64,000 nucleotides of DNA from Microbacterium sp. H1-D42. GTDB taxonomy: Bacteria; Actinomycetota; Actinomycetes; Actinomycetales; Microbacteriaceae. The DNA is taken from contig NZ_CP093342.1 in assembly GCF_022637555.1 (NCBI RefSeq), positions 1,736,001 to 1,800,000 on the forward strand, given 5' to 3'. The position numbers were made by a program, and so were the translations under genes. Below are positions 1 to 64,000 of the stretch, one piece after another. Numbering within the stretch: position 1 is the stretch's first letter; every line of letters begins with the position of its first letter. Under the pieces are notes generated by a model. That model was not told the origin of the DNA and did no database searches. It saw only the letters and a program-made list of their open reading frames with translations.

Positions 1-1074
1 ACCGCCCGACGGGTGGTGACGCCGACCGCGCGTCTGAACGACGTCGAGATCCTCGCCGTCGACACCGGCGCGCAGACGATCGAACTGACGCGCACGCCTG
101 ATACCGAGCTGCCTGGCCGCTATGGGCTCTTCACCACTGGCACGTACGGGTACGTCAAGCTCGGCGCGGTGCTGAGCGCGGATGCACGGACTGTGCGCCG
201 CAAACTGCTGACGCAGGTCGAGCCGGGCGCGAACGTCGACCGCGCTGCCGCCTTCAGCGGCTGGTACTACGTCACGCCCAGCGAGCTGCATCTGCCATGG
301 GAGAGCGTGCTGATCGGCTCGCCGGCAGGTCCCTGCCCTGCATGGCTCTTCCCAGCGGAGTCGTCGACCTGGGTCATCCAGGTGCACGGTCGCGGCACCA
401 CACGGTCGGAGTGCTTGCGTGCGGTGCCCGTTCTGCATGCACTCGGCCTGCCGAACCTGGTCGTGTCGTACCGCAACGACGGCGAAGCGCCGCGGTCGCG
501 TGGCGGCGTCTACGCGCTCGGCGCGTCGGAATGGCACGACGTGGATGCTGCGATCGGCTACGCCCTGCGACACGGTGCTGAGCGGGTGGTGCTGATGGGC
601 TGGTCGATGGGCGGAGCGCTCGTGCTGCAGACTGCTGTCTCTTCGGTGCACCGCGACGTGATCGCCGCAGTCATCCTGGACTCGCCGGTGGTCGACTGGC
701 GCACGGTGCTGCGGTTCCAGGCGCGCGAAGCCGGTCTGCGCGAACCGCTGCCCGCCCTGGCGATGGGAGCACTGGAGAACAGCGTCACCGCGCGCCTGAG
801 CGGCGCCGAGGGCGCGATCCCGTTCGATCAGCTGGACATGGTGGCGCGGGCATCCGAGCTCGACGCGCCTGTGCTCATCCTGCACAGCGAGGATGACGGC
901 TTCGTGCCGGCCGACGCATCGCACGCCCTCGCCGCGGTGCGCCCCGATCTGGTCACGATGCCGTCGTTCACGGTCGCCAGGCACACTAAGATCTGGAACT
1001 ACGACGAGACGGGCTGGACCACGGCTATCGCGGATTGGCTGCGCGCACAGGGAATCGTGGACGACGGCGTCTAG
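1..1074 (+). CDS. alpha/beta hydrolase, 5' truncated by the window
   Basis: Serine hydrolase of the alpha/beta fold, about 357 codons visible. The reading frame is open to the first base; a GTG at 13 is possible, but the first residues (TARRVVTP) look like the end of an N-terminal membrane anchor, so the true start is probably upstream. The nucleophile elbow GWSMGGA lies near residue 200. An Asp in LILHSEDD and a late His in ARHTK complete a plausible triad. The N-terminal third is a family-specific region ahead of the hydrolase core. The substrate is unknown. Its stop codon overlaps the stop of the convergent sufE-like gene. Confidence 0.8.
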   Translation, partial: TARRVVTPTARLNDVEILAVDTGAQTIELTRTPDTELPGRYGLFTTGTYGYVKLGAVLSADARTVRRKLLTQVEPGANVDRAAAFSGWYYVTPSELHLPWESVLIGSPAGPCPAWLFPAESSTWVIQVHGRGTTRSECLRAVPVLHALGLPNLVVSYRNDGEAPRSRGGVYALGASEWHDVDAAIGYALRHGAERVVLMGWSMGGALVLQTAVSSVHRDVIAAVILDSPVVDWRTVLRFQAREAGLREPLPALAMGALENSVTARLSGAEGAIPFDQLDMVARASELDAPVLILHSEDDGFVPADASHALAAVRPDLVTMPSFTVARHTKIWNYDETGWTTAIADWLRAQGIVDDGV

Positions 1075-1502
1075 CGCTTCTGTGCGACCTGGTTCTTCGC
1101 GCGCATCAGCATCCCCGTCATCCCACCGATCCGCAGCGGCGAGACGAGCTTGGTCAGCCCGATCGTCTGCGGGTAGTCGTTCGGGATCGCCAGCACCTCA
1201 TCAGCGGTGAGTCCGGTGATGCCCTGCGCGAGGATGCTGGCGAAGCCGCGCGTGGTCGGCGCCTCCGGCGGTGCGGTCGCGTGCATCGCCACCACACCGT
1301 CGTTCACCTCGATGTTGATGAACACGGGCGACTGGCACTCGGCGACGCGCTCGTACATCTCCGGATGATCCGCGAGATGTGCGGGCACCGCAGGCAGCTC
1401 GTTCGCGAACTCGAGCAGCAGCTCGAGCCGGTCGGTCTCGGGCGTATCGAGGAAGTCGTCGCGGAACTCGGCGAGCGTGGCGGGAACGTGCGTGTCAGTC
1501 AT
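1071..1502 (-). CDS. sufE: SufE family Fe-S cluster assembly protein
   Basis: A 143-aa protein of SufE size. SufE takes persulfide sulfur from a cysteine desulfurase onto one conserved Cys and passes it to the SufBCD scaffold. The expected Cys is Cys56 in the motif AECQSPVF, followed by the family's conserved beta strands. It is the second gene after a rhodanese-type sulfurtransferase on the same strand, so the pair may handle sulfane sulfur together. No desulfurase or suf operon is in view. The ATG start has a short GCAGGG upstream. Family assignment is firm; the partner is inferred. Confidence 0.9.
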   Translation of the reverse strand: MTDTHVPATLAEFRDDFLDTPETDRLELLLEFANELPAVPAHLADHPEMYERVAECQSPVFINIEVNDGVVAMHATAPPEAPTTRGFASILAQGITGLTADEVLAIPNDYPQTIGLTKLVSPLRIGGMTGMLMRAKNQVAQKR

Positions 1503-1514
1503 CCCTGCAATTCT

Positions 1515-1547
1515 CCCACGCCGAGCCGCAGGAGGGCTCGGCGTGGG
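1515..1547 (-). terminator. intercistronic hairpin between sulfurtransferase and sufE
   Basis: Perfect 13-bp inverted repeat (CCCACGCCGAGCC, 7-nt loop, GGCTCGGCGTGGG) in the 51-nt gap between two same-strand genes. There is no U tract. It may act as a partial terminator or an mRNA-stabilising element that sets the ratio of the two proteins. Confidence 0.6.
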
Positions 1548-1553
1548 CGGCAG

Positions 1554-2450
1554 TCAGAGCGAGCCCGGCTCGGTGCCGGTGGCGATCGGCACGCGCACGG
1601 CGCTGCCCCATTCGCTCCACGAGCCGTCGTAGTTGCGCACGTTCTCGAAGCCGAGCAGGTGCTGCAGCACGAACCAGCTGTGACTGGAGCGCTCACCGAT
1701 CCGGCAATAGGCGATGACGTCATCGCCGGGCTTGAGGCCGGCGTCACCCAGGTAGATCGCCTCGAGCTCGGCCCGGGGCTTGAACCCGCCGTCCTCGGCG
1801 ACAGCACGCGCCCACGGCACACTCTGGGCCGTCGGGATGTGGCCGCCGCGCAGCGCGCCCTCCTCGGGGTACGCGGGCATGTGGGTGCGCTCGCCCGAGT
1901 ACTCCTCGGGGGAGCGCACGTCGATCAGCGGGCCGCGGCCGATGAACGCCAGCACGTCGTCCTTGTAGGCGCGCAGCACCGAGTCGTCGCGCTCGACGAC
2001 CGGGTATTCGGTGGCGGGCCGGACGGGCTTCTCGGTGGTGAACTCGCGCCCCTCAGCGATCCACTTGTCGCGGCCACCGTCGAGCAGACGCACGTCCTCG
2101 TGGCCGAACAGCGAGAACACCCACAGCGCGTACGCCGCCCACCAGTTGTTCTTGTCGCCGTAGATGATGATCGTGTCGGAGCGTGTGATGCCCTTCCGGC
2201 TGAGCAGCGCGGCGAAGCCCTCGCCGTCGACGTAGTCGCGCACGACGGGGTCGTTGAGCTCGGTGTGCCAGTCGACCTTCACCGCGCCAGGAATGTGTCC
2301 GGTCTCGTACAGCAGCACGTCCTCATCCGACTCGACGACGACCAATCCGGGGGTATCGAGATTCGCCGCCAGCCAGTCGGTGGTGACGAGGCGGCCAGGC
2401 TCGGCGTACTCGTTGAACTTGGCGGATGAGGTGTCGTGGTCGACGGTCAC
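1554..2450 (-). CDS. two-domain rhodanese sulfurtransferase
   Basis: Thiosulfate/3-mercaptopyruvate sulfurtransferase with tandem rhodanese domains. The C-terminal domain carries the active-site loop CRIGERSS, with the catalytic Cys at about residue 249 of 298. The GTG at 2450 is chosen as start because GAGGAGC lies directly upstream; the frame extends further 5' but has no comparable ribosome binding site. The CRIGERS loop is typical of actinobacterial thiosulfate sulfurtransferases. It is followed by sufE on the same strand and diverges from zapE, so it probably supplies persulfide for cluster assembly or thiosulfate/cyanide metabolism. Confidence 0.9.
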
Positions 2451-2563
2451 AGCTGCTCCTCTGGGTGCAGGACGCGGGGTGGGTGCGGTGACGGCGTAAA
2501 GTTGAGCCGTCCCCCTTCGACCATAGATCCCTTCCGGCATGCCCGCACTCGGATCGTAAGACT

Positions 2564-3628
2564 ATGACTTCCAGGAACGTGATGACCCAGCAGCTCAGCA
2601 CCGGCGTCGTGCATCTGACCGACCGCACGCCCGTCGTGACCGGAACCGAGATGCTGACCAGTCTCGTGCCGCCGCCGCAGTTCGACAGCGCGACGTTCGA
2701 GACCTATCGCGCCGACGACGCCTACCCCTCGCAGGAGGAGGCCAAGCAGACGCTGATCCGCTTCGCCGGCCCCAGCGAGCCGGTCAAGAAGGCCGGCCTG
2801 TTCCGCCGTGCACCGAAAGAAGTGCCGATGAAGCCCGGCGTCTACCTCGACGGCGGCTTCGGCGTCGGCAAGACGCACCTGCTGGCATCGATCTACCACG
2901 CCATGCCCGCTCGCCGTAAGTACTTCGGATCGTTCATCGAGTACACCGCCCTGGTCGGCGCCCTCGGGTACAAGAACACCGTCGATCTGCTGCGCGGAGC
3001 CGACCTGCTGTGCATCGACGAGTTCGAACTCGATGATCCGGGCGACACCATGGTGATGACCAGGCTGCTCGGCGAGCTCGTGGCATCCGGCACCAAGCTC
3101 GCGGCCACATCGAACACCCCGCCCAACGCGCTGGGCGAGGGACGCTTCGCCGCGCAGGACTTCCTGCGCGAGATCCACGCCATGTCCGAGGCGTTCCAGA
3201 CTCTTCGCATCGACGGCATCGACTACCGCCAGCGCGCGATCGACGGCACCGCCGTGGTGCTCACCGACGCCGACTACGCGAGCGCGGTCGAGCAGTCGGC
3301 TGCTTCTGGCGCAGCATCCGACGACGACTTCTCGGACGTCATCCGCCATCTCGCCCAGGTGCACCCTTCGCGCTACATCCGACTGATCGACGGGCTCTCG
3401 TTCGTCGGTCTGCACGATGTGCGCGTACTCACCGACCAGTCCGAGGCGCTGCGCTTCGTCGCGTTCATCGACCGCGTGTACGACGCGCAGCTGCCCGTGG
3501 CGGCCACCGGAGTCTCGCTCGACGCCGTCTTCGCCGATGAGATGCTCGCCGGTGGGTACCGCAAGAAGTACCTGCGCGCGATCTCGCGCCTGAACTCCCT
3601 CACGCACTCGCTGCCCGACGCCGCGTAA
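2564..3628 (+). CDS. zapE: cell division protein ZapE / AFG1-like ATPase
   Basis: P-loop ATPase of the AFG1/ZapE family, 354 aa, which in proteobacteria acts on the Z ring and in mitochondria as an AAA-like chaperone. Walker A is GGFGVGKTH with Lys103; Walker B is LLCIDEFELDD. The start is taken at the first ATG (2564); an in-frame ATG at 2582 after GTG is an alternative. It is divergent from the sulfurtransferase gene with about 110 bp between them. Nothing suggests truncation. The cellular role in actinobacteria is poorly known. Confidence 0.88.
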   Translation: MTSRNVMTQQLSTGVVHLTDRTPVVTGTEMLTSLVPPPQFDSATFETYRADDAYPSQEEAKQTLIRFAGPSEPVKKAGLFRRAPKEVPMKPGVYLDGGFGVGKTHLLASIYHAMPARRKYFGSFIEYTALVGALGYKNTVDLLRGADLLCIDEFELDDPGDTMVMTRLLGELVASGTKLAATSNTPPNALGEGRFAAQDFLREIHAMSEAFQTLRIDGIDYRQRAIDGTAVVLTDADYASAVEQSAASGAASDDDFSDVIRHLAQVHPSRYIRLIDGLSFVGLHDVRVLTDQSEALRFVAFIDRVYDAQLPVAATGVSLDAVFADEMLAGGYRKKYLRAISRLNSLTHSLPDAA

Positions 3629-3655
3629 CCTGACGTTCACATTCGGGCGGCGTCC

Positions 3656-3704
3656 GTAACACACCCGCAACAACGCACGCCGCCGCCGGAAACACGGCGG
3701 TCGC
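3656..3704 (+). promoter_or_regulatory. candidate GlnR box upstream of amtB
   Basis: GTAAC at 3656 and GCAAC at 3667 are separated by six bases, and GAAAC at 3689 follows 22 bp after the second. This keeps the 11-bp phase of the actinobacterial GlnR consensus (GTnAC-n6-GaAAC repeated). Three of four half-sites match; the a2 position is poor. The position upstream of an ammonium transporter, a classical GlnR target, supports it. Binding is inferred. Confidence 0.5.
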
Positions 3705-3742
3705 AGACTGAGCCTCGTTCACACACGATGAAGGAGGTTGGG

Positions 3743-4978
<1,236 letters not shown>

Positions 4979-4998
4979 CGTCTCGGTAGGGTGGGCAG

Positions 4999-5592
4999 GT
5001 GAGTTCGAGCAAGAACATCCTGTCCACCCTTGTCGACGTCGTCGTTCGGATGCTGTCCCCGAAGCCGTCGGCGAGCACGCAGCAGCATTCCCCGCAGCCG
5101 ACAGCCACACTGCGCCCCGAGGGGCGCAGCACGCGCACAGGCACCCGACGCGACGAGCAGGCAGAAGCGGGGCGGATGCCGGAGTCGGAGACCGTGCAGG
5201 TCGACCCCGAGCGCATCCACGACGTGGCAGTGAGCTACTCGCCATCGCGCAATGACGCCCCGGACTCGGGCGAGGTCATCTGGACGTGGGTCCCCTATGA
5301 GGAGAATGACGGCCGCGGCAAGGACCGCCCTGTGCTGGTGATCGGACGACACACCGACGATCGCGTGTACGCCGTGCGGATGACCAGCAAGCCGCACGAC
5401 CGCGACCGTGACTTCCTGTCGATCGGATCGGGAGCCTGGGACGGGCAGGGTCGTGAGTCCTGGGTCGATATCGAGCAGCTGTACAGCGTGCACCACGACG
5501 GCATGCGGCGTGAGGCCGCCGTGCTCGACAGGGAGCGCTACGGGCGCGTCGCGCAGGCACTGATCTCGCGCTACGGGTGGGCTCGGGAGTGA
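4999..5592 (+). CDS. PemK/MazF-family toxin-like protein, orphan
   Basis: 197 aa with a GTG start preceded by GGTGGGCAG. The C-terminal half (about residues 90-197) fits the PemK/MazF ribonuclease barrel: an entry strand VIWTWVPYEE, the family core KDRPVLVIGR, VRMTSKPHDRD, and a C-terminal helix with RVAQALISRYGW. The first 85 residues are polar, Pro/Ser/Thr-rich and probably disordered. No small antitoxin gene is adjacent: the upstream neighbour is amtB (20 nt away) and the downstream one is the convergent beta-galactosidase gene. It may be a domesticated housekeeping member of the family; ribonuclease activity is unproven. Confidence 0.75.
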   Translation: MSSSKNILSTLVDVVVRMLSPKPSASTQQHSPQPTATLRPEGRSTRTGTRRDEQAEAGRMPESETVQVDPERIHDVAVSYSPSRNDAPDSGEVIWTWVPYEENDGRGKDRPVLVIGRHTDDRVYAVRMTSKPHDRDRDFLSIGSGAWDGQGRESWVDIEQLYSVHHDGMRREAAVLDRERYGRVAQALISRYGWARE

Positions 5593-5613
5593 TGCGACCC
5601 CACCCGCGGCGAT

Positions 5614-10127
<4,514 letters not shown>

Positions 10128-10157
10128 GACCCGCCATGTTGAATCGCGGATGATCTT

Positions 10158-10244
10158 TCAGCCTTTCACGCTGGATGAGGTGATGCCCTCGACGAACTGT
10201 CGTTGCAGCACGAGATACATGACGACGAGGAAGCTACGCTCAAG
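10158..10244 (-). pseudogene. 3' remnant of a carbohydrate ABC transporter permease gene
   Basis: The minus strand reads SFLVVMYLVLQRQFVEGITS followed by SSVKG and a stop. This is the typical C-terminal tail of MalG-type sugar ABC permeases. An in-frame stop at 10245-10247 closes the frame immediately upstream, so only about 28 codons survive. The rest of the permease, its partner permease and the solute-binding protein are absent from the window. An ATG at 10220 could still start a 20-aa peptide, which would now sit in the leader of the DUF4091-lacZ mRNA. Confidence 0.75.
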
Positions 10245-10271
10245 TTACCGGTAATGCACCTTGTGCGACAA
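10242..10271 (-). promoter_or_regulatory. candidate promoter with overlapping LacI-type operator
   Basis: On the minus strand, TTGTCG (10271-10266) and TAACTT (10247-10242) are spaced 18 bp, a fair sigma-70-type match. The perfect 10-bp palindrome TTACCGGTAA (10245-10254) has the central CG step typical of LacI/GalR operators and overlaps the spacer and -10. It lies just downstream of the lacI-type gene and upstream of the permease remnant, DUF4091 and lacZ. Regulator and site are paired by inference. Confidence 0.55.
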
Positions 10272-10310
10272 GCCAGGATCAGTGCGCGGTTCTGCCGCCC
10301 AGGACCGCCG

Positions 10311-11333
10311 TCAGCCGCGCGGAGGCGTCGTCGACTTGCGCACGTGGAGCAGTGGCGCCGCAGGCTCGGTGATGGGCCCTGAACGCGCTGGCTCGATCTT
10401 GCGGAGCAGCTGCTCGACGGCACGTCGCCCGACGCTCGCGACATCGATCTTCGTCGTCGTCAGGGGCGGGTAGAAGTACGCCGCCTCCGCGATGTCATCG
10501 ACTCCGGTCACGCTGATCTGTTCCGGCACGCCGATGCCGCGTTCGTGCAGAGCGTGGATGACGCCGAGAGCGATCTGATCGTTCGCGGCCACGACAGCTG
10601 TCACCTCGTCGACGGGCAGGGTGAGTCCGATCTCGTATCCCGCGCGGGCAGACCATCCGCCGAAGCGGGCTCCGACCGGCTGCAGCTGCTCGGCCTGCAG
10701 TGCGGCTGTGAACGCTCTGCTGCGACCGTGGCTGGCGAGCCATTTCTCCGGCCCCCCGACGTGGAACAGTCTTTTGTGGCCCAGCGATAAGAGGTGCTGC
10801 GTCGCGACCAGCACGCCGGCGGCGCCGAGGTCCAGTCCCTGCTCAGGGTTCTGCACCGAGTCGCTGCGTTCCATGAGCACCGGTACGCGGAAGGTGGCTC
10901 CGGTGAGCGCGTCCGCGATGCTCTCGGTGGGGATCAGTGCGATGACGCCGGCGAGATCCTGCTGGTTGATCAGTGCGAGTGCCTCGTCGATCGACTCGTC
11001 GCGATCCGGCTCGAGAGTGATGATGTCGAGCAGGTATCCCGCTTCGCGCGCAGCCTGCGACGCGGCACGGATGACTTCGATCGGACCGACCTGATCCATC
11101 TCATAGGTCAGCGCCGCGATGCGATGCGATCGCTGAGTGGCCAGAGTCCTGGCGGTGACGTTCGGCACGTAGCCGAGCTCGGCGATCGCAGCGGCCACGC
11201 GCTCGCGCGTCTCAGGGCGGAAACCCTCATCGCCGCGCACGATGCGCGCCACTGTCTGATGGGAGACGCCCGCGCGCTGTGCCACATCGTAGATCGTGGG
11301 GCGCTTGAGCCGCGTGCCGCTGTGGTCAGTCAT
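10311..11333 (-). CDS. LacI family transcriptional regulator
   Basis: 340 aa. The N-terminal LacI helix-turn-helix spans about residues 12-60 (TIYDVAQRAGVSHQTVARI, then the hinge region ending in ALAT-like ARTLATQRSHRI). The remainder is a periplasmic-binding-protein-like effector domain with conserved VAANDQIALG and SVTGVDDIAEAAYFYPPLTT blocks. It probably represses the adjacent beta-galactosidase operon until a galactoside binds. The gene lies upstream of, and in the same direction as, that operon, with the candidate operator 57 bp past its stop. The start ATG has only a weak ribosome binding site. Confidence 0.92.
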   Translation of the reverse strand: MTDHSGTRLKRPTIYDVAQRAGVSHQTVARIVRGDEGFRPETRERVAAAIAELGYVPNVTARTLATQRSHRIAALTYEMDQVGPIEVIRAASQAAREAGYLLDIITLEPDRDESIDEALALINQQDLAGVIALIPTESIADALTGATFRVPVLMERSDSVQNPEQGLDLGAAGVLVATQHLLSLGHKRLFHVGGPEKWLASHGRSRAFTAALQAEQLQPVGARFGGWSARAGYEIGLTLPVDEVTAVVAANDQIALGVIHALHERGIGVPEQISVTGVDDIAEAAYFYPPLTTTKIDVASVGRRAVEQLLRKIEPARSGPITEPAAPLLHVRKSTTPPRG

Positions 11334-11419
11334 CGTGTTTGGCCTATCCGGCCCCTGTGCGGGGAGCCGTTCGGGGTCAGCCTAGCGGCCCGCAGTTAGG
11401 CTGACACCGGGTCATGCAC

Positions 11420-11458
11420 AACGTCGCCACCGGACTCATGCAGTCCGATCGCGACGTT
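11420..11458. terminator. long hairpin between yceI and the lacI-type gene
   Basis: Nested inverted repeat: AACGTCGC pairs with GCGACGTT, and CGGACT with AGTCCG, with a symmetric 3x3 internal loop and a 5-nt apical loop. It begins 38 nt past the yceI stop. No U tract follows on either strand. It is the only strong structure in the 162-bp gap, so a terminator for yceI is the likeliest role. Confidence 0.5.
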
Positions 11459-11495
11459 TGGCGTGGAGAGGATAAGTGGGCAGAACCCGCTGAGA

Positions 11496-12125
11496 TCAGT
11501 TGTCGTCTCCGGCGTCTTCTGAATCGCTGGATTCGGGGGTCTCCTCCGAGTCCGCTGCGTCGTCGGCCTCATCGGTCGGAACCACCTTGACGGCCGAGAT
11601 CTCGAACTCGAGGGTGATCTTCTCGGAGACGAGCACTCCGCCGGAATCCAGGGGAGTGTTCCACTCCAGGCCGTAGTCGCGGCGGTTGAGGCGGCGACTG
11701 CCTTCGAAACCGGCGCGGAGTTCACCGTACGCGCCCACCTCGATGCCTGTGAGCGCGAGCGGGATCATGACCTGGCGTGTGACGTCGCGGATCGTCAGAT
11801 CGCCAGTGACGCTGAAGGCGCGGTCATCGACCTCTTCGATGTGCGTGCTGACGAAGGTGATCTGTGGCCACGTGTCGGCCTCGAAGAAGTCGGCGCTGCG
11901 CAGGTGGTCGTCACGCTGCTTGCTGCGAGTGTCGACGCTGGTGACGTCCATCGTGACCTTCGCCCAGGAGTTCTCCGGGTGCTCGGTGTCGACATGCAGG
12001 TGGCCGGTGACGTCATTGAACGCGCCGCGGACGGTCGTGACCATCGCGTGCTTTGCAGAGAAGCCGATCCGGGTGTGTGCCGGGTCGAACTCCCAGTCGC
12101 CGTTCACTTTGTCGTGGTCGATCAC
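11496..12125 (-). CDS. YceI family protein
   Basis: 209 aa. YceI proteins form an extended lipocalin-like barrel that binds isoprenoid lipids. Typical blocks are present: DWEFDPAHTRIGFSAKHAMV near the start, VDVTSVDTRSKQRDDHLRSADF-like core, and GDLTIRDVTRQV. The C terminus ends in a Ser/Glu/Asp-rich acidic tail of about 30 residues not needed for the fold. GTG at 12125 is chosen as start because AGGAG lies six bases upstream; the longer frame is discarded. No signal peptide is seen. Divergent from the SPW-repeat gene. Confidence 0.9.
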   Translation of the reverse strand: MIDHDKVNGDWEFDPAHTRIGFSAKHAMVTTVRGAFNDVTGHLHVDTEHPENSWAKVTMDVTSVDTRSKQRDDHLRSADFFEADTWPQITFVSTHIEEVDDRAFSVTGDLTIRDVTRQVMIPLALTGIEVGAYGELRAGFEGSRRLNRRDYGLEWNTPLDSGGVLVSEKITLEFEISAVKVVPTDEADDAADSEETPESSDSEDAGDDN

Positions 12126-12294
12126 GCGTAACTCCTGTTCGCTCTCGCAACGGTCGGCGAGACAACTGGTAGATAGTACCGGTTCGACCTGGGGAATACG
12201 GGGCCATCGGATTGTGCGGCGCACAGCCAATCCGTTCGGGCGACGTCGACGAACCTCTTGTGAACCGCACAGCGGTGAGATCCAAGGAGGAATC

Positions 12295-12681
12295 ATGCGT
12301 TTCATCCCCACAAAGGTCCACGGCATCCTCGACTACATCGTCGGGGTCGCACTCATCATCGCGCCGTGGCTGTTCGGATTCGCGTCGGTCGGGGGAGCGG
12401 CCGTCATCATCCCGATCGTTCTCGGCGTCGGCTTGATCGTCTACAGCCTCTTCACGAAGTACGAGTGGGGCCCGTTCGGGTTCATCCCGATGCCGGTCCA
12501 TCTCGTGTTCGATGTCGTGGCAAGTCTCTTCCTGGCGCTGTCGCCCTGGATCTTCGGCTTTGCCGACGAGGCGATGAACGTGTGGCTGCCGCATGTCGTG
12601 GTGGGCGCGGCGGTGATCGTGGTCGTGATCTTCTCGCAGCCGCAGCCAGCTCAGGTGCGAACCCGCGAGATGCGCGTCTGA
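12295..12681 (+). CDS. SPW-repeat membrane protein
   Basis: 128 aa, almost entirely hydrophobic, with four predicted membrane helices arranged as two repeats. Each repeat carries a Pro-Trp motif followed by a Phe: APWLFGF near residue 23 and SPWIFGF near residue 83, which is the SPW repeat signature. AAGGAGG precedes the ATG. Function of this family is unknown. It diverges from yceI and converges on the frameshifted gene downstream, with a hairpin between them. Confidence 0.85.
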   Translation: MRFIPTKVHGILDYIVGVALIIAPWLFGFASVGGAAVIIPIVLGVGLIVYSLFTKYEWGPFGFIPMPVHLVFDVVASLFLALSPWIFGFADEAMNVWLPHVVVGAAVIVVVIFSQPQPAQVRTREMRV

Positions 12682-12712
12682 CGGCCGCCGCGCACGTCGC
12701 GCACAAGCGAGT

Positions 12713-12744
12713 GGTGGGCGGGGCCACCGGCGGTCCCGCCCACC
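12713..12744. terminator. bidirectional terminator hairpin
   Basis: GGTGGGCGGGGCC, a 6-nt loop, then GGTCCCGCCCACC: a 13-bp stem with one G-U pair between the convergent SPW-repeat gene and the frameshifted secreted-protein gene. There is no U run, as is common in actinobacteria. Confidence 0.6.
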
Positions 12745-12774
12745 TGCCAGATGTGAGCGATCAGCAGCCGTCGC

Positions 12775-13052
12775 CTACGAGCCGCTCTTCCCGTTCTTCG
12801 CGGCGAAGTCGACCGAGACGACGACACCTTGCTCGACCCCGCGGACCCAGAGCCAGTTCCCCTGCACCTCGAAGGACTCCACACCCGACACGGCGACCTC
12901 CGAGTTGCGGACGGCATGGCTTTCGCCGCCTTCAGCCGAAGACGCAGCAGCAGCGTGGAGACCGTCACCGCTGTGGTGATCCCGCCTCGCAGGGCCAAGC
13001 CGGACGTTCGTGGACGTCGGCGGGGGAGCGACGAGTCTGGGGCGTTCTGCAT
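12775..13052 (-). pseudogene. small secreted protein gene with a single-base frameshift
   Basis: An ATG at 13052 has a good ribosome binding site (AGGAGATCAGAC before it) and begins MQNAPDSSLPRRRPRTSGLA, then a hydrophobic stretch ending STLLL. The frame then degrades to Arg-rich sequence. The alternate frame from about 12942 reads ASSAEGGESHAVRNSEVAVS, GVESFEVQGNWLWVRGVEQG, VVVSVDFAAKNGKSGS and stop at 12775. Adding one base in the CTGCTGCTGCG stretch (about 12940-12956) joins them into a 92-aa protein with a signal peptide. It is either a pseudogene or a sequence error. I do not recognise the product. Confidence 0.65.
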
Positions 13053-13202
13053 GTCTGATCTCCTGAATCGCGGGGGATTGCTGCGATCAGTGACGGTAGG
13101 GAAGTCAGATCACTTGAGTGCGGCGTGAGGATGAACGACCAGACAGCGATTCTCGTCTGTCGTGGTGAACGGCGGGTGTCACCGCATGCTGTGGCCTGAG
13201 GT

Positions 13203-14351
13203 CTAGCGACGTGCGGCCGCGAACTGCGGAAACGCGAGCAGCACCATGTCCACGAGTTCGTCGAGGGGGCGCGTGAGCGGATCGGTGGCAGGAAGGCCGA
13301 ATTCCAGCTCGATGTCGTCGATGGCCCCGATGATCTCGTCTCCGGTCATGCCCTCGTGGTTGACGGCGACTCCGATCACCTTCGCGTCGGAGAAGGCCTC
13401 GATCAGGGCGATCTCGCTGGCGAGGGTGGGCATGGGGATCAGTGGGAAGTCGCCGAGGGCCAGTCGGTGCGGGGCGTGCTGCACGATCACGCCGGTCGGC
13501 CTGCTGCCACGCAGGATGTATGCCGAGGTCAGGTAAGCGGGATGGCTGAGCGCGCCCTGGCCCTCCACGATGATCAGATCCGGGTTCTCACCGTCGAAAG
13601 CGGCGACAACTTGATTCTCGACCTCACCGGAGCAGTACTGCGGCACCAGGGCATCCAGCGCGACGCCGTACTTCCCACCTTGGATGATGGCCGTCTGCCC
13701 GGTGCCCACCAGGACAGTCCGGATGCCGCGATCGTTGAGCGATGCGGTGAGCAGCGTTGCTGTCGTGCGTTTGCCGATCGCGCCGTCAGTGCCGAGGACA
13801 GCGATGCGCGGGCAGGAGACGTCGAAGATGCGGCCGGAGAACTGATGGAGCTCCTCGATGCGACGCGGACGACGGATGTCGGTGATGGTCACCCCGCTGA
13901 GCAGACTTGCCGCGACGAATTCGACGTCGTCGCCGAGGAACTCATGTAGACCGTTGATGATGTGCATGCCCCGCGCGACGCCGTCAAGGAGAACCTCCCG
14001 CTGAGCGGCGGAGAGTCTTCCATCGCTGGGGGCGACGCCACAGATGAGGTAGTCCGGCGTGTGCCCGGCGTGCGTGATCGCCTCGGCGAGGGTCGCGAGG
14101 ATCGGGATGCCGTTCGCGGTGTCATCCAGGATCATTCCGGCGTCGGCGCCGGCGAGCGCGCTGTCCAGGACACTCAGGACGTTGTACTTCTCGGAGTGAC
14201 GGACGAGGCCGTTGGCGGTTTTGCCGTCCTGTTTGCCGAACTGGCCTTCGCAGTAGACGACGGCGGTGACCCCCGCCGGAAGCGAAAGTCCGGTGCCAGG
14301 TCGTTGTTCGTCTCCGGGAAGGCCGATAGTCGTCGGGATGACGGTGTTCAT
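13203..14351 (-). CDS. DUF1611 family P-loop protein
   Basis: 382 aa, matching DUF1611 (COG3367). The N-terminal half is a Rossmann-like domain and the C-terminal half is a P-loop domain with VLGTDGAIGKRTTAT near residue 200 and a VEGQGALSHPAY block. One member, DgcN, has been described as a D-glutamate N-acetyltransferase working with the epimerase-like DgcA, but no dgcA is adjacent here, so the substrate stays open. The start is ATG at 14351 behind GAGGAAAAA; the frame extends further upstream without support. The upstream neighbour on the same strand is tRNA-Val. Confidence 0.8.
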   Translation of the reverse strand: MNTVIPTTIGLPGDEQRPGTGLSLPAGVTAVVYCEGQFGKQDGKTANGLVRHSEKYNVLSVLDSALAGADAGMILDDTANGIPILATLAEAITHAGHTPDYLICGVAPSDGRLSAAQREVLLDGVARGMHIINGLHEFLGDDVEFVAASLLSGVTITDIRRPRRIEELHQFSGRIFDVSCPRIAVLGTDGAIGKRTTATLLTASLNDRGIRTVLVGTGQTAIIQGGKYGVALDALVPQYCSGEVENQVVAAFDGENPDLIIVEGQGALSHPAYLTSAYILRGSRPTGVIVQHAPHRLALGDFPLIPMPTLASEIALIEAFSDAKVIGVAVNHEGMTGDEIIGAIDDIELEFGLPATDPLTRPLDELVDMVLLAFPQFAAARR

Positions 14352-14505
14352 TTTTTCCTCAGTTGTCGCACAGAGGAGGCGACAAGAAGCGGAGGGCCGT
14401 GAAGCTGTCGGTCGACGAGAAGTCTTCCCTGATGATCGGCGAGATGCCGACAACGCTGACGCTATCAGGTGCGGGAGGGAGAAAGGCCGGATCGGCCGTG
14501 AAGTG

Positions 14506-14578
14506 TGGGCGATACCGGACTCGAACCGATGACCTCTTCCGTGTGAAGGAAGCGCGCTACCAACTGCGCCAATCGCCC
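14506..14578 (-). tRNA. tRNA-Val (CAC)
   Basis: The minus strand starts GGGCGATTGGCGCAG and ends in ATCGCCCA. The anticodon stem is CTTCC/GGAAG with loop TTCACAC, giving anticodon CAC. The T arm has GGTTCGAGTCC. Acceptor arms pair perfectly over seven bases. CCA is not encoded. Confidence 0.95.
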
Positions 14579-14714
14579 ATGTGTAGTTGTCGTGTGCACT
14601 GTGGCACAGGTAGAAAGCATACCCGATCGCTGGAGTGGTTCCGGCACGCGGTGGGCGACCGGGCGTGGCGCATCTCGAGGGTCCGACGTGACACGCCCGG
14701 CTGCGTCACGCGGT

Positions 14715-14743
14715 TTGGTGATGGGCCGATCCTGGGATAATGT
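14715..14743 (+). promoter_or_regulatory. promoter of the tRNA-Gly/Cys/Val cluster
   Basis: TTGGTG at 14715-14720 followed 15-17 bp later by the A/T-rich GATAATGT (14736-14743) fits -35 and -10 elements. It is about 33 bp before tRNA-Gly. The rest of 14579-14775 shows nothing recognisable. Confidence 0.55.
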
Positions 14744-14775
14744 ATTTCAAGTGCCCGGGACACCGGGAACGAAAT

Positions 14776-14847
14776 GCGGATGTAGCGCAGTGGTAGCGCA
14801 TCACCTTGCCAAGGTGAGGGTCGCGAGTTCGAATCTCGTCATCCGCT
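14776..14847 (+). tRNA. tRNA-Gly (GCC)
   Basis: GCGGATG pairs with CATCCGC at the acceptor stem. The anticodon loop TGCCAAG lies between CACCT and GGTG arms, giving GCC. The T arm reads GCGAGTTCGAATCTCG. CCA is not encoded. Confidence 0.95.
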
Positions 14848-14852
14848 CGAGT

Positions 14853-14878
14853 GCAGGAGCCCCTTCGGGGGTTTCTGC
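14853..14878 (+). terminator. stable UUCG hairpin after tRNA-Gly
   Basis: GCAGGAGCCCC, tetraloop TTCG, GGGGTTTCTGC: an 11-bp stem with two G-U pairs. It sits between tRNA-Gly and tRNA-Cys without a U tract, so it may serve as a processing or partial termination signal. Confidence 0.5.
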
Positions 14879-14901
14879 ATGTGGGTTCGAATCCACCTCA
14901 T

Positions 14902-14972
14902 GGTGGCGTGGCCGAGAGGCTAGGCACCGGCCTGCAAAGCCGTTTACACGGGTTCGAATCCCGTCGCCACCT
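14902..14972 (+). tRNA. tRNA-Cys (GCA)
   Basis: Acceptor GGTGGCG pairs with CGCCACC. The anticodon loop TGCAAAG gives GCA. The T arm reads CGGGTTCGAATCCCG. CCA is not encoded. Confidence 0.95.
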
Positions 14973-14998
14973 CTCTGCACAACTGAATAGCCTTCTAG

Positions 14999-15070
14999 GC
15001 GCGATTGGCGCAGCGGTAGCGCGCTTCCCTGACACGGAAGAGGTCACTGGTTCGATCCCAGTATCGCGCA
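14999..15070 (+). tRNA. tRNA-Val (GAC)
   Basis: Acceptor GCGCGAT pairs with ATCGCGC. The anticodon loop CTGACAC within CTTCC/GGAAG gives GAC. It is very similar to the tRNA-Val(CAC) on the other strand about 420 bp away. CCA is not encoded. Confidence 0.95.
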
Positions 15071-15075
15071 CAGAC

Positions 15076-15102
15076 AAAACCCCGGTTCAGCCGGGGTTTT
15101 TT
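15076..15102 (+). terminator. rho-independent terminator of the tRNA cluster
   Basis: AAAACCCCGG, loop TTCAG, CCGGGGTTTTTT: a 10-bp stem followed directly by a T run. This is the clearest intrinsic terminator in the window and lies six bases after tRNA-Val(GAC). Confidence 0.92.
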
Positions 15103-15147
15103 GTGTTTAAGCCGACCGCGCGCTGTGCGCGCAGCACCGGAGCGCGC

Positions 15148-15789
15148 TCACCGCATCGAGTTGTGACGCATCCAGTCGTCCCAGGTCATCGACGCCCCGA
15201 CACGGACGGGCTCGGCGAGCGAGGCTCGCAGGCCGCGCAGGTAGTACTCCAGGTGTCGCAGATTCAGGGCGCGGTCCTCATCCGGGTCGTCCGAGGCAGA
15301 CGGGCGCAGGTGGACGATCGCGGCCATGATGTCGCCGGGGCCGAACTCGTAGGGGATCACGCCGCGGGCGGCATCGAGCTCGACCAGAGCCTTGAGTGCC
15401 TCGTGCAGCTCGTCGGAGAGTCGCTCGATCTCGGGTGTCATCGGCGTGCTGCGGTTGAGCAGCGTCGGCAGATGTCCTGTGGACTGCTCGAGGTGGCTGC
15501 GCAGGAAGTGCGCGACGGTGCCATCGTCGCCTCCGTCTGCGGCGCTGGCACCTGCCGTCTGCACTATGTCCTCCAGTGAGCTGCGACGCAGCTCGCGGAT
15601 CAGATCGTCCTTGCTGGCGTAGCGGCGGTAGATGCCGCCGACGCCGATTCCAGCGCGCTCCGCGATCAGTGACATCGGGGCGTCGTAGCCGCGCTCGGCG
15701 AACACTTCGCGGGCGGCGCGGAACAGAGCTGTGTCGTTCGCGCGAGCCTCTCGGGCGCGCCCGGGGGCGGCAGGGGGATCGGCGGGCAT
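15148..15789 (-). CDS. TetR family transcriptional regulator
   Basis: 213 aa from the ATG at 15789. The N-terminal TetR helix-turn-helix is visible at about residues 20-65 (FRAAREVFAERGYDAPMSLI, then AERAGIGVGGIYRRYASKDD). The C-terminal ligand domain is not specific enough to name an effector. It is divergent from an MFS exporter gene with a 70-bp gap holding a perfect palindrome, so it most likely represses both. The reading frame extends upstream through that gap, but no ribosome binding site supports an earlier start. Confidence 0.9.
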   Translation of the reverse strand: MPADPPAAPGRAREARANDTALFRAAREVFAERGYDAPMSLIAERAGIGVGGIYRRYASKDDLIRELRRSSLEDIVQTAGASAADGGDDGTVAHFLRSHLEQSTGHLPTLLNRSTPMTPEIERLSDELHEALKALVELDAARGVIPYEFGPGDIMAAIVHLRPSASDDPDEDRALNLRHLEYYLRGLRASLAEPVRVGASMTWDDWMRHNSMR

Positions 15790-15828
15790 TTCGCCAAGGT
15801 AGCAGAGTGCGGCTATGCTCTCCAGATA

Positions 15829-15846
15829 GAACGGAACGTTCCGTTC
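15829..15846. promoter_or_regulatory. TetR-type operator, perfect 18-bp palindrome
   Basis: GAACGGAACGTTCCGTTC is a perfect inverted repeat centred in the gap between the tetR-type gene and the MFS gene. A TATGCT at 15814-15819 could be the -10 for the transporter, placing the site at the transcription start. This is the classic layout for autoregulation plus exporter control. Confidence 0.8.
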
Positions 15847-15859
15847 CGATTGGAGATTC

Positions 15860-17254
15860 ATGTCGACTGACACGCTGCGCGTGGCGGCATCAGCCCCGCG
15901 CCATACCGAGCCGAAGGCCCCGCGACCCTGGTTCGTGCTCGCTCTGGCGGTCGCAGTCCTCACCTATTCGATGATGCAGACGATGCTGCTGCCAGTCCTG
16001 CCGGCACTGAAGGATGCCCTGCACACGGACGGGATGGGAGTGAGCTGGATCCTCACTGCCTACCTGCTCAGCGGTGCGGTGGCCGCCCCCGTACTCGGTT
16101 CGTTCGGAGACAGGTTCGGTCACCGTCGCATGCTGCTCGTCTCGATGGGCGTGTTCGTCGTCGGCAGCATCATCGCGGGCATCGCACCGAACCTGACGCT
16201 CGTGCTGATCGGTCGTGTGCTGCAGGGGGCATCCACGGCATCATTCCCACTCGCACTCGCGATCGTCAGCACGTACCTCTCCGGTGACGAACGGCGCTCG
16301 GCGACCGGATGGCTCAGCGGAACCGTCGGCCTCGGCGCCGGCATCGCGCTCGTGATCGGCGGGATCATCGCGGGAATCGCTCCCTGGCAGTGGCTGTTCT
16401 GGGTCGGCGCGGTCTTCGGAGTCCTGTCGATGGTGCTCGTCGCCGCCGCGGTGCCGGCGCGTCGCGCAACCGGGCAGGCGCGTGTCGACTACGCCGGAAT
16501 CACGCTGCTTGCCGTGCTGCTCGTCGGTGTGCTGCTGGTCGTGTCCCAGGCGTCGAGTTGGGGGATCACGTCGCCCGGCATCGTGGCAGCAGCCGTCATC
16601 GCGCTGCTGGCCGCCGTGGCGCTGATCGCCGTCGAGCGACGCGTCTCGGCGCCACTGCTCGACCTGCCGGTGCTGGGCCGCCCGACGATAGCGATCGGCA
16701 ACGCGCTGGGCGTGCTGCTCGGGTTCGTGCCCTACCTCTTCTACGTCGGCATGCCGATTCTGCTGCAGACGCCAGAGCCGGTCGGCGCCGGCATGGGAAC
16801 CCAGGCGACCGGCTGGGTGATGCTGCCTGGAACACTCGTCGCGTTCGTGGGCGGACGGTTCGCGTCGGTTCTCATGCGGTGGATGCGGTCGGCATGGGTC
16901 TCCGCGCTGGCCATGGTGCTCATCGCGGTGGGAGCGCTCGGCATCGCCGCATGGCCGCACGACCTCATCGCGAACATCGTCTTCTACGCCGTGATGGGGC
17001 TGGGCGCCGGGATCGGCATGACGGTGGTGGCGGATCTAATCGCGCGAGGGTCTGAGCCGCACGAACTCGGCGGGCTGCTGGGCGTGAACGGCGTACTGCG
17101 CACGATCGGCTCGTCGTTCGGTGCGCCTGTGGCGATGCTGATCCTGGCCGCCGCTGCCGGCGTCACCGGGTTCGTCGTGCTGTTCCTCGTCGCTGCGCTC
17201 GCGAGCATCGTCGGCGCGGTGCTGTCGCTGTGCCTGCGGACCGGAGCGCGCTGA
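15860..17254 (+). CDS. MFS transporter, drug/H+ antiporter type
   Basis: 464-aa polytopic protein with about fourteen hydrophobic segments, which fits the DHA2-like multidrug exporters. The loop 2-3 motif is seen as GSFGDRFGHRRML, and the motif C-like glycine-rich region lies in helix 5 (SGTVGLGAGIALVIGGIIAG). GGAG precedes the ATG. The divergent TetR regulator and shared operator suggest induction by a toxic substrate, but the substrate cannot be read from sequence. Confidence 0.88.
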   Translation: MSTDTLRVAASAPRHTEPKAPRPWFVLALAVAVLTYSMMQTMLLPVLPALKDALHTDGMGVSWILTAYLLSGAVAAPVLGSFGDRFGHRRMLLVSMGVFVVGSIIAGIAPNLTLVLIGRVLQGASTASFPLALAIVSTYLSGDERRSATGWLSGTVGLGAGIALVIGGIIAGIAPWQWLFWVGAVFGVLSMVLVAAAVPARRATGQARVDYAGITLLAVLLVGVLLVVSQASSWGITSPGIVAAAVIALLAAVALIAVERRVSAPLLDLPVLGRPTIAIGNALGVLLGFVPYLFYVGMPILLQTPEPVGAGMGTQATGWVMLPGTLVAFVGGRFASVLMRWMRSAWVSALAMVLIAVGALGIAAWPHDLIANIVFYAVMGLGAGIGMTVVADLIARGSEPHELGGLLGVNGVLRTIGSSFGAPVAMLILAAAAGVTGFVVLFLVAALASIVGAVLSLCLRTGAR

Positions 17255-17304
17255 GCGCAACGGGGGCATCCGGCAGTGTTTCCGGATGCCACGGGGGAGG
17301 CGCG

Positions 17305-17310
17305 TAGACT
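17305..17310 (+). promoter_or_regulatory. -10 element of the thrS leader transcript
   Basis: TAGACT is placed so that transcription would begin at or within a base or two of the leader ATG at 17317, giving a leaderless leader peptide. The -35 region (around 17279-17287) is poor. The GGGGGAGG at 17293-17300 is too far from the ATG to be its ribosome binding site. Confidence 0.45.
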
Positions 17311-17316
17311 CAACCC

Positions 17317-17385
17317 ATGGAATCCGTGTCGACCCTTCCCGTGACCTCTGTCACCGGCGTCGTCACGCGAACTACGAGCGCCTGA
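17317..17385 (+). CDS. threonine-rich leader peptide of thrS
   Basis: A 22-codon open frame: MESVSTLPVTSVTGVVTRTT then SA and stop. Six of 22 residues are Thr (codons 6, 10, 13, 17, 19, 20) and five are Val. It sits 66 nt before the start of threonyl-tRNA synthetase, and hairpins that exclude each other begin at its end. This is the arrangement of ribosome-mediated attenuation, where stalling at Thr codons senses charged tRNA-Thr. Translation is inferred from the layout. The reading frame and composition are seen directly. Confidence 0.7.
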   Translation: MESVSTLPVTSVTGVVTRTTSA

Positions 17386-17409
17386 GCGGGCAGGGCGCCA
17401 TGCGCCCGC
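17378..17409 (+). promoter_or_regulatory. attenuator: alternative hairpins before thrS
   Basis: A tight hairpin GGGCGC (17393-17398), loop CAT, GCGCCC (17402-17407) can form. Its 5' arm also pairs with GCGCC at 17378-17382, inside the last leader codons, with a 9-nt or longer loop. The two structures are mutually exclusive. A ribosome at the leader stop would cover 17378-17385 and allow the first hairpin; one stalled on the Thr codons at 17365-17376 would leave 17378 free for the second. GCGGGC (17386-17391) can also pair with GCCCGC (17404-17409). There is no U tract. Confidence 0.55.
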
Positions 17410-17451
17410 AGCTGAGCCGACTCATTCCATCGTCTATCAGGAGAAACCCCC

Positions 17452-19464
17452 GTGTCAGACAACGCCCAGCCCAGCGCCGACAAGCGCGACGGCTTCGCCC
17501 TGTTCACCGACCGATCCGTCATCGCCATGCAGGTGAACGGCGACCTCAAGGATCTCGCGGCCACCGTCACCGAAAGTGACATCGTCGAGCCGGTCACGAT
17601 CGACAGCCCTCTCGGGCTCAGCATCCTGCGTCACTCGACAGCGCACGTGCTCGCGCAGGCAGTGCAGCGCATCCGGCCGCAGTCCAACCTCGGCATCGGA
17701 CCGCCCATCACCGACGGCTTCTACTACGACTTCGGTGTCGACGAGCCCTTCACGCCCGAGGACCTCAAGTCCATCTCGAAGGAGATGCAACGCATCATCC
17801 GCGATGGGCAGCGCTTCACCCGTCGCGTCGTCACCGAGGAAGAGGCACGAACAGAACTCGCGCACGAGCCGTTCAAGCTCGAGCTGATCGAGCTCGCGGG
17901 CGGCCCCGGCTCTGGTGCGGATGCTGCCGAAGGAGCCTCCGCCGAGATCGGCGCCGGCGAGCTGACCATCTACGACAATGTCACCAAGGATGGCGAAGTC
18001 GCGTGGAAGGACCTCTGCCGTGGCCCCCACGTGCCGACCACCCGGATGATCGGCAACGGCTGGGATCTCACCCGCGTCGCCGCGGCCTACTGGCGCGGCA
18101 GCGAGAAGAACCCGCAGCTGCAGCGCATCTACGGCACGGCCTGGCCCACCAAGGACGAGCTGCGCGCCTACCAGGAGCGGCTGGCCGAGGCCGAGCGCCG
18201 CGACCACCGCAAGCTCGGCGTCGAGATGGACCTCTTCTCGTTCCCCGATGAGATCGGCTCTGGTCTGGCGGTGTTCCATCCCAAGGGCGGCATCATCCGC
18301 TACGAGATCGAGGAGAACCTGCGCCGTCACCTGCTGCGCAACGGCTACGACGTCGTCAACTCGCCGCACATCACCAAGAAGGATCTGTTCCAGACTTCAG
18401 GGCACCTGCAGACCTACGCAGATGGCATGTTCCCGCCGATGCACCTCGACGAGGTCGTCGACGACGAGGGCAACGTCACCCGTCAGGGCCAGGACTACTA
18501 CCTCAAGCCGATGAACTGCCCGTTCCACAACCTGATCTTCCGCTCTCGCGGTCGCAGCTACCGCGAGCTGCCCCTGCGCCTGGCAGAATTCGGCACCGTG
18601 TACCGGTACGAGAAGAGCGGCACGCTCTCTGGCCTGACCCGCGTGCGGGGGCTGACGCAGGACGACGCGCACATCTACGTCACCCAGGATCAGGTGCGCG
18701 AAGAGCTCACCACCAACCTCAACCTGGTGCTCGAGCTGCTGCGCGACTACGGGCTCAACGACTTCTACCTCGAACTGTCGACCAACGAGATCGGCAACCC
18801 GAAGTTCCTCGGCGAGCCAGAGCAGTGGACCACTGCGATCGACACGCTGCGTGAGGTCGCTGTCGAGTCGGGTCTCGACCTCGTCGACGACCCGGGCGGA
18901 GCGGCCTTCTACGGCCCGAAGATCTCGGTGCAGGCACGCGATGCGATCGGTCGCACCTGGCAGATGTCGACGATCCAGCTGGACTTCAACCAGCCGGAGC
19001 GCTTCGAACTCGAGTACACCGGCCCCGACGGCGCCAAGCACCGTCCGGTGATGATCCACCGCGCGCTGCTCGGCTCCGTGGAGCGCTTCTTCGCGATCCT
19101 ACTCGAGCACTACGCCGGCGACTTCCCGCTGTGGCTTGCGCCCGCGCAGGTGGTCGGGGTGCCGGTCGCCGATGATTTCGGCCCGTACCTGGATGAGGTC
19201 ATCTCGCAGCTGCGTGCAGCGGGCATCCGGGCTGAGGTCGACCACTCCGACGACCGGATGCAGAAGAAGATCCGCAACCACACCACCGCCAAGGTGCCGC
19301 TGATCCTGATCGCCGGTGCGCAGGACCGCGACGCCGGCACCGTGTCGTTCCGGTTCCGCGACGGCTCGCAGGAGAACGGCGTGCCGATCGCGACCGCGAT
19401 CGAGCGCATCCGCACCGCCGTCGCGAGCCACGCGCGGGTGATGACGGCAGAGGATCTCGCGTGA
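17452..19464 (+). CDS. thrS: threonyl-tRNA synthetase
   Basis: Class II aminoacyl-tRNA synthetase of 670 aa that charges tRNA-Thr and edits Ser-tRNA-Thr. Visible parts are a short N-terminal TGS-like region, the N2 editing domain with HSTAH at 61-65 and a later CRGPHVP, motif 2 around [20 protein letters not shown] with DDAHIY, motif 3 near [11 protein letters not shown], and the C-terminal anticodon-binding domain. GTG start with AGGAG at 17439. The stop overlaps the GTG of the HIT gene. Expression is probably controlled by the Thr-rich leader upstream. Confidence 0.97.
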
Positions 19465-20000
19465 CTGACGTCGAGGACGCCGGCCGGCTGGCCGGCGTCC
19501 CCGACGAGTTCCAGCGGCTGTGGACCCCGCACCGGATGGCGTACATCCAGGCTGGACCCGAACCGCTGCGCGAGGAGTGCCCGTTCTGCGAGGCGCCGAA
19601 GCACGATGATGTCGAGCGGCTGATCGTCGCGCGCGGCAAGACGGCGTACGTGCTGTTGAACCTGTTCCCGTACAACTCCGGCCACCTGCTCGTGTGCCCC
19701 TACCGCCATATCGCGACGTACGACCAGGCGACGGCCGAGGAGGTCGCCGAGATCGGTGAGCTCACCCAGATCGGCATGCGGGTGCTGCGCGGGGTCTCGA
19801 ACTGCGACGGGTTCAACCTGGGCATGAATCAGGGCGCTGTCGGCGGCGCGGGAGTGGATGCCCACCTGCATCAGCACGTCGTGCCGAGGTGGACGTCGGA
19901 TGCCAACTTCTTCCCGATCATCGCCAAGACCAAGGCTCTGCCGCAGCTGCTCGGCGAGGTGCGCGAGGCCGTGGCCGGGGCCTGGCCAGCAGGCGCCTGA
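19461..20000 (+). CDS. HIT domain protein (Ap4A phosphorylase-like)
   Basis: 179-aa nucleotide-binding hydrolase or transferase of the histidine triad superfamily. The triad HLHQH occupies residues 135-139 in [13 protein letters not shown] Cys-x-x-Cys-type start (ECPFCEAPK) and the length resemble actinobacterial Ap4A phosphorylase/HIT proteins, which commonly follow thrS. That pairing makes sense because aminoacyl-tRNA synthetases produce Ap4A as a side product. The GTG start overlaps the thrS stop by four bases, so translation is coupled. Confidence 0.92.
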
Positions 20001-20033
20001 GACCGCATCGACGTCCGGGGGAAGATCATCCAC

Positions 20034-20633
20034 ATTCTGCAGACGCGTACGCCAGGCCTGTTCCTCGCCGGCGTTGCGATAGTCGGCATGGTGGCCCTCA
20101 CAGGCTGCGCGCCCACTGATCCGGTGGCCGAACCCTCGGCGGTCGAGACGACGTCGCCGGGGTCGCCGACGCAGCCTTCGCCGGCGGACACCGAGGCGGA
20201 ATCGGATGCCATGTCAGAGGCGCTCGCGGAACGCGAGGCGTTTCTCGACGCCCAGCAGTTGCCGCGGGACGGGACACCGCTCGTGGCCGTGACGGATGCC
20301 CAGAAGCAGCTCGTGACCGAGCAGCGCGCCTGGTCGGAGTCGCAGGGCGCCACCTGGACTCCACAGGACGAGTCCATCGTGCTTGCCCTCGCGGCGGACG
20401 CCTGCGAGAGCGCGATCCTCAATCAGCACGTGATCGACGGCGCGTTCCTGATGACTGTGGTCACGAACTCACCCCTCGTGCAGCAGCTGATCCCTGCCGA
20501 CGCGAGCGATGAGAAGAAGGCGCTTTACGTGCGCAACCTCGCATCCATGTCGGTTTTCGGCGCAGGATTCCTGTGCCCCAGCGACAAGGCGGCCTACAAC
20601 GTGGCATTCGCGGAGGCCTTCCCGGAGCAGTGA
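20034..20633 (+). CDS. hypothetical lipoprotein with a non-standard start
   Basis: The frame reads LQTRTPGLFLAGVAIVGMVA then LTGC, a complete lipoprotein signal with lipobox LTGC, followed by a Pro/Ser/Thr/Glu-rich linker and a folded domain of about 130 residues with two Cys. No ATG, GTG or TTG precedes the hydrophobic core: from the HIT stop at 20000, the only candidates are ATT at 20034 and CTG at 20037, behind GGGGGAAG. The ATG at 20088 would delete nearly all of the signal peptide. The gene either uses a rare start or has lost its ATG. I do not recognise the mature domain. Confidence 0.65.
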   Translation: MLQTRTPGLFLAGVAIVGMVALTGCAPTDPVAEPSAVETTSPGSPTQPSPADTEAESDAMSEALAEREAFLDAQQLPRDGTPLVAVTDAQKQLVTEQRAWSESQGATWTPQDESIVLALAADACESAILNQHVIDGAFLMTVVTNSPLVQQLIPADASDEKKALYVRNLASMSVFGAGFLCPSDKAAYNVAFAEAFPEQ

Positions 20634-20665
20634 TCACGGGAGCCTGAAATGAGATGCCCCGTGAT
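20633..20665. terminator. hairpin between convergent lipoprotein and pdxK genes
   Basis: ATCACGGG pairs with CCCGTGAT across a 17-nt loop. It begins at the stop of the lipoprotein gene and ends just before the stop of pdxK. Bidirectional termination is plausible, though the loop is long. Confidence 0.45.
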
Positions 20666-20670
20666 GGGCC

Positions 20671-21522
20671 TCAGCGCACCTGGCGCGCGGTGAACTGCAT
20701 CCGCGGGTTGGCGTACGACTCCTGCACCTCGATCAGGCGCAGCTCGCGATCGCCGGAATCCAGCGTCGCCTGCAGCAGATCGAACACGCTGGACACGGTG
20801 CGCTCGAGGGCGAGCTTCGCGTCTGAGGTGGCGACGTAGTGCGCGGTGAACAGCGCCGCGGTCACGTCACCCGACCCGTTCGCCTTCATCGGCAGGTGCG
20901 GGGTCGTGACCAGCCACGCGCCCTTCGCATCGGCTGCGAGCATCTCGATCGTGCCCTGCTCGCGGTCGGGACGCTCCACCGAGGTCACCAGCACGGTGGA
21001 CGGGCCCATGGCCATCGCCGCATCCACCGAGGCGAGGGTCGACTCGAGGGTGTCGGGCGAGGTGCCGGTCAGGTATCCGAGCTCGAACTGGTTCGGCGTG
21101 ATGATGTCGGCCACCGGCACGACCTTGTCGCGCAGCAGATCGGGAATCGCCGGTGCGACGAAACAGCCCGACTTGGCGTTGCCCATCACGGGGTCACACG
21201 CGTACACCGCGTCAGGGTTCGCTGCCTTGACGCGTGCGACGGCATCGATGATGACGTCGCCGATTCCCTCACCGCCCTGGTAGCCGCTGAGCACAGCATC
21301 GATCTGACCGAAGACGCCGCGGTCCTCGATGCCGGTGACGACCTCGCGCACATCGGCCGGATCGATCATCGGACCACGCCACGCACCGTAACCGGTGTGG
21401 TTCGAGAAGTTCACCGTGTACACCGGAAGCACATCGACGCCGATGCGCTGCAGCGGGAAGACGGCGGCGGAGTTGCCGACGTGTCCGTAGGCGACGGCGG
21501 ACTGGATCGAGAGGATCTTCAT
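20671..21522 (-). CDS. pdxY: pyridoxal kinase
   Basis: 283-aa ribokinase-fold enzyme that phosphorylates pyridoxal to PLP in vitamin B6 salvage. The start is the ATG at 21522, giving MKILSIQSAVAYGHVGNSAA, the conserved PdxK/PdxY N terminus. The anion-hole motif is KANGSGDVTAALF with the catalytic Asp near residue 226, and TPNQFELGYLTG is the conserved mid-region block. It is transcribed in the same direction as pdxR, 74 bp after it, so salvage, de novo synthesis and regulation are grouped together. Confidence 0.93.
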   Translation of the reverse strand: MKILSIQSAVAYGHVGNSAAVFPLQRIGVDVLPVYTVNFSNHTGYGAWRGPMIDPADVREVVTGIEDRGVFGQIDAVLSGYQGGEGIGDVIIDAVARVKAANPDAVYACDPVMGNAKSGCFVAPAIPDLLRDKVVPVADIITPNQFELGYLTGTSPDTLESTLASVDAAMAMGPSTVLVTSVERPDREQGTIEMLAADAKGAWLVTTPHLPMKANGSGDVTAALFTAHYVATSDAKLALERTVSSVFDLLQATLDSGDRELRLIEVQESYANPRMQFTARQVR

Positions 21523-21543
21523 CCTGTTATCTTCGCACCCGCC

Positions 21544-21600
21544 ACGGCACCGCTCGTCACGCGACGGCACCGCTCGTTACGCGAGGGCGCCGTCTGTCAC
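21544..21600. repeat. imperfect 20-bp tandem repeat between pdxR and pdxY
   Basis: The unit ACGGCACCGCTCGTCACGCG at 21544-21563 is repeated at 21564-21583 with one change, and a degenerate third copy (21584-21600) runs into the pdxR stop. MocR-type regulators often bind direct repeats, so this could be a PdxR site for pdxY, but no binding is shown. Confidence 0.7.
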
Positions 21601-22892
21601 CGCTGCGCCGCCGCGAGGTCGTCGATGAGGCGCTCGGCATCAGCATCCGACAGGTCGTGCACGGTGAGGCGCAGATGATGCGAGGCCGGCGTGGTCTCAT
21701 CGAGTCGGAACTCGTCACCGGTACGCGCGAGCCAGCCCCGACGCATCAGCCGCTCGGCGGCGATCCGTGCCGGCACCGCCAGCTGCACCCACAGACTCAG
21801 CCCGTCGGACGACGCGGTAGGGATGCCGCGGGCGGCGAGCGCCGCGGCGAATGTCGCATTGCGCTCCGCGTAGTACGCCGCGGCGCGGGAGATCTGGGCG
21901 CGCACGTCGGCATCCGTCAGCTGCGCATGCGCGAGCCGCTGCAGGAGGTGACTCACCCAGGTCGTGCCAGGGCTGAGGCGCATCGACAGGCGCTCGGCCG
22001 TGGTCGGGTCTGTGGCGGCCAGGGCCAGGCACATGTCGGGCCCGAGAAACTTCGACACCGAGCGCACCAGCGCGTAGCGCCGGTGCTCCGGGCTGATCAG
22101 GGACGCGTACGGGTGCGGGGACAGCAGCGAGAAGTGGTCGTCTTCGATGATCAGGACGTACGGATGCTCGGCGAGCACTTCCCGCAGAGCGGCGGCGCGT
22201 GCGGGGGAGAGGCTGACCCCGGTCGGGTTCTGCGCGCGCGGTGTGCTGATGATGGCGCGCACGCCGGCATCAAGGGCGGCGCTCAGGCCCTCGACGGTCA
22301 TTCCCTCGTCGTCCACCGGCACCGGCACCGCGCGATAGCCGCCGAGACGGACAGTGTGGATGCTGGCAAGGAAGCAGGGGTCCTCGAGTGCCACGGCGTC
22401 GTCGCGCATGAGTGCCTGCGCGAGCAGGCGCTCCACGGCATCGACGGCGCCGCTGGTCACGCAGATCTGCAGGTCATCCCGGGGGAGGTCTGCCAGCATC
22501 CACTCCCGCGTCCACTCCTCGAGACCCGCGTCGATGACGGGCTCGCCGTAGAGCACCGGGCGCCCGACGATGCGGCTCAGGGCCGCCGTCGGGTCGGGGA
22601 TCAGCGCGGGGTCCGGGTTGCCGGAGGCGACATCGTGCAGCACGGTGTCGGCCACACCTTCCTGAGCGACGCTCTCGGCTCCGGCGATGAGCGTGCCGGC
22701 TCGTCCTCTGGACACGACGAGACCCGCCTGGGCGAGTTGACGATAGGCGGCGACCGCCGTGTTGCGGTTCACGCCGAGGAGGCCAGCGAGCTCTCGCACC
22801 GGCGGCAGGGCGTCACCGGGGCGCAGCATTCCGCGCTCGCGCAGCCCGCGCACGCTGCCGGCGATCTCGGCGGCGGTGGTCCCGGTGATCAT
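21597..22892 (-). CDS. pdxR: PdxR, MocR/GntR-aminotransferase regulator of PLP synthesis
   Basis: 431 aa. An N-terminal winged helix of the GntR type (LPPVRELAGLLGVNRNTAVA) is fused to a fold-type I aminotransferase-like domain that binds PLP as a sensor. The Schiff-base lysine is Lys281 in SVSKFLGPD. The start is the ATG at 22892 with GAGGT upstream; a GTG three codons earlier overlaps that site. Divergent from pdxS, the standard PdxR layout in actinobacteria and Gram-positives, where it activates pdxST when PLP is scarce. Confidence 0.93.
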   Translation of the reverse strand: MITGTTAAEIAGSVRGLRERGMLRPGDALPPVRELAGLLGVNRNTAVAAYRQLAQAGLVVSRGRAGTLIAGAESVAQEGVADTVLHDVASGNPDPALIPDPTAALSRIVGRPVLYGEPVIDAGLEEWTREWMLADLPRDDLQICVTSGAVDAVERLLAQALMRDDAVALEDPCFLASIHTVRLGGYRAVPVPVDDEGMTVEGLSAALDAGVRAIISTPRAQNPTGVSLSPARAAALREVLAEHPYVLIIEDDHFSLLSPHPYASLISPEHRRYALVRSVSKFLGPDMCLALAATDPTTAERLSMRLSPGTTWVSHLLQRLAHAQLTDADVRAQISRAAAYYAERNATFAAALAARGIPTASSDGLSLWVQLAVPARIAAERLMRRGWLARTGDEFRLDETTPASHHLRLTVHDLSDADAERLIDDLAAAQR

Positions 22893-22968
22893 GTCGTTCA
22901 CACCTCGATTCTATGGTGCTATCTTTTGACATAGGCCAAACAATTCTTTGTCACAAGAGGAGTCACCC
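22893..22968. promoter_or_regulatory. pdxR-pdxS divergent promoter region
   Basis: The 76-bp gap is much more A/T-rich than its surroundings. For pdxS it offers TATCTT (22920-22925) and TTGACA (22926-22931) as promoter-like hexamers, and for pdxR a TAGAAT -10 on the minus strand (22913-22908). TGACA at 22927 and TGTCA at 22949 form an inverted pair. AAGAGGAG at 22955 is the pdxS ribosome binding site. PdxR presumably binds here. Confidence 0.55.
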
Positions 22969-23868
22969 ATGGCATCCGACCAGAACCCGACCACCGGATC
23001 GCAGCGCGTCAAGCGCGGACTCGCCGAGATGCTCAAGGGCGGCGTCATCATGGACGTCGTCACAGCGGAGCAGGCGAAGATCGCCGAGGATGCCGGCGCT
23101 GTCGCCGTCATGGCGCTCGAGCGCGTACCCGCCGACATCCGCGCTCAGGGCGGCGTCTCGCGCATGAGCGACCCCGACATGATCGACAGCATCATCGCCT
23201 CGGTCTCGATCCCCGTCATGGCGAAGGCCCGCATCGGGCACTTCGTCGAGGCACAGGTGCTGCAGGAGCTCGGCGTCGACTACATCGACGAGTCCGAGGT
23301 GCTCTCACCCGCCGACTACGTCAACCACATCGACAAGTGGGACTACACCGTGCCGTTCGTCTGCGGTGCGACCAACCTCGGCGAGGCGCTCCGCCGCATC
23401 AACGAGGGTGCGGCGATGATCCGCTCCAAGGGCGAGGCCGGCACCGGTGACGTCTCCGAGGCGATGAAGCACATCCGCAAGATCCGCGGCGAGATCGCAG
23501 CGCTTGGCGCGCTGTCGAAGGACCAGCTGTACGTCGCAGCCAAGGAGCTGCAGGCACCGTACGAGCTGGTCGCCGAGATCGCTGAGACCGGCAAGCTCCC
23601 CGTCGTGCTGTTCGTCGCAGGCGGCGTCGCGACGCCGGCGGATGCGGCGATGATGATGCAGCTCGGCGCAGACGGCGTGTTCGTCGGCTCCGGGATCTTC
23701 AAGTCCGGCGACCCCGTAGCGCGTGCCAAGGCGATCGTGCAGGCCACCGCTGCCTACGACGACCCGAAGGTCATCGCGGAGGTGTCGCGCGGACTCGGCG
23801 AGGCGATGGTCGGCATCAACGTCAGCGACCTGCCCGCCCCGCACCGGCTCGCCGAGCGCGGCTGGTAG
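22969..23868 (+). CDS. pdxS: pyridoxal 5'-phosphate synthase subunit PdxS
   Basis: 299-aa TIM-barrel synthase that makes PLP from ribose 5-phosphate, glyceraldehyde 3-phosphate and ammonia supplied by PdxT. The two catalytic lysines are Lys86 in MAKARIGH and Lys154 in RSKGEAGTG. The ATG at 22969 follows AAGAGGAG; an upstream TTG in frame is rejected. The usual partner pdxT lies downstream, but an AraC-type regulator gene is inserted between them. Confidence 0.97.
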
Positions 23869-23978
23869 CGCGCAGCACCAGGCATTGCGCCCGTCGCTGG
23901 CATCCGATCGAATCGAACGCGAATGATCGGGTGCCAGGGGCGGTGCTCCGACGAGAGTGGATGTCGAAGGGAGCAGCG

Positions 23979-24851
23979 ATGATCGAGACTCTGAACCATC
24001 TCGTCGACGAGATCGAGGCGCACCTCGGTGACGCCCCGGACGTCGACGAAGTCGCACGTGGCTCTGGGGCCACCGGGTATCACGTGCGGCGGATGTTCTC
24101 GTCGCTCGCAGGCATGTCGGTGTCGGAGTATGTCCGCCGCCGCCGGATGACTGTCGCCGCGGCGGATGTCATCGGCGACGAGGATCTCCGCACCATCGCC
24201 GTGCGGTACGGCTACGGCTCGACCGAGGCGTTCGGGCGAGCCTTCCGTGCCGTGCACGGTGTCGCGCACGGCGATGTCCGTCGTGACGGCGGCCCCCTTC
24301 GCAGCCAACCACAGCTCAGGTTCCGCCTGACCGTCGAAGGGAGCATCCCGATGGATGCACGAATCCACGAACAACCCGCGTTCCGTCTGATCGGTCACGC
24401 CGCGCGCGTGCCGCTGATCCACGAGGGCGTCAACCCGCACATCCAGGAGCACATCGCCTCGCTGCCGCCCGCCGAACACGGTCGGCTGAAGATGCTGAGC
24501 AGCATCGAACCGGCCGGCCTCCTGCAGGTGACGGCCGACGTCGATGACGAGTATGCGGAAGGCAGCGAGCTCACCTACCTGCATGGGGTCGCGGTGTCGG
24601 CAGAGACCTCGACCCCAGATGACCTCGACGTCATCGACGTCGGGGCCGGCACCTGGGTGGTGTTCCGGATCTCGGGCCCGTACCCGGCGGCCCTGCAGTC
24701 GGCGTGGGCCGCGACGGCAGCCGATTGGTTCCCGTCGAACCCGTGGCGACTGCGCCACGGGCCGTCCATCGTCGCGATCCTCGATCGTGCCGAGGACTTC
24801 AGCACCGCAGTCTGCGAACTGTGGATGCCCGTCGAACGGAGTCTGCCTTGA
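23979..24851 (+). CDS. AraC-type regulator with GyrI-like ligand domain
   Basis: 290 aa. The N-terminal AraC/XylS double helix-turn-helix covers about residues 5-105 (DEVARGSGATGYHVRRMFSS and IAVRYGYGSTEAFGRAFRAV). The C-terminal 150 residues resemble the GyrI/SOUL-like effector-binding domain (FRLIGHAARVPLIHEG near its start, ending VCELWMPVE), as in Rob- and BltR-like multidrug sensors. The start at 23979 has AAGGGAGC. It lies 110 bp after pdxS and overlaps the TTG start of pdxT by four bases, so pdxT is translationally coupled to it. Confidence 0.85.
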   Translation: MIETLNHLVDEIEAHLGDAPDVDEVARGSGATGYHVRRMFSSLAGMSVSEYVRRRRMTVAAADVIGDEDLRTIAVRYGYGSTEAFGRAFRAVHGVAHGDVRRDGGPLRSQPQLRFRLTVEGSIPMDARIHEQPAFRLIGHAARVPLIHEGVNPHIQEHIASLPPAEHGRLKMLSSIEPAGLLQVTADVDDEYAEGSELTYLHGVAVSAETSTPDDLDVIDVGAGTWVVFRISGPYPAALQSAWAATAADWFPSNPWRLRHGPSIVAILDRAEDFSTAVCELWMPVERSLP

Positions 24852-25492
24852 CCGACCTTCTGACACCACTGCAGGGCAAGCGCGTCGGCGTGCTCGCCCT
24901 GCAGGGCGACGTGCGCGAGCACGTCTCGATGCTGGAGAGGCTCGGGGCGGAGGTCGTGCGCGTGCGCCGCCCCGAGGAGTTCGCCACCGTCGGAGGACTC
25001 GTCATCCCGGGCGGGGAGTCGAGCGTGATCGACAAGCTCACGCGCATCTTCGGACTGCGCGAGCCGATCCGCGACGCGATCGCCGAGGGGATGCCGATGC
25101 TCGGCACCTGTGCGGGGCTGATCATGCTCGCCGACACCATCACCGACGCCATCGACGGCCAGCAGACGTTCGGCGGCATCGACGTCGTCGTGCGGCGCAA
25201 CGCCTTCGGCCGCCAGGTCGAGTCGTTCGAGGCGTCACTCGACGTGCCCGCGCTCGGCCCCGAGCCGGTGCGGGCGACGTTCATCCGCGGTCCGGTCGTC
25301 GAGACCGTGGGATCGGATGCCACCGAGCTGGCCGCCCTCGCTGACGGCCGTGTCGTGGCGGTCGAGCAGGGCAACCTGCTCGGCATCAGCTTCCACCCCG
25401 AACTCGACGGCGAGACGCGCTTCCATCGGCGGTTCCTCAAGCGCGTGGCGGAGCAATCGGCACTGATAGGGCAGCGCATCCCGTCCCGCTGA
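24848..25492 (+). CDS. pdxT: pyridoxal 5'-phosphate synthase glutaminase PdxT
   Basis: 214-aa class I glutaminase that feeds ammonia to PdxS. The triad is Cys88 in LGTCAGL, His183 and Glu185 in SFHPELDG. The N terminus GKRVGVLALQGDVREH and PGGESSV loop are diagnostic. TTG start with GGAG just before it, overlapping the stop of the AraC-type gene (TTGA). Its stop is two bases from the stop of the convergent decarboxylase gene. Confidence 0.96.
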   Translation: MTDLLTPLQGKRVGVLALQGDVREHVSMLERLGAEVVRVRRPEEFATVGGLVIPGGESSVIDKLTRIFGLREPIRDAIAEGMPMLGTCAGLIMLADTITDAIDGQQTFGGIDVVVRRNAFGRQVESFEASLDVPALGPEPVRATFIRGPVVETVGSDATELAALADGRVVAVEQGNLLGISFHPELDGETRFHRRFLKRVAEQSALIGQRIPSR

Positions 25493-25493
25493 T

Positions 25494-26864
25494 CTAGCGC
25501 AGACCATCCACCAGGGTGCGCACCGCCTCGACCGATCTGGCGATGTCGTCTTCGGTCGTCGCCCAGGACGACATCGAGCAGCGCAGCGCCGCCTGGCCGC
25601 GCCATTCGGCACCGGTCATCGCGGCCGTGCCCTCTGCGAGAATCGCTTCACCCAGTTGCCTGGTCTGCTCGTCTGAGCCGAAGCGGAACATCACCTGGGT
25701 GTAGTCGACGTCGTTGAGCACTTCCACTTCCTCGATCGATTCCAGTCCATCGGCGAACAGGCGCGCATTCGCGTGCAGGCGATCGATCAGCGTGGCGACG
25801 CCGGAGCGGCCGAGAGCGCGCAGCGCGGCCCATGCGGGCACGCCCCTCGCCCGGCGCGACAGTTCGGGCGCGGCATCCCACGGATCAAGACTCGAGTAGA
25901 TGAGGTAGTCACCGCCGGTGCGGAACATCGCGATCGAGTCGGCAGGGTCCCGCACGATCGCCATGCCGCAGTCGTACGGCACGTTCAGCGTCTTGTGCGC
26001 ATCGGTCGCCCACGAATCGGCATCCGCCATCCCCATGGTCAACGGTCGCAGCGCAGGCGACGCCGCAGCCCACAACCCGAAAGCTCCGTCTACGTGTACC
26101 CACGCGCCATGCTCCTGGGCGAGAGGGATCAGCACGTCGAACTCGTCGAACGCGCCGGTGTGCACCTCGCCGGCCTGCAGGCACACGATCAGTGGGCCCT
26201 CTCCGCCGGCGAGCGCCCTCTGCAACGCGTCAGGGCGCATCCGTCCCTGGTCATCGGCATCGACCACCAGCATCTCGTCGCGTCCGATGCCGAGGAACCG
26301 CGCCGCCCTGTCGACCGAGCCATGCCGGTCAGCGCCGACGACGAGCCGCAGCGGCGGGGCATCGCGCAGACCCCGTGCAGCCAGGTCCCATCCGCTCCTG
26401 GCATAGACCGCGTTGCGAGCGGCGGCGAGGCAGGTGAAGTTCGCCAGCTGTCCACCGGTGACGAAGCCGACGCTGGATGAACGCGGAAGATCCAATAGAT
26501 CCAGCATCCACTGTCCTGCCACTCGCTCCATCGCGACCGTGGCAGGCGTGAGCAGGGACGAGCCGGAGTTCTGATCCCACGCCGACACGAGCCAGTCCGC
26601 GGCGAGAGCCGCCGGGTGGGTCCCGCCGATCACGAACCCGAAGAAGCGGCCGCCCGGGATGGCGACGAGTCCTGGATCGGCCAGTGTCGCCATCTGCTCC
26701 ACGACCGATGCCGGATCCGCACCGTTCTCGAGCAGCGGGCCGCCGAACGCGGTGAGCATCTCATCGATGTCCGCGCGCGGCCAGACCGGCCTGTCGTCGA
26801 GGGTGTGCAGGAATCGCGTCGCGAGGTCGTGCGCGGCGTCGAGAGCCCGCTCCCGATCATCCAT
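25494..26864 (-). CDS. group II PLP-dependent decarboxylase
   Basis: 456-aa fold-type I PLP enzyme of the aromatic-L-amino-acid/glutamate decarboxylase family. The Schiff-base lysine is Lys291 in ATDAHKTLNV. VHVDGAFGLWA carries the conserved Asp that binds the PLP ring nitrogen, and TGGQLANFTCLAAARNAVYA is the substrate/PLP phosphate region. The natural amino acid substrate cannot be told; actinobacterial homologues are often annotated only as aspartate aminotransferase-like or decarboxylase. It abuts pdxT tail to tail, which may be chance or a co-located PLP consumer. Confidence 0.85.
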   Translation of the reverse strand: MDDRERALDAAHDLATRFLHTLDDRPVWPRADIDEMLTAFGGPLLENGADPASVVEQMATLADPGLVAIPGGRFFGFVIGGTHPAALAADWLVSAWDQNSGSSLLTPATVAMERVAGQWMLDLLDLPRSSSVGFVTGGQLANFTCLAAARNAVYARSGWDLAARGLRDAPPLRLVVGADRHGSVDRAARFLGIGRDEMLVVDADDQGRMRPDALQRALAGGEGPLIVCLQAGEVHTGAFDEFDVLIPLAQEHGAWVHVDGAFGLWAAASPALRPLTMGMADADSWATDAHKTLNVPYDCGMAIVRDPADSIAMFRTGGDYLIYSSLDPWDAAPELSRRARGVPAWAALRALGRSGVATLIDRLHANARLFADGLESIEEVEVLNDVDYTQVMFRFGSDEQTRQLGEAILAEGTAAMTGAEWRGQAALRCSMSSWATTEDDIARSVEAVRTLVDGLR

Positions 26865-26954
26865 GTTCGCCAGTCAAGCACCGGCCCGATGCGCCGGCAA
26901 GAGCATGCACCGCGTGCGGTCGCCGCCGCTCTCGGCAAGCGGACCGCTCGTTGC

Positions 26955-26960
26955 TAGAAT
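26955..26960 (+). promoter_or_regulatory. -10 element upstream of yebC
   Basis: TAGAAT about 49 nt before the yebC start, within the 144-bp divergent gap. The -35 region is not distinct. Confidence 0.4.
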
Positions 26961-27008
26961 GGACGACGCCCTGGAGGCGACTCCGGGCGGATAAACGAGC
27001 GGAGATAT

Positions 27009-27776
27009 ATGTCCGGGCATTCCAAGTGGGCCACGACCAAGCACAAGAAGGCGGTCATCGACTCGCGCCGTGCCAAGTCGTGGGCGAAGCTCATCAAGAA
27101 CATCGAGGTCGCGGCAAAGCTGGGCGGCGCCGACATGGCCGGTAACCCGACGCTGTTCGATGCGGTGTTCAAGGCCAAGAAGATGTCGGTCCCCAAGGAC
27201 AACATCGACCGCGCAGTGAAGCGCGGAGCGGGCATCGGCGGCGAGTCCGTCGAGTACTCCTCGATCATGTACGAAGGCTACGGACCCAACGGCGTCGCAC
27301 TGATGATCGAGTGTCTGACCGACAACAAGAACCGTGCGGCAGCCGAGGTGCGCACCGCGCTGAGCCGCAATGGCGGCACTCTGGCAGACCCCGGTTCGGT
27401 CGCGTACAACTTCAGCCGCAAGGGCGTCATCGTCGTGGGCGGCGAGGGCACCACTGAAGACGACCTCATGATGGCAGCCCTCGAGGCCGGCGCGGAGGAG
27501 ATCGAGCCCCATGGCGACGGCTACGCCGTCATCACCGAGGCGACCGACCTGGTCACGGTCCGCACTGCACTGCAGGCCGCCGAGATCGACTATGAATCGG
27601 CAGACGTCGAGTTCGTGCCGAACCTCAAGGTCGAGATCGACGCCGCCACCGCGCGCAAGGTGTTCCGCCTGATCGACGCGCTCGAGGACAGCGACGACGT
27701 GCAGAACGTCTTCAGCAACTTCGACCTCACCGCTGAGGTGCAGGCCGAGATGGAGAACGACGGCGACGACGACTGA
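27009..27776 (+). CDS. yebC: YebC/PmpR family regulatory/translation factor
   Basis: 255-aa protein of the YebC/TACO1 family. It begins with the invariant [20 protein letters not shown] and carries three mixed alpha/beta domains. Members were described as transcription regulators and more recently as ribosome-associated factors that help at difficult sequences such as polyproline. GGAG lies upstream of the ATG. Its place just before ruvCAB is the standard actinobacterial order. Confidence 0.95.
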
Positions 27777-27839
27777 GCCGATCCGGCGGCGCGGGCGCGC
27801 CTGTGCCGCCGCGTCGGTGACCGATCGTAGCCTGGGGGA

Positions 27840-28433
27840 GTGAGCTCCTCTCTGCGCGTTCTGGGCATCGATCCAGGACTCACCCGCTGCGGCATCGGCA
27901 TCGTCGACGTCGACCGGTCGCGTCGCGCGACGCTGGTGCACGTCGGCGTCGTGCGCACTCCGGTGGATGCTGACATCGCCGAGCGCCTGGCCGGCATCGC
28001 CGCCGGCATCCGCGCTGTCATCGAAGAGCACGCCCCCGCAGCGGTGGCGGTGGAGCGGGTCTTCGCCCAGCAGAACATGCAGACGGTGATGGGCACGGCC
28101 CAGGCATCCGGTGTCGCGCTCCTCGTCGCGGCCGAAGCGGGCCTGCCCGCCGCCACACACACGCCCAGCGAGGTCAAAGCCGCAGTCACCGGGTACGGCT
28201 CGGCCGACAAGCGCCAGGTGCAGGCGATGATCGCGCGCATCCTGCGACTGGATGCCCCACCGCAGCCCGCTGACGCAGCGGATGCCCTCGCCATCGCGCT
28301 CTGCCACGCCTGGCGCCGTGGCGGGCCCACGGCCGGTTCCGGCGGTGGCGGACTGACACCTGCCCAGCGCGCGTGGGCTGACGCAGAGCGCTCCACGCGC
28401 GTGTCTCGAACGTATGTGCGACCATCCAGCTAA
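27840..28433 (+). CDS. ruvC: Holliday junction endonuclease RuvC
   Basis: 197-aa resolvase that cuts four-way junctions during recombinational repair. The acidic active site is visible: Asp in LGIDPGLTRCG, Glu in AVAVERVFAQQN and Asp residues in PADAADALAIALCH. GTG start. It is followed after nine bases by ruvA and then ruvB. The last 35 residues form a Gly-rich, basic tail. Confidence 0.96.
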   Translation: MSSSLRVLGIDPGLTRCGIGIVDVDRSRRATLVHVGVVRTPVDADIAERLAGIAAGIRAVIEEHAPAAVAVERVFAQQNMQTVMGTAQASGVALLVAAEAGLPAATHTPSEVKAAVTGYGSADKRQVQAMIARILRLDAPPQPADAADALAIALCHAWRRGGPTAGSGGGGLTPAQRAWADAERSTRVSRTYVRPSS

Positions 28434-28442
28434 GGTGAAGTC

Positions 28443-29051
28443 ATGATCTCCTCCCTGCGCGGCACGGTGCTGCACACTGCACCCGGTCAGGTCGTGATCG
28501 AGACCGGCGGCGTCGGGCTCTCGGTCTTCGTACCGGCCGACATCGGACACACGGCTGTGGCGGGGGAGCAGCTTCGCCTGCACACCAGTCTGATCGTGCG
28601 CGAGGACGCCCTGACGCTGTACGGATTCAGTGACCAGGACGAGCTGGAGATCTTCGGGCAGCTGATCAGCGTGACCGGCGTCGGGCCGAAGTCCGCGCTC
28701 GGCGTGCTCTCGCACCTCACCGTCGACCAGATCGCCGAGGCGGTCACTGCCGAGGACGACGCTCCGTTCCGCCGTGTCTCCGGCATCGGACCGAAGACCG
28801 CGAAGCTGATCGTGGTGCAACTGGCAGGCAAGGTGCAGCCGCGCATCGCCAGCGCGCCCGCGGGCGCTCCGGCTACAGTCATCACCGATCAGGTGACGGC
28901 GGCGCTGGTCGGGCTCGGATGGTCCGAGAAGGTCGCGGCAGAGGCTGCCCTGCAGACTGCGGAGGTCGCGACGGATGCTGAGCGCGAGTCCGTGCCGGCA
29001 CTGCTGCGCCGCACGCTCGCCGCCATGGGCCCTGGAGGCAAGCGTGGCTGA
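28443..29051 (+). CDS. ruvA: Holliday junction DNA-binding subunit RuvA
   Basis: 202 aa; tetramers bind the junction and load RuvB. Domain I is the OB fold from [20 protein letters not shown]. Domain II holds two helix-hairpin-helix motifs ([12 protein letters not shown] and [14 protein letters not shown]), and domain III is the C-terminal RuvB-contacting helical bundle. It overlaps the GTG start of ruvB by eight bases. Confidence 0.96.
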
Positions 29052-30075
29052 CGAACCACACGACGCCGCCGAGGCGCTCGACGAGACCGAGCTCGCGATC
29101 GAAGGCGCGCTGCGGCCGACCAGCCTCGACGAGTTCGTCGGACAGCACAAGGTGCGCGGCCAACTGCAGCTTCTGCTCGAGGCCGCCCATATCCAGGAGC
29201 GCACGGCAGACCACATCCTGCTCGCCGGCCCGCCGGGACTCGGCAAGACGACCCTCGCGATGATCGTCGCGCACGAGAGCGGTCGACCGCTCCGGCTCTC
29301 CAGCGGCCCCGCGATCCAGCACGCCGGCGACCTCGCCGCACTGCTGTCGAGCCTGACACCGGGCGAGGTCCTCTTCATCGATGAGATCCATCGGATGGCC
29401 CGCTCCGCGGAGGAGATGCTGTACCTCGCGATGGAGGACTTCCGCATCGACATCATGGTCGGCAAGGGCGCCGGCGCCACCAGCATCCCCCTCGAACTCG
29501 CCCCGTTCACCCTGGTCGGCGCGACCACGCGCTCGGGCCTCCTGCCCAATCCGCTGCGAGACCGGTTCGGGTTCACCGGACACCTCGAGTTCTACGATGA
29601 GTCCGACCTCGAGCGCGTGATCTCACGGTCGGCGAGCGTGCTCGGGGTGCGCCTGCCTCATGATGCCCTCTCGGAGATCGCCCGTCGCTCCCGAGGCACG
29701 CCCCGCATCGCCAACCGACTGCTGCGCCGCGTGCGCGACTACGCACTCGTGCATGGTGGTGGTGGCTCAGCATCCATCTCCGACGTGCGCGCGGCGCTTG
29801 AACTTTACGACGTCGACCCGATCGGACTCGACCGCCTCGACCGCGCCGTGCTCGACGCGCTCGTGCGTCGCTTCCGTGGTGGCCCGGTAGGACTCAGCAC
29901 CCTGGCCGTCGCCGTCGGCGAAGAGGGCGAGACCGTCGAGAGCGTGGTCGAGCCCTATCTGGTGCGGATCGGCTTCCTCGGGCGCACCCCGCGCGGCCGC
30001 ATCGCCATGCCGGAGGCGTATGCACATCTCGGCATTGCGCACCCCGACGGGGCCGCATTGTTCGATGACCTATAA
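29044..30075 (+). CDS. ruvB: Holliday junction branch migration ATPase RuvB
   Basis: 343-aa AAA+ motor. Walker A is GPPGLGKTT with Lys68; Walker B is FIDEIHR; sensor region [14 protein letters not shown] and the C-terminal winged helix are all present. The start is GTG at 29044 with GGAGG upstream; the longer frame inside ruvA is rejected. It completes the ruvCAB operon. Confidence 0.97.
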
Positions 30076-30150
30076 TCGCTGAAGACTTCCCGGCTCATCC
30101 CCCCTACGCACCGCCGCGTTCGGCGTGCACCTCGAAAGGCTGTAACTCTC

Positions 30151-30591
30151 ATGGAAATCATCCTCTTCGGACTTCTTGCCGTGATGCTCGTGTTCATGTT
30201 CATGAACACCCGCAAGCGCCAGAAGCAGATGAAGGAACAGCAGGAGGAGAAGGCTTCGAAGACCGTCCCCGGCGCGAAGGTGCTGCTGCAGGGCGGCCTG
30301 TACGGAACCGTCGTCTCCTACGACCCCGTCGATCTCGACAAGCCCGCCGAGATCGAACTCGCTCCCGGCGTGATCATCGAGGTGCACAGCCAGTCGATCC
30401 TGCGCGTCGTCGAGCCGACCGAAGCCGCTGACTCGTACGCAGAGGATGCCGCTGCGGACGCCGTGGAAATCGTGGATGAGGAGCACCCCGAGGTGACTCC
30501 CGCCAAGGACGCGAACGACGGCATCGAGACGATCCAGGTCGAGACGCCTGAGGAGACCAAGGCACGTCTCGAGCGCAACGACGACAACTGA
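30151..30591 (+). CDS. yajC: preprotein translocase subunit YajC
   Basis: 146 aa with one N-terminal membrane helix (IILFGLLAVMLVFMFMNTRK), the conserved KQMKEQQEE and VLLQGGLYGTVVSYD blocks, and an acidic C-terminal extension of about 50 residues longer than in E. coli. YajC joins SecD and SecF as an accessory complex of SecYEG. The order yajC-secD-secF is conserved. Confidence 0.93.
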   Translation: MEIILFGLLAVMLVFMFMNTRKRQKQMKEQQEEKASKTVPGAKVLLQGGLYGTVVSYDPVDLDKPAEIELAPGVIIEVHSQSILRVVEPTEAADSYAEDAAADAVEIVDEEHPEVTPAKDANDGIETIQVETPEETKARLERNDDN

Positions 30592-30636
30592 CGAAAATCG
30601 ACGCCTTCGGGCGTTTCACGCGGAAAGCGGAACTAC

Positions 30637-32364
30637 GTGGCATCCTCAACTCCGACCCGCCATGCGTGGCGGGTCCTTCTAGGCCTGCTCCTCGTCACGG
30701 CGGCTTTGTTCGGCATCAACGCCCTCGGCGTCTACGGGTTCAAGGAGAGCTCATGGACGCCGGAGCTCGCACTCGACCTGCAGGGTGGTACGCAGATCGT
30801 ACTGAGCGCGCAGACCGCCGACGGCTCCGACCCGACGCAGGAGCAGCTCGACCAGGCCGCGGCCATCATCCGCCAGCGCGTGGACGCCTCCGGCACCGCA
30901 GAAGCTGACATCACCACCGAGGGCGGCCGCAACATCGTCGTCCAGATCCCCGGTGTCGCCGATCAGGAGACTCGCGATCGGATCCAGGCGAGTGCACAGC
31001 TGGAGTTCCGCGCCGTGCTCGTGGCCACCGACCCCGCGACGGAGTTCGTCGGCGAGGACGGCAAGACGACCGCCTTCCCGACGCCGAACGAGACCATGAA
31101 CGCGGTCCCGACGCCGAAGCCGACCGACGGCAGCGATCCGTCGCAGATCACCGAGAAGCAGTTCGCCGCGCTGCAGTCGTTCGACTGCACGGCCGAGCGT
31201 CCGAGCACCACGCCGCCGGCTGACGAACCGCTGGTCGCCTGCGACCCCACCGGCTCGGTCAAGTACCTGCTCGGCCCGATGGAGCTCGACGGCACCGTCA
31301 TCGACGATGCCACCGCCGGTCGTGACCAGAAGTCCGGCGCATGGACGGTCAACCTCGAGCTCGACAGCAAGGGCACCGAGGTGTTCGGTGACATCAGCCA
31401 GCGACTGAACGCCAACCGCATCGCGGGCCTCAGCCCGCGTGACCAGTTCGCGTTCGTGCTCGACGGCGTCGTCATCTCCGCCCCGGTCATGCAGGCCGCG
31501 ATCCTCAACGGCAAGCCCAGCATCTCGGGCAACTTCACGCAGGAGAGCTCGCAGACCCTCGCCGACCAGCTGCGCTACGGCGCCCTGCCGCTGAGCTTCA
31601 ACGTTGAGAGCTCTGACACGATCTCGGCGACGCTCGGCTCGCAGCAGCTGCAGATCGGCCTCATCGCCGGTCTGATCGGACTTGGTCTCGTCGCGATCTA
31701 CTCGCTGATCAGCTACCGGGCACTCGGCTGGGTGATCATCGCATCCATCGGCGTGATGGGTGTGCTCACCTACATCATCATCTGCATTCTCGCGTGGCGC
31801 ATGGGCTTCCGCCTGTCGCTGGCAGGTGTGGCGGGTCTGATCGTCTCGATCGGATTCACGGCCGACTCGTTCATCGTCTACTTCGAGCGAATACGAGATG
31901 AGCTGCGCGATGGCAAATCCATCACCGGCGCCGTCGAAGACGGCTGGGGCCGCGCCAAGCGCACGATCTACATCTCGAAGTCGATCAACATCCTTGCAGC
32001 CGTGGTGCTGTACATCCTCGCCGACGCCACGGTGAAGGGCTTCGCGTTCACGTTGGGTCTGACAACGCTCATCGACGTGTTCATCTTCGTGATCTTCACG
32101 CATCCGGTGATGCAGCTGCTGGCGCGCACCAGATTCTTCGGTGGCGGACACCGGCTGTCCGGACTCGATCCGGAGTCGCTCGGTGCGGTGTACCGGGGTC
32201 GTGCCCAGTTCCGTGAGGCGCAGGTCGGCTCCGCCGGTCGCGCGGCTCGCAACAAGGGCGCCCGCAATGAGGCCGAGAAACGCCAGACCATCGCCGAGCG
32301 CAAGCGCGCGGAGGCACTCGCCGCCAAGGGATCCTCGGATGCCGGAAAGGACTCCGACAGCTGA
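30637..32364 (+). CDS. secD: protein translocase subunit SecD
   Basis: 575 aa with six membrane helices: one at the N terminus, five after residue 340. The large extracytoplasmic P1 domain lies between them and includes a Pro/Thr-rich insertion around residues 150-200. Diagnostic blocks are LDLQGGTQIVL and GFTADSFIVYFERIRDE. SecDF uses the proton gradient to help pull proteins across. GTG start. The stop overlaps the ATG of secF (TGATG). Confidence 0.95.
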   Translation: MASSTPTRHAWRVLLGLLLVTAALFGINALGVYGFKESSWTPELALDLQGGTQIVLSAQTADGSDPTQEQLDQAAAIIRQRVDASGTAEADITTEGGRNIVVQIPGVADQETRDRIQASAQLEFRAVLVATDPATEFVGEDGKTTAFPTPNETMNAVPTPKPTDGSDPSQITEKQFAALQSFDCTAERPSTTPPADEPLVACDPTGSVKYLLGPMELDGTVIDDATAGRDQKSGAWTVNLELDSKGTEVFGDISQRLNANRIAGLSPRDQFAFVLDGVVISAPVMQAAILNGKPSISGNFTQESSQTLADQLRYGALPLSFNVESSDTISATLGSQQLQIGLIAGLIGLGLVAIYSLISYRALGWVIIASIGVMGVLTYIIICILAWRMGFRLSLAGVAGLIVSIGFTADSFIVYFERIRDELRDGKSITGAVEDGWGRAKRTIYISKSINILAAVVLYILADATVKGFAFTLGLTTLIDVFIFVIFTHPVMQLLARTRFFGGGHRLSGLDPESLGAVYRGRAQFREAQVGSAGRAARNKGARNEAEKRQTIAERKRAEALAAKGSSDAGKDSDS

Positions 32365-33371
32365 TGTTCTCCATGAATGAGTTCGGCAACAACCTATACT
32401 CGGGCAAGACGTCCTTCCCGTTCGTCGCGAAGCGTCGCCTGTGGTTCATCATCGCGATCGTGCTGATCGTCGGCAGCGCCCTGGTGCCCCTCATCCGGCC
32501 GGTGCAGTTCTCGATCGAGTTCACCGGTGGATCGCAGTTCGTGGTGGCAAGCCCCGCGACCGGTGCCGACGGCAAGCCCGACCAGTCGCTCGCGACCGAT
32601 GCGGTGCGCTCGGTGGTTCCCGAAGCCACGGCCAAGGTCGTGATCGTGAACAACCGCGACGTCCGCGTGCAGACCGACCAGATGAGCGCACTGCAGACCC
32701 AGCAGGTCACCGAAGCGCTCTCGCAGGCGTACGACGTCAAGGTCGAGGACATCACCAACTCCTTCATCGGACCGGCCTGGGGCGAGAACGTCACCCGGCA
32801 GTCGCTGTGGGGCCTGGCGATCTTCCTCGCGCTGACCTTCCTGATCCTGGCGATCTACTTCCGCACCTGGAAGATGTCGGCGGCAGCGATCCTCGGTCTG
32901 CTCGACGTGCTCGTGATCACGGTCGGCGTCTACGCGCTGGCCGGATTCGAGATCTCACCGGCGGCGGTGATCGGATTCCTGACGATCCTGGCGTACTCCT
33001 TGTACGACACCACAGTCGTGTTCGACAAGGTTCGAGAGAACACCACCGAGGACGCGAATCAGACCACGCGAACGTTCGGCGAATCGGTGAACCTCGCGGT
33101 GAACCAGACGCTGGTGCGATCGATCAACACCTCGGTCGTGGCAGCGCTGCCGGTCGGTGCGATCCTGTTCATCGGCGCGTTCTGGCTCGGTGCCGAGACG
33201 CTCACCGACATCTCGCTGTCGATCTTCGTCGGCATCATCGTGGCGACGTACTCGACGCTGTTCGTCGCCGCCCCGCTCTACTCGCTGTTCCGCGAGAACG
33301 AGCCCGCGATCGTCGCTCACGACGCCAAGGTGCACGAGGCGCGTCAGCGCTCTGTAGCGGCCAAGGCCTGA
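32364..33371 (+). CDS. secF: protein translocase subunit SecF
   Basis: 335 aa with six membrane helices. The conserved IEFTGGSQF motif follows helix 1, and LAYSLYDTTVVFDKVREN is the conserved helix 4-5 block. It forms the motor complex with SecD, to which it is translationally coupled. A strong hairpin follows. Confidence 0.95.
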   Translation: MFSMNEFGNNLYSGKTSFPFVAKRRLWFIIAIVLIVGSALVPLIRPVQFSIEFTGGSQFVVASPATGADGKPDQSLATDAVRSVVPEATAKVVIVNNRDVRVQTDQMSALQTQQVTEALSQAYDVKVEDITNSFIGPAWGENVTRQSLWGLAIFLALTFLILAIYFRTWKMSAAAILGLLDVLVITVGVYALAGFEISPAAVIGFLTILAYSLYDTTVVFDKVRENTTEDANQTTRTFGESVNLAVNQTLVRSINTSVVAALPVGAILFIGAFWLGAETLTDISLSIFVGIIVATYSTLFVAAPLYSLFRENEPAIVAHDAKVHEARQRSVAAKA

Positions 33372-33377
33372 TCCGCT

Positions 33378-33405
33378 CGCGGGGTCGGCAACTGCCGGCC
33401 CCGCG
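33378..33405 (+). terminator. hairpin terminator after secF
   Basis: CGCGGGGTCGGCA, two-base loop, TGCCGGCCCCGCG: a 13-bp stem with one G-U pair, seven bases past the secF stop. No strong U tract. It separates the sec operon from rel. Confidence 0.65.
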
Positions 33406-33435
33406 TAGGATGTTCTGATCGGACAGGAGCAGCAG

Positions 33436-35691
33436 ATGGCGGATTCGCAGGCGACCTCGCAGGGATCGAGCCTGCGTCGGCTCGTGCCGCGCATCTTCTC
33501 GCGAGCTCCCCGCGTCAACGACCTCGATAACCTGATCCGCACCGTCCGCGCGAATCATCCGCGCGGTGATCTGCCGATCATCGAGCGCGCCTATCAGGTC
33601 GCGCGCGACAAGCATGCCGGGCAGCTGCGCCAGAGCGGTGAGCCGTACATCACACATCCACTTGCCGTCGCGCAGATCCTCGCCGAGCTCGGGCTCGGGC
33701 CACGCGCCATCGCCGCGGCGCTGCTCCACGACACGGTGGAGGACACCGGCTACGCACTGACGGAGTTGACCGAGGAGTTCGGCGACGAGGTCGCCATGCT
33801 GGTCGACGGCGTCACCAAGCTCGACAAGGTCAAGTACGGCGAGAGCGCGCAGGCCGAGACGGTCCGCAAGATGATCGTCGCGATGTCGAAGGACATCCGC
33901 GTGCTGCTCATCAAGCTCGCCGACCGCCTGCACAATGCCCGGACCTGGGGCTTCGTGCCGCCGGAGAAGTCCGCGCGCAAGGCCAAGGAGACCCTTGAGA
34001 TCTATGCGCCACTGGCGCATCGCCTCGGTATCCAGACGATCAAGTCCGAGCTCGAGGACCTGTCGTTCGCCGTCCTGCATCCGAAGATCTACGCCGAGAT
34101 CAACAGTCTGATCGCGCAGCGCACACCCCAGCGTGAGAAGTACCTGCAGAACGTCATCGACTCGATCGACGAGGACCTGCGCGAGCTGCGCATCCGCGGC
34201 AAGGTCGTCGGTCGTCCCAAGCAGCTGTACTCCGTCTATCAGAAGATGGTGATCCGCGGACGCGAGTTCGACGACATCTACGACCTGATCGGCATCCGCG
34301 TCCTGGTCAACTCGGTGCGCGACTGCTACGCGGTTCTCGGTGCGATCCACGCGCGCTGGACGCCGCTGCCCGGCCGGTTCAAGGACTACATCGCCACCCC
34401 GAAGTTCAACCTCTATCAGTCGCTGCACACGACGGTCATCGGCCCGGCCGGTCGCACCGTCGAGATTCAGATCCGCACGCACGAGATGCACCAGCAGGCC
34501 GAGTTCGGCGTCGCCGCGCACTGGATGTACAAGGAGCGCGTCAACGGCGGCAAGGTCGATTCCCGGGTTCCCGACACCGACATGGCCTGGCTGGCGCACA
34601 TCTCGGACTGGCAGGCGGAGACGGCCGACCCCAGCGAGTTCCTCGACTCGCTGCGTTTCGAGATCGGCGCCAAAGAGGTCTATGTCTTCACGCCCAAGGG
34701 TCGGGTCATCGGCCTGCCGGCCGGGGCGACGACCGTCGATTTCGCGTATGCCGTGCACACCGAGATCGGCCATCGCACGATGGGGTCGAAGGTCAACGGC
34801 CGACTGGTGCCGCTGGAGACCGAACTGAAGAGCGGCGACGTCGTCGAGGTGTTCACCTCGAAGAACCCGGATGCGGGTCCGAGCCAGGACTGGCTCACCT
34901 TCGTCAAGAGCACCAGGGCTCGCAACAAGATCCGTGGCTGGTTCACCAAGGAGCGCCGCGAAGAGGCGGTCGAGCAGGGCAAGGAGGCCATCGCGCGGGC
35001 GATGCGCAAGCAGAACCTGCCGCTGCAGCGCCTGATGAGTCAGGAGTCCTTCACCGAGGTCGCACATCAGCTGCGATACGAAGACGTCTCTGCACTGTAC
35101 GCCGCGGTCGGTGAAGGGCACGTGTCCACCCAGTCCGTGCTGGAGAAGGTCACCGCACTGGTCGCCGTCGAACAGGACACCAGCACCGGTGCGATCGATC
35201 TGCCAGGACAGCGGGTGCCGGTGCGCGAAACGCGCGGCGGTGACTCCGGCATCCTCGTGCGCGGTGCGTCTGACATCCTCGTCAAACTGGCGCGCTGCTG
35301 CACTCCGGTGCCAGGTGACCAGATCGTCGGCTTCGTGACCAGGGGCAGCGGCGTGTCGGTGCACCGCCAGGACTGCGTCAACGTCAAGGCACTCGCATCG
35401 GATCCGGAGCGCTTCGTCGAGGTGGAGTGGGCCCCGACCACCAAGAGCGTGTTCCGTGTGCAGATCCAGGTGGAGGCTCTCGACCGGGCGGCGCTGCTCT
35501 CGGATGTCACCCGCGTACTCAGCGAACACCACGTCAACATCCTGTCCGCCACGGTGACCACGACTGACGAGCGGCTGGCGCTGAGCCGTTTCGTCTTCGA
35601 GATGGGTGACTCGGTGCACCTGGACCGCGTGCTCAACGCCGTGCGCAGGATCGACGCGGTGTACGACGTCTACCGCGTCACCACGTCCTGA
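33436..35691 (+). CDS. rel: bifunctional (p)ppGpp synthetase/hydrolase
   Basis: 751-aa long RSH protein. The HD hydrolase domain has His74 (THPLAVA) and His98-Asp99 (LLHDTVEDTG). The synthetase domain has FDDIYDLIGIRVLV and KDYIATPKFNLYQSLHT. TGS (VFTPKGRVIGLPAGATTVDF), a conserved-Cys region (LARCCTPVPGD) and a C-terminal ACT domain follow. As the only RSH in view and with an intact HD motif, it is probably bifunctional. Location after secDF is usual in actinobacteria. Confidence 0.97.
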   Translation: MADSQATSQGSSLRRLVPRIFSRAPRVNDLDNLIRTVRANHPRGDLPIIERAYQVARDKHAGQLRQSGEPYITHPLAVAQILAELGLGPRAIAAALLHDTVEDTGYALTELTEEFGDEVAMLVDGVTKLDKVKYGESAQAETVRKMIVAMSKDIRVLLIKLADRLHNARTWGFVPPEKSARKAKETLEIYAPLAHRLGIQTIKSELEDLSFAVLHPKIYAEINSLIAQRTPQREKYLQNVIDSIDEDLRELRIRGKVVGRPKQLYSVYQKMVIRGREFDDIYDLIGIRVLVNSVRDCYAVLGAIHARWTPLPGRFKDYIATPKFNLYQSLHTTVIGPAGRTVEIQIRTHEMHQQAEFGVAAHWMYKERVNGGKVDSRVPDTDMAWLAHISDWQAETADPSEFLDSLRFEIGAKEVYVFTPKGRVIGLPAGATTVDFAYAVHTEIGHRTMGSKVNGRLVPLETELKSGDVVEVFTSKNPDAGPSQDWLTFVKSTRARNKIRGWFTKERREEAVEQGKEAIARAMRKQNLPLQRLMSQESFTEVAHQLRYEDVSALYAAVGEGHVSTQSVLEKVTALVAVEQDTSTGAIDLPGQRVPVRETRGGDSGILVRGASDILVKLARCCTPVPGDQIVGFVTRGSGVSVHRQDCVNVKALASDPERFVEVEWAPTTKSVFRVQIQVEALDRAALLSDVTRVLSEHHVNILSATVTTTDERLALSRFVFEMGDSVHLDRVLNAVRRIDAVYDVYRVTTS

Positions 35692-36233
35692 TCTGAGAGC
35701 AGCTCTGCGAGAAGCTGCTTCGCCTTGCGACTGCCAGGGCGATGCGCGATCGATGCGACGTGCGTGCGCATCGCATCCCCGAGTCCGGGGGATGTGCTCA
35801 GCAGGTCGCGCAGCCACTTCTCATCGCCGCCTTCGCGCGCGAGATCGAACAGCAGTGTGACGGCGGTCGCGAGGCGCGTGGTCACCGCGACAGGTCCGAT
35901 CATCTCGACCTCATCGGCTGCCAGGCAGCGATCGTGGTAGACGACGCGTGCCGAGGAATGGGCGCGCAGCCGCGAGGGGCTGTTGCGCGTCGCATGGTGC
36001 ACTCCCGGCGGCCGATCGCCCGCACCGTGCACCCAGGCCGCGGTCGGTCCGCTCGCGGCAGTCCGCTCCGGCAGCAGCGCCGCGATGCTCATGGCTCGCG
36101 CCGCAGGGTCCTCCACCGTGTCGATGGGCATGAATCCCTCGCCGACTTCGGTGACCTGTCCGTCGAGGCGCGCAGCGCCGAGCTCGGAGAGCGAGAGTCG
36201 CTCACCTGGGCGGTAGAACAGGGCCGGGTGCAC
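35670..36233 (-). CDS. hypothetical protein, AbiEi antitoxin-like
   Basis: 187 aa from a GTG at 36233 (TTG at 36239 is an alternative). The pattern LSLSELGAARLDGQVTEVGE, then TAAWVHGAGDRPPGVHHATR and VTTRLATAVTLLFDLARE resembles the AbiEi-type antitoxin family common in actinobacteria, but it lacks the N-terminal winged helix. No AbiEii toxin gene is adjacent. It begins right after a terminator with no ribosome binding site, so the mRNA may be leaderless. Its last 22 bases overlap the end of rel on the other strand. Family assignment is tentative. Confidence 0.6.
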   Translation of the reverse strand: MHPALFYRPGERLSLSELGAARLDGQVTEVGEGFMPIDTVEDPAARAMSIAALLPERTAASGPTAAWVHGAGDRPPGVHHATRNSPSRLRAHSSARVVYHDRCLAADEVEMIGPVAVTTRLATAVTLLFDLAREGGDEKWLRDLLSTSPGLGDAMRTHVASIAHRPGSRKAKQLLAELLSDQDVVTR

Positions 36234-36236
36234 GCT

Positions 36237-36282
36237 CAAAAGTATGAGCCGTGGCGCCCCGCGATGGGGTGCCACGGCTCAT
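36237..36282 (-). terminator. rho-independent terminator after the DUF349 gene
   Basis: A 17-bp inverted repeat with one G-U pair (ATGAGCCGTGGC...CCCC, loop GCGAT) is followed on the minus strand by ACTTTT. It ends the DUF349 transcript and directly precedes the start of the AbiEi-like gene. Confidence 0.85.
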
Positions 36283-36299
36283 GCTGTGGATAACGGGGA

Positions 36300-37661
36300 T
36301 CAGCCGCCCAGCGCGCTCAGCCACGCACGGCGCGCTGCGAGAGCTTCGGTCGCTTCCTTGATCGACTTCTTGTCGCCGGACTTCTCGGCTGCCGCGAGCT
36401 CGGCCTCGAGCTTCTCGATGGCCTCGAGGAGCTGCGAGCTCATGTCGTTCGCGCGCGCCTTCGTCTCGGGGTTGTTCTTCTTCCAATCAACCTCTTCGCG
36501 CGACTTCAGCGCCTGCTCGATGGCGCGCATGCGGTCATCCAGCGCGCGCTCCTTCTCGCGAGGGAAGATGCGACCGACGTCGTCCCACTGGCGCTGAATG
36601 CGGGTCAGCAGTGCGCGGGCGCGCTTGAGGTTGGACTCGTCGGCGACGGCCTGCGCCTCGACCAGCAGCGCCTCACGGGCCTCGATCTTCGGAGCGGAGT
36701 CGGCTTCGTCAGCGGCAGCCTGCTCTGCGCGGGCAGCGTAGAGCGCGTCGCCGGCGGCCTTGAACTTCGCCCACAGGGCGTCGTCGGCCTTGCGACCGGC
36801 ACGGCCGGAGGCCTTCCACTCGTCGAGCAGGTTGCGGTAGGCGGGGATGCCGTCGATGCCGCGAGGAGCCAGTGCCTCGGCACGCTCGACCAGTCGGGCC
36901 TTCGCGTCGCGGGCGGTGCGATGCACATCGTCGAGCTCGGAGAAGAACGAGCGGCGAGCCTTGTCGACCGTCGACCGCGCGTCGCGGAATCGCTTCCAGA
37001 GCTGCTGAGCGGTTCCCTTCGGCAGTCGTGGCCCGTTCTGCTGATGCGCCTGCCAAGCGTCGAACAGGTCGGTCATCTCGACGGTGACCTGCTTCCACTG
37101 CACCTTGCTCAGGTCGCGAGCAGCGATCGCCTCGGCCTTCTCCACGATGGCGGTGCGCTCGGCGATGGCGGCGTCGAGCGCCTCCTTGGCTGCCTCGGCC
37201 TCCTTGGCGGTCGCCTCGGACAAGGAAGCGACAAGCGTCTCGATGCGCGTGCGGAGTCCTGCCAGGTCGCCGACGACTGCGGCGTCGGTGGCCTCGCCGA
37301 GCAGATGCGTCGCCTGCTTGGTCAGGTCGGATGCTGAAGCACCGCCACCCTGTGCACGGGTCTCGAGTGTGCCGAGCTTCACGGCCAGGTCATCGTACTT
37401 GCGAGCGAAGTACGCCAGTGCCTCATCAGGGGTGCCGTCAGGGTACTGGCCCACCGCGCGCCATTCCTCGCCCTCGCGGACCTCGACGGTGCCGTCTTCG
37501 GTGACGCGGCCCCATTCGGCTGCATCGGAGGTCACGGCGGCGACCGGCGTCGGTGCGACTGCAGCAGCGGCCGCCACGGTGGGCATTGGCCGACGGGGCG
37601 GTGCAGGAACAGGAGGACCCGGGACGGGCGGGGTGGGCTGGGTGGCGTTGTCGTCAGACAC
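36300..37661 (-). CDS. DUF349 domain protein
   Basis: 453 aa. After a Pro/Ala-rich N terminus of about 50 residues comes a short WGRV.EDGTVEVREGEEWRAVG segment, then a long, mainly helical region with repeated DUF349 units, each with a Trp-containing motif such as WKQVTVEMTDLFDAW, LLDEWKASGRAGRKADDALW and QRQWDDVGRIFPREKE. Coiled-coil character is strong at the C terminus. Function is unknown; the family is widespread in actinobacteria. It is divergent from the nitrite reductase operon with a 250-bp gap. Confidence 0.85.
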   Translation of the reverse strand: MSDDNATQPTPPVPGPPVPAPPRRPMPTVAAAAAVAPTPVAAVTSDAAEWGRVTEDGTVEVREGEEWRAVGQYPDGTPDEALAYFARKYDDLAVKLGTLETRAQGGGASASDLTKQATHLLGEATDAAVVGDLAGLRTRIETLVASLSEATAKEAEAAKEALDAAIAERTAIVEKAEAIAARDLSKVQWKQVTVEMTDLFDAWQAHQQNGPRLPKGTAQQLWKRFRDARSTVDKARRSFFSELDDVHRTARDAKARLVERAEALAPRGIDGIPAYRNLLDEWKASGRAGRKADDALWAKFKAAGDALYAARAEQAAADEADSAPKIEAREALLVEAQAVADESNLKRARALLTRIQRQWDDVGRIFPREKERALDDRMRAIEQALKSREEVDWKKNNPETKARANDMSSQLLEAIEKLEAELAAAEKSGDKKSIKEATEALAARRAWLSALGG

Positions 37662-37911
37662 GATGTTCTCCTTGCGCGGTCAACCCGCGGGAGTGGGAAA
37701 GGACGATGCTCAGCCTAGCCGCCGCCGCAGAAGTCGGCGAGCAGGTGCCGCGCTCGGCGGCGCCATCGCCCGCAAGCCGAAGCGGATGCTGCTCACATCG
37801 TCGTTATCGAGTTGTGAGAAACCCGTTCCACGCCCGTAACAGCCGGTGGCTGATACGTGAAACACGGCGTGCGTAGCGTGAGCGTCGTCCACAGCGAGCG
37901 TCAGGGGAGTC
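37662..37911. promoter_or_regulatory. divergent intergenic region upstream of nirB
   Basis: The 250-bp gap holds GTAAC at 37836 and GAAAC at 37818 and 37859, which resemble GlnR half-sites but with 18- and 23-bp offsets rather than the 11/22-bp phase, so the match is weak. GGGGAG at 37904 is the nirB ribosome binding site. Nothing else stands out. Confidence 0.3.
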
Positions 37912-40533
37912 ATGAGCACCGATTCGATGAACACCGATGTGATGAACACCGAGACCACCGCCATCCGACGCACCCACGTCATGGATGTCGTCGTGATCGG
38001 CGCCGGCATGGTGGCGCACCGCTTCGCGGAGAGCCTGCTCAGCAGACCAGAAGCTGGTGTGCGATTGACCGTTCTCGGTGAGGAACAGCATCCGCCGTAC
38101 GACCGCGTCGGTCTGTCCGGACATTTCCGCGGGCTCACGCCCGCCCAGCTCACGCTCGACGCCGGCGTCTTCGGGGATGACAGGGCGATCCTGCGCACCG
38201 GCGACCCGGTGGTGCGCATCGACCGGCGGCAGCGCCGCGTGCAGACGAAAGCAGGCAGCACGTTCGGCTACGACGCCCTCGTTCTCGCCACCGGTTCCAG
38301 AGCCGCGCGCATCGCCGCCTCCGGGGCGGATCTGCCCGGCTGCTTCGTCTACCGCACGCTGGACGACGTCCAGGGACTTCAGGCCTATGTGGAGCGACGC
38401 GGCCGCGAGCTCGCAAGACCGCTGAGGGGCCTCGTCATCGGCGGCGGACTGCTCGGCCTCGAGGCCGCGGGCGCCCTGCAGGGGCTCGATGTCGCCTGCA
38501 CGGTGATCCAGTCCTCGGACAGATTGATGTCGGCGCAGCTCGACTCGGCCGGCGGTGCGCTCCTCGGCCGGCTCATCGCGCAGCGCGGCATCGGAGTGCG
38601 GACGAAAGCGCGAACGGTGCGGCTGGACGCCGATCGATCGGGCGCTGTCGCCGCGGCGCAGTTCGAGGACGGCAGCTTCGAAAGCGCCGATGTCGTCGTC
38701 TTCACGGTCGGAGTGCGGGCCCAGGATGCCCTCGCGCGCGAGTCGGGTCTGCGCACCGACCCGTGGGGAGGTGTGCTCATCGATGAGCACTGCGTGACCA
38801 GCGATCCGCGCGTGCTGGCGATCGGAGAGGTCGCCAGCTTCGGCGGGAAGACCGTCGGTCTCGTCGCTCCTGGATATGCGATGGCCGAGGTCGCCGTGGA
38901 CGTGCTGCTGGGCGGCGACGCGGCCTTCCCCGGGTTCGACGACTCGGCGAAGCTGAAGCTCTCCGGCGTCGAGGTGGCGAGCTTCGGCGACGCGATGGGC
39001 AGCACGCCGTCGTGTCTGGATGTCGTCTACGCGGACCCGGTGGCCGGCGTGTACAAGAAGCTGGTGCTCTCCGATGATGCGCAGACGCTGCTCGGCGGCA
39101 TCCTCATCGGTGACGCCTCGGCCTACGGTGCGCTGCGCCCGCTCGTCGGTGCGCCGCTCGGCGCCGACCCCGTCTCATACCTGCTGCCCGAGGGTGGCGC
39201 CCTGCCGGTCAGCGGCGATCTGCCCGACTCGGCGGTGGTGTGCTCATGTTCGAACGTCACCGCCGGCCGCATCCGCAGCGCCGTGCATGAGGACGGCTGC
39301 CGCGACGCGGCGGCGGTCAAGTCATGCACGAAGGCGGGGGCGACCTGTGGGTCCTGCGTGCTGATGGTCAAGAAGATCGTCGGCACCGAGCTCGCCCGTC
39401 TCGGCGAGACGGTCTCGACCGCGCTGTGCGAGCACTTCGATCTCACCCGCCGCCAGTTGTTCGACGCGGTGCGGGTGTCGGGGCTTTCGACCTTCAGCGC
39501 GATCATCGAACGGTTCGGCCGGGGACGCGGATGCGACATCTGCAAGCCGGCGCTGGCCAGCATCCTCTCCTCCCTCCTCGGGGCACACGTGCTCGACGGT
39601 GAGCTGGCGACGCTGCAGGACACGAACGACCACGTCATGGCGAACCTGCAGAAAGACGGCACGTACTCTGTCGTGCCGCGCATGCCAGGCGGCGAGGTGA
39701 CCCCGGCTGGGCTCATCGCCATCGGCCGCATCGCAGACGACTACGGCCTGTACACGAAGATCACCGGCGGCCAGCGCATCGACATGTTCGGCGCGCGACT
39801 CGAGCAGCTGCCGCCGATCTGGCAGCGGCTGGTGGATGCCGGGTTCGAGTCCGGTCAGGCCTACGGCAAGGCGCTGCGCACCGTGAAGTCGTGCGTCGGG
39901 TCGACGTGGTGCCGGTACGGCGTGCTCGACTCGGTCGGGATGGCGGTCTCGCTCGAACTGCGCTACCGCGGCCTGCGCGCCCCGCACAAGCTCAAGGTGG
40001 GCGTCTCCGGCTGCGCCAGGGAGTGTGCCGAGGCGCGCTCGAAGGACGTCGGCGTGATCGCCACCGAGACCGGCTGGAACATGTACGTCGGCGGCAACGG
40101 CGGATTCACGCCCCGTCACGCCCAGCTGCTGGCATCCGGCCTCGACGACGACGCGCTCATCCGCGCGATCGACCGCTTCTTCATGTACTACATCCGCACC
40201 GCGGATCGATTGCAGCGCACCGCCGGATGGTGCGAGGACCTCGACGGTGGACTGGAGGGGCTGCGACAGGTGATCGTCGAAGACAGCCTCGGCATCTGCG
40301 CCGATCTCGACGAAGCGATGGCGGCCCATGTCGATCGGTACGAGGACGAATGGGCGGCGACGCTGCGCGATCCCGAGAAGCTGCGGAGGTTCGAATCGTT
40401 CGTGAACGCGGCCGACACTCCCGACCCTTCGCTCGCCTATGTGCCCGAGCGCGGGCAGGTGCGTCCCGCCACACCTGAGGAGCGCGCCGGGGCCGTGCTG
40501 ATCGCCGGAACCGTGCTGGAGGTGCGTCGATGA
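37912..40533 (+). CDS. nirB: assimilatory nitrite reductase [NAD(P)H] large subunit
   Basis: 873-aa enzyme reducing nitrite to ammonium with six electrons. Order: FAD/NAD-binding pyridine nucleotide oxidoreductase domain (VVIGAGMVAHRFAESLL, about 20-320), BFD-like 2Fe-2S domains (CSCSNVTAGR... CTKAGATCGSC, then a second with CDICKP), and the sulfite/nitrite reductase half-domains. The 4Fe-4S/siroheme ligands are Cys661, Cys667, Cys701 and Cys705. ATG start with GGGGAG. First of four genes joined by 4-nt overlaps. No nitrate reductase is in the window. Confidence 0.96.
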   Translation: MSTDSMNTDVMNTETTAIRRTHVMDVVVIGAGMVAHRFAESLLSRPEAGVRLTVLGEEQHPPYDRVGLSGHFRGLTPAQLTLDAGVFGDDRAILRTGDPVVRIDRRQRRVQTKAGSTFGYDALVLATGSRAARIAASGADLPGCFVYRTLDDVQGLQAYVERRGRELARPLRGLVIGGGLLGLEAAGALQGLDVACTVIQSSDRLMSAQLDSAGGALLGRLIAQRGIGVRTKARTVRLDADRSGAVAAAQFEDGSFESADVVVFTVGVRAQDALARESGLRTDPWGGVLIDEHCVTSDPRVLAIGEVASFGGKTVGLVAPGYAMAEVAVDVLLGGDAAFPGFDDSAKLKLSGVEVASFGDAMGSTPSCLDVVYADPVAGVYKKLVLSDDAQTLLGGILIGDASAYGALRPLVGAPLGADPVSYLLPEGGALPVSGDLPDSAVVCSCSNVTAGRIRSAVHEDGCRDAAAVKSCTKAGATCGSCVLMVKKIVGTELARLGETVSTALCEHFDLTRRQLFDAVRVSGLSTFSAIIERFGRGRGCDICKPALASILSSLLGAHVLDGELATLQDTNDHVMANLQKDGTYSVVPRMPGGEVTPAGLIAIGRIADDYGLYTKITGGQRIDMFGARLEQLPPIWQRLVDAGFESGQAYGKALRTVKSCVGSTWCRYGVLDSVGMAVSLELRYRGLRAPHKLKVGVSGCARECAEARSKDVGVIATETGWNMYVGGNGGFTPRHAQLLASGLDDDALIRAIDRFFMYYIRTADRLQRTAGWCEDLDGGLEGLRQVIVEDSLGICADLDEAMAAHVDRYEDEWAATLRDPEKLRRFESFVNAADTPDPSLAYVPERGQVRPATPEERAGAVLIAGTVLEVRR

Positions 40534-40892
40534 GCGTCCTGATCGATGCCGCCGCAGGGGTGCGCGTGTGCCACCTGCGTGATCTCGAGGTCGAACGCGG
40601 CCGCGCGGCGCTGCTGGGAGACACACAGATCGCGTTGTTCCTGCTCACGGACGGCACCGTGCATGCCGTCTCGAACCTCGACCCGTACAGCGGAGCCAAT
40701 GTGATGTCCCGCGGCATCGTCGGAACCCGCGGCGAGGCGCCGACGGTGGCGTCACCCATGCACAAGCAGGTGTTCGACCTGCGCACTGGTCTCTGCCTCG
40801 AGACACAGGGCAGGGCGGCGAGCGCGCTGCGTGTCTGGCCGGTGGCCGTCGTCGACGGTGAGGTTCTGCTGACTGAGGATGGTGTGCAGTGA
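40530..40892 (+). CDS. nirD: nitrite reductase small subunit
   Basis: 120-aa Rieske-fold subunit. It lacks the Cys/His cluster ligands (NLDPYSGA in place of Cys-x-His), as is normal for NirD, so it is structural rather than redox-active. The segment VASPMHKQVFDLRTGLCLE is typical. The ATG overlaps the nirB stop (ATGA) and its stop overlaps the GTG of the next gene. Confidence 0.92.
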   Translation: MSVLIDAAAGVRVCHLRDLEVERGRAALLGDTQIALFLLTDGTVHAVSNLDPYSGANVMSRGIVGTRGEAPTVASPMHKQVFDLRTGLCLETQGRAASALRVWPVAVVDGEVLLTEDGVQ

Positions 40893-42130
40893 CGCTGATG
40901 CTGGGCATGTCGATCACCGGACGCGACGTGCTGATGGTCGGCGGAGGCGCGGTGACGGCCAGAAGGCTGAGCCGCTTCATCGCCGAGGGCGCCCGCGTGC
41001 GCATCGTCGCCCCCGAACTGCACGAGACGACCGCCCTGCTTGTGCGTCGGCACGAGATCCCGTGGCGAGCCCGCCCGGTGCGCGCACGCGACCTGCGCGG
41101 CGCCTGGCTCGTGCACGTCGCCACTGGAGACCGCCGCACGGATCGGATGGTCACGGCGCTGTGCGAGCGGCGCCGCATCCTGTGCGCCGGCGAGGGCGCA
41201 CGAGGAGCCGTGCGGATGACGGCGCAGGTGGATGCCGGTGACGCGACCGTCGCGGTGGCGAGCCGGGTCGGAGCGGACCCCCGACGCTCCGCCGCCGTGC
41301 GGGACGCCGTCGCGGATGTAGTCGCGGATCTCATCGCGGACGGCAGGCTGCCGCTTCGTCGGCGCCGGTCGGGGATGGGACGCGTCGACCTCGTCGGCGG
41401 CGGCCCCGGACCTGCCGACCTGATGACTGTGCGGGCACGGCGCCTGATCGCAGAGGCTGACGTGATCATCGCCGACAGGCTCGGACCGGCAGCGGAGGTG
41501 CTGCAGTCCGTGACCTCCGACGTCGAGGTGATCGACGTCGGGAAGCAGCCAGGGCACCACCCGGTCTCGCAGGAGGAGATCAACCGGCTGATCGTCGCGC
41601 GGGCCGCGGCAGGACTGCGCGTCGTGCGGCTGAAGGGTGGCGACCCCTTCGTGTTCGGTCGCGGAGGTGAAGAGGTGCAGGCCTGCCTCGCCGCGGGGAT
41701 CGCCGTCGAGGTGACACCCGCGCCGTCGAGTGCGATCGCCGTGCCGCAGGCAGCTGGCATCCCCGTCACGCACCGCGGCACTGCCGCGGCGTTCCACGTC
41801 GTCAACGGACAGGGCGAACTCGGACCGACCACGCTCGCCGCCCTCGCCGACCCCGGTGTGACCACGGTCGTGCTGATGGGCGTCGCCGCGCTCAGCAGAC
41901 TCGTCGATGCCGCGCTCCTTCACGGTGTGCCGCCTGACCGGCCGATGGCATTCGTCGAGAGCGGTCATACCGCCGAGCAGCGCACCACCTGGACCACGCT
42001 GGCGGCTGCGGTCGCCGATGCCGACGAGGTCAGCCTGCGCAATCCTGCCGTCATCGTCGTCGGCGACGTGGCGATACCAGGACTGCTGCTTCCGACGTCG
42101 ACGACGATGTCGGAAGCAGCGAGCGCATGA
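40889..42130 (+). CDS. cysG: siroheme synthase (CysG-like, uroporphyrinogen-III C-methyltransferase)
   Basis: 413 aa. The N-terminal ~150 residues are the precorrin-2 dehydrogenase/ferrochelatase-like domain (MVGGGAVTARRLSRFIAEGA). The C-terminal ~250 residues are the SUMT methyltransferase, with VDLVGGGPGPADLMTVRA, VVRLKGGDPFVFGRGGEE and a later VVLMGVA. It makes siroheme for NirB, matching its place in the operon. The N-terminal domain is rather divergent, so ferrochelatase activity is less certain than methylation. Confidence 0.92.
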   Translation: MTLMLGMSITGRDVLMVGGGAVTARRLSRFIAEGARVRIVAPELHETTALLVRRHEIPWRARPVRARDLRGAWLVHVATGDRRTDRMVTALCERRRILCAGEGARGAVRMTAQVDAGDATVAVASRVGADPRRSAAVRDAVADVVADLIADGRLPLRRRRSGMGRVDLVGGGPGPADLMTVRARRLIAEADVIIADRLGPAAEVLQSVTSDVEVIDVGKQPGHHPVSQEEINRLIVARAAAGLRVVRLKGGDPFVFGRGGEEVQACLAAGIAVEVTPAPSSAIAVPQAAGIPVTHRGTAAAFHVVNGQGELGPTTLAALADPGVTTVVLMGVAALSRLVDAALLHGVPPDRPMAFVESGHTAEQRTTWTTLAAAVADADEVSLRNPAVIVVGDVAIPGLLLPTSTTMSEAASA

Positions 42131-43275
42131 CGGCCGTCTCGTCGGGAGCGACTCCGAACAGGCTGGACGCCGCTCTTGTCGGGTGCACGATCGTGATCGC
42201 GGCCGACCGGCGCGGCGCGGACCTCGCCGCCGCACTCGAGCGACACGGTGCGCAGACGTACCGTGCGCCGGCGCTGAGCATCATTCCCAACGCGGATGAC
42301 GAGCAGCTGCTCGCGTGCACCGAGGAGCTGCTCGCGAACCCGCCGGACATCGTCATCGTCACAACCGCGGTGGGATTTCGCGGCTGGATGGATGCTGTGC
42401 ACGAGCAGGAGCTGTCGGATGCGCTGTCCGCGGCATTCGCGCGGACACGATTCGTCGCGCGCGGGCCGAAGGCGCACGGCGCGATTCTGCAGGCAGGATT
42501 CCGGGCCGACTGGGTGGCGGTGTCCGAGACCGCGGCCGAGGTGGGGGAGCACCTGACCGCAGGGGACATCCGTGGCCTGCGCATCGCGGTGCAGCACCAT
42601 GGCGCCGGTGCCGATGGGCTCGACACCCTGCTGGCAGAGCGGGGCGCAGACGTCGTCAACGTCACGGTGTACCGCTGGGGTCCGCCGCCGGACCTGCGCG
42701 TCGTCCACCGCTCGGTGCTGCAGGCAGGCGCCGGAGAAGTGGATGCGGTGCTGTTCACGTCTGCACCGGGCGCTGCGGCGTGGGTGCAGACGGCATCGGA
42801 TGCCGGTGCGCTGGAACACCTCGGCGAGCGCGCGGCTTCGGGGCGCCTGCTGCTGGCTGCGGTCGGTCCGGTGACCGCCGGGCCGCTGGAAGCGGCGCGA
42901 TTGCGCACGACCGTCGCGACCCGAGGCCGACTGGGCTCTCTGGTGCGCTGTGTGGTCGACCATTTCGGTTCGGAGGGATCGCCGCGGCAGATAACGCCGG
43001 CGGGGCACGTGCAGGTGCGCAGCGGCGGGGCGCTGGTAGACGGAGCGTATGTGCCGCTGTCGCGTGCATCGGCCGGCGTGCTCGGCGCGCTGTTCGACGC
43101 GGAAGGACGGGTGCTGACCCGTCAGGAACTCGGACGCGCCCTGCCTCGTGGGGGTGACAGTCTGCATGCCGTCGAGATGGCCATCGCCAGGCTGCGGGAT
43201 GCGCTGGGTGAGGGGCAGATCATCCGAACGGTCATCAAGCGCGGGTATCGACTCGAGGTCGCCGACGCGTTCTGA
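42127..43275 (+). CDS. uroporphyrinogen-III synthase fused to a winged-helix DNA-binding domain
   Basis: 382 aa. Residues about 15-270 form a HemD domain (GCTIVIAADRRGADLAAALE, AVGPVTAGPLEAA). The last ~90 residues are an OmpR/PhoB-type winged helix: LSRASAGVLGALFDAEGRVL, TRQELGRALP and IRTVIKRGYRLEV. No receiver domain is present. Similar fusions occur in mycobacteria next to nitrite assimilation genes. It may act as a regulator of the operon rather than, or besides, closing the tetrapyrrole ring. The ATG overlaps the preceding stop; a strong terminator follows. Confidence 0.88.
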   Translation: MTAVSSGATPNRLDAALVGCTIVIAADRRGADLAAALERHGAQTYRAPALSIIPNADDEQLLACTEELLANPPDIVIVTTAVGFRGWMDAVHEQELSDALSAAFARTRFVARGPKAHGAILQAGFRADWVAVSETAAEVGEHLTAGDIRGLRIAVQHHGAGADGLDTLLAERGADVVNVTVYRWGPPPDLRVVHRSVLQAGAGEVDAVLFTSAPGAAAWVQTASDAGALEHLGERAASGRLLLAAVGPVTAGPLEAARLRTTVATRGRLGSLVRCVVDHFGSEGSPRQITPAGHVQVRSGGALVDGAYVPLSRASAGVLGALFDAEGRVLTRQELGRALPRGGDSLHAVEMAIARLRDALGEGQIIRTVIKRGYRLEVADAF

Positions 43276-43316
43276 CGGGTGAGGGACTGACGCCGCGGCT
43301 CCAGTCCCTCACCCGT
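43275..43316. terminator. bidirectional terminator between hemD fusion and nirC-like gene
   Basis: ACGGGTGAGGGACTG, 12-nt loop, CAGTCCCTCACCCGT: a perfect 15-bp stem in the 63-bp gap between two convergent genes. Confidence 0.85.
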
Positions 43317-43338
43317 GCTGTCGAGCCGGGCGGTCGGA

Positions 43339-44277
43339 TCAGCTGATGCCGACCGGCTCGCGGACCTCGCTGTCGGATGGCATATCAGTGGCGACGGTGT
43401 CAGCCACGGCAGCGGCGTCGGCAGAACCGACCGCATCCGCAGCAGGCAGGGCCGGCTGCACACGGTCGGTCCTGACGCGACGCAGCTTGGTGCGTCCGTG
43501 GGTGAAGTACAGCGGCAGTCCGACGAAGAGCAGCCCGCCCACGAGGTTGCCGACGACGGTGGGGATCTCGTTCCAGATCAGGTAGTCCCAGATGGTGAAG
43601 TCGGCGCCGAGGAGCAGACCAGAAGGGAAGAGGAACATGTTCACGATCGAGTGCTCGAAGCCCATGTAGAAGAACAGCGAGATGGGCAGCCACATCGCGA
43701 CGATCTTGCCGATCACGCTGTCTGAGATCATCGCGAGCACGACGCCGCTGGAGACCATCCAGTTGCACAGCACCGCGCGCACGAACAGCGTGAGCATGCC
43801 GGCGGCACCGTGATCCGCGTAACCGACGGTGCGGGAATGCCCGATCTCGCCGATCGCGGCTCCGACCGGGCTGGGTTCGGTCGAGAACCCGTACGTGAAG
43901 TAGATCGCCATGAGCACCGCTACGACGAACGCACCGGCGAAGTTGCCGATGAAGACCAGCCCCCAATTGCGCAGCATCGCACCGACCGTCGCGCCGGGCC
44001 GGCGGTCGAGCACGGCGAGCGGACCGAGCGTGAACACGCCGGTGAGCAGGTCGTAGCCGAACAGGTAGAGGATCACGAACCCGATCGGGAACAGCAGCGC
44101 GGCTGCGAGCGGCTGACCGGTGTTCGTCGACACGCTGACGGCGAAGGCGGCTCCCATCGTCAGCAGAGCGGCGCCCATGAAGGCGCGGATCAGCGTGTCA
44201 CGGGGGGACAGTTGCATCTTGTATGCGCCGGCATCCGTCATCCGGCTCACCAACTCGGCGGGTTTTACGTAGGACAC
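43339..44277 (-). CDS. formate/nitrite transporter family channel (NirC/FocA)
   Basis: 312 aa with six membrane helices of the FNT fold. Signature parts are YVKPAELVSRMTDAGAYKMQ at the N terminus, GNFAGAFVVAVLMA, and GFEHSIVNMFLFPSGLLLGA with the central pore His. The C-terminal ~45 residues form an Ala/Asp/Val-rich cytoplasmic tail. Placement beside nirBD suggests nitrite uptake. GTG start at 44277 with GGAGGT three bases upstream, a short spacing. Confidence 0.9.
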   Translation of the reverse strand: MSYVKPAELVSRMTDAGAYKMQLSPRDTLIRAFMGAALLTMGAAFAVSVSTNTGQPLAAALLFPIGFVILYLFGYDLLTGVFTLGPLAVLDRRPGATVGAMLRNWGLVFIGNFAGAFVVAVLMAIYFTYGFSTEPSPVGAAIGEIGHSRTVGYADHGAAGMLTLFVRAVLCNWMVSSGVVLAMISDSVIGKIVAMWLPISLFFYMGFEHSIVNMFLFPSGLLLGADFTIWDYLIWNEIPTVVGNLVGGLLFVGLPLYFTHGRTKLRRVRTDRVQPALPAADAVGSADAAAVADTVATDMPSDSEVREPVGIS

Positions 44278-44336
44278 ACGACCTCCACTGGGACGAGAGC
44301 CCTCGGGCTCGGTTTCGTCCAGCGTGCGGGAAGCCT

Positions 44337-44363
44337 GTTTCCGACACTCGCGCGCGACGTTAC
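44337..44363 (-). promoter_or_regulatory. GlnR-like half-sites upstream of the nitrite channel gene
   Basis: On the minus strand GTAAC (44363-44359) and GAAAC (44341-44337) are 22 bp apart, two helical turns, echoing the spacing at amtB. Only two half-sites of different type match, so this is weak. Confidence 0.35.
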
Positions 44364-44377
44364 AGCTGTGCGCCGAA

Positions 44378-44403
44378 CATCTCACTCCCATTGCAGTGAG
44401 ATG
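44378..44403. terminator. inverted repeat after the small membrane protein gene
   Basis: CATCTCACT, 8-nt spacer, AGTGAGATG, seven bases past the stop at 44410. It may be a terminator for that gene or an operator for the channel gene downstream. Confidence 0.45.
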
Positions 44404-44409
44404 TGAGAA

Positions 44410-44736
44410 TCACGGTGCGGGCGTCTGAGTGGACTCGGGGGTCGGCGAGTCGGTGGGCGTGTCCGTCGACGTCGGCGTGGGGGAGGGCGGTGTCGACGGC
44501 GCTTCGGAGGAGGTCGGCGATGGGGCGGGCGCCGGAGCGTTGGACTGCCCGAGGACGGTCTGGCTGACGATGGCGCCGATGACGATCAGCCCTCCGACCA
44601 CCACCGCGATCCAGTTGTCGCGCCGTCGCCGCCGCAGCTGCATCTCGTGCCAGCCCGTTCGCGCCGCGTAGAGTCGCGCCCGTTCCGCCTCGGTGCGCGC
44701 GCGCTGCTGCGCACTGCGAGAACCGCGTTCCGCCAT
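44410..44736 (-). CDS. small single-pass membrane protein with Ser/Thr/Pro tail
   Basis: 108 aa. A basic, Arg-rich N-terminal cytoplasmic segment of about 40 residues (RSAQQRARTEAERARLYAAR) precedes one membrane helix (IAVVVGGLIVIGAIVSQTVL). The outer part is low complexity Pro/Ser/Thr, a likely cell-wall-spanning or glycosylated linker. ATG at 44736 with AGAGAGG upstream. Function unknown. Divergent from rarA. Confidence 0.8.
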   Translation of the reverse strand: MAERGSRSAQQRARTEAERARLYAARTGWHEMQLRRRRRDNWIAVVVGGLIVIGAIVSQTVLGQSNAPAPAPSPTSSEAPSTPPSPTPTSTDTPTDSPTPESTQTPAP

Positions 44737-44838
44737 CGTCGTTCCTCTCTGCGGCGACCTGCAGGACTGCAGCCCGCCGACGTCTGCGAGCCTACCGTCG
44801 CCGCGACTCGATGTCGGACGCGCCGGTAGCCTGGGAGC

Positions 44839-46170
44839 ATGACCCCCGCCGCCGCTCTGATGTCTGGACAGACGCCACTCGCCGTGCGCATGCGGCCGGT
44901 GTCGCTGGCAGAGGTCGCGGGTCAACAGCACCTGTTGCGTGCTGGGTCGCCGATCGTCGCTCTCGCCGACCCGCAGGCGAAGGCGCCCGGTGCCGTCTCG
45001 ATCATCCTCTGGGGGCCGCCTGGCACCGGAAAGACGACGGTCGCACAGGCGATCGCGCGCTCGTCCGGTCGCCGCTTCGTGGAACTGTCGGCGATCACGG
45101 CGGGGGTGAAGGACGTCCGCGAGGTGATGCAGGATGCCATCACCCAGCGCGACCTGTACGGCCAGACCACGATCCTGTTCCTCGACGAGATCCACCGGTT
45201 CACCAAGGCCCAGCAGGATGCCCTTCTACCTGGTGTCGAGAACGGCTGGGTGATCCTCATCGCGGCCACCACCGAGAACCCCTCGTTCTCGGTGATCTCG
45301 CCACTGCTGTCCCGCTCGCTGCTGCTCACCCTGCAGCCGCTGACCGATGATGACATCGGCGTCCTGGTCGATCGCGCCGTCACCGACGCGCGGGGGCTCG
45401 CCGGCGCTGTGACGCTGAGCGATGATGCACGGGCAGCCCTGATCAGGCTCGCGTCCGGTGATGCGCGACGCGCGTTGACGGGGCTCGAGGCGGCCGCTGC
45501 CGTCGCGCTGTCGAAGGCGGAGTCGGATGCCACGGCCGAGGTGACGGGCGAGGACGTCGCTCAGGCCGTCGACCGCGCCCTGCTCAGGTACGACAGGCAG
45601 GGCGATGAGCACTACGACGTCATCAGCGCGTTCATCAAGTCGATCCGCGGCTCCGACCCGGATGCCGCCGTGCACTACCTCGCGCGGATGATCGAGGCGG
45701 GGGAGGACCCGCGCTTCATCGCCAGGCGTCTGGTGATCTCCGCATCCGAGGACATCGGTCTCGCTGACCCCCAGGCGCTGCTGATCGCGACCGCCGCGGC
45801 CGACGCGGTGGCCTTCATCGGGATGCCCGAAGGGCGCATCCCGCTCGCCGAGGCGACCATCTACCTGGCGACCACCGCCAAGTCCAACGCCGCCTACGCG
45901 GCCATCAACGCAGCCATCGCCGACGTGCGCGCCGGCGGGTTCGGCCGCGTGCCCATCCACCTGCGCGACGCGCACTACGCCGGAGCGAAGCGCCTCGGAC
46001 ACGGCAAGGGGTATCGATACCCGCACGACAGCGACGCGGGCATCGTGCCGCAGCAGTACCTGCCCGACGATCTGGACGGGCGCCAGTACTACCAGCCGAA
46101 GGGACTGGGCGCCGAACGCGATGTGGCCGCGCGCCTGGAGCGCATCCGCCGTATCCTCGGCGATCGGTGA
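44839..46170 (+). CDS. rarA: replication-associated recombination protein RarA (MgsA)
   Basis: 443-aa AAA+ ATPase of the clamp-loader type that acts at stalled forks. Walker A is GPPGTGKTTVA with Lys65; Walker B is LFLDEIHRF; the sensor TTENPSFSVISPLLSR and the C-terminal tetramerisation region with ASEDIGLADPQAL are family-typical. Position before rpsD and alaS is conserved in actinobacteria. Confidence 0.95.
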   Translation: MTPAAALMSGQTPLAVRMRPVSLAEVAGQQHLLRAGSPIVALADPQAKAPGAVSIILWGPPGTGKTTVAQAIARSSGRRFVELSAITAGVKDVREVMQDAITQRDLYGQTTILFLDEIHRFTKAQQDALLPGVENGWVILIAATTENPSFSVISPLLSRSLLLTLQPLTDDDIGVLVDRAVTDARGLAGAVTLSDDARAALIRLASGDARRALTGLEAAAAVALSKAESDATAEVTGEDVAQAVDRALLRYDRQGDEHYDVISAFIKSIRGSDPDAAVHYLARMIEAGEDPRFIARRLVISASEDIGLADPQALLIATAAADAVAFIGMPEGRIPLAEATIYLATTAKSNAAYAAINAAIADVRAGGFGRVPIHLRDAHYAGAKRLGHGKGYRYPHDSDAGIVPQQYLPDDLDGRQYYQPKGLGAERDVAARLERIRRILGDR

Positions 46171-46194
46171 GACGATCGCCGTCTGCTGCACACT

Positions 46195-46226
46195 GATGAG
46201 TGAGGACGCCGATGAGTGAGGGCGCC
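46195..46226. repeat. 16-bp tandem duplication
   Basis: GATGAGTGAGGACGCC is followed directly by the same word with one change (A to G). It lies between rarA and the lipoprotein gene, where it adds a spurious upstream ATG. Confidence 0.75.
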
Positions 46227-46265
46227 GCAGCAGCGGAGCTCGGCGTCGACTGCCAAGGAGGGCAG

Positions 46266-47237
46266 ATGACGACAGTCAGCACGCGCAGGTGGCAGGTCGA
46301 TGCGCGCCCGGCCGGCGCGGCGGCAGTCGTGATCACTGCAGCGCTCGCTCTCACCGGGTGCGCGACGCCGCCGGCATCCGATGGCGAACCGACCTCTGCC
46401 GCCGGGGCGACCTCTGCGGGCGAGCCGGTCCGGCTGACGACGCCGTTCGGGATCACGGTCCTCGACGATGGCGACGGTGCAGAACTGTGCCTCGGGGCCG
46501 TGCTCGAGTCGTACCCGCCCCAGTGCAGCGGCGCGAAGCTCGTCGACTGGGACTGGACCGACTGGACGGGGGCCTACGAGGAGGCCGGTGACGTGCGCTG
46601 GGGGAGCTTCACCCTCACTGGCACATACGACCCTGAGGCGTACACGTTCACCGTGGCCGAGGCGACAGCGTCCGACCCGGCCGACCTGCCGGAGCAGAAC
46701 GTGGGCGCGCCGGACGCCATGTTCGCGACTCCCTGCGCGGAGCCGGACGGCGGGTGGCGCGTGCTCGACCCTGCGCGCACCACGGATGACACCATGAACC
46801 TTGCGTTCGAGCGCGCCGCGCAGCTGAACGGCTACGCCGCCTCGTGGGTGGACCGCTCGCGTGTGCCGGACCCGGGGCCCGACGCCACACCGCAGGAGCA
46901 GCTCGAGATGACGTCGCCGTTCCCCGACCTGACGGTCATCAATGTCAAGCTCGTCGGCGACGTCGCGGCCGCTGAGGCCGCATTGAGTCAGATCTGGGGC
47001 GGGATGCTGTGCGTGACGGCCGCCGAGCGCACTGAGGCCGAACTGCAGTCGATCGCCGACGAGCTGATCGCCGAGATGACGCCGAGCGGGGCGATCTCCG
47101 GCGTAGGCGTCGACGGCATGGCGGGGACGGTTGGCCTGCAGGTCGTCTATGACGATGGAGCCCTGCAAAAGCGGATGGATGACGAGTACGGAGCCGGGCT
47201 GGTGGTCGTGACGTCGCTGCTGACGCCCGTCGACTGA
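46266..47237 (+). CDS. hypothetical lipoprotein
   Basis: 323 aa from the ATG at 46266, behind AAGGAGG. The signal peptide has a basic n-region, a hydrophobic core (AAAVVITAALA) and lipobox LTGC with Cys near residue 33, so it is lipid-anchored outside the cell. The mature part starts with an Ala/Ser/Thr-rich linker, then a domain rich in Asp, Trp and Tyr with several Cys. I do not recognise the family. No ligand can be inferred from neighbours. Confidence 0.8.
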   Translation: MTTVSTRRWQVDARPAGAAAVVITAALALTGCATPPASDGEPTSAAGATSAGEPVRLTTPFGITVLDDGDGAELCLGAVLESYPPQCSGAKLVDWDWTDWTGAYEEAGDVRWGSFTLTGTYDPEAYTFTVAEATASDPADLPEQNVGAPDAMFATPCAEPDGGWRVLDPARTTDDTMNLAFERAAQLNGYAASWVDRSRVPDPGPDATPQEQLEMTSPFPDLTVINVKLVGDVAAAEAALSQIWGGMLCVTAAERTEAELQSIADELIAEMTPSGAISGVGVDGMAGTVGLQVVYDDGALQKRMDDEYGAGLVVVTSLLTPVD

Positions 47238-47415
47238 GTTCCCACCTGCGATCTGTTAGCATTGAGCGGCTCGAAACACAGTTTTCGGGCATCCCTCCTC
47301 TCACCATCCTCGGATGGAAACCGTCACGGCGCCCCGGCGTGCGCCCAGCGGCAGAGCGGCGGAGATACGCCCGTGAGACGTGAAAGACGCGTCCACGTCA
47401 CGGAAGGAATGCTTC
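47238..47415 (+). promoter_or_regulatory. rpsD leader region
   Basis: 178 bp without a gene. TTAGCAT at about 47259-47265 is a likely -10 element. The remaining ~145 nt would be an unusually long 5' leader for a ribosomal protein gene. It contains GC-rich inverted repeats, including GACGTG and CACGTC flanking an 11-nt loop just before the GGAAGGA ribosome binding site. S4 autoregulates its own translation in other bacteria, so an autogenous leader is possible. Confidence 0.4.
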
Positions 47416-48045
47416 GTGGTCACGAAGTCCCAGGACCGCCGCAAGGTCCGTCTCAGCCGCGCGCTGGGAATCCCGCTCACCCCGAAGGCCGCCCGCTACC
47501 TCGAGAAGCGTCCCTACGCTCCCGGCGAGCACGGCCGCACCAAGCGCAAGGCTGACAGCGACTACGCCGTCCGTCTGCGTGAGAAGCAGCGTCTTCGCGA
47601 GCAGTACGGCATCCGCGAGAAGCAGCTGCGCATCGCGTTCAGCGAGGCTCGCCGCAAGGACGGCCTGACCGGTGAGAACCTGGTCGAGCTGCTCGAGATG
47701 CGTCTCGACGCCCTCGTGCTGCGTGCCGGCTTCGCCCGCACCACCGCGCAGGCCCGTCAGCTGGTTGTGCACCGTCACATCCTCGTCGACGGCCAGCTCG
47801 TCGACCGCCCGTCGTTCCGCGTGAAGCCGGGTCAGCTCATCCACGTCAAGGCCAAGAGCGAGGGCCTCGAGCCCTTCCAGGTCGCAGCAGCCGGCGGTCA
47901 CGCCGAGGTCCTGCCTCCCGTTCCCGGCTACATCGAGGTCGAGCTCGACAAGCTGCAGGCCCGCCTGGTCCGTCGTCCGAAGCGCGCCGAGGTCCCCGTG
48001 ACCTGTGAAGTGCAGCTCGTCGTCGAGTACTACGCAGCCCGCTGA
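47416..48045 (+). CDS. rpsD: 30S ribosomal protein S4
   Basis: 209-aa primary 16S rRNA-binding protein. It begins MVTKSQDRRKVRLSRALGIP and contains the S4 RNA-binding domain (MRLDALVLRAGFARTTAQAR and LVVHRHILVDGQLVDRPSFR). The zinc-binding Cys of the C+ type are absent. GTG start with GGAAGGA. Here it is a single gene away from the alpha operon, as in many Microbacteriaceae. Confidence 0.96.
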   Translation: MVTKSQDRRKVRLSRALGIPLTPKAARYLEKRPYAPGEHGRTKRKADSDYAVRLREKQRLREQYGIREKQLRIAFSEARRKDGLTGENLVELLEMRLDALVLRAGFARTTAQARQLVVHRHILVDGQLVDRPSFRVKPGQLIHVKAKSEGLEPFQVAAAGGHAEVLPPVPGYIEVELDKLQARLVRRPKRAEVPVTCEVQLVVEYYAAR

Positions 48046-48060
48046 TACAGAGCGTTTGCA

Positions 48061-48093
48061 CGAGAGGCGTCGGGGATTCCCCGGCGCCTCTCG
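48061..48093 (+). terminator. hairpin after rpsD
   Basis: CGAGAGGCG pairs with CGCCTCTCG, continuing through a T-G pair into CGGGG/CCCCG with a 3-nt loop, a 15-bp stem. It starts 16 nt past the rpsD stop. No U tract. Confidence 0.7.
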
Positions 48094-48108
48094 TCGTAGG
48101 ATGGCGGA

Positions 48109-48297
48109 ATGAAGAATCTGCAATGGTTCCTGCTCGGCGTGATCGGCGGGTTCGTCGCCGCCCACTTCATGAACAAGGACCCTCGCGGCCAGGAGATCTT
48201 CGGCGAGGTCGACGCGCGCCTGTCTCAGTTCACGGCGATCCTGGGCGACGCCTACCGTCAGCAGGACGCGCGTCTGTCTGACCCCGCCGACGACTGA
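48109..48297 (+). CDS. 62-aa single-pass membrane protein
   Basis: Begins MKNLQWFLLGVIGGFVAAHF, one membrane helix, then about 40 polar residues with an amphipathic DARLSQFTAILGDAYRQQDA segment. It sits between rpsD and alaS, a place where actinobacteria often carry a small membrane protein. The codon use matches neighbours, so it is likely real. Function unknown. Confidence 0.75.
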   Translation: MKNLQWFLLGVIGGFVAAHFMNKDPRGQEIFGEVDARLSQFTAILGDAYRQQDARLSDPADD

Positions 48298-48390
48298 CGC
48301 GTCGTCGGCGCGCTGAACCACCGACTGCACTGAACCATCTGTGCCGCGTCCCAGGATGCTGCACTCCACGCAAGGACACACACCAGCTCT

Positions 48391-51051
48391 ATGAACACTG
48401 CGGAGATCGCGCAGCGGTACCTCGACTACTTCGAGAAGAACGACCACGTCATCGTCCCGTCGGCGTCGCTGGTCAGTGATGACCCGACGCTGCTGTTCAC
48501 CGTGGCGGGCATGGTGCCGATGATCCCGTATCTGACGGGAGTGGTGCCTGCACCCCACCCGCGCATCGCGGATCTGCAGAAGTGCATCCGCACCAACGAC
48601 ATCGAAGAGGTCGGCAAGACCGCGCGGCACGGCACGTTCTTCCAGATGATGGGCAACTGGTCGTTCGGCGACTACTTCAAGGAAGGCGCCATCCGCTACG
48701 CCTGGGAGCTGCTCACGTCCTCCGAGTCCGACGGCGGACTCGGATTCGACGAGAAGGACCTCTGGATCACGGTCTTCGAGACCGACGATGAGGCCGAGGC
48801 GATCTGGCGTGACATCATCGGCGTGAAGCCCGAGCGCATCCAGCGACTGGGTGCTGCTGACAACTACTGGCACACTGGGCAGCCCGGACCCGGTGGTCCC
48901 GACTCGGAGATCTTCTTCGATCGCGGCCCCGCCTACGGCAAGGATGGCGGCCCCGCCGTCGACGATTCCCGGTTCCTCGAGATCTGGAACCTCGTCTTCA
49001 TGCAGGACCTGCTCGATGGAGTGCGGTCCAAGGTCGACTTCGACATCGCCGGCTCGCTGCCCATGAAGAACATCGACACCGGCATGGGTCTGGAGCGCGT
49101 CGCCTTCCTCAAGCAGGGCGTCGAGAACATGTACGAGACCGACCAGGTGCGTCCGGTTCTCGACCGCGCTGTCGAGCTCTCCGGCCGCCGCTACGGCGCT
49201 GTGCACGAGGACGATGTGCGCTTCCGTGTGATCGCCGACCACGTGCGCTCCTCGCTGATGCTGCTCTCGGACGGCGTCCGTCCGTCGAACGAGGGACGCG
49301 GGTACATCCTGCGTCGCCTGATGCGCCGCACGGTGCGCGCCATGCGCCTGCTCGGCGTCGACGCCCCGAGCTTCCCCGAGCTGTTCGAGGCATCGCGCGA
49401 TGCCATGAAGTCGACCTACCCAGTGCTGGACACCGAGTGGTCGACGCTGTCCGCAGCGGCATTCGCCGAGGAGGAGACCTTCCGTCGCACCCTCGCCCAG
49501 GGATCGACGATCCTCGATCTGGCACTGGCCGACACCAAGAAGAGCGGCGGATCCACCCTCAGCGGACCCGAGGCGTTCCTGCTGCACGACACGTACGGCT
49601 TCCCGATCGACCTCACGCTCGAGGTCGCCGAAGAAGCCGGCCTGCAGGTGGACCGCGGCGCCTTCGACTCGCTCATGCAGCAGCAGCGCGAGCGCGCCAA
49701 GGCCGACGCACGCGGGCGCAAGAGCCAGCTCGCCGACCTGTCGGTGTACCGCGACTTCCGGGCTCAGGGCGAGACCGGCTTCGCCGGCTACACCGATCTG
49801 CAGACCGAGTCGCGCGTGCTCGGCATCCTCGTCGACGGGCAATCGGTCACCAGCGCCGCTGAGGGGGATGTCGCCGAGGTGATCCTCGCCGAGACGACCT
49901 TGTACGCCGAGTCGGGCGGCCAGGTGGCAGACAAGGGCACCATCGTCGGCACGGGCTTCGAGCTCGACGTCCTCGATGTGCAGCGTCCGGTGCCTGGCCT
50001 GATCAGTCACACCGTTCACGTGGCATCCGGATCCGTCGCGGTGGACGACCGCGCGACGACCGTCGTGGACGCCGCCAACCGTCGCGCCGCTCGCCAGGCG
50101 CACTCCGCGACCCACCTCGTGCACGCCGCGCTGCGCGACACTCTCGGCAAGACCGCGACGCAGGCGGGCTCGCTGAACCGCGCCGGTTACATGCGCTTCG
50201 ACTTCGCCTGGTCGCAGCCGCTGTCGCTGGAGACTCGCTCCGAAATCGAGGACATCGTCGGCCGTGCCGTCAATGACGCACTCGAGGTCACGACCCGCGT
50301 CGTCTCGCTCGACGAGGCCAAGGAAGCCGGCGCCATGGCGCTGTTCGGCGAGAAGTACGGCGATGTCGTGCGGATGGTCGACATCGGCGGCCCATGGTCG
50401 CGTGAGCTGTGCGCAGGCACCCACGTGTCCACGAGCTCTGAGATCGGGCTGGTCAGTCTGGTCGGCGAATCCTCGATCGGCGCGTCGAACCGTCGCATCG
50501 AAGCCCTGGTCGGGCAGGACGCATTCCGCGAACTCGCCGCCGAGCGGACCATCGTCTCGCAGCTGACCGCTGCGCTGAAGACCCCGCGTGACCAGCTGAG
50601 CGCGCGCATCGACGAGCTGCAGGCGAACCTGAAGGCCGCCGAGAAGCGCATCGCCCAGTTCGAGGCGAAGGAGCGCGCAGGACGCGTGCCTGCGCTTGTC
50701 GAGGCCGCGCAGAACGTCGGCTCGTACCGAGTCGCCTCAGCCTCGCTCGGCGAGGTCGGCTCGGCCGACGATGTGCGCACGCTGGCACTCAGCGTGCGCG
50801 AGCGGATGGGGTCGGATGCTGCCGTCGTGGCGTTCGGCGGCGTGGCATCCGGGCGTCCGATCGTCGTCATCGCGACCAACGATGCCGCACGCGCACAGGG
50901 TGCGAAGGCCGGTGCGCTCGTGCGCATCGCGGCCGGCGTGCTCGGTGGCGGCGGAGGCGGCAAGGACGACGTCGCCCAGGGCGGCGGCACGGACGCAGCG
51001 GCGCTCGATGCCGCTCTGGCCGCTGTCGTCACGGAGCTGGGAGGCGCGTGA
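48391..51051 (+). CDS. alaS: alanyl-tRNA synthetase
   Basis: 886-aa class II synthetase. The catalytic core is at residues 1-250 (NTAEIAQRYLDYFEKNDHVI; GTFFQMMGNWSFGDYFKEGA). The editing domain has HSATHLVHAALRD and CAGTHVSTSSEIG zinc/His-Cys motifs. The C-terminal C-Ala domain carries a Gly-rich segment (GVLGGGGGGKDDVAQGGG). The stop overlaps the GTG of ruvX. A 12-codon frame ends on its start codon, but I see no Ala-rich leader. Confidence 0.97.
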   Translation: MNTAEIAQRYLDYFEKNDHVIVPSASLVSDDPTLLFTVAGMVPMIPYLTGVVPAPHPRIADLQKCIRTNDIEEVGKTARHGTFFQMMGNWSFGDYFKEGAIRYAWELLTSSESDGGLGFDEKDLWITVFETDDEAEAIWRDIIGVKPERIQRLGAADNYWHTGQPGPGGPDSEIFFDRGPAYGKDGGPAVDDSRFLEIWNLVFMQDLLDGVRSKVDFDIAGSLPMKNIDTGMGLERVAFLKQGVENMYETDQVRPVLDRAVELSGRRYGAVHEDDVRFRVIADHVRSSLMLLSDGVRPSNEGRGYILRRLMRRTVRAMRLLGVDAPSFPELFEASRDAMKSTYPVLDTEWSTLSAAAFAEEETFRRTLAQGSTILDLALADTKKSGGSTLSGPEAFLLHDTYGFPIDLTLEVAEEAGLQVDRGAFDSLMQQQRERAKADARGRKSQLADLSVYRDFRAQGETGFAGYTDLQTESRVLGILVDGQSVTSAAEGDVAEVILAETTLYAESGGQVADKGTIVGTGFELDVLDVQRPVPGLISHTVHVASGSVAVDDRATTVVDAANRRAARQAHSATHLVHAALRDTLGKTATQAGSLNRAGYMRFDFAWSQPLSLETRSEIEDIVGRAVNDALEVTTRVVSLDEAKEAGAMALFGEKYGDVVRMVDIGGPWSRELCAGTHVSTSSEIGLVSLVGESSIGASNRRIEALVGQDAFRELAAERTIVSQLTAALKTPRDQLSARIDELQANLKAAEKRIAQFEAKERAGRVPALVEAAQNVGSYRVASASLGEVGSADDVRTLALSVRERMGSDAAVVAFGGVASGRPIVVIATNDAARAQGAKAGALVRIAAGVLGGGGGGKDDVAQGGGTDAAALDAALAAVVTELGGA

Positions 51052-51530
51052 GCGGCTTCCGACGCGGCGTCCGACTCGGCATCGATGTCGGGAAGGCACG
51101 CGTGGGCGTGTCGCGCTGCGACGCCGACGGGATGCTGGCAGTGCCGGTCGAGACGGTGCCGCGATCGGAGACATCGATCGATCGGCTCGCCGAGCTCGTC
51201 GCGGAGTGGGAGCCCATCGAGCTCGTCGTAGGGCTGCCTGTGAACATGCGCGGTGATGAGACGCTGTCGACGACGGATGCCAGGGACTTCGCCGCCGCGC
51301 TGCAGGCGCGCACCGCGCGGCCCGTGCGCATGGTCGATGAGCGGCTCAGCACCGTCACCGCACACGCCGCGCTGCGGTCTTCGGGCAGATCTCAGAAGAA
51401 GTCTCGTAACATTGTCGATCAGGTGGCCGCCGTGGTGCTGCTGCAGCACGCGGTCGACACTGAGAAGAGCACCGGACGCCCCGCCGGTGCGTTGATCGAT
51501 CCCCCCGAGGAGCCCTCGAGCGATGCCTGA
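51048..51530 (+). CDS. ruvX: putative pre-16S rRNA nuclease (YqgF/RuvX)
   Basis: 160-aa RNase H-fold protein. The first acidic residue is in RLGIDVGKARVGVSRCD; the conserved ELVVGLPVNMRGDE and VRMVDERLSTVTAHAAL blocks follow. In E. coli YqgF helps mature the 16S rRNA 5' end. GTG start overlaps alaS (GTGA); the 3' end overlaps the ATG of mltG. Confidence 0.93.
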   Translation: MSGFRRGVRLGIDVGKARVGVSRCDADGMLAVPVETVPRSETSIDRLAELVAEWEPIELVVGLPVNMRGDETLSTTDARDFAAALQARTARPVRMVDERLSTVTAHAALRSSGRSQKKSRNIVDQVAAVVLLQHAVDTEKSTGRPAGALIDPPEEPSSDA

Positions 51531-53256
51531 ACCGGATGCACGGAACGGCGCTGTTCCGAACGATCTCTTCGGCAGCCTTCCCACCGCCCGCTCGCCGCTT
51601 GCCGACCTGCACGCGCGATCGGCGCCGGCGCCCGGTTCGCGGCGCGCGCTCCGCGAGGCGGCCGAGCAAGACGCCGCAGCACGCGAGGCCGTGGCCAGGC
51701 ATGCCGCGCAGCGACACGGCGTCGACCAGCCCGCGCCGCAGCCGGTGACCCCGCCGCAAGCGACCCCGCCGCAGCAGACGGCGCCCCAGTCGCCGGCATC
51801 CGACAGCATCACGACGTCGACCGGATCGGTGCGCACCGCCGCCCACGACGCCGGGATCGCCGCGCTGATGGCCCCTTCGACCGCCACCTGGCCAGTGCCA
51901 GTGCAGGCTGCCGCTGCGCAGGCCGCGCCAACGGCGCACTCGGCGCAGGTGCCGGATCCGCAGGCCCCTGCGGCCCACGAGCCCGACGCACAGGATCCTG
52001 TTCCGTTCGCGTCGCCGGTGCAGGCCGCTGTGGAACCAGCCGACGGTGAACAGGCGACCGAGCGACAGCTCGACGACGAACAGGACGAAGACGAAGAGGC
52101 TGCAGACGAGCCCGGCTCGCTGAACTCACTTTTCGCCCCTGAGCAGCACCACGACGTGCCCAAGAAGAAGCGCGGCCGCGGCTGCCTGATCGGATTGCTC
52201 GTCGTGCTCGTCGTGCTCGGCGGCATCGCCGCCGGTGGCGTCTGGGTGTGGAATCAGTACGGCGACAAGATCAGCGATGTCATGGGCTGGGGTCCTTCGA
52301 AGGACTACGAAGCCGGCATGGCCGAGGGCGAAGCACTCGTGACGATCAAGACCGGTGACACCGGCGCGATGGTCTCCACGTCGCTGTACAGCGCCAAGGT
52401 GACCAAGACCGACAGCGCCTTCTACGACTACCTGATCGCCGAGAACAAGGCCATCACGTTCTACCCCGGTGTCTACAAGATGCAGCAGAAGATGACGGCC
52501 GCAGCCGCGCTGGCTGCTCTCGAAGACCCGGCGAACCGCATGGAGAACACGGTGAGCGTCGGCGAGGGCGGCACCGTCGCTGCGACCCTGCCGCGGATCG
52601 TCGACGGTGTCGGCATCCCGCTGGAGGAGCTGCAGGCCGCTGTCAAGGATCCGAAGACCTACGGGGTGCAGGCCGCGACGCTCGAGGGCTGGCTGTTCCC
52701 GGCGGTGTACACCTTCGATCCGGGCGCCACAGCGCAGGACGTCATCAAGGCGATGGTCGACCGCACCCAGGAGGCGCTCAGCGCTGCCGGTGTCGCACCC
52801 GCCGATGCGCAGCGCATCCTGACGATCGCGTCGATCGTGCAGCGCGAGGGACACACTGCCGACTTCGACAAGGTCTCCCGCGTCATCGAGAACCGCCTCG
52901 ATCCGGCCAACGACGAGACCCATGGGCTGCTGCAGATGGACTCGACAGCGCAGTACGGATACGGACTCACACACGAAGGCCCTGTTTCGTCCTGGCCGTG
53001 GGACGCGGTCGTGAATGACCAGAACCCGTGGAACACCTACGCGCACGCAGGACTCCCGGCATCGCCGATCTCGAACCCAAGCGAAGCGGCGATCAAGGCC
53101 GCGCAGAACCCGGCCGACGGCCCGTGGTTCTACTTCGTGACGGTGAACCTCGACACCGGCGAGACGGTGTTCTCGGCGACGTATGCGGAACAGCAGGCCG
53201 CCGAGGCGGAATACCAGAAGTGGTGCGAGGACAATCCCGACGGCGGCTGCTATTGA
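51523..53256 (+). CDS. mltG: endolytic transglycosylase MltG with long cytoplasmic domain
   Basis: 577 aa. MltG cuts nascent peptidoglycan to end glycan strands. The membrane helix is at about 220-242 (GCLIGLLVVLVVLGGIAAGG). The extracytoplasmic part has a LysM-like region and the YceG catalytic domain with Glu442 in ASIVQREGH. The 219-residue N-terminal cytoplasmic part is Ala/Pro/Gln-rich then acidic, much longer than in E. coli, and probably disordered. Similar extensions occur in actinobacteria. Confidence 0.93.
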   Translation: MPEPDARNGAVPNDLFGSLPTARSPLADLHARSAPAPGSRRALREAAEQDAAAREAVARHAAQRHGVDQPAPQPVTPPQATPPQQTAPQSPASDSITTSTGSVRTAAHDAGIAALMAPSTATWPVPVQAAAAQAAPTAHSAQVPDPQAPAAHEPDAQDPVPFASPVQAAVEPADGEQATERQLDDEQDEDEEAADEPGSLNSLFAPEQHHDVPKKKRGRGCLIGLLVVLVVLGGIAAGGVWVWNQYGDKISDVMGWGPSKDYEAGMAEGEALVTIKTGDTGAMVSTSLYSAKVTKTDSAFYDYLIAENKAITFYPGVYKMQQKMTAAAALAALEDPANRMENTVSVGEGGTVAATLPRIVDGVGIPLEELQAAVKDPKTYGVQAATLEGWLFPAVYTFDPGATAQDVIKAMVDRTQEALSAAGVAPADAQRILTIASIVQREGHTADFDKVSRVIENRLDPANDETHGLLQMDSTAQYGYGLTHEGPVSSWPWDAVVNDQNPWNTYAHAGLPASPISNPSEAAIKAAQNPADGPWFYFVTVNLDTGETVFSATYAEQQAAEAEYQKWCEDNPDGGCY

Positions 53257-53283
53257 CGTCGATGCGCTGACAGGGGTCAGCAG

Positions 53284-54123
53284 GTGATCGAGCGCACGCG
53301 CCTTGCCGTCTGGGGTGACCCGATCAGCCACAGTCGCTCACCGCAGCTGCATGCCGCCGCGTACCGACTGCTCGGGCTGGACTGGACGTACGACCGCCGC
53401 CAGGTGGATGCTGACGGCTTCGCAGCTGCACTCGGGTCGTTGGATGAGAGCTGGCGCGGTCTGTCGCTCACGATGCCCCTCAAGGAGGTCGCGCATGCGG
53501 CTGCCGACGAGCGGGATCGCCATGCGGAACTCACCGGAGCCGTTAACACACTGCTGCTGACGGCGGGGCCCGACGGAACCGTGCGACGCGGCTTCAACAC
53601 CGATGTCGGCGGCATCGTCGACGCGTTCACGCACGCGGGGTCGGCCTCCATCGGCAGGGCCCGCATCCTCGGCGCCGGCGCCACAGCGGCCTCCGCCCTC
53701 GTCGCCGTGCACGAGCTGGGAGCGACCCGCGTCGACGTGCGCGCACGCCGACCGGAGGCCGCGCAGGGACTGCGGCGGATCGCCGACGCCCTCGGAGTGA
53801 CGCTCACCGTGCAGAACCTCTCGGCGCCGGCATCCGACGTGGATGCCACGATCGCGACGCTCCCGAGCGGCACCGTCCTCGATGACGACATCATGACGCC
53901 GCTTGTGGCTGTCGGCGGCACGCTGTTCGAGGCCGCCTACGCGCCATGGCCGTCGGCGCTGGCGGCGCAGTGGCCCGCAGCGAACGTGATCTCGGGCTTC
54001 GAGATGCTGCTGTACCAGGCCGTGCGGCAGATCCGCATCTTCCGGGATGGCTCCCAGGAGCACCCACTGCCGGATGAGGACGTCATAGTGGCGGCCATGC
54101 GGTCGCGCGCCATGGAAGACTAG
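53284..54123 (+). CDS. aroE: shikimate dehydrogenase
   Basis: 279-aa NADP(H)-dependent enzyme reducing 3-dehydroshikimate. The substrate domain starts [20 protein letters not shown] and has SLTMPLKE with the catalytic Lys, then GAVNTLL and FNTDVGG. The NADP domain begins [18 protein letters not shown] start. It opens the aroE-aroC-aroK-aroB block, four bases before aroC. Confidence 0.93.
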
Positions 54124-54127
54124 AGCA

Positions 54128-55357
54128 ATGCTCCGCGTGCTCACGGCCGGCGAATCCCACGGCCCCGAACTCATCGCCATCATGGAGGGTCTGCCCTCCG
54201 GTGTGACCATCACTGCCGAGGCGATCCAGGCCGACCTGCAGCGACGCAAGCTCGGCTACGGTCGTGGCTCGCGCATGAAGTTCGAGCAGGACGAGCTGAC
54301 GATCTCCAGCGGCGTCGTGCACGGCCGCAGCCTCGGCAGCCCCATCGCGCTGCGCATCGGCAACACAGAGTGGCCGAAGTGGACCGAGGTCATGAACCCG
54401 GCGCCCACCGAGCTCACCGACCGCTCCCGCGGCAGGGGAGCGGCGCTCACCCGTCCGCGTCCTGGGCACGCCGACCTGGTCGGCATGCAGAAGTACGACT
54501 TCGACGAAGCGCGTCCCATCCTCGAGCGCGCCAGTGCCCGTGAGACCGCTGCCCGAGTGGCACTGGGCGCCCTGGCCCGCGCGTTCCTGTCAGAGCTCGG
54601 CATCCGCCTGGTCAGCCACACGCTCTCGATCGGCCCCGTGCAGGTGCCGGACGGGTCGCCGCTGCCCACCCCCGACGACGTCGAGGCGCTGGACGCCGAT
54701 CCGCTGCGCTGCTTCGATGCCGCCACCTCCGCTCTCATGGTCGCCGAGGTCGATGCCGCGAAGAAGGACGGCGACACGCTGGGCGGCATCGTCGAGGTGC
54801 TGGCGTACGGACTGCCCCCTGGAGTCGGCTCGCACGTGCACTGGGATCGCCGCCTGGACGGCCGGCTGGCGCAGGCGCTGATGAGCATCCAGGCCATCAA
54901 GGGCGTCGAGGTCGGCGACGGCTTCGAGACCACCCGCCGCCGCGGTTCGGCAGCGCACGACGAGCTGTTCGCCGCTGAGGCCGGCATCACTCGGGCATCC
55001 GATCGCGCCGGCGGCACCGAGGGCGGCATGACCACCGGCACCGTGCTTCGGATCCGCGCCGGCATGAAGCCGATCGCGACGATCCCGCGCGCGCTGCACA
55101 CGATCGACGTCGCCTCCGGCGAGAGCGCCACGGCGCACCACCAGCGCTCCGACGTGTGTGCGGTGCCGGCTGCCGGTGTCGTCGCCGAGGCGATGGTCGC
55201 GATCGAGCTGGTCAACTCGCTGCTGGAGAAGTTCGGCGGCGACAGCGTCGGTGAGACCCGCCGCAACATCGAGTCGTACCTCGCAGCGATCCCCGAGGCG
55301 CTTCGCACGGCGCCGGCATCCGAGGCGGCGCTGCTCGCCCATGATGAGCTCTCCTGA
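54128..55357 (+). CDS. aroC: chorismate synthase
   Basis: 409-aa FMN-dependent enzyme making chorismate from EPSP. Signature blocks: [65 protein letters not shown] and [20 protein letters not shown]. The 3' end overlaps the aroK start. Confidence 0.97.
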
Positions 55358-55865
55358 TCAGCCGCTGACGCTCGTGCTGGTCGGTCCGATGGCCTCGGGC
55401 AAGACCAGCGTGGGTCGCAAGATCGCGCGCATCCTCGACGTGCCGTTCGTCGACACAGACAAGCGCATCGCGGCCGCGAACGGACCGATCCCGCAGATCT
55501 TCGCCGAGCACGGCGAGGCGCACTTCCGTGAACTGGAGCGCGCCGCCGTCGCCGTGGCCGTCGCCGAGGGGGGAGTCGTGTCCCTCGGCGGGGGAGCGGT
55601 GACGGATTCCGGCACCAGAGCACTGCTCGCACAGCATCCCGTCGTCTTCCTGACGGTGAGTGTGGATGCTGTCGCCGGGCGCATCAGCGGCTCGACCCGC
55701 CCGCTGCTCGCCGGCGAGGACGACCCGGTGACGCGATGGCGCACCATCTTCGACCAGCGCCGAAGCTGGTACGAGGAGGTCGCCGATCTGACCGTCGACA
55801 CCTCACGTCGACCCATGCGCACGTTGGCAGAAGAGATCGCTGCCTGGAGGAAGGAACAGCAATGA
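55341..55865 (+). CDS. aroK: shikimate kinase
   Basis: 174 aa from the ATG at 55341 (or 55344). P-loop [23 protein letters not shown] and SLGGGAVTD are the ATP- and shikimate-binding motifs, and STRPLL the adenine-loop Arg. It phosphorylates shikimate ahead of aroA, which is not in the window. It overlaps aroC at its start and aroB at its stop. Confidence 0.94.
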
Positions 55866-56950
55866 GCACGACCACCATCAGCGTCACAGGGCAGAGCCCG
55901 TATGACATCACCGTGGGGCGTGACATCCTCGACTCCGTCTCCGGAGCGCTGGCGCCGAGCGTGCGCAAGGTGCTGGTCGTGCACCCGCCGACCCTCGGAA
56001 AGCGCGCTGCCGAGCTGCGCGAGCGCCTGCTGGCTGACACCGCGAACGGTCCGCGTGAGGTGCTGCTGGCCGAGATCCCGGATGCCGAGACCGGCAAGCG
56101 CATCGAGGTCGCCGCATTCTGCTGGCAGGTGATGGGCCAGGCTGATTTCACGCGCACCGACGCGGTCGTCGGCTACGGCGGCGGATCGGTCACCGATGTC
56201 GCCGGATTCGTCGCGGCGACATGGCTGCGCGGAGTGCAGGTCGTGCACGTGCCGACCACGGTTCTCGGACTGGTCGATGCCGCCGTCGGCGGCAAGACGG
56301 GCGTGAACACCGCCGAGGGCAAGAACCTGGTCGGTGCGTTCTGGGCGCCCAGCACCGTGATCGGCGACCTCGATGAACTGAGCAGCCTCAGCGCGAACGA
56401 GGCGACAGCGGGGTACGCAGAGGTCGTCAAGGCCGGATTCATCTGGGCGCCGGAGATCCTCGACATCGTCGAGGCAGACCCGGCGCGCGCCGTGGACCCG
56501 TCGTCGGACGAGTTCCGCCGCACGGTGGAACTCGCGATCGAGATGAAGGCGAAGGTCGTCTCGGATGACTTCCGCGAGGCGGGGCTGCGCGAGATCCTCA
56601 ACTACGGCCACACACTCGGGCACGCGATCGAGCACGCTGAGCGCTACCAGTGGCGACACGGCGCGGCGATCTCGATCGGCATGATGTACGCCGCCGAGCT
56701 GTCGCGGCTCGCGGGTCGGCTGTCGGATGCCAGTGCCGACCGGCACCGGCAGGTGCTGGAGTCACTCGGCCTGCCCACCACCTACCGGGCCGGCGCCTGG
56801 CAGCAGCTGCTGGCCACCATGCAGCGCGACAAGAAGTCGCGCGGCGGGATGCTGCGCTTCATCCTGCTCGACGACATCGCCAAGCCCACCGTGGTGCAGG
56901 CACCCGACGAGACGCTGATGTTCGCTGCCTACCAGGAGATCGCGGGATGA
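55862..56950 (+). CDS. aroB: 3-dehydroquinate synthase
   Basis: 362-aa NAD- and metal-dependent cyclase. ATG at 55862 behind AGGAAGGA. Diagnostic blocks: GYGGGSVTDVAGFVAATWLR, VPTTVLGLVDAAVGGKTGVN, and the metal-binding NYGHTLGHAIE. The stop overlaps the next gene by four bases. Confidence 0.96.
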   Translation: MSTTTISVTGQSPYDITVGRDILDSVSGALAPSVRKVLVVHPPTLGKRAAELRERLLADTANGPREVLLAEIPDAETGKRIEVAAFCWQVMGQADFTRTDAVVGYGGGSVTDVAGFVAATWLRGVQVVHVPTTVLGLVDAAVGGKTGVNTAEGKNLVGAFWAPSTVIGDLDELSSLSANEATAGYAEVVKAGFIWAPEILDIVEADPARAVDPSSDEFRRTVELAIEMKAKVVSDDFREAGLREILNYGHTLGHAIEHAERYQWRHGAAISIGMMYAAELSRLAGRLSDASADRHRQVLESLGLPTTYRAGAWQQLLATMQRDKKSRGGMLRFILLDDIAKPTVVQAPDETLMFAAYQEIAG

Positions 56951-57471
56951 CCTTTGTCGTCCGCCGCGTGCGCGTCGATGAATGGCAGCAGGTGCGCGCG
57001 CTGCGCCTGCAGGCCCTGCACGATCCGGCGGCGTCCATCGCCTTCCTCGATTCTGTCGAGAACGCCTCGAGGCAGCCGGACGAGTTCTGGCAGCAGCGCA
57101 CCTCGAACGCGGCGGTCGGCGATGACGCGGCACAGTTCATCGCGATCGACGCCGACGGCGAGTGGTTCGGAACGGTGACCGTGCTGCACCCGCTGGGCGT
57201 GGAGACCGGTCTGGTCGTCGGCGTGTACGTCGCAGACGGATACCGTGGCTCCGGAACGATCGACGCGCTCCTGACGGCCGCCGTGGACTGGACGACAGCG
57301 CGCCAGGCGACTGCGCTCACTCTCGAGGTCCACGTCGACAACGCACGTGCCAGGGCCGCATACCTGCGCAACGGGTTCGCGCTGACCGGCGAGACGACGA
57401 CCGCCGACATCGGCGAGGAATACGTCATGCTGCGTGAGCTCACTCCGGGTGCACGTAGAGTCACCTCATGA
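56947..57471 (+). CDS. GNAT family N-acetyltransferase
   Basis: 174-aa GNAT-fold protein with VVGVYVADGYRGSGTIDALL as the acetyl-CoA-binding region and LEVHVDNARARAAYLRNGFA as the C-terminal motif B. The acceptor cannot be told. ATGA overlaps link it to aroB before and aroQ after, so it is made with the shikimate enzymes though no role there is known. Confidence 0.88.
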   Translation: MTFVVRRVRVDEWQQVRALRLQALHDPAASIAFLDSVENASRQPDEFWQQRTSNAAVGDDAAQFIAIDADGEWFGTVTVLHPLGVETGLVVGVYVADGYRGSGTIDALLTAAVDWTTARQATALTLEVHVDNARARAAYLRNGFALTGETTTADIGEEYVMLRELTPGARRVTS

Positions 57472-57908
57472 CTGGCGTGCTGCTTCTGGTGAACGGCCCG
57501 AATCTCAACCTGCTCGGCACGCGCGAGCCCGAGGTGTACGGCACCGCGACGCTCGCCGATGTGGAGCGGATCACCTCCGAGGCGGCCGCGGAACTCGGCT
57601 TCGAGGTGCGCGCCGTGCAGAGCAACCACGAGGGCGTGCTGATCGACGCGATCCACGCCGCGCGCGCGGACTGCGCAGGCATCATCATCAACCCCGGTGG
57701 ACTCACGCACACCTCGGTCGCGCTGCGCGATGCGCTCACCGGAGTCACGCTGCCATTCGCCGAGGTGCACATCTCCGACGTGTACGCCCGCGAGTCCTTC
57801 CGGCACTTCTCGTACCTGGATGATGTGGCCGCCGTGCGCGTGGTCGGCAAGGGTGTGGACGGCTACGCCGAGGCAGTGCGCGAGCTGGTCACGCTGATCA
57901 GCGAGTGA
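57468..57908 (+). CDS. aroQ: type II 3-dehydroquinate dehydratase
   Basis: 146-aa dodecameric dehydratase. It begins LLVNGPNLNLLGTREPEVYG, with the catalytic Tyr in that loop, and contains QSNHEGVLIDAIH, INPGGLTHTSVALRDAL and EVHISDVYARESFRHFS with the catalytic His. It overlaps both neighbours by four bases. Confidence 0.96.
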   Translation: MTGVLLLVNGPNLNLLGTREPEVYGTATLADVERITSEAAAELGFEVRAVQSNHEGVLIDAIHAARADCAGIIINPGGLTHTSVALRDALTGVTLPFAEVHISDVYARESFRHFSYLDDVAAVRVVGKGVDGYAEAVRELVTLISE

Positions 57909-58720
57909 CACCGATGGTCGCATCCGGGGACTGCTTCGATGCCGTTCCGGCCGCTCCGAACGGCACCGCTGTGCTCCTTCTCGCGGGGTCGAGCGGACGT
58001 GTGGAAAGCGATCGGGCTCGGCTGCTGTCGAGGACGGGCTCACGGGTGCGCGCCATCCGATGGTTCGGTGGGGTGGGTCAGCGGCCGTCTCCGCACGAGG
58101 TGCCCCTGGAACTTTTTGCGAAGCAGCTCGATCTGCTGCGGCGGGATGCTGATCGCGTCCTCTTGTTCGGCACATCCTTCGGTGCGGAGGCCGCGCTCGC
58201 GACGGCGAGCAGGTACCCCGTCGACGGGGTGATCGCCGTCGCCCCGTCTGCCGTCGTCTGGGCAGGGGCGGATGCAGGGACGTGGTCGTCGCATTGGACG
58301 CACCGTGGTGAGCCGGTGGCGTTCGTTCCATTCGATCCGGTGTGGGTGCCGGATGCGGATCCGCCGGCATTCGTCTCGCTGTACGAGTCGAGTCTGCGGC
58401 TCGACCCTGCGGTGACACAGGCTGCACGCATACGCGTCGAGGACATCCTGGCCGAAGTGCTGCTGATCGCCGGCGGTGACGATCAGGTCTGGCCGAGCGT
58501 GCACTTCGCCGAGCAGATCGCCGGCACCCGGGAGCCGCTCGGGCTCACGACGACCATCGTCAGTCACGCGCACGCCGGGCATCGGCTGCTTCTGCCCGGT
58601 GAGCGTCCGGTCACCGGAGGGGTCAGCATGCGCCGCGGCGGCACGCCGGACGCGGATGCTGAACTCGGCGCACTGGCATGGCCGGAGATCGGCAGGATGC
58701 TCCGCGGTCCGGTTGACTGA
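57905..58720 (+). CDS. alpha/beta hydrolase, BAAT/acyl-CoA thioester hydrolase-like
   Basis: 271 aa. The nucleophile elbow is [10 protein letters not shown] with Ser near residue 93, the Asp is probably in [12 protein letters not shown], and the late His in [14 protein letters not shown]. This arrangement matches the C-terminal domain of BAAT/acyl-CoA thioesterases. GTG start overlapping the aroQ stop. The substrate is unknown, and its tie to the aro genes is positional only. Confidence 0.82.
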
Positions 58721-58742
58721 AAGGGCCCGCCACGGGCATCCG

Positions 58743-58748
58743 ATAGAA
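58743..58748 (+). promoter_or_regulatory. -10 element of efp
   Basis: TAGAAT, giving a predicted 5' leader of about 60 nt. A -35 is not clear. No strong ribosome binding site precedes the efp ATG. Confidence 0.45.
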
Positions 58749-58817
58749 TCATTGCTTGGCCACTCTCGCGCGCAACCGCGCCGGCCATCTGACTTCGAAA
58801 CGAATGGACACGCACGC

Positions 58818-59381
58818 ATGGCATCCACCGCAGACATCAAGAACGGCGTCGTCATCAAGATCGACGGACAGCTCTGGAGCGTCGTGGAGTTCCAGCACGT
58901 CAAGCCCGGCAAGGGCGGCGCGTTCGTCCGGACCAAGCTGAAGAACGTCGTCACGGGCAAGTCGGTCGACAAGACCTACAACGCCGGCACCAAGATCGAG
59001 ATCGAGAACGTCGACCGCCGCGACTTCACCTACCTGTACACCGACGGTGACAGCTTCGTGTTCATGGACGTCGAGGACTACGACCAGATCACGGTGTCCG
59101 ACACGGTCGTCGGCGACGCGAAGAACTACATGCTCGAGAACCAGCAGGTGCAGATCGCACTGAACAACGGCAACCCGCTGTACATCGAGCTTCCGGCATC
59201 CGTCGTGCTCGAGGTCACCTACACCGAGCCCGGCCTGCAGGGCGACCGCTCATCGGCAGGCACCAAGCCCGCCACCGTCGAGACCGGCTACGAGATCCAG
59301 GTTCCGCTGTTCCTCGAGCAGGGCACCAAGGTCAAGGTCGACACCCGCACGGGCGACTACCTCGGCCGCGTCAACGACTGA
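58818..59381 (+). CDS. efp: elongation factor P
   Basis: 187-aa three-domain beta-barrel factor that relieves stalling at polyproline. It begins [20 protein letters not shown]. The tip lysine is Lys32 in KPGKGGAF; actinobacterial EF-P of this type commonly works unmodified. The signature region near the end reads [19 protein letters not shown]. nusB follows directly. Confidence 0.96.
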
Positions 59382-59382
59382 G

Positions 59383-59793
59383 TTGAGCGCCCGCACCAAG
59401 GCGCGCAAGCGCGCCCTCGACATCCTCTTCTCGTCCGACATCCGTGACGAGGAGCTCTCGGTGACGCTCGCTGCGGCCGCCAAGCGCGCCTCGAGCGAGC
59501 CCTCCCGCGAAGCGTCGTGGCTGTACGCCCGCGACATCGTGGACGGCATCATCGATCACCACGATGAGATCGACGAGCACATCACCACGCACAGCCGTGA
59601 CTGGAAGCTCGAGCGGATGCCCGCCGTCGACCGCGCCCTGCTGCGGATCGGCACATGGGAGATCGCTTACAACGACGAGGTCCCGACCGCCGTCGCGATC
59701 GATGAGGCCGTGGAACTCGCGAAGGAGCTCTCCACCGAGGACTCCGGCGCGTTCGTGCACGGCGTGCTCGCCCGAATCGCTCGCTCGATCTGA
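59383..59793 (+). CDS. nusB: transcription antitermination factor NusB
   Basis: 136-aa all-helical factor of the rRNA antitermination complex. It begins MSARTKARKRALDILFSSDI and contains RMPAVDRALLRIGTWEIAYN and PTAVAIDEAVELAKELSTED. TTG start one base after the efp stop. Confidence 0.94.
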   Translation: MSARTKARKRALDILFSSDIRDEELSVTLAAAAKRASSEPSREASWLYARDIVDGIIDHHDEIDEHITTHSRDWKLERMPAVDRALLRIGTWEIAYNDEVPTAVAIDEAVELAKELSTEDSGAFVHGVLARIARSI

Positions 59794-59840
59794 CCCCGCC
59801 CGGCGTCCGTGATGTCGGAAGCAGCGGACAGGATGCTGTG

Positions 59841-62800
59841 ATGAGGTCCCCCCAGCCGGATGTCCACACGCTGCGCGCGCTCGCGGGCAGCGGCGGGTAC
59901 CAGCGCGGGCTCGACTACGCCCGCAAAGGGCGGGTGGGCAAGATCCGCTGGGACGCCGCGGCGCAGACCCTGTCGGCCGACGTGTTCGGCAGCGGACGCT
60001 CACCGTACCGCTGTCGAGTGCGGTTCGACGGTGCACGGATCATGCGTGCAGACTGCTCGTGCCCAATGGTGTCCGACTGCAAGCACGTGATCGCCGCGAT
60101 CCTGATCGGCGCCGAGGCCGAGCGCGACCTCGGCGCGGCAGGGGGATCGGATGCCGCGACGCGCGCTCCGGCATCATCCGCTCCCGTCGATCCGCCGTCG
60201 GCCGCGTCCAGCCCGCCGCCGCGCGCGGCCTGGGAGCAGTTCGGCGCACTCGCGCGGACGCCAACCCAGCCGACCTGGCGTTCGATCCTCACCCCGCCGC
60301 CGACGCGCGGGGAGCAGGCATCGCTGGCACTGGGCATCGAGGTGCGCGTGCGCGCCGAGAGCCTGCACAGTCGCTGGGGCGCTGCCGCGCTGAAGACCGC
60401 GACACCGCGAGACCTCAGTGGAGCTCACGGCGAGATCATGCTCGTGGTGCGGCCGCTCATGCGCAGCGCGTCGACGGGAAACTGGATCCAGGGCGAGGCG
60501 TCCTGGGATTCGATGCGGCGCACCACGGGCCGGTTCGACCCCGCCCAGGTGCGCTGGTTCGACGACTTCCTCAACATCGCGCGGGACTCGCTGCTCTCCG
60601 GCACCGCCGGCGACTGGATCGCACTCGACCGCGTCGAATCGCCGCTGATCTGGCGGCATCTCGACGACCTCGGCCGCCTCGGCATCCCGCTCATCCCCAC
60701 GCAGAAGCACACCATCGCGGTGATCGCCGCACAGGCCTCTGCGGGCCTGCGGATCGATCCTCTCGACACCGGTGACCGCGGTCTGAGCGTCGCCGCGGCA
60801 GTCGAGTTCGACGGTGAGGCCGTGCCGGTGGCATCCCTGCATCCGATCGGACACGTCGGGCTGTACCGCTGCGAGGTCGTCGCCACGACGATCCAGGTGA
60901 CCCTCGGTCGTGTCGCACTGCCTGCCGCCGTGCACGCCGCGATCACGACCGGCAGGGCCATTCCCGTGCCGGAAGCCGATCGCGAGGCGTTCCTGCGCGA
61001 CCTGTACCCGGTGCTCGCGCGGCAGACCACGGTGCAGGCGCCGAAGGCCCTGACGCTGCCGGCTCTCGCCGTTCCGGAGCCGGTGCTGCGCGTCGCATTC
61101 CGCAGCGAGCACCGCGTCGAGTACCGCTTCGAATGGGAGTACGCCGGTCACGGCATCGTGCCGTTCGCCGCCGCCTCGGAGACCTTCCGCGATTCGGATG
61201 CTGAGGAACAGCGTGCGCGCGACATCGAGCGCATCTGGTCATCAGTGACCTCTGAGGCGTTCCAGGGGCACGGTCGCCTCGAGCAGATTCCGGCAGCGGA
61301 ATGGTCGGCGCACGTGCTGCCGGCGTTCGAGGACAGCGACGTGAAGGTCGTGACGACAGGGCGCCGCACGAAGTACCGCGAGCTGGCCGGCACACCTGAG
61401 ATCTCGGTGTCGACCGTGGAATCGACCGATCCCGACTGGTTCGACATGGGCATCCTCGTGAAGATCGCCGGTCACTCGATCCCGTTCACGCCACTGTTCA
61501 CCGCCCTGAGCATGCGGCGCACGAAACTGCTGCTCGTCGACGGCAGCTACTTCTCGCTCGCGCACCCCGCGCTGCAGCAGCTGCGCGACCTCATCGATGA
61601 GGCGGCAGGACTCACCGAATGGGAGACCGGACCGCGGATCAGCCGGTATCAGACGGCGCTCTGGGAGGACTTCGAAGATCTTGCAGACGAGGCGGAGCCC
61701 GCGGTCAGCTGGCGAGCGATCGCCGAGGGCCTGCGCGGGGTCGAGCAGGTGCCGACGACGCCGGTGCCCGCTGGCCTGCACGCGCAGCTGCGTCCCTACC
61801 AGCAGCAGGGCCTGGACTGGCTGGCGTTCCTGTGGCAGCACCGACTCGGCGGCATCCTCGCCGACGACATGGGTCTGGGTAAGACGCTCCAGCTGCTGTC
61901 GCTGATCGCGCACGCCAAGCAGCACGGCGAGAAGCGACCGTTCCTCGTGATCGCGCCGACATCCGTGCTCGCGACGTGGCGCAACGAGGCTGCTCGCTTC
62001 ACGCCGGGCCTGGACGTGCGCGTCGTCGAGGGCACCGCCACCCGCCGCGACATGGGCATCGTCGACGTCGCCGCGGATGCTGACATCGTCGTGACCTCTT
62101 ACACGCTGCTGCGGTTGGATGCTGAGGAGTACGCGCGCGTGCCCTGGGCGGGCATCATCATCGATGAGGCGCAGTTCGCGAAGAACCCCGCCACAAAGGT
62201 GCACCGGGCGATCGCCGACCTCGAGGCGGATGTCACGATTGCCGTGACGGGCACGCCGATGGAGAACAGCCTGATCGATCTGTGGGCGCTGTTCGCACTC
62301 ACCGCTCCTGGACTGTTCGCATCGAAGCGCCGGTTCCGCGAGGAATACGTGCAGCCCATCGAACAGGGCAAGGTGCCGGACAATGAGGAAGGCGGCGAGT
62401 ACCGCCGACGGCGGCTGGAGCGGCTGCGTCACCGGATCAGACCCCTGATGCTGCGACGCACGAAGGACCTGGTAGCCGCCGAACTGCCTGAGAAGCAGGT
62501 GCAGGAGGTATTCGTCGAACTCAGTCCGGCGCACCGCGCCGCGTACGACACCGTGCTGCAGCGGGAGCGGCAGAAGGTGCTCGGGCTGCTGCAGGACCTC
62601 GACCGCAACCGGTTCATCGTGTTCCGCTCACTCACCATGCTGCGGATGCTCGCGCTGTCGCCCGCTCTGATCGATCCGGAGGCCCCGCACGTGGCCTCCG
62701 GCAAGCTCGACGTCCTGCTCGAGCACGTCAGTGAACTGCGCTCCGAGGGGCACCGCGCGCTGGTGTTCAGCCAGTTCACCTCGTTCTTGGGGCTCGCCGC

Positions 62801-63203
62801 CGAACGTCTGCGCGCCGCAGGGATCCCGTACGAATATCTCGACGGTTCGACCAGGCGTCGCGAGGAGGTCATCGCCTCGTTCCGCGACGGCGACGCCCCG
62901 GTCTTCCTGATCAGTCTCAAGGCCGGCGGGTTCGGCCTCACCCTGACCGAGGCTGACTACGTTTTCCTGCTCGACCCGTGGTGGAACCCGGCGGCCGAGG
63001 CGCAGGCCATCGACCGCACACACCGCATCGGGCAGACGCAGCGCGTGTTCGTCTACCGACTCATCGCCGCCGGCACCATCGAGGAGAAGGTGCTGGCGTT
63101 GCAGCAGCGCAAGGCGCGGCTGTTCACCGCCGTGATGGACGATGAGGCGCTGTTCTCGCAGGCGCTCAGCGCCGACGACATCCGGGGACTGCTCGAGGAC
63201 TGA
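59841..63203 (+). CDS. SNF2-family helicase with SWIM zinc finger
   Basis: 1120 aa from the ATG at 59841 (GTG at 59838 possible). An N-terminal SWIM zinc finger (CSCPMVSDCKH, about 70-85) is followed by a low-complexity linker and a large middle domain. The SNF2 ATPase then has DDMGLGKTLQLLSLIAHAK (Lys681), DEAQ-type box IIDEAQFAKNP, GTPMENSLIDLWALF and the C-terminal helicase lobe ending DRTHRIGQTQRVFVYRLIA. Bacterial relatives are found near or in DNA repair and RapA-like roles. It starts 47 bp after nusB. Confidence 0.9.
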   Translation: MRSPQPDVHTLRALAGSGGYQRGLDYARKGRVGKIRWDAAAQTLSADVFGSGRSPYRCRVRFDGARIMRADCSCPMVSDCKHVIAAILIGAEAERDLGAAGGSDAATRAPASSAPVDPPSAASSPPPRAAWEQFGALARTPTQPTWRSILTPPPTRGEQASLALGIEVRVRAESLHSRWGAAALKTATPRDLSGAHGEIMLVVRPLMRSASTGNWIQGEASWDSMRRTTGRFDPAQVRWFDDFLNIARDSLLSGTAGDWIALDRVESPLIWRHLDDLGRLGIPLIPTQKHTIAVIAAQASAGLRIDPLDTGDRGLSVAAAVEFDGEAVPVASLHPIGHVGLYRCEVVATTIQVTLGRVALPAAVHAAITTGRAIPVPEADREAFLRDLYPVLARQTTVQAPKALTLPALAVPEPVLRVAFRSEHRVEYRFEWEYAGHGIVPFAAASETFRDSDAEEQRARDIERIWSSVTSEAFQGHGRLEQIPAAEWSAHVLPAFEDSDVKVVTTGRRTKYRELAGTPEISVSTVESTDPDWFDMGILVKIAGHSIPFTPLFTALSMRRTKLLLVDGSYFSLAHPALQQLRDLIDEAAGLTEWETGPRISRYQTALWEDFEDLADEAEPAVSWRAIAEGLRGVEQVPTTPVPAGLHAQLRPYQQQGLDWLAFLWQHRLGGILADDMGLGKTLQLLSLIAHAKQHGEKRPFLVIAPTSVLATWRNEAARFTPGLDVRVVEGTATRRDMGIVDVAADADIVVTSYTLLRLDAEEYARVPWAGIIIDEAQFAKNPATKVHRAIADLEADVTIAVTGTPMENSLIDLWALFALTAPGLFASKRRFREEYVQPIEQGKVPDNEEGGEYRRRRLERLRHRIRPLMLRRTKDLVAAELPEKQVQEVFVELSPAHRAAYDTVLQRERQKVLGLLQDLDRNRFIVFRSLTMLRMLALSPALIDPEAPHVASGKLDVLLEHVSELRSEGHRALVFSQFTSFLGLAAERLRAAGIPYEYLDGSTRRREEVIASFRDGDAPVFLISLKAGGFGLTLTEADYVFLLDPWWNPAAEAQAIDRTHRIGQTQRVFVYRLIAAGTIEEKVLALQQRKARLFTAVMDDEALFSQALSADDIRGLLED

Positions 63204-63237
63204 TCGCGCAGGTGTGCGCTGTTCTGAACGCCCGCCT

Positions 63238-63271
63238 CTGTCCTCGTGTCACTGTCCTCGTGTCACTGTCC
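63238..63271. repeat. 14-bp tandem repeat
   Basis: CTGTCCTCGTGTCA occurs twice in tandem, plus a partial third copy (CTGTCC), in the short gap before the last gene. Confidence 0.85.
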
Positions 63272-63288
63272 GGTCGTAGTCTCGGGGG

Positions 63289-64000
63289 ATGACGCCGCAC
63301 GTACTCACTCGCGAGCAGGCGCGCCGGATCATCGTGCGAGCCGAGCTGCTTGACGCCCAGCGCCCTGGCGATGTCGTCGAAGTGGCCGAGCAGATCATGC
63401 AGATCAAAATCGACCCGACGGCGGTCGTCGCGCCGAGTGAGCAGACGATCCCGTGGTCGCGGATCGGATGGTCATACGAACCGGGGCAGCTGAAGAAGGC
63501 CGTGGAGGATGACCGGGTGCTGTTCGAGTACTATGGCGCCTTTCGGCCCGCGTCGCTGCTGCCGGCCATGCGCCAGAAGATGGAACACGCCGCACTGCGC
63601 TCCGGCACCCAGACATGGCTCGATGCCAACGAGCGGTTCCGCCGCGACGTACTGGCGCGGCTGGGTGCGGAAGGGCCGCTCTTCTCGGCTGACATTCCCG
63701 ACACGTCGCAGGTCTCCAGGGCATCGGACGGGTGGTCGGGATCGAATCAGGTGCCCGCCATGCTCGAGGTGCTCGCCTACCGGGGCGAGGTCGCGATCGT
63801 CGGGCGGCGCGGGCGGCAGCGGTGCTGGGACCTCGCCGAGCGCGTGTATCCGGCCGAGACGTCGCCCCTGACCCTCGATGAGGCGACCGCCGAGATCGAG
63901 CAGCGCTCGCTTCAGGCCGCAGGCTTGGCCCAGCCGCACTACCACTGGAGCGGCGTCGGAAAACAGACGGGGGAGCCCGCCGCCGTCGAGGGCAGCAGCA
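63289..64000 (+). CDS. winged-helix DNA glycosylase-like protein (YcaQ family), 3' truncated by the window
   Basis: About 237 codons are visible before the window ends, with no stop. It opens MTPHVLTREQARRIIVRAEL and continues with IMQIKIDPTAVVAPSEQTIP and FEYYGAFRPASLLP, which fits the HTH_42/YcaQ (AlkX) family of winged-helix enzymes that unhook interstrand DNA crosslinks. The family's catalytic QxD-like motif corresponds to the QIKID region near residues 39-43. GGGGG lies just before the ATG. It follows the SNF2 gene by 85 bp. Confidence 0.8.
   Translation, partial: MTPHVLTREQARRIIVRAELLDAQRPGDVVEVAEQIMQIKIDPTAVVAPSEQTIPWSRIGWSYEPGQLKKAVEDDRVLFEYYGAFRPASLLPAMRQKMEHAALRSGTQTWLDANERFRRDVLARLGAEGPLFSADIPDTSQVSRASDGWSGSNQVPAMLEVLAYRGEVAIVGRRGRQRCWDLAERVYPAETSPLTLDEATAEIEQRSLQAAGLAQPHYHWSGVGKQTGEPAAVEGSS

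Follow-up and report, generated by a model that had tools for sequence, protein, structure and literature searches.

Genes and features at the thrS locus

The window analysed here is a stretch of 64,000 nucleotides from the genome of Microbacterium sp. H1-D42, in which thrS is preceded by a promoter element, a short leader reading frame and a set of predicted RNA structures (Table 1). The window leader belongs to a conserved element without an Rfam match: a scan of positions 16500 to 18500 at E values up to 10 returned three matches, none of which was a T-box or overlapped the leader. The TAGACT hexamer, the ATG at 17317 and the frame of 22 residues with six threonines before thrS, all listed in the first-pass annotation, were confirmed in the sequence. 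The stretches it had proposed to pair (GCGCC at 17378, GGCGC at 17394, GGGCGC at 17393 and GCGCCC at 17402) were likewise present.

Table 1 Features of the thrS leader region, numbered from the first base of the window
Feature	Position	Strand	Basis
-10 element TAGACT, leader promoter	17305-17310	+	Window sequence; TAnnnT kept across loci
Leader peptide frame MESVSTLPVTSVTGVVTRTTSA and stop, 22 codons	17317-17385	+	ATG at predicted +1, putatively leaderless
Fixed codon pair Arg(CGA)-Thr(ACU in the window), proposed sensing site	17368-17373	+	Locus comparison
Predicted hairpin P1, GCCU-GAGC-GGGC	17380-17391	+	RNAalifold consensus; two natural variants keep P1
Leader stop UGA, inside P1	17383-17385	+	
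Hairpin P2, GGGCGC-CAU-GCGCCC (second hairpin of the first-pass annotation)	17393-17407	+	Covariation
Conserved 3' strand, GCAGCUGAG in the window (GAAGCUGAG in most loci)	17408-17416	+	
Candidate pseudoknot helix, GCU with AGC (P1 loop)	17411-17413 with 17385-17387	+	Complementarity
thrS Shine-Dalgarno AGGAG	17439-17443	+	Window sequence
thrS, threonyl-tRNA synthetase, GTG start	17452-19464	+	Open reading frame; matches across genus genomes

A thrS match was found in all 59 genus genomes searched, including the genome's own, with 64-91% identity over the best piece in the other genomes. The best-matching named relative was M. arabinogalactanolyticum (L034), whose thrS is 92% identical and which likewise carries the leader element. 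In two genomes thrS was found in two overlapping pieces (G007:C1:820040-822009 and G019:C14:37550-39515), one of them with an inner TGA, which perhaps reflects sequencing errors or real frameshifts.

A frame of 179 amino acids (19461-20000, + strand) begins within the 3' end of thrS and is probably in one operon with it. It contains a 10-residue motif stretch that we take to resemble a HIT-family protein. On the other side, a transporter-like frame of 464 amino acids with many hydrophobic stretches (15860-17254, + strand) ends 62 bases 5' of the leader start, and four tRNA genes (Val, Gly, Cys and Val) are clustered at 14505-15071.

Leader peptide and its start

The leader was compared across 143 distinct loci, comprising 138 loci, three strong loci added later and two divergent loci. 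In the window, the ATG lies 7 bases past TAGACT. A TAnnnT hexamer was found 6-7 bases 5' of the leader start in 137 of the 138 loci, most often as TAGACT (85 loci), followed by TAGGAT (21), TAGAAT (12) and TACACT (10). No -35 element was conserved across the element loci, and a simple consensus scan of positions 17200 to 17520 returned no promoter.

Within the 100 bases searched, a single ATG or GTG was placed 6-7 bases past TAnnnT in 137/138 loci. All 137 of these starts were in frame with the stop of the RNA core and free of inner stops, in leaders of 11 different lengths from 14 to 28 codons. For the complete set, one such leaderless start, from which the frame runs open to the stop, was found in 142 of 143 loci, again with 11 lengths; these loci are related, so that their counts are not independent events. 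The sole exception, L186, carries the weaker hexamer TAGACC. Eleven lengths imply many insertions and deletions, every one of which must have kept the frame. The sequence comparison thus indicates that the leader frame before thrS is more than chance, and that it appears to be translated and leaderless, with the start codon at the 5' end of the transcript. A leaderless peptide had been suggested for the window from the first, and the comparison agrees with this.

Threonine made up 18.4% of the in-frame residues of 126 distinct leaders, compared with 4.7% and 4.1% when the leaders were read in the other two frames. The description of the frame as Thr-rich is not general: individual leaders carried one to seven threonines, and seven of the 126 had only one.

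A fixed Arg-Thr codon pair

Only one Thr position is fixed in the leader, while Thr-richness varies. Codon -5 was Arg CGA and codon -4 was Thr in 143/143 loci, the latter as ACG in 120 loci and ACT in 23; in the two divergent loci the CGA-ACG pair lies two codons closer to the stop. The search pattern applied in this count fixed GCC, GAGCGGGC and GCTGA, and left the codon pair free. Codon -6 was Thr in 91/124 loci. CGA accounts for 3.2% of the Arg codons in 42 thrS genes. ACC accounts for 59.2% of the Thr codons in these genes and is never used at the fixed leader position. Because the conservation of CGA and ACG/ACU extends to the nucleotides themselves, part of it may reflect RNA structure rather than decoding. 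The pair is separated from the RNA core by six variable bases.

A conserved RNA core behind the codon pair

On the 3' side of the 6-base spacer, the core consists of GCCUGAGCGGGC, an R, a hairpin of six pairs (P2) whose loop mostly has 3-5 bases, and GAAGCUGAG. Identity was 100% in the core columns but fell to 46% in the spacer and to 37% in the loop of P2; the pattern used to collect the rows itself fixed parts of the core, and a covariance model free of that demand added two variants only.

The P2 hairpin was paired in 99.5% of cells, and three of its six pairs showed both-sided changes, a number attained by 36 of 500 shuffles. Double-change cells amounted to 40, compared with 11.7 in shuffles, and the signal collapsed in slid controls. 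Since P2 covaries and tolerates G-U pairs, it points to conservation as RNA and not as DNA.

The P1 hairpin was added by the RNAalifold consensus. Further indications came from the two divergent loci, L256 and L257, in which the stop is shifted two codons upstream (UAG) and the usual UGA is changed to CGA. Both keep CGA-ACG, the 6-base spacing, P1 (with U.G changed to C-G) and AGC/GCU. This pattern suggests that the core is preserved as RNA and not as a stop codon, and that the distance from the codon pair to the core is what is fixed.

Pairing of AGC in the P1 loop with GCU in GAAGCUGAG would possibly form an H-type pseudoknot. P1 and the AGC/GCU helix are nearly or wholly invariant, and their support consists of this invariance plus one U-to-C change. 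As the pairs of the AGC/GCU helix never vary, they offer nothing for covariation to act on, and invariance is what speaks for it. The loop of the pseudoknot would be short, with a single base left to bridge three pairs if the U.G pair stays closed. In nested folding of 137 loci, P1 was weakly populated (mean 0.16). Its value for the window was near zero, and an outer helix formed through the same AGC/GCU pairs was likelier there (0.38).

This outer helix, CU.AGC/GCU.AG around P2, was considered and rejected, as its U-A pair is broken in both divergent variants. Its outermost pair is also lost in 7/138 loci. Its inner part, AGC/GCU, coincides with the pseudoknot helix. The covariance model, R1, was built with the outer helix included. 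For a basal helix formed by the spacer and the post-core bases, the mean was -8.27 kcal/mol, compared with -7.80 kcal/mol for permuted pairings, for which the lowest of 2000 was -8.42 kcal/mol (105 distinct pairs). As this excess over permutation is weak and the pairs are related, the basal helix was set aside.

Distribution and history of the element

An alignment across loci, which the first-pass annotation had proposed as a check, supported the link of the frame to thrS and showed that the frame is kept in relatives. The element is present in 144 of 366 genomes of the genus, taken as Microbacterium by inference from named loci. The core pattern matched in 147 of the 366 genomes. Five of these had, as judged by eye, matches of a chance type and no true one (G063, G119, G136, G032 and G294), and three had chance-type matches alongside a true one (G137, G173 and G363). 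A pattern match (L112) and a relaxed match (L244) were dropped as chance, both being without thrS. The covariance model gave matches at E values up to 0.01 in 146/366 genomes, 142 of them below 1e-8. The remaining matches were divergent and adjoined thrS in two genomes (G348 and G139), and were chance matches away from thrS in two others (G222 and G113).

The same arrangement was found in 20 of 110 thrS loci examined, all from Microbacterium. Among 80 named loci (L031-L110), the model gave seven strong matches, again all from Microbacterium, the others having E values of 0.55 or worse. The search was extended to evenly drawn samples of genomes, for which the stricter filters applied above 40 genomes can miss weak matches. 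It yielded nine weak matches outside the genus in 249 family genomes (E 0.013-0.09, none adjoining thrS), none outside the genus in 248 order genomes at E values up to 0.01, and two matches at E 0.004 in 246 phylum genomes, neither at a locus with thrS. Outside Microbacterium, the model thus gave chance-level matches only in the sampled genomes.

A thrS tree was calculated with 49 rows, of which 42 fell in the genus clade. All three main branches of this clade included some of the 20 rows with the element, and the element required at least 5 changes, with 0/500 shuffles as low. The spread over three branches and the count of changes are consistent with an old element with several losses, which is the simplest reading. 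This suggests that the element is old in the genus and was lost several times, the tree as such counting changes only.

Loose scans of the other 90 thrS loci revealed several Thr-holding short frames, and 12/90 loci had frames of the leaderless type; the Microbacterium core was found in none of the 90. L071 (Arcanobacterium) and L088 have leaderless-type frames with three or more threonines each (MQKAKCPCIAFSMTRRIRCTLKLTAR and VPAGAFTITRRPSTCPHRSS, respectively), within about 110 bases before thrS. It is possible that these are further thrS leaders, or that they arose by chance.

Downstream sequence and possible output

No intrinsic terminator was found by a scan of positions 17200 to 17520, and the sequence after P2 is GAAGCUGAG or GCAGCUGAG, with no U-tract. 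Nested folding of 137 loci, confined to secondary structure, gave mean unpaired probabilities for the Shine-Dalgarno sequence of 0.352 with an empty leader, 0.365 with a stalled ribosome and 0.332 with a ribosome at the stop. Sequestration of the Shine-Dalgarno sequence was accordingly rejected, since its predicted exposure barely shifts with ribosome position.

The bases between the core and the Shine-Dalgarno sequence were 42% C and 18% G (95 distinct spacers), compared with 32% and 27% in 21 element-less thrS loci. Such a C-rich spacer, although short (~27 bases), would suit Rho-type termination, which we consider suggestive only. Translated upstream reading frames have been reported, in the published text available, to shape Rho termination in M. 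tuberculosis.

A TAGCCT-like hexamer was observed 3' of the core and 5' of the thrS Shine-Dalgarno sequence in 62 of 138 element loci, exactly TAGCCT in 57 of the 62. It is absent from the window and from its nearest relatives L002, L003 and L034. Inspection by eye found TAGCCT or a similar hexamer near the thrS Shine-Dalgarno sequence in most element-less Microbacterium loci. The hexamer is probably a second thrS promoter, and its position 3' of the core indicates that many species may also transcribe thrS from behind the element.

Proposed mechanism and alternatives

Based on the in-frame leaderless start, the fixed codon pair with its spacing, the conservation of the core and the covariation of P2, we hypothesize that a ribosome stalled at a Thr codon of the leaderless leader peptide stops the core from folding and thereby senses the threonine supply. 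We consider this reading reasonably probable. The thrS mRNA would begin with the AUG of the 22-codon leader, and ribosomes would initiate at the 5' end and reach the Arg(CGA)-Thr(ACN) pair, 6 bases 5' of the core. With ample Thr-tRNA, the ribosome would complete the leader and be released at the stop, upon which the core, i.e. P1 and P2, perhaps linked as a pseudoknot through AGC/GCU, would fold and thrS expression would be low. With scarce Thr-tRNA, the ribosome would pause while the Thr codon occupies the A site and CGA the P site. Counted from the first base in the P site, a ribosome covers about 15 further bases. As this would reach the 5' arm of P1, a Thr-stalled ribosome would cover that arm and block P1 and with it the pseudoknot, leaving the core unfolded and thrS expressed. 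The output may be any of three, namely transcription termination (with no usual intrinsic terminator), translation or mRNA decay.

We also put forward, tentatively and as a guess that may well be wrong, a more specific form of this mechanism. Here, the ribosome-gated element would be a small H-type pseudoknot (GCCY/GGGC plus AGC/GCU, with P2 in the long loop) placed 6 bases behind CGA-Thr. The slow CGA codon would position the ribosome and the single Thr codon would report the charging of Thr-tRNA, so that control of thrS would need neither a terminator nor a hidden Shine-Dalgarno sequence.

It is unlikely, in our opinion, that the core is instead an operator for ThrRS, another protein or a ligand, and that the leader frame mainly keeps ribosomes moving through. 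Such an operator would account for conservation at both paired and unpaired bases, which goes beyond the need of a simple attenuator hairpin. It would also agree with the results of the terminator scan and the Shine-Dalgarno folding, in which the expression platform required by the ribosome model was not found. A precedent is known from E. coli, where ThrRS controls its own mRNA via an anticodon-like operator. The leader frame, the leaderless start and the Thr right after CGA, seen in 142-143 of 143 loci, would be left unexplained by an operator, and the core has no Rfam family match.

Six thrS loci, most of them Micrococcaceae by name, carry a different conserved stem-loop (L082:1350-1412, L084:1350-1412, L085:1354-1416, L086:1352-1414, L089:1400-1462 and L094:1362-1424). 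This thrS leader contains GGCUGGCUGUGGCCACCGUAUGCCACAAGCC..UGAAGCC in various forms and one stem-loop of 13 pairs, two of which show both-sided changes in the six sequences, with pairs broken in some rows. CGU was found in or near the loop in 5/6 sequences. Since the loop recalls the operator of E. coli ThrRS, these relatives may use another control of thrS, which is in line with the operator account.

Classical transcription attenuation, with GCGCC/GGCGC as antiterminator and GGGCGC/GCGCCC as terminator, is highly improbable. This was the arrangement of two mutually exclusive hairpins envisaged in the first-pass annotation. Both pairings exist in the window and the second one covaries, as described above. 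The antiterminator, however, was paired in 76.4% of cells with no double change and was no better than shuffles (500/500 as good), and the U-tract that should follow a terminator hairpin is missing, in line with the result of the scan. It is also very doubtful that the leader is a non-regulatory upstream reading frame merely aiding translation of the message: leader genes may boost expression via reinitiation, for which the available text of one study gives a distance peak of 10-11 in Actinobacteria (PMC4833913), but the leader stop and the thrS start are ~59-120 bases apart (thrS start extrapolated from tblastn), and such a frame would account neither for the threonine content nor for the fixed codon pair or the RNA core.

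Relation to known systems

The favoured reading, in which a ribosome stalled at the fixed Thr codon would leave the core unfolded, may be compared with other controls of amino acid-related genes. In T-box riboswitches and in the autoregulation of E. coli ThrRS, a tRNA synthetase gene is controlled by the charging state or by its own product. Control at Microbacterium thrS differs from these in that it appears to run via a translated leader.

A thrS leader peptide is listed once in print in the literature covered here, for Streptomyces lividans, and the Microbacterium element differs from it in the peptide. The 2021 reannotation of S. lividans describes a leaderless thrL before thrS, encoding the peptide MKRVRPFLETTPGFVPAR with two threonines (PMC8079986). 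The initial assumption that leader-peptide attenuation of thrS is not established in actinobacteria thus needs qualification; the present element differs from thrL. The two have in common a leaderless leader before thrS, and the available description of thrL gives one hairpin without a uridine-rich stretch (PMC8079986). As far as this published description allows a comparison, MKRVRPFLETTPGFVPAR lacks the Arg-Thr pair of the Microbacterium leaders. Eight Streptomyces thrS loci were found to contain neither MKRVRPFLETTPGFVPAR nor the core, and their leaders gave no match to the model.

A 2005 survey by Seliverstov and others did not, in the part available, find a conserved RNA structure ahead of the threonine operons of Actinobacteria (PMC1262725). 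It describes the LEU element of leuA in Actinobacteria, which, like the thrS element, combines a leader peptide with a conserved candidate pseudoknot and lacks a classical terminator (PMC1262725). In LEU, Leu codons pair with the leuA Shine-Dalgarno sequence, and LEU is said to have no conserved unpaired bases, unlike the thrS core (PMC1262725). An equivalent of the LEU pairing was not evident in the thrS element, where pairing of the spacer with the post-core bases exceeds permutation weakly and predicted Shine-Dalgarno exposure is unchanged. A comparison of the genome's own leuA leader with the thrS element gave a best local alignment of 9 bases and hence no sign of homology. In mycobacteria, leaderless polycysteine short reading frames are described as cysteine-responsive attenuators (Canestrari 2020, as far as its text was available). 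These are similarly leaderless and carry codons of the regulated amino acid, but they precede cysteine genes, whereas the present leader precedes thrS and combines a single fixed Arg-Thr pair with a conserved core.

In the genome of strain H1-D42 itself, leuA at 1576767 is preceded by a Leu-rich leader of the leaderless type, MPLGGLLLLSCRGES (G000:C1; L261, about 1340-1500). This leader carries CTTCTTCTT and, downstream, AAGAAGAAG, matching the description of the LEU element. The organism thus seems to possess leaderless amino-acid leaders at two genes, MPLGGLLLLSCRGES at leuA and the leader at thrS. As an actinobacterial example of a tRNA synthetase gene controlled through a leaderless leader peptide, the thrS element would be both well conserved and easy to test, and its natural variants indicate the bases worth testing.
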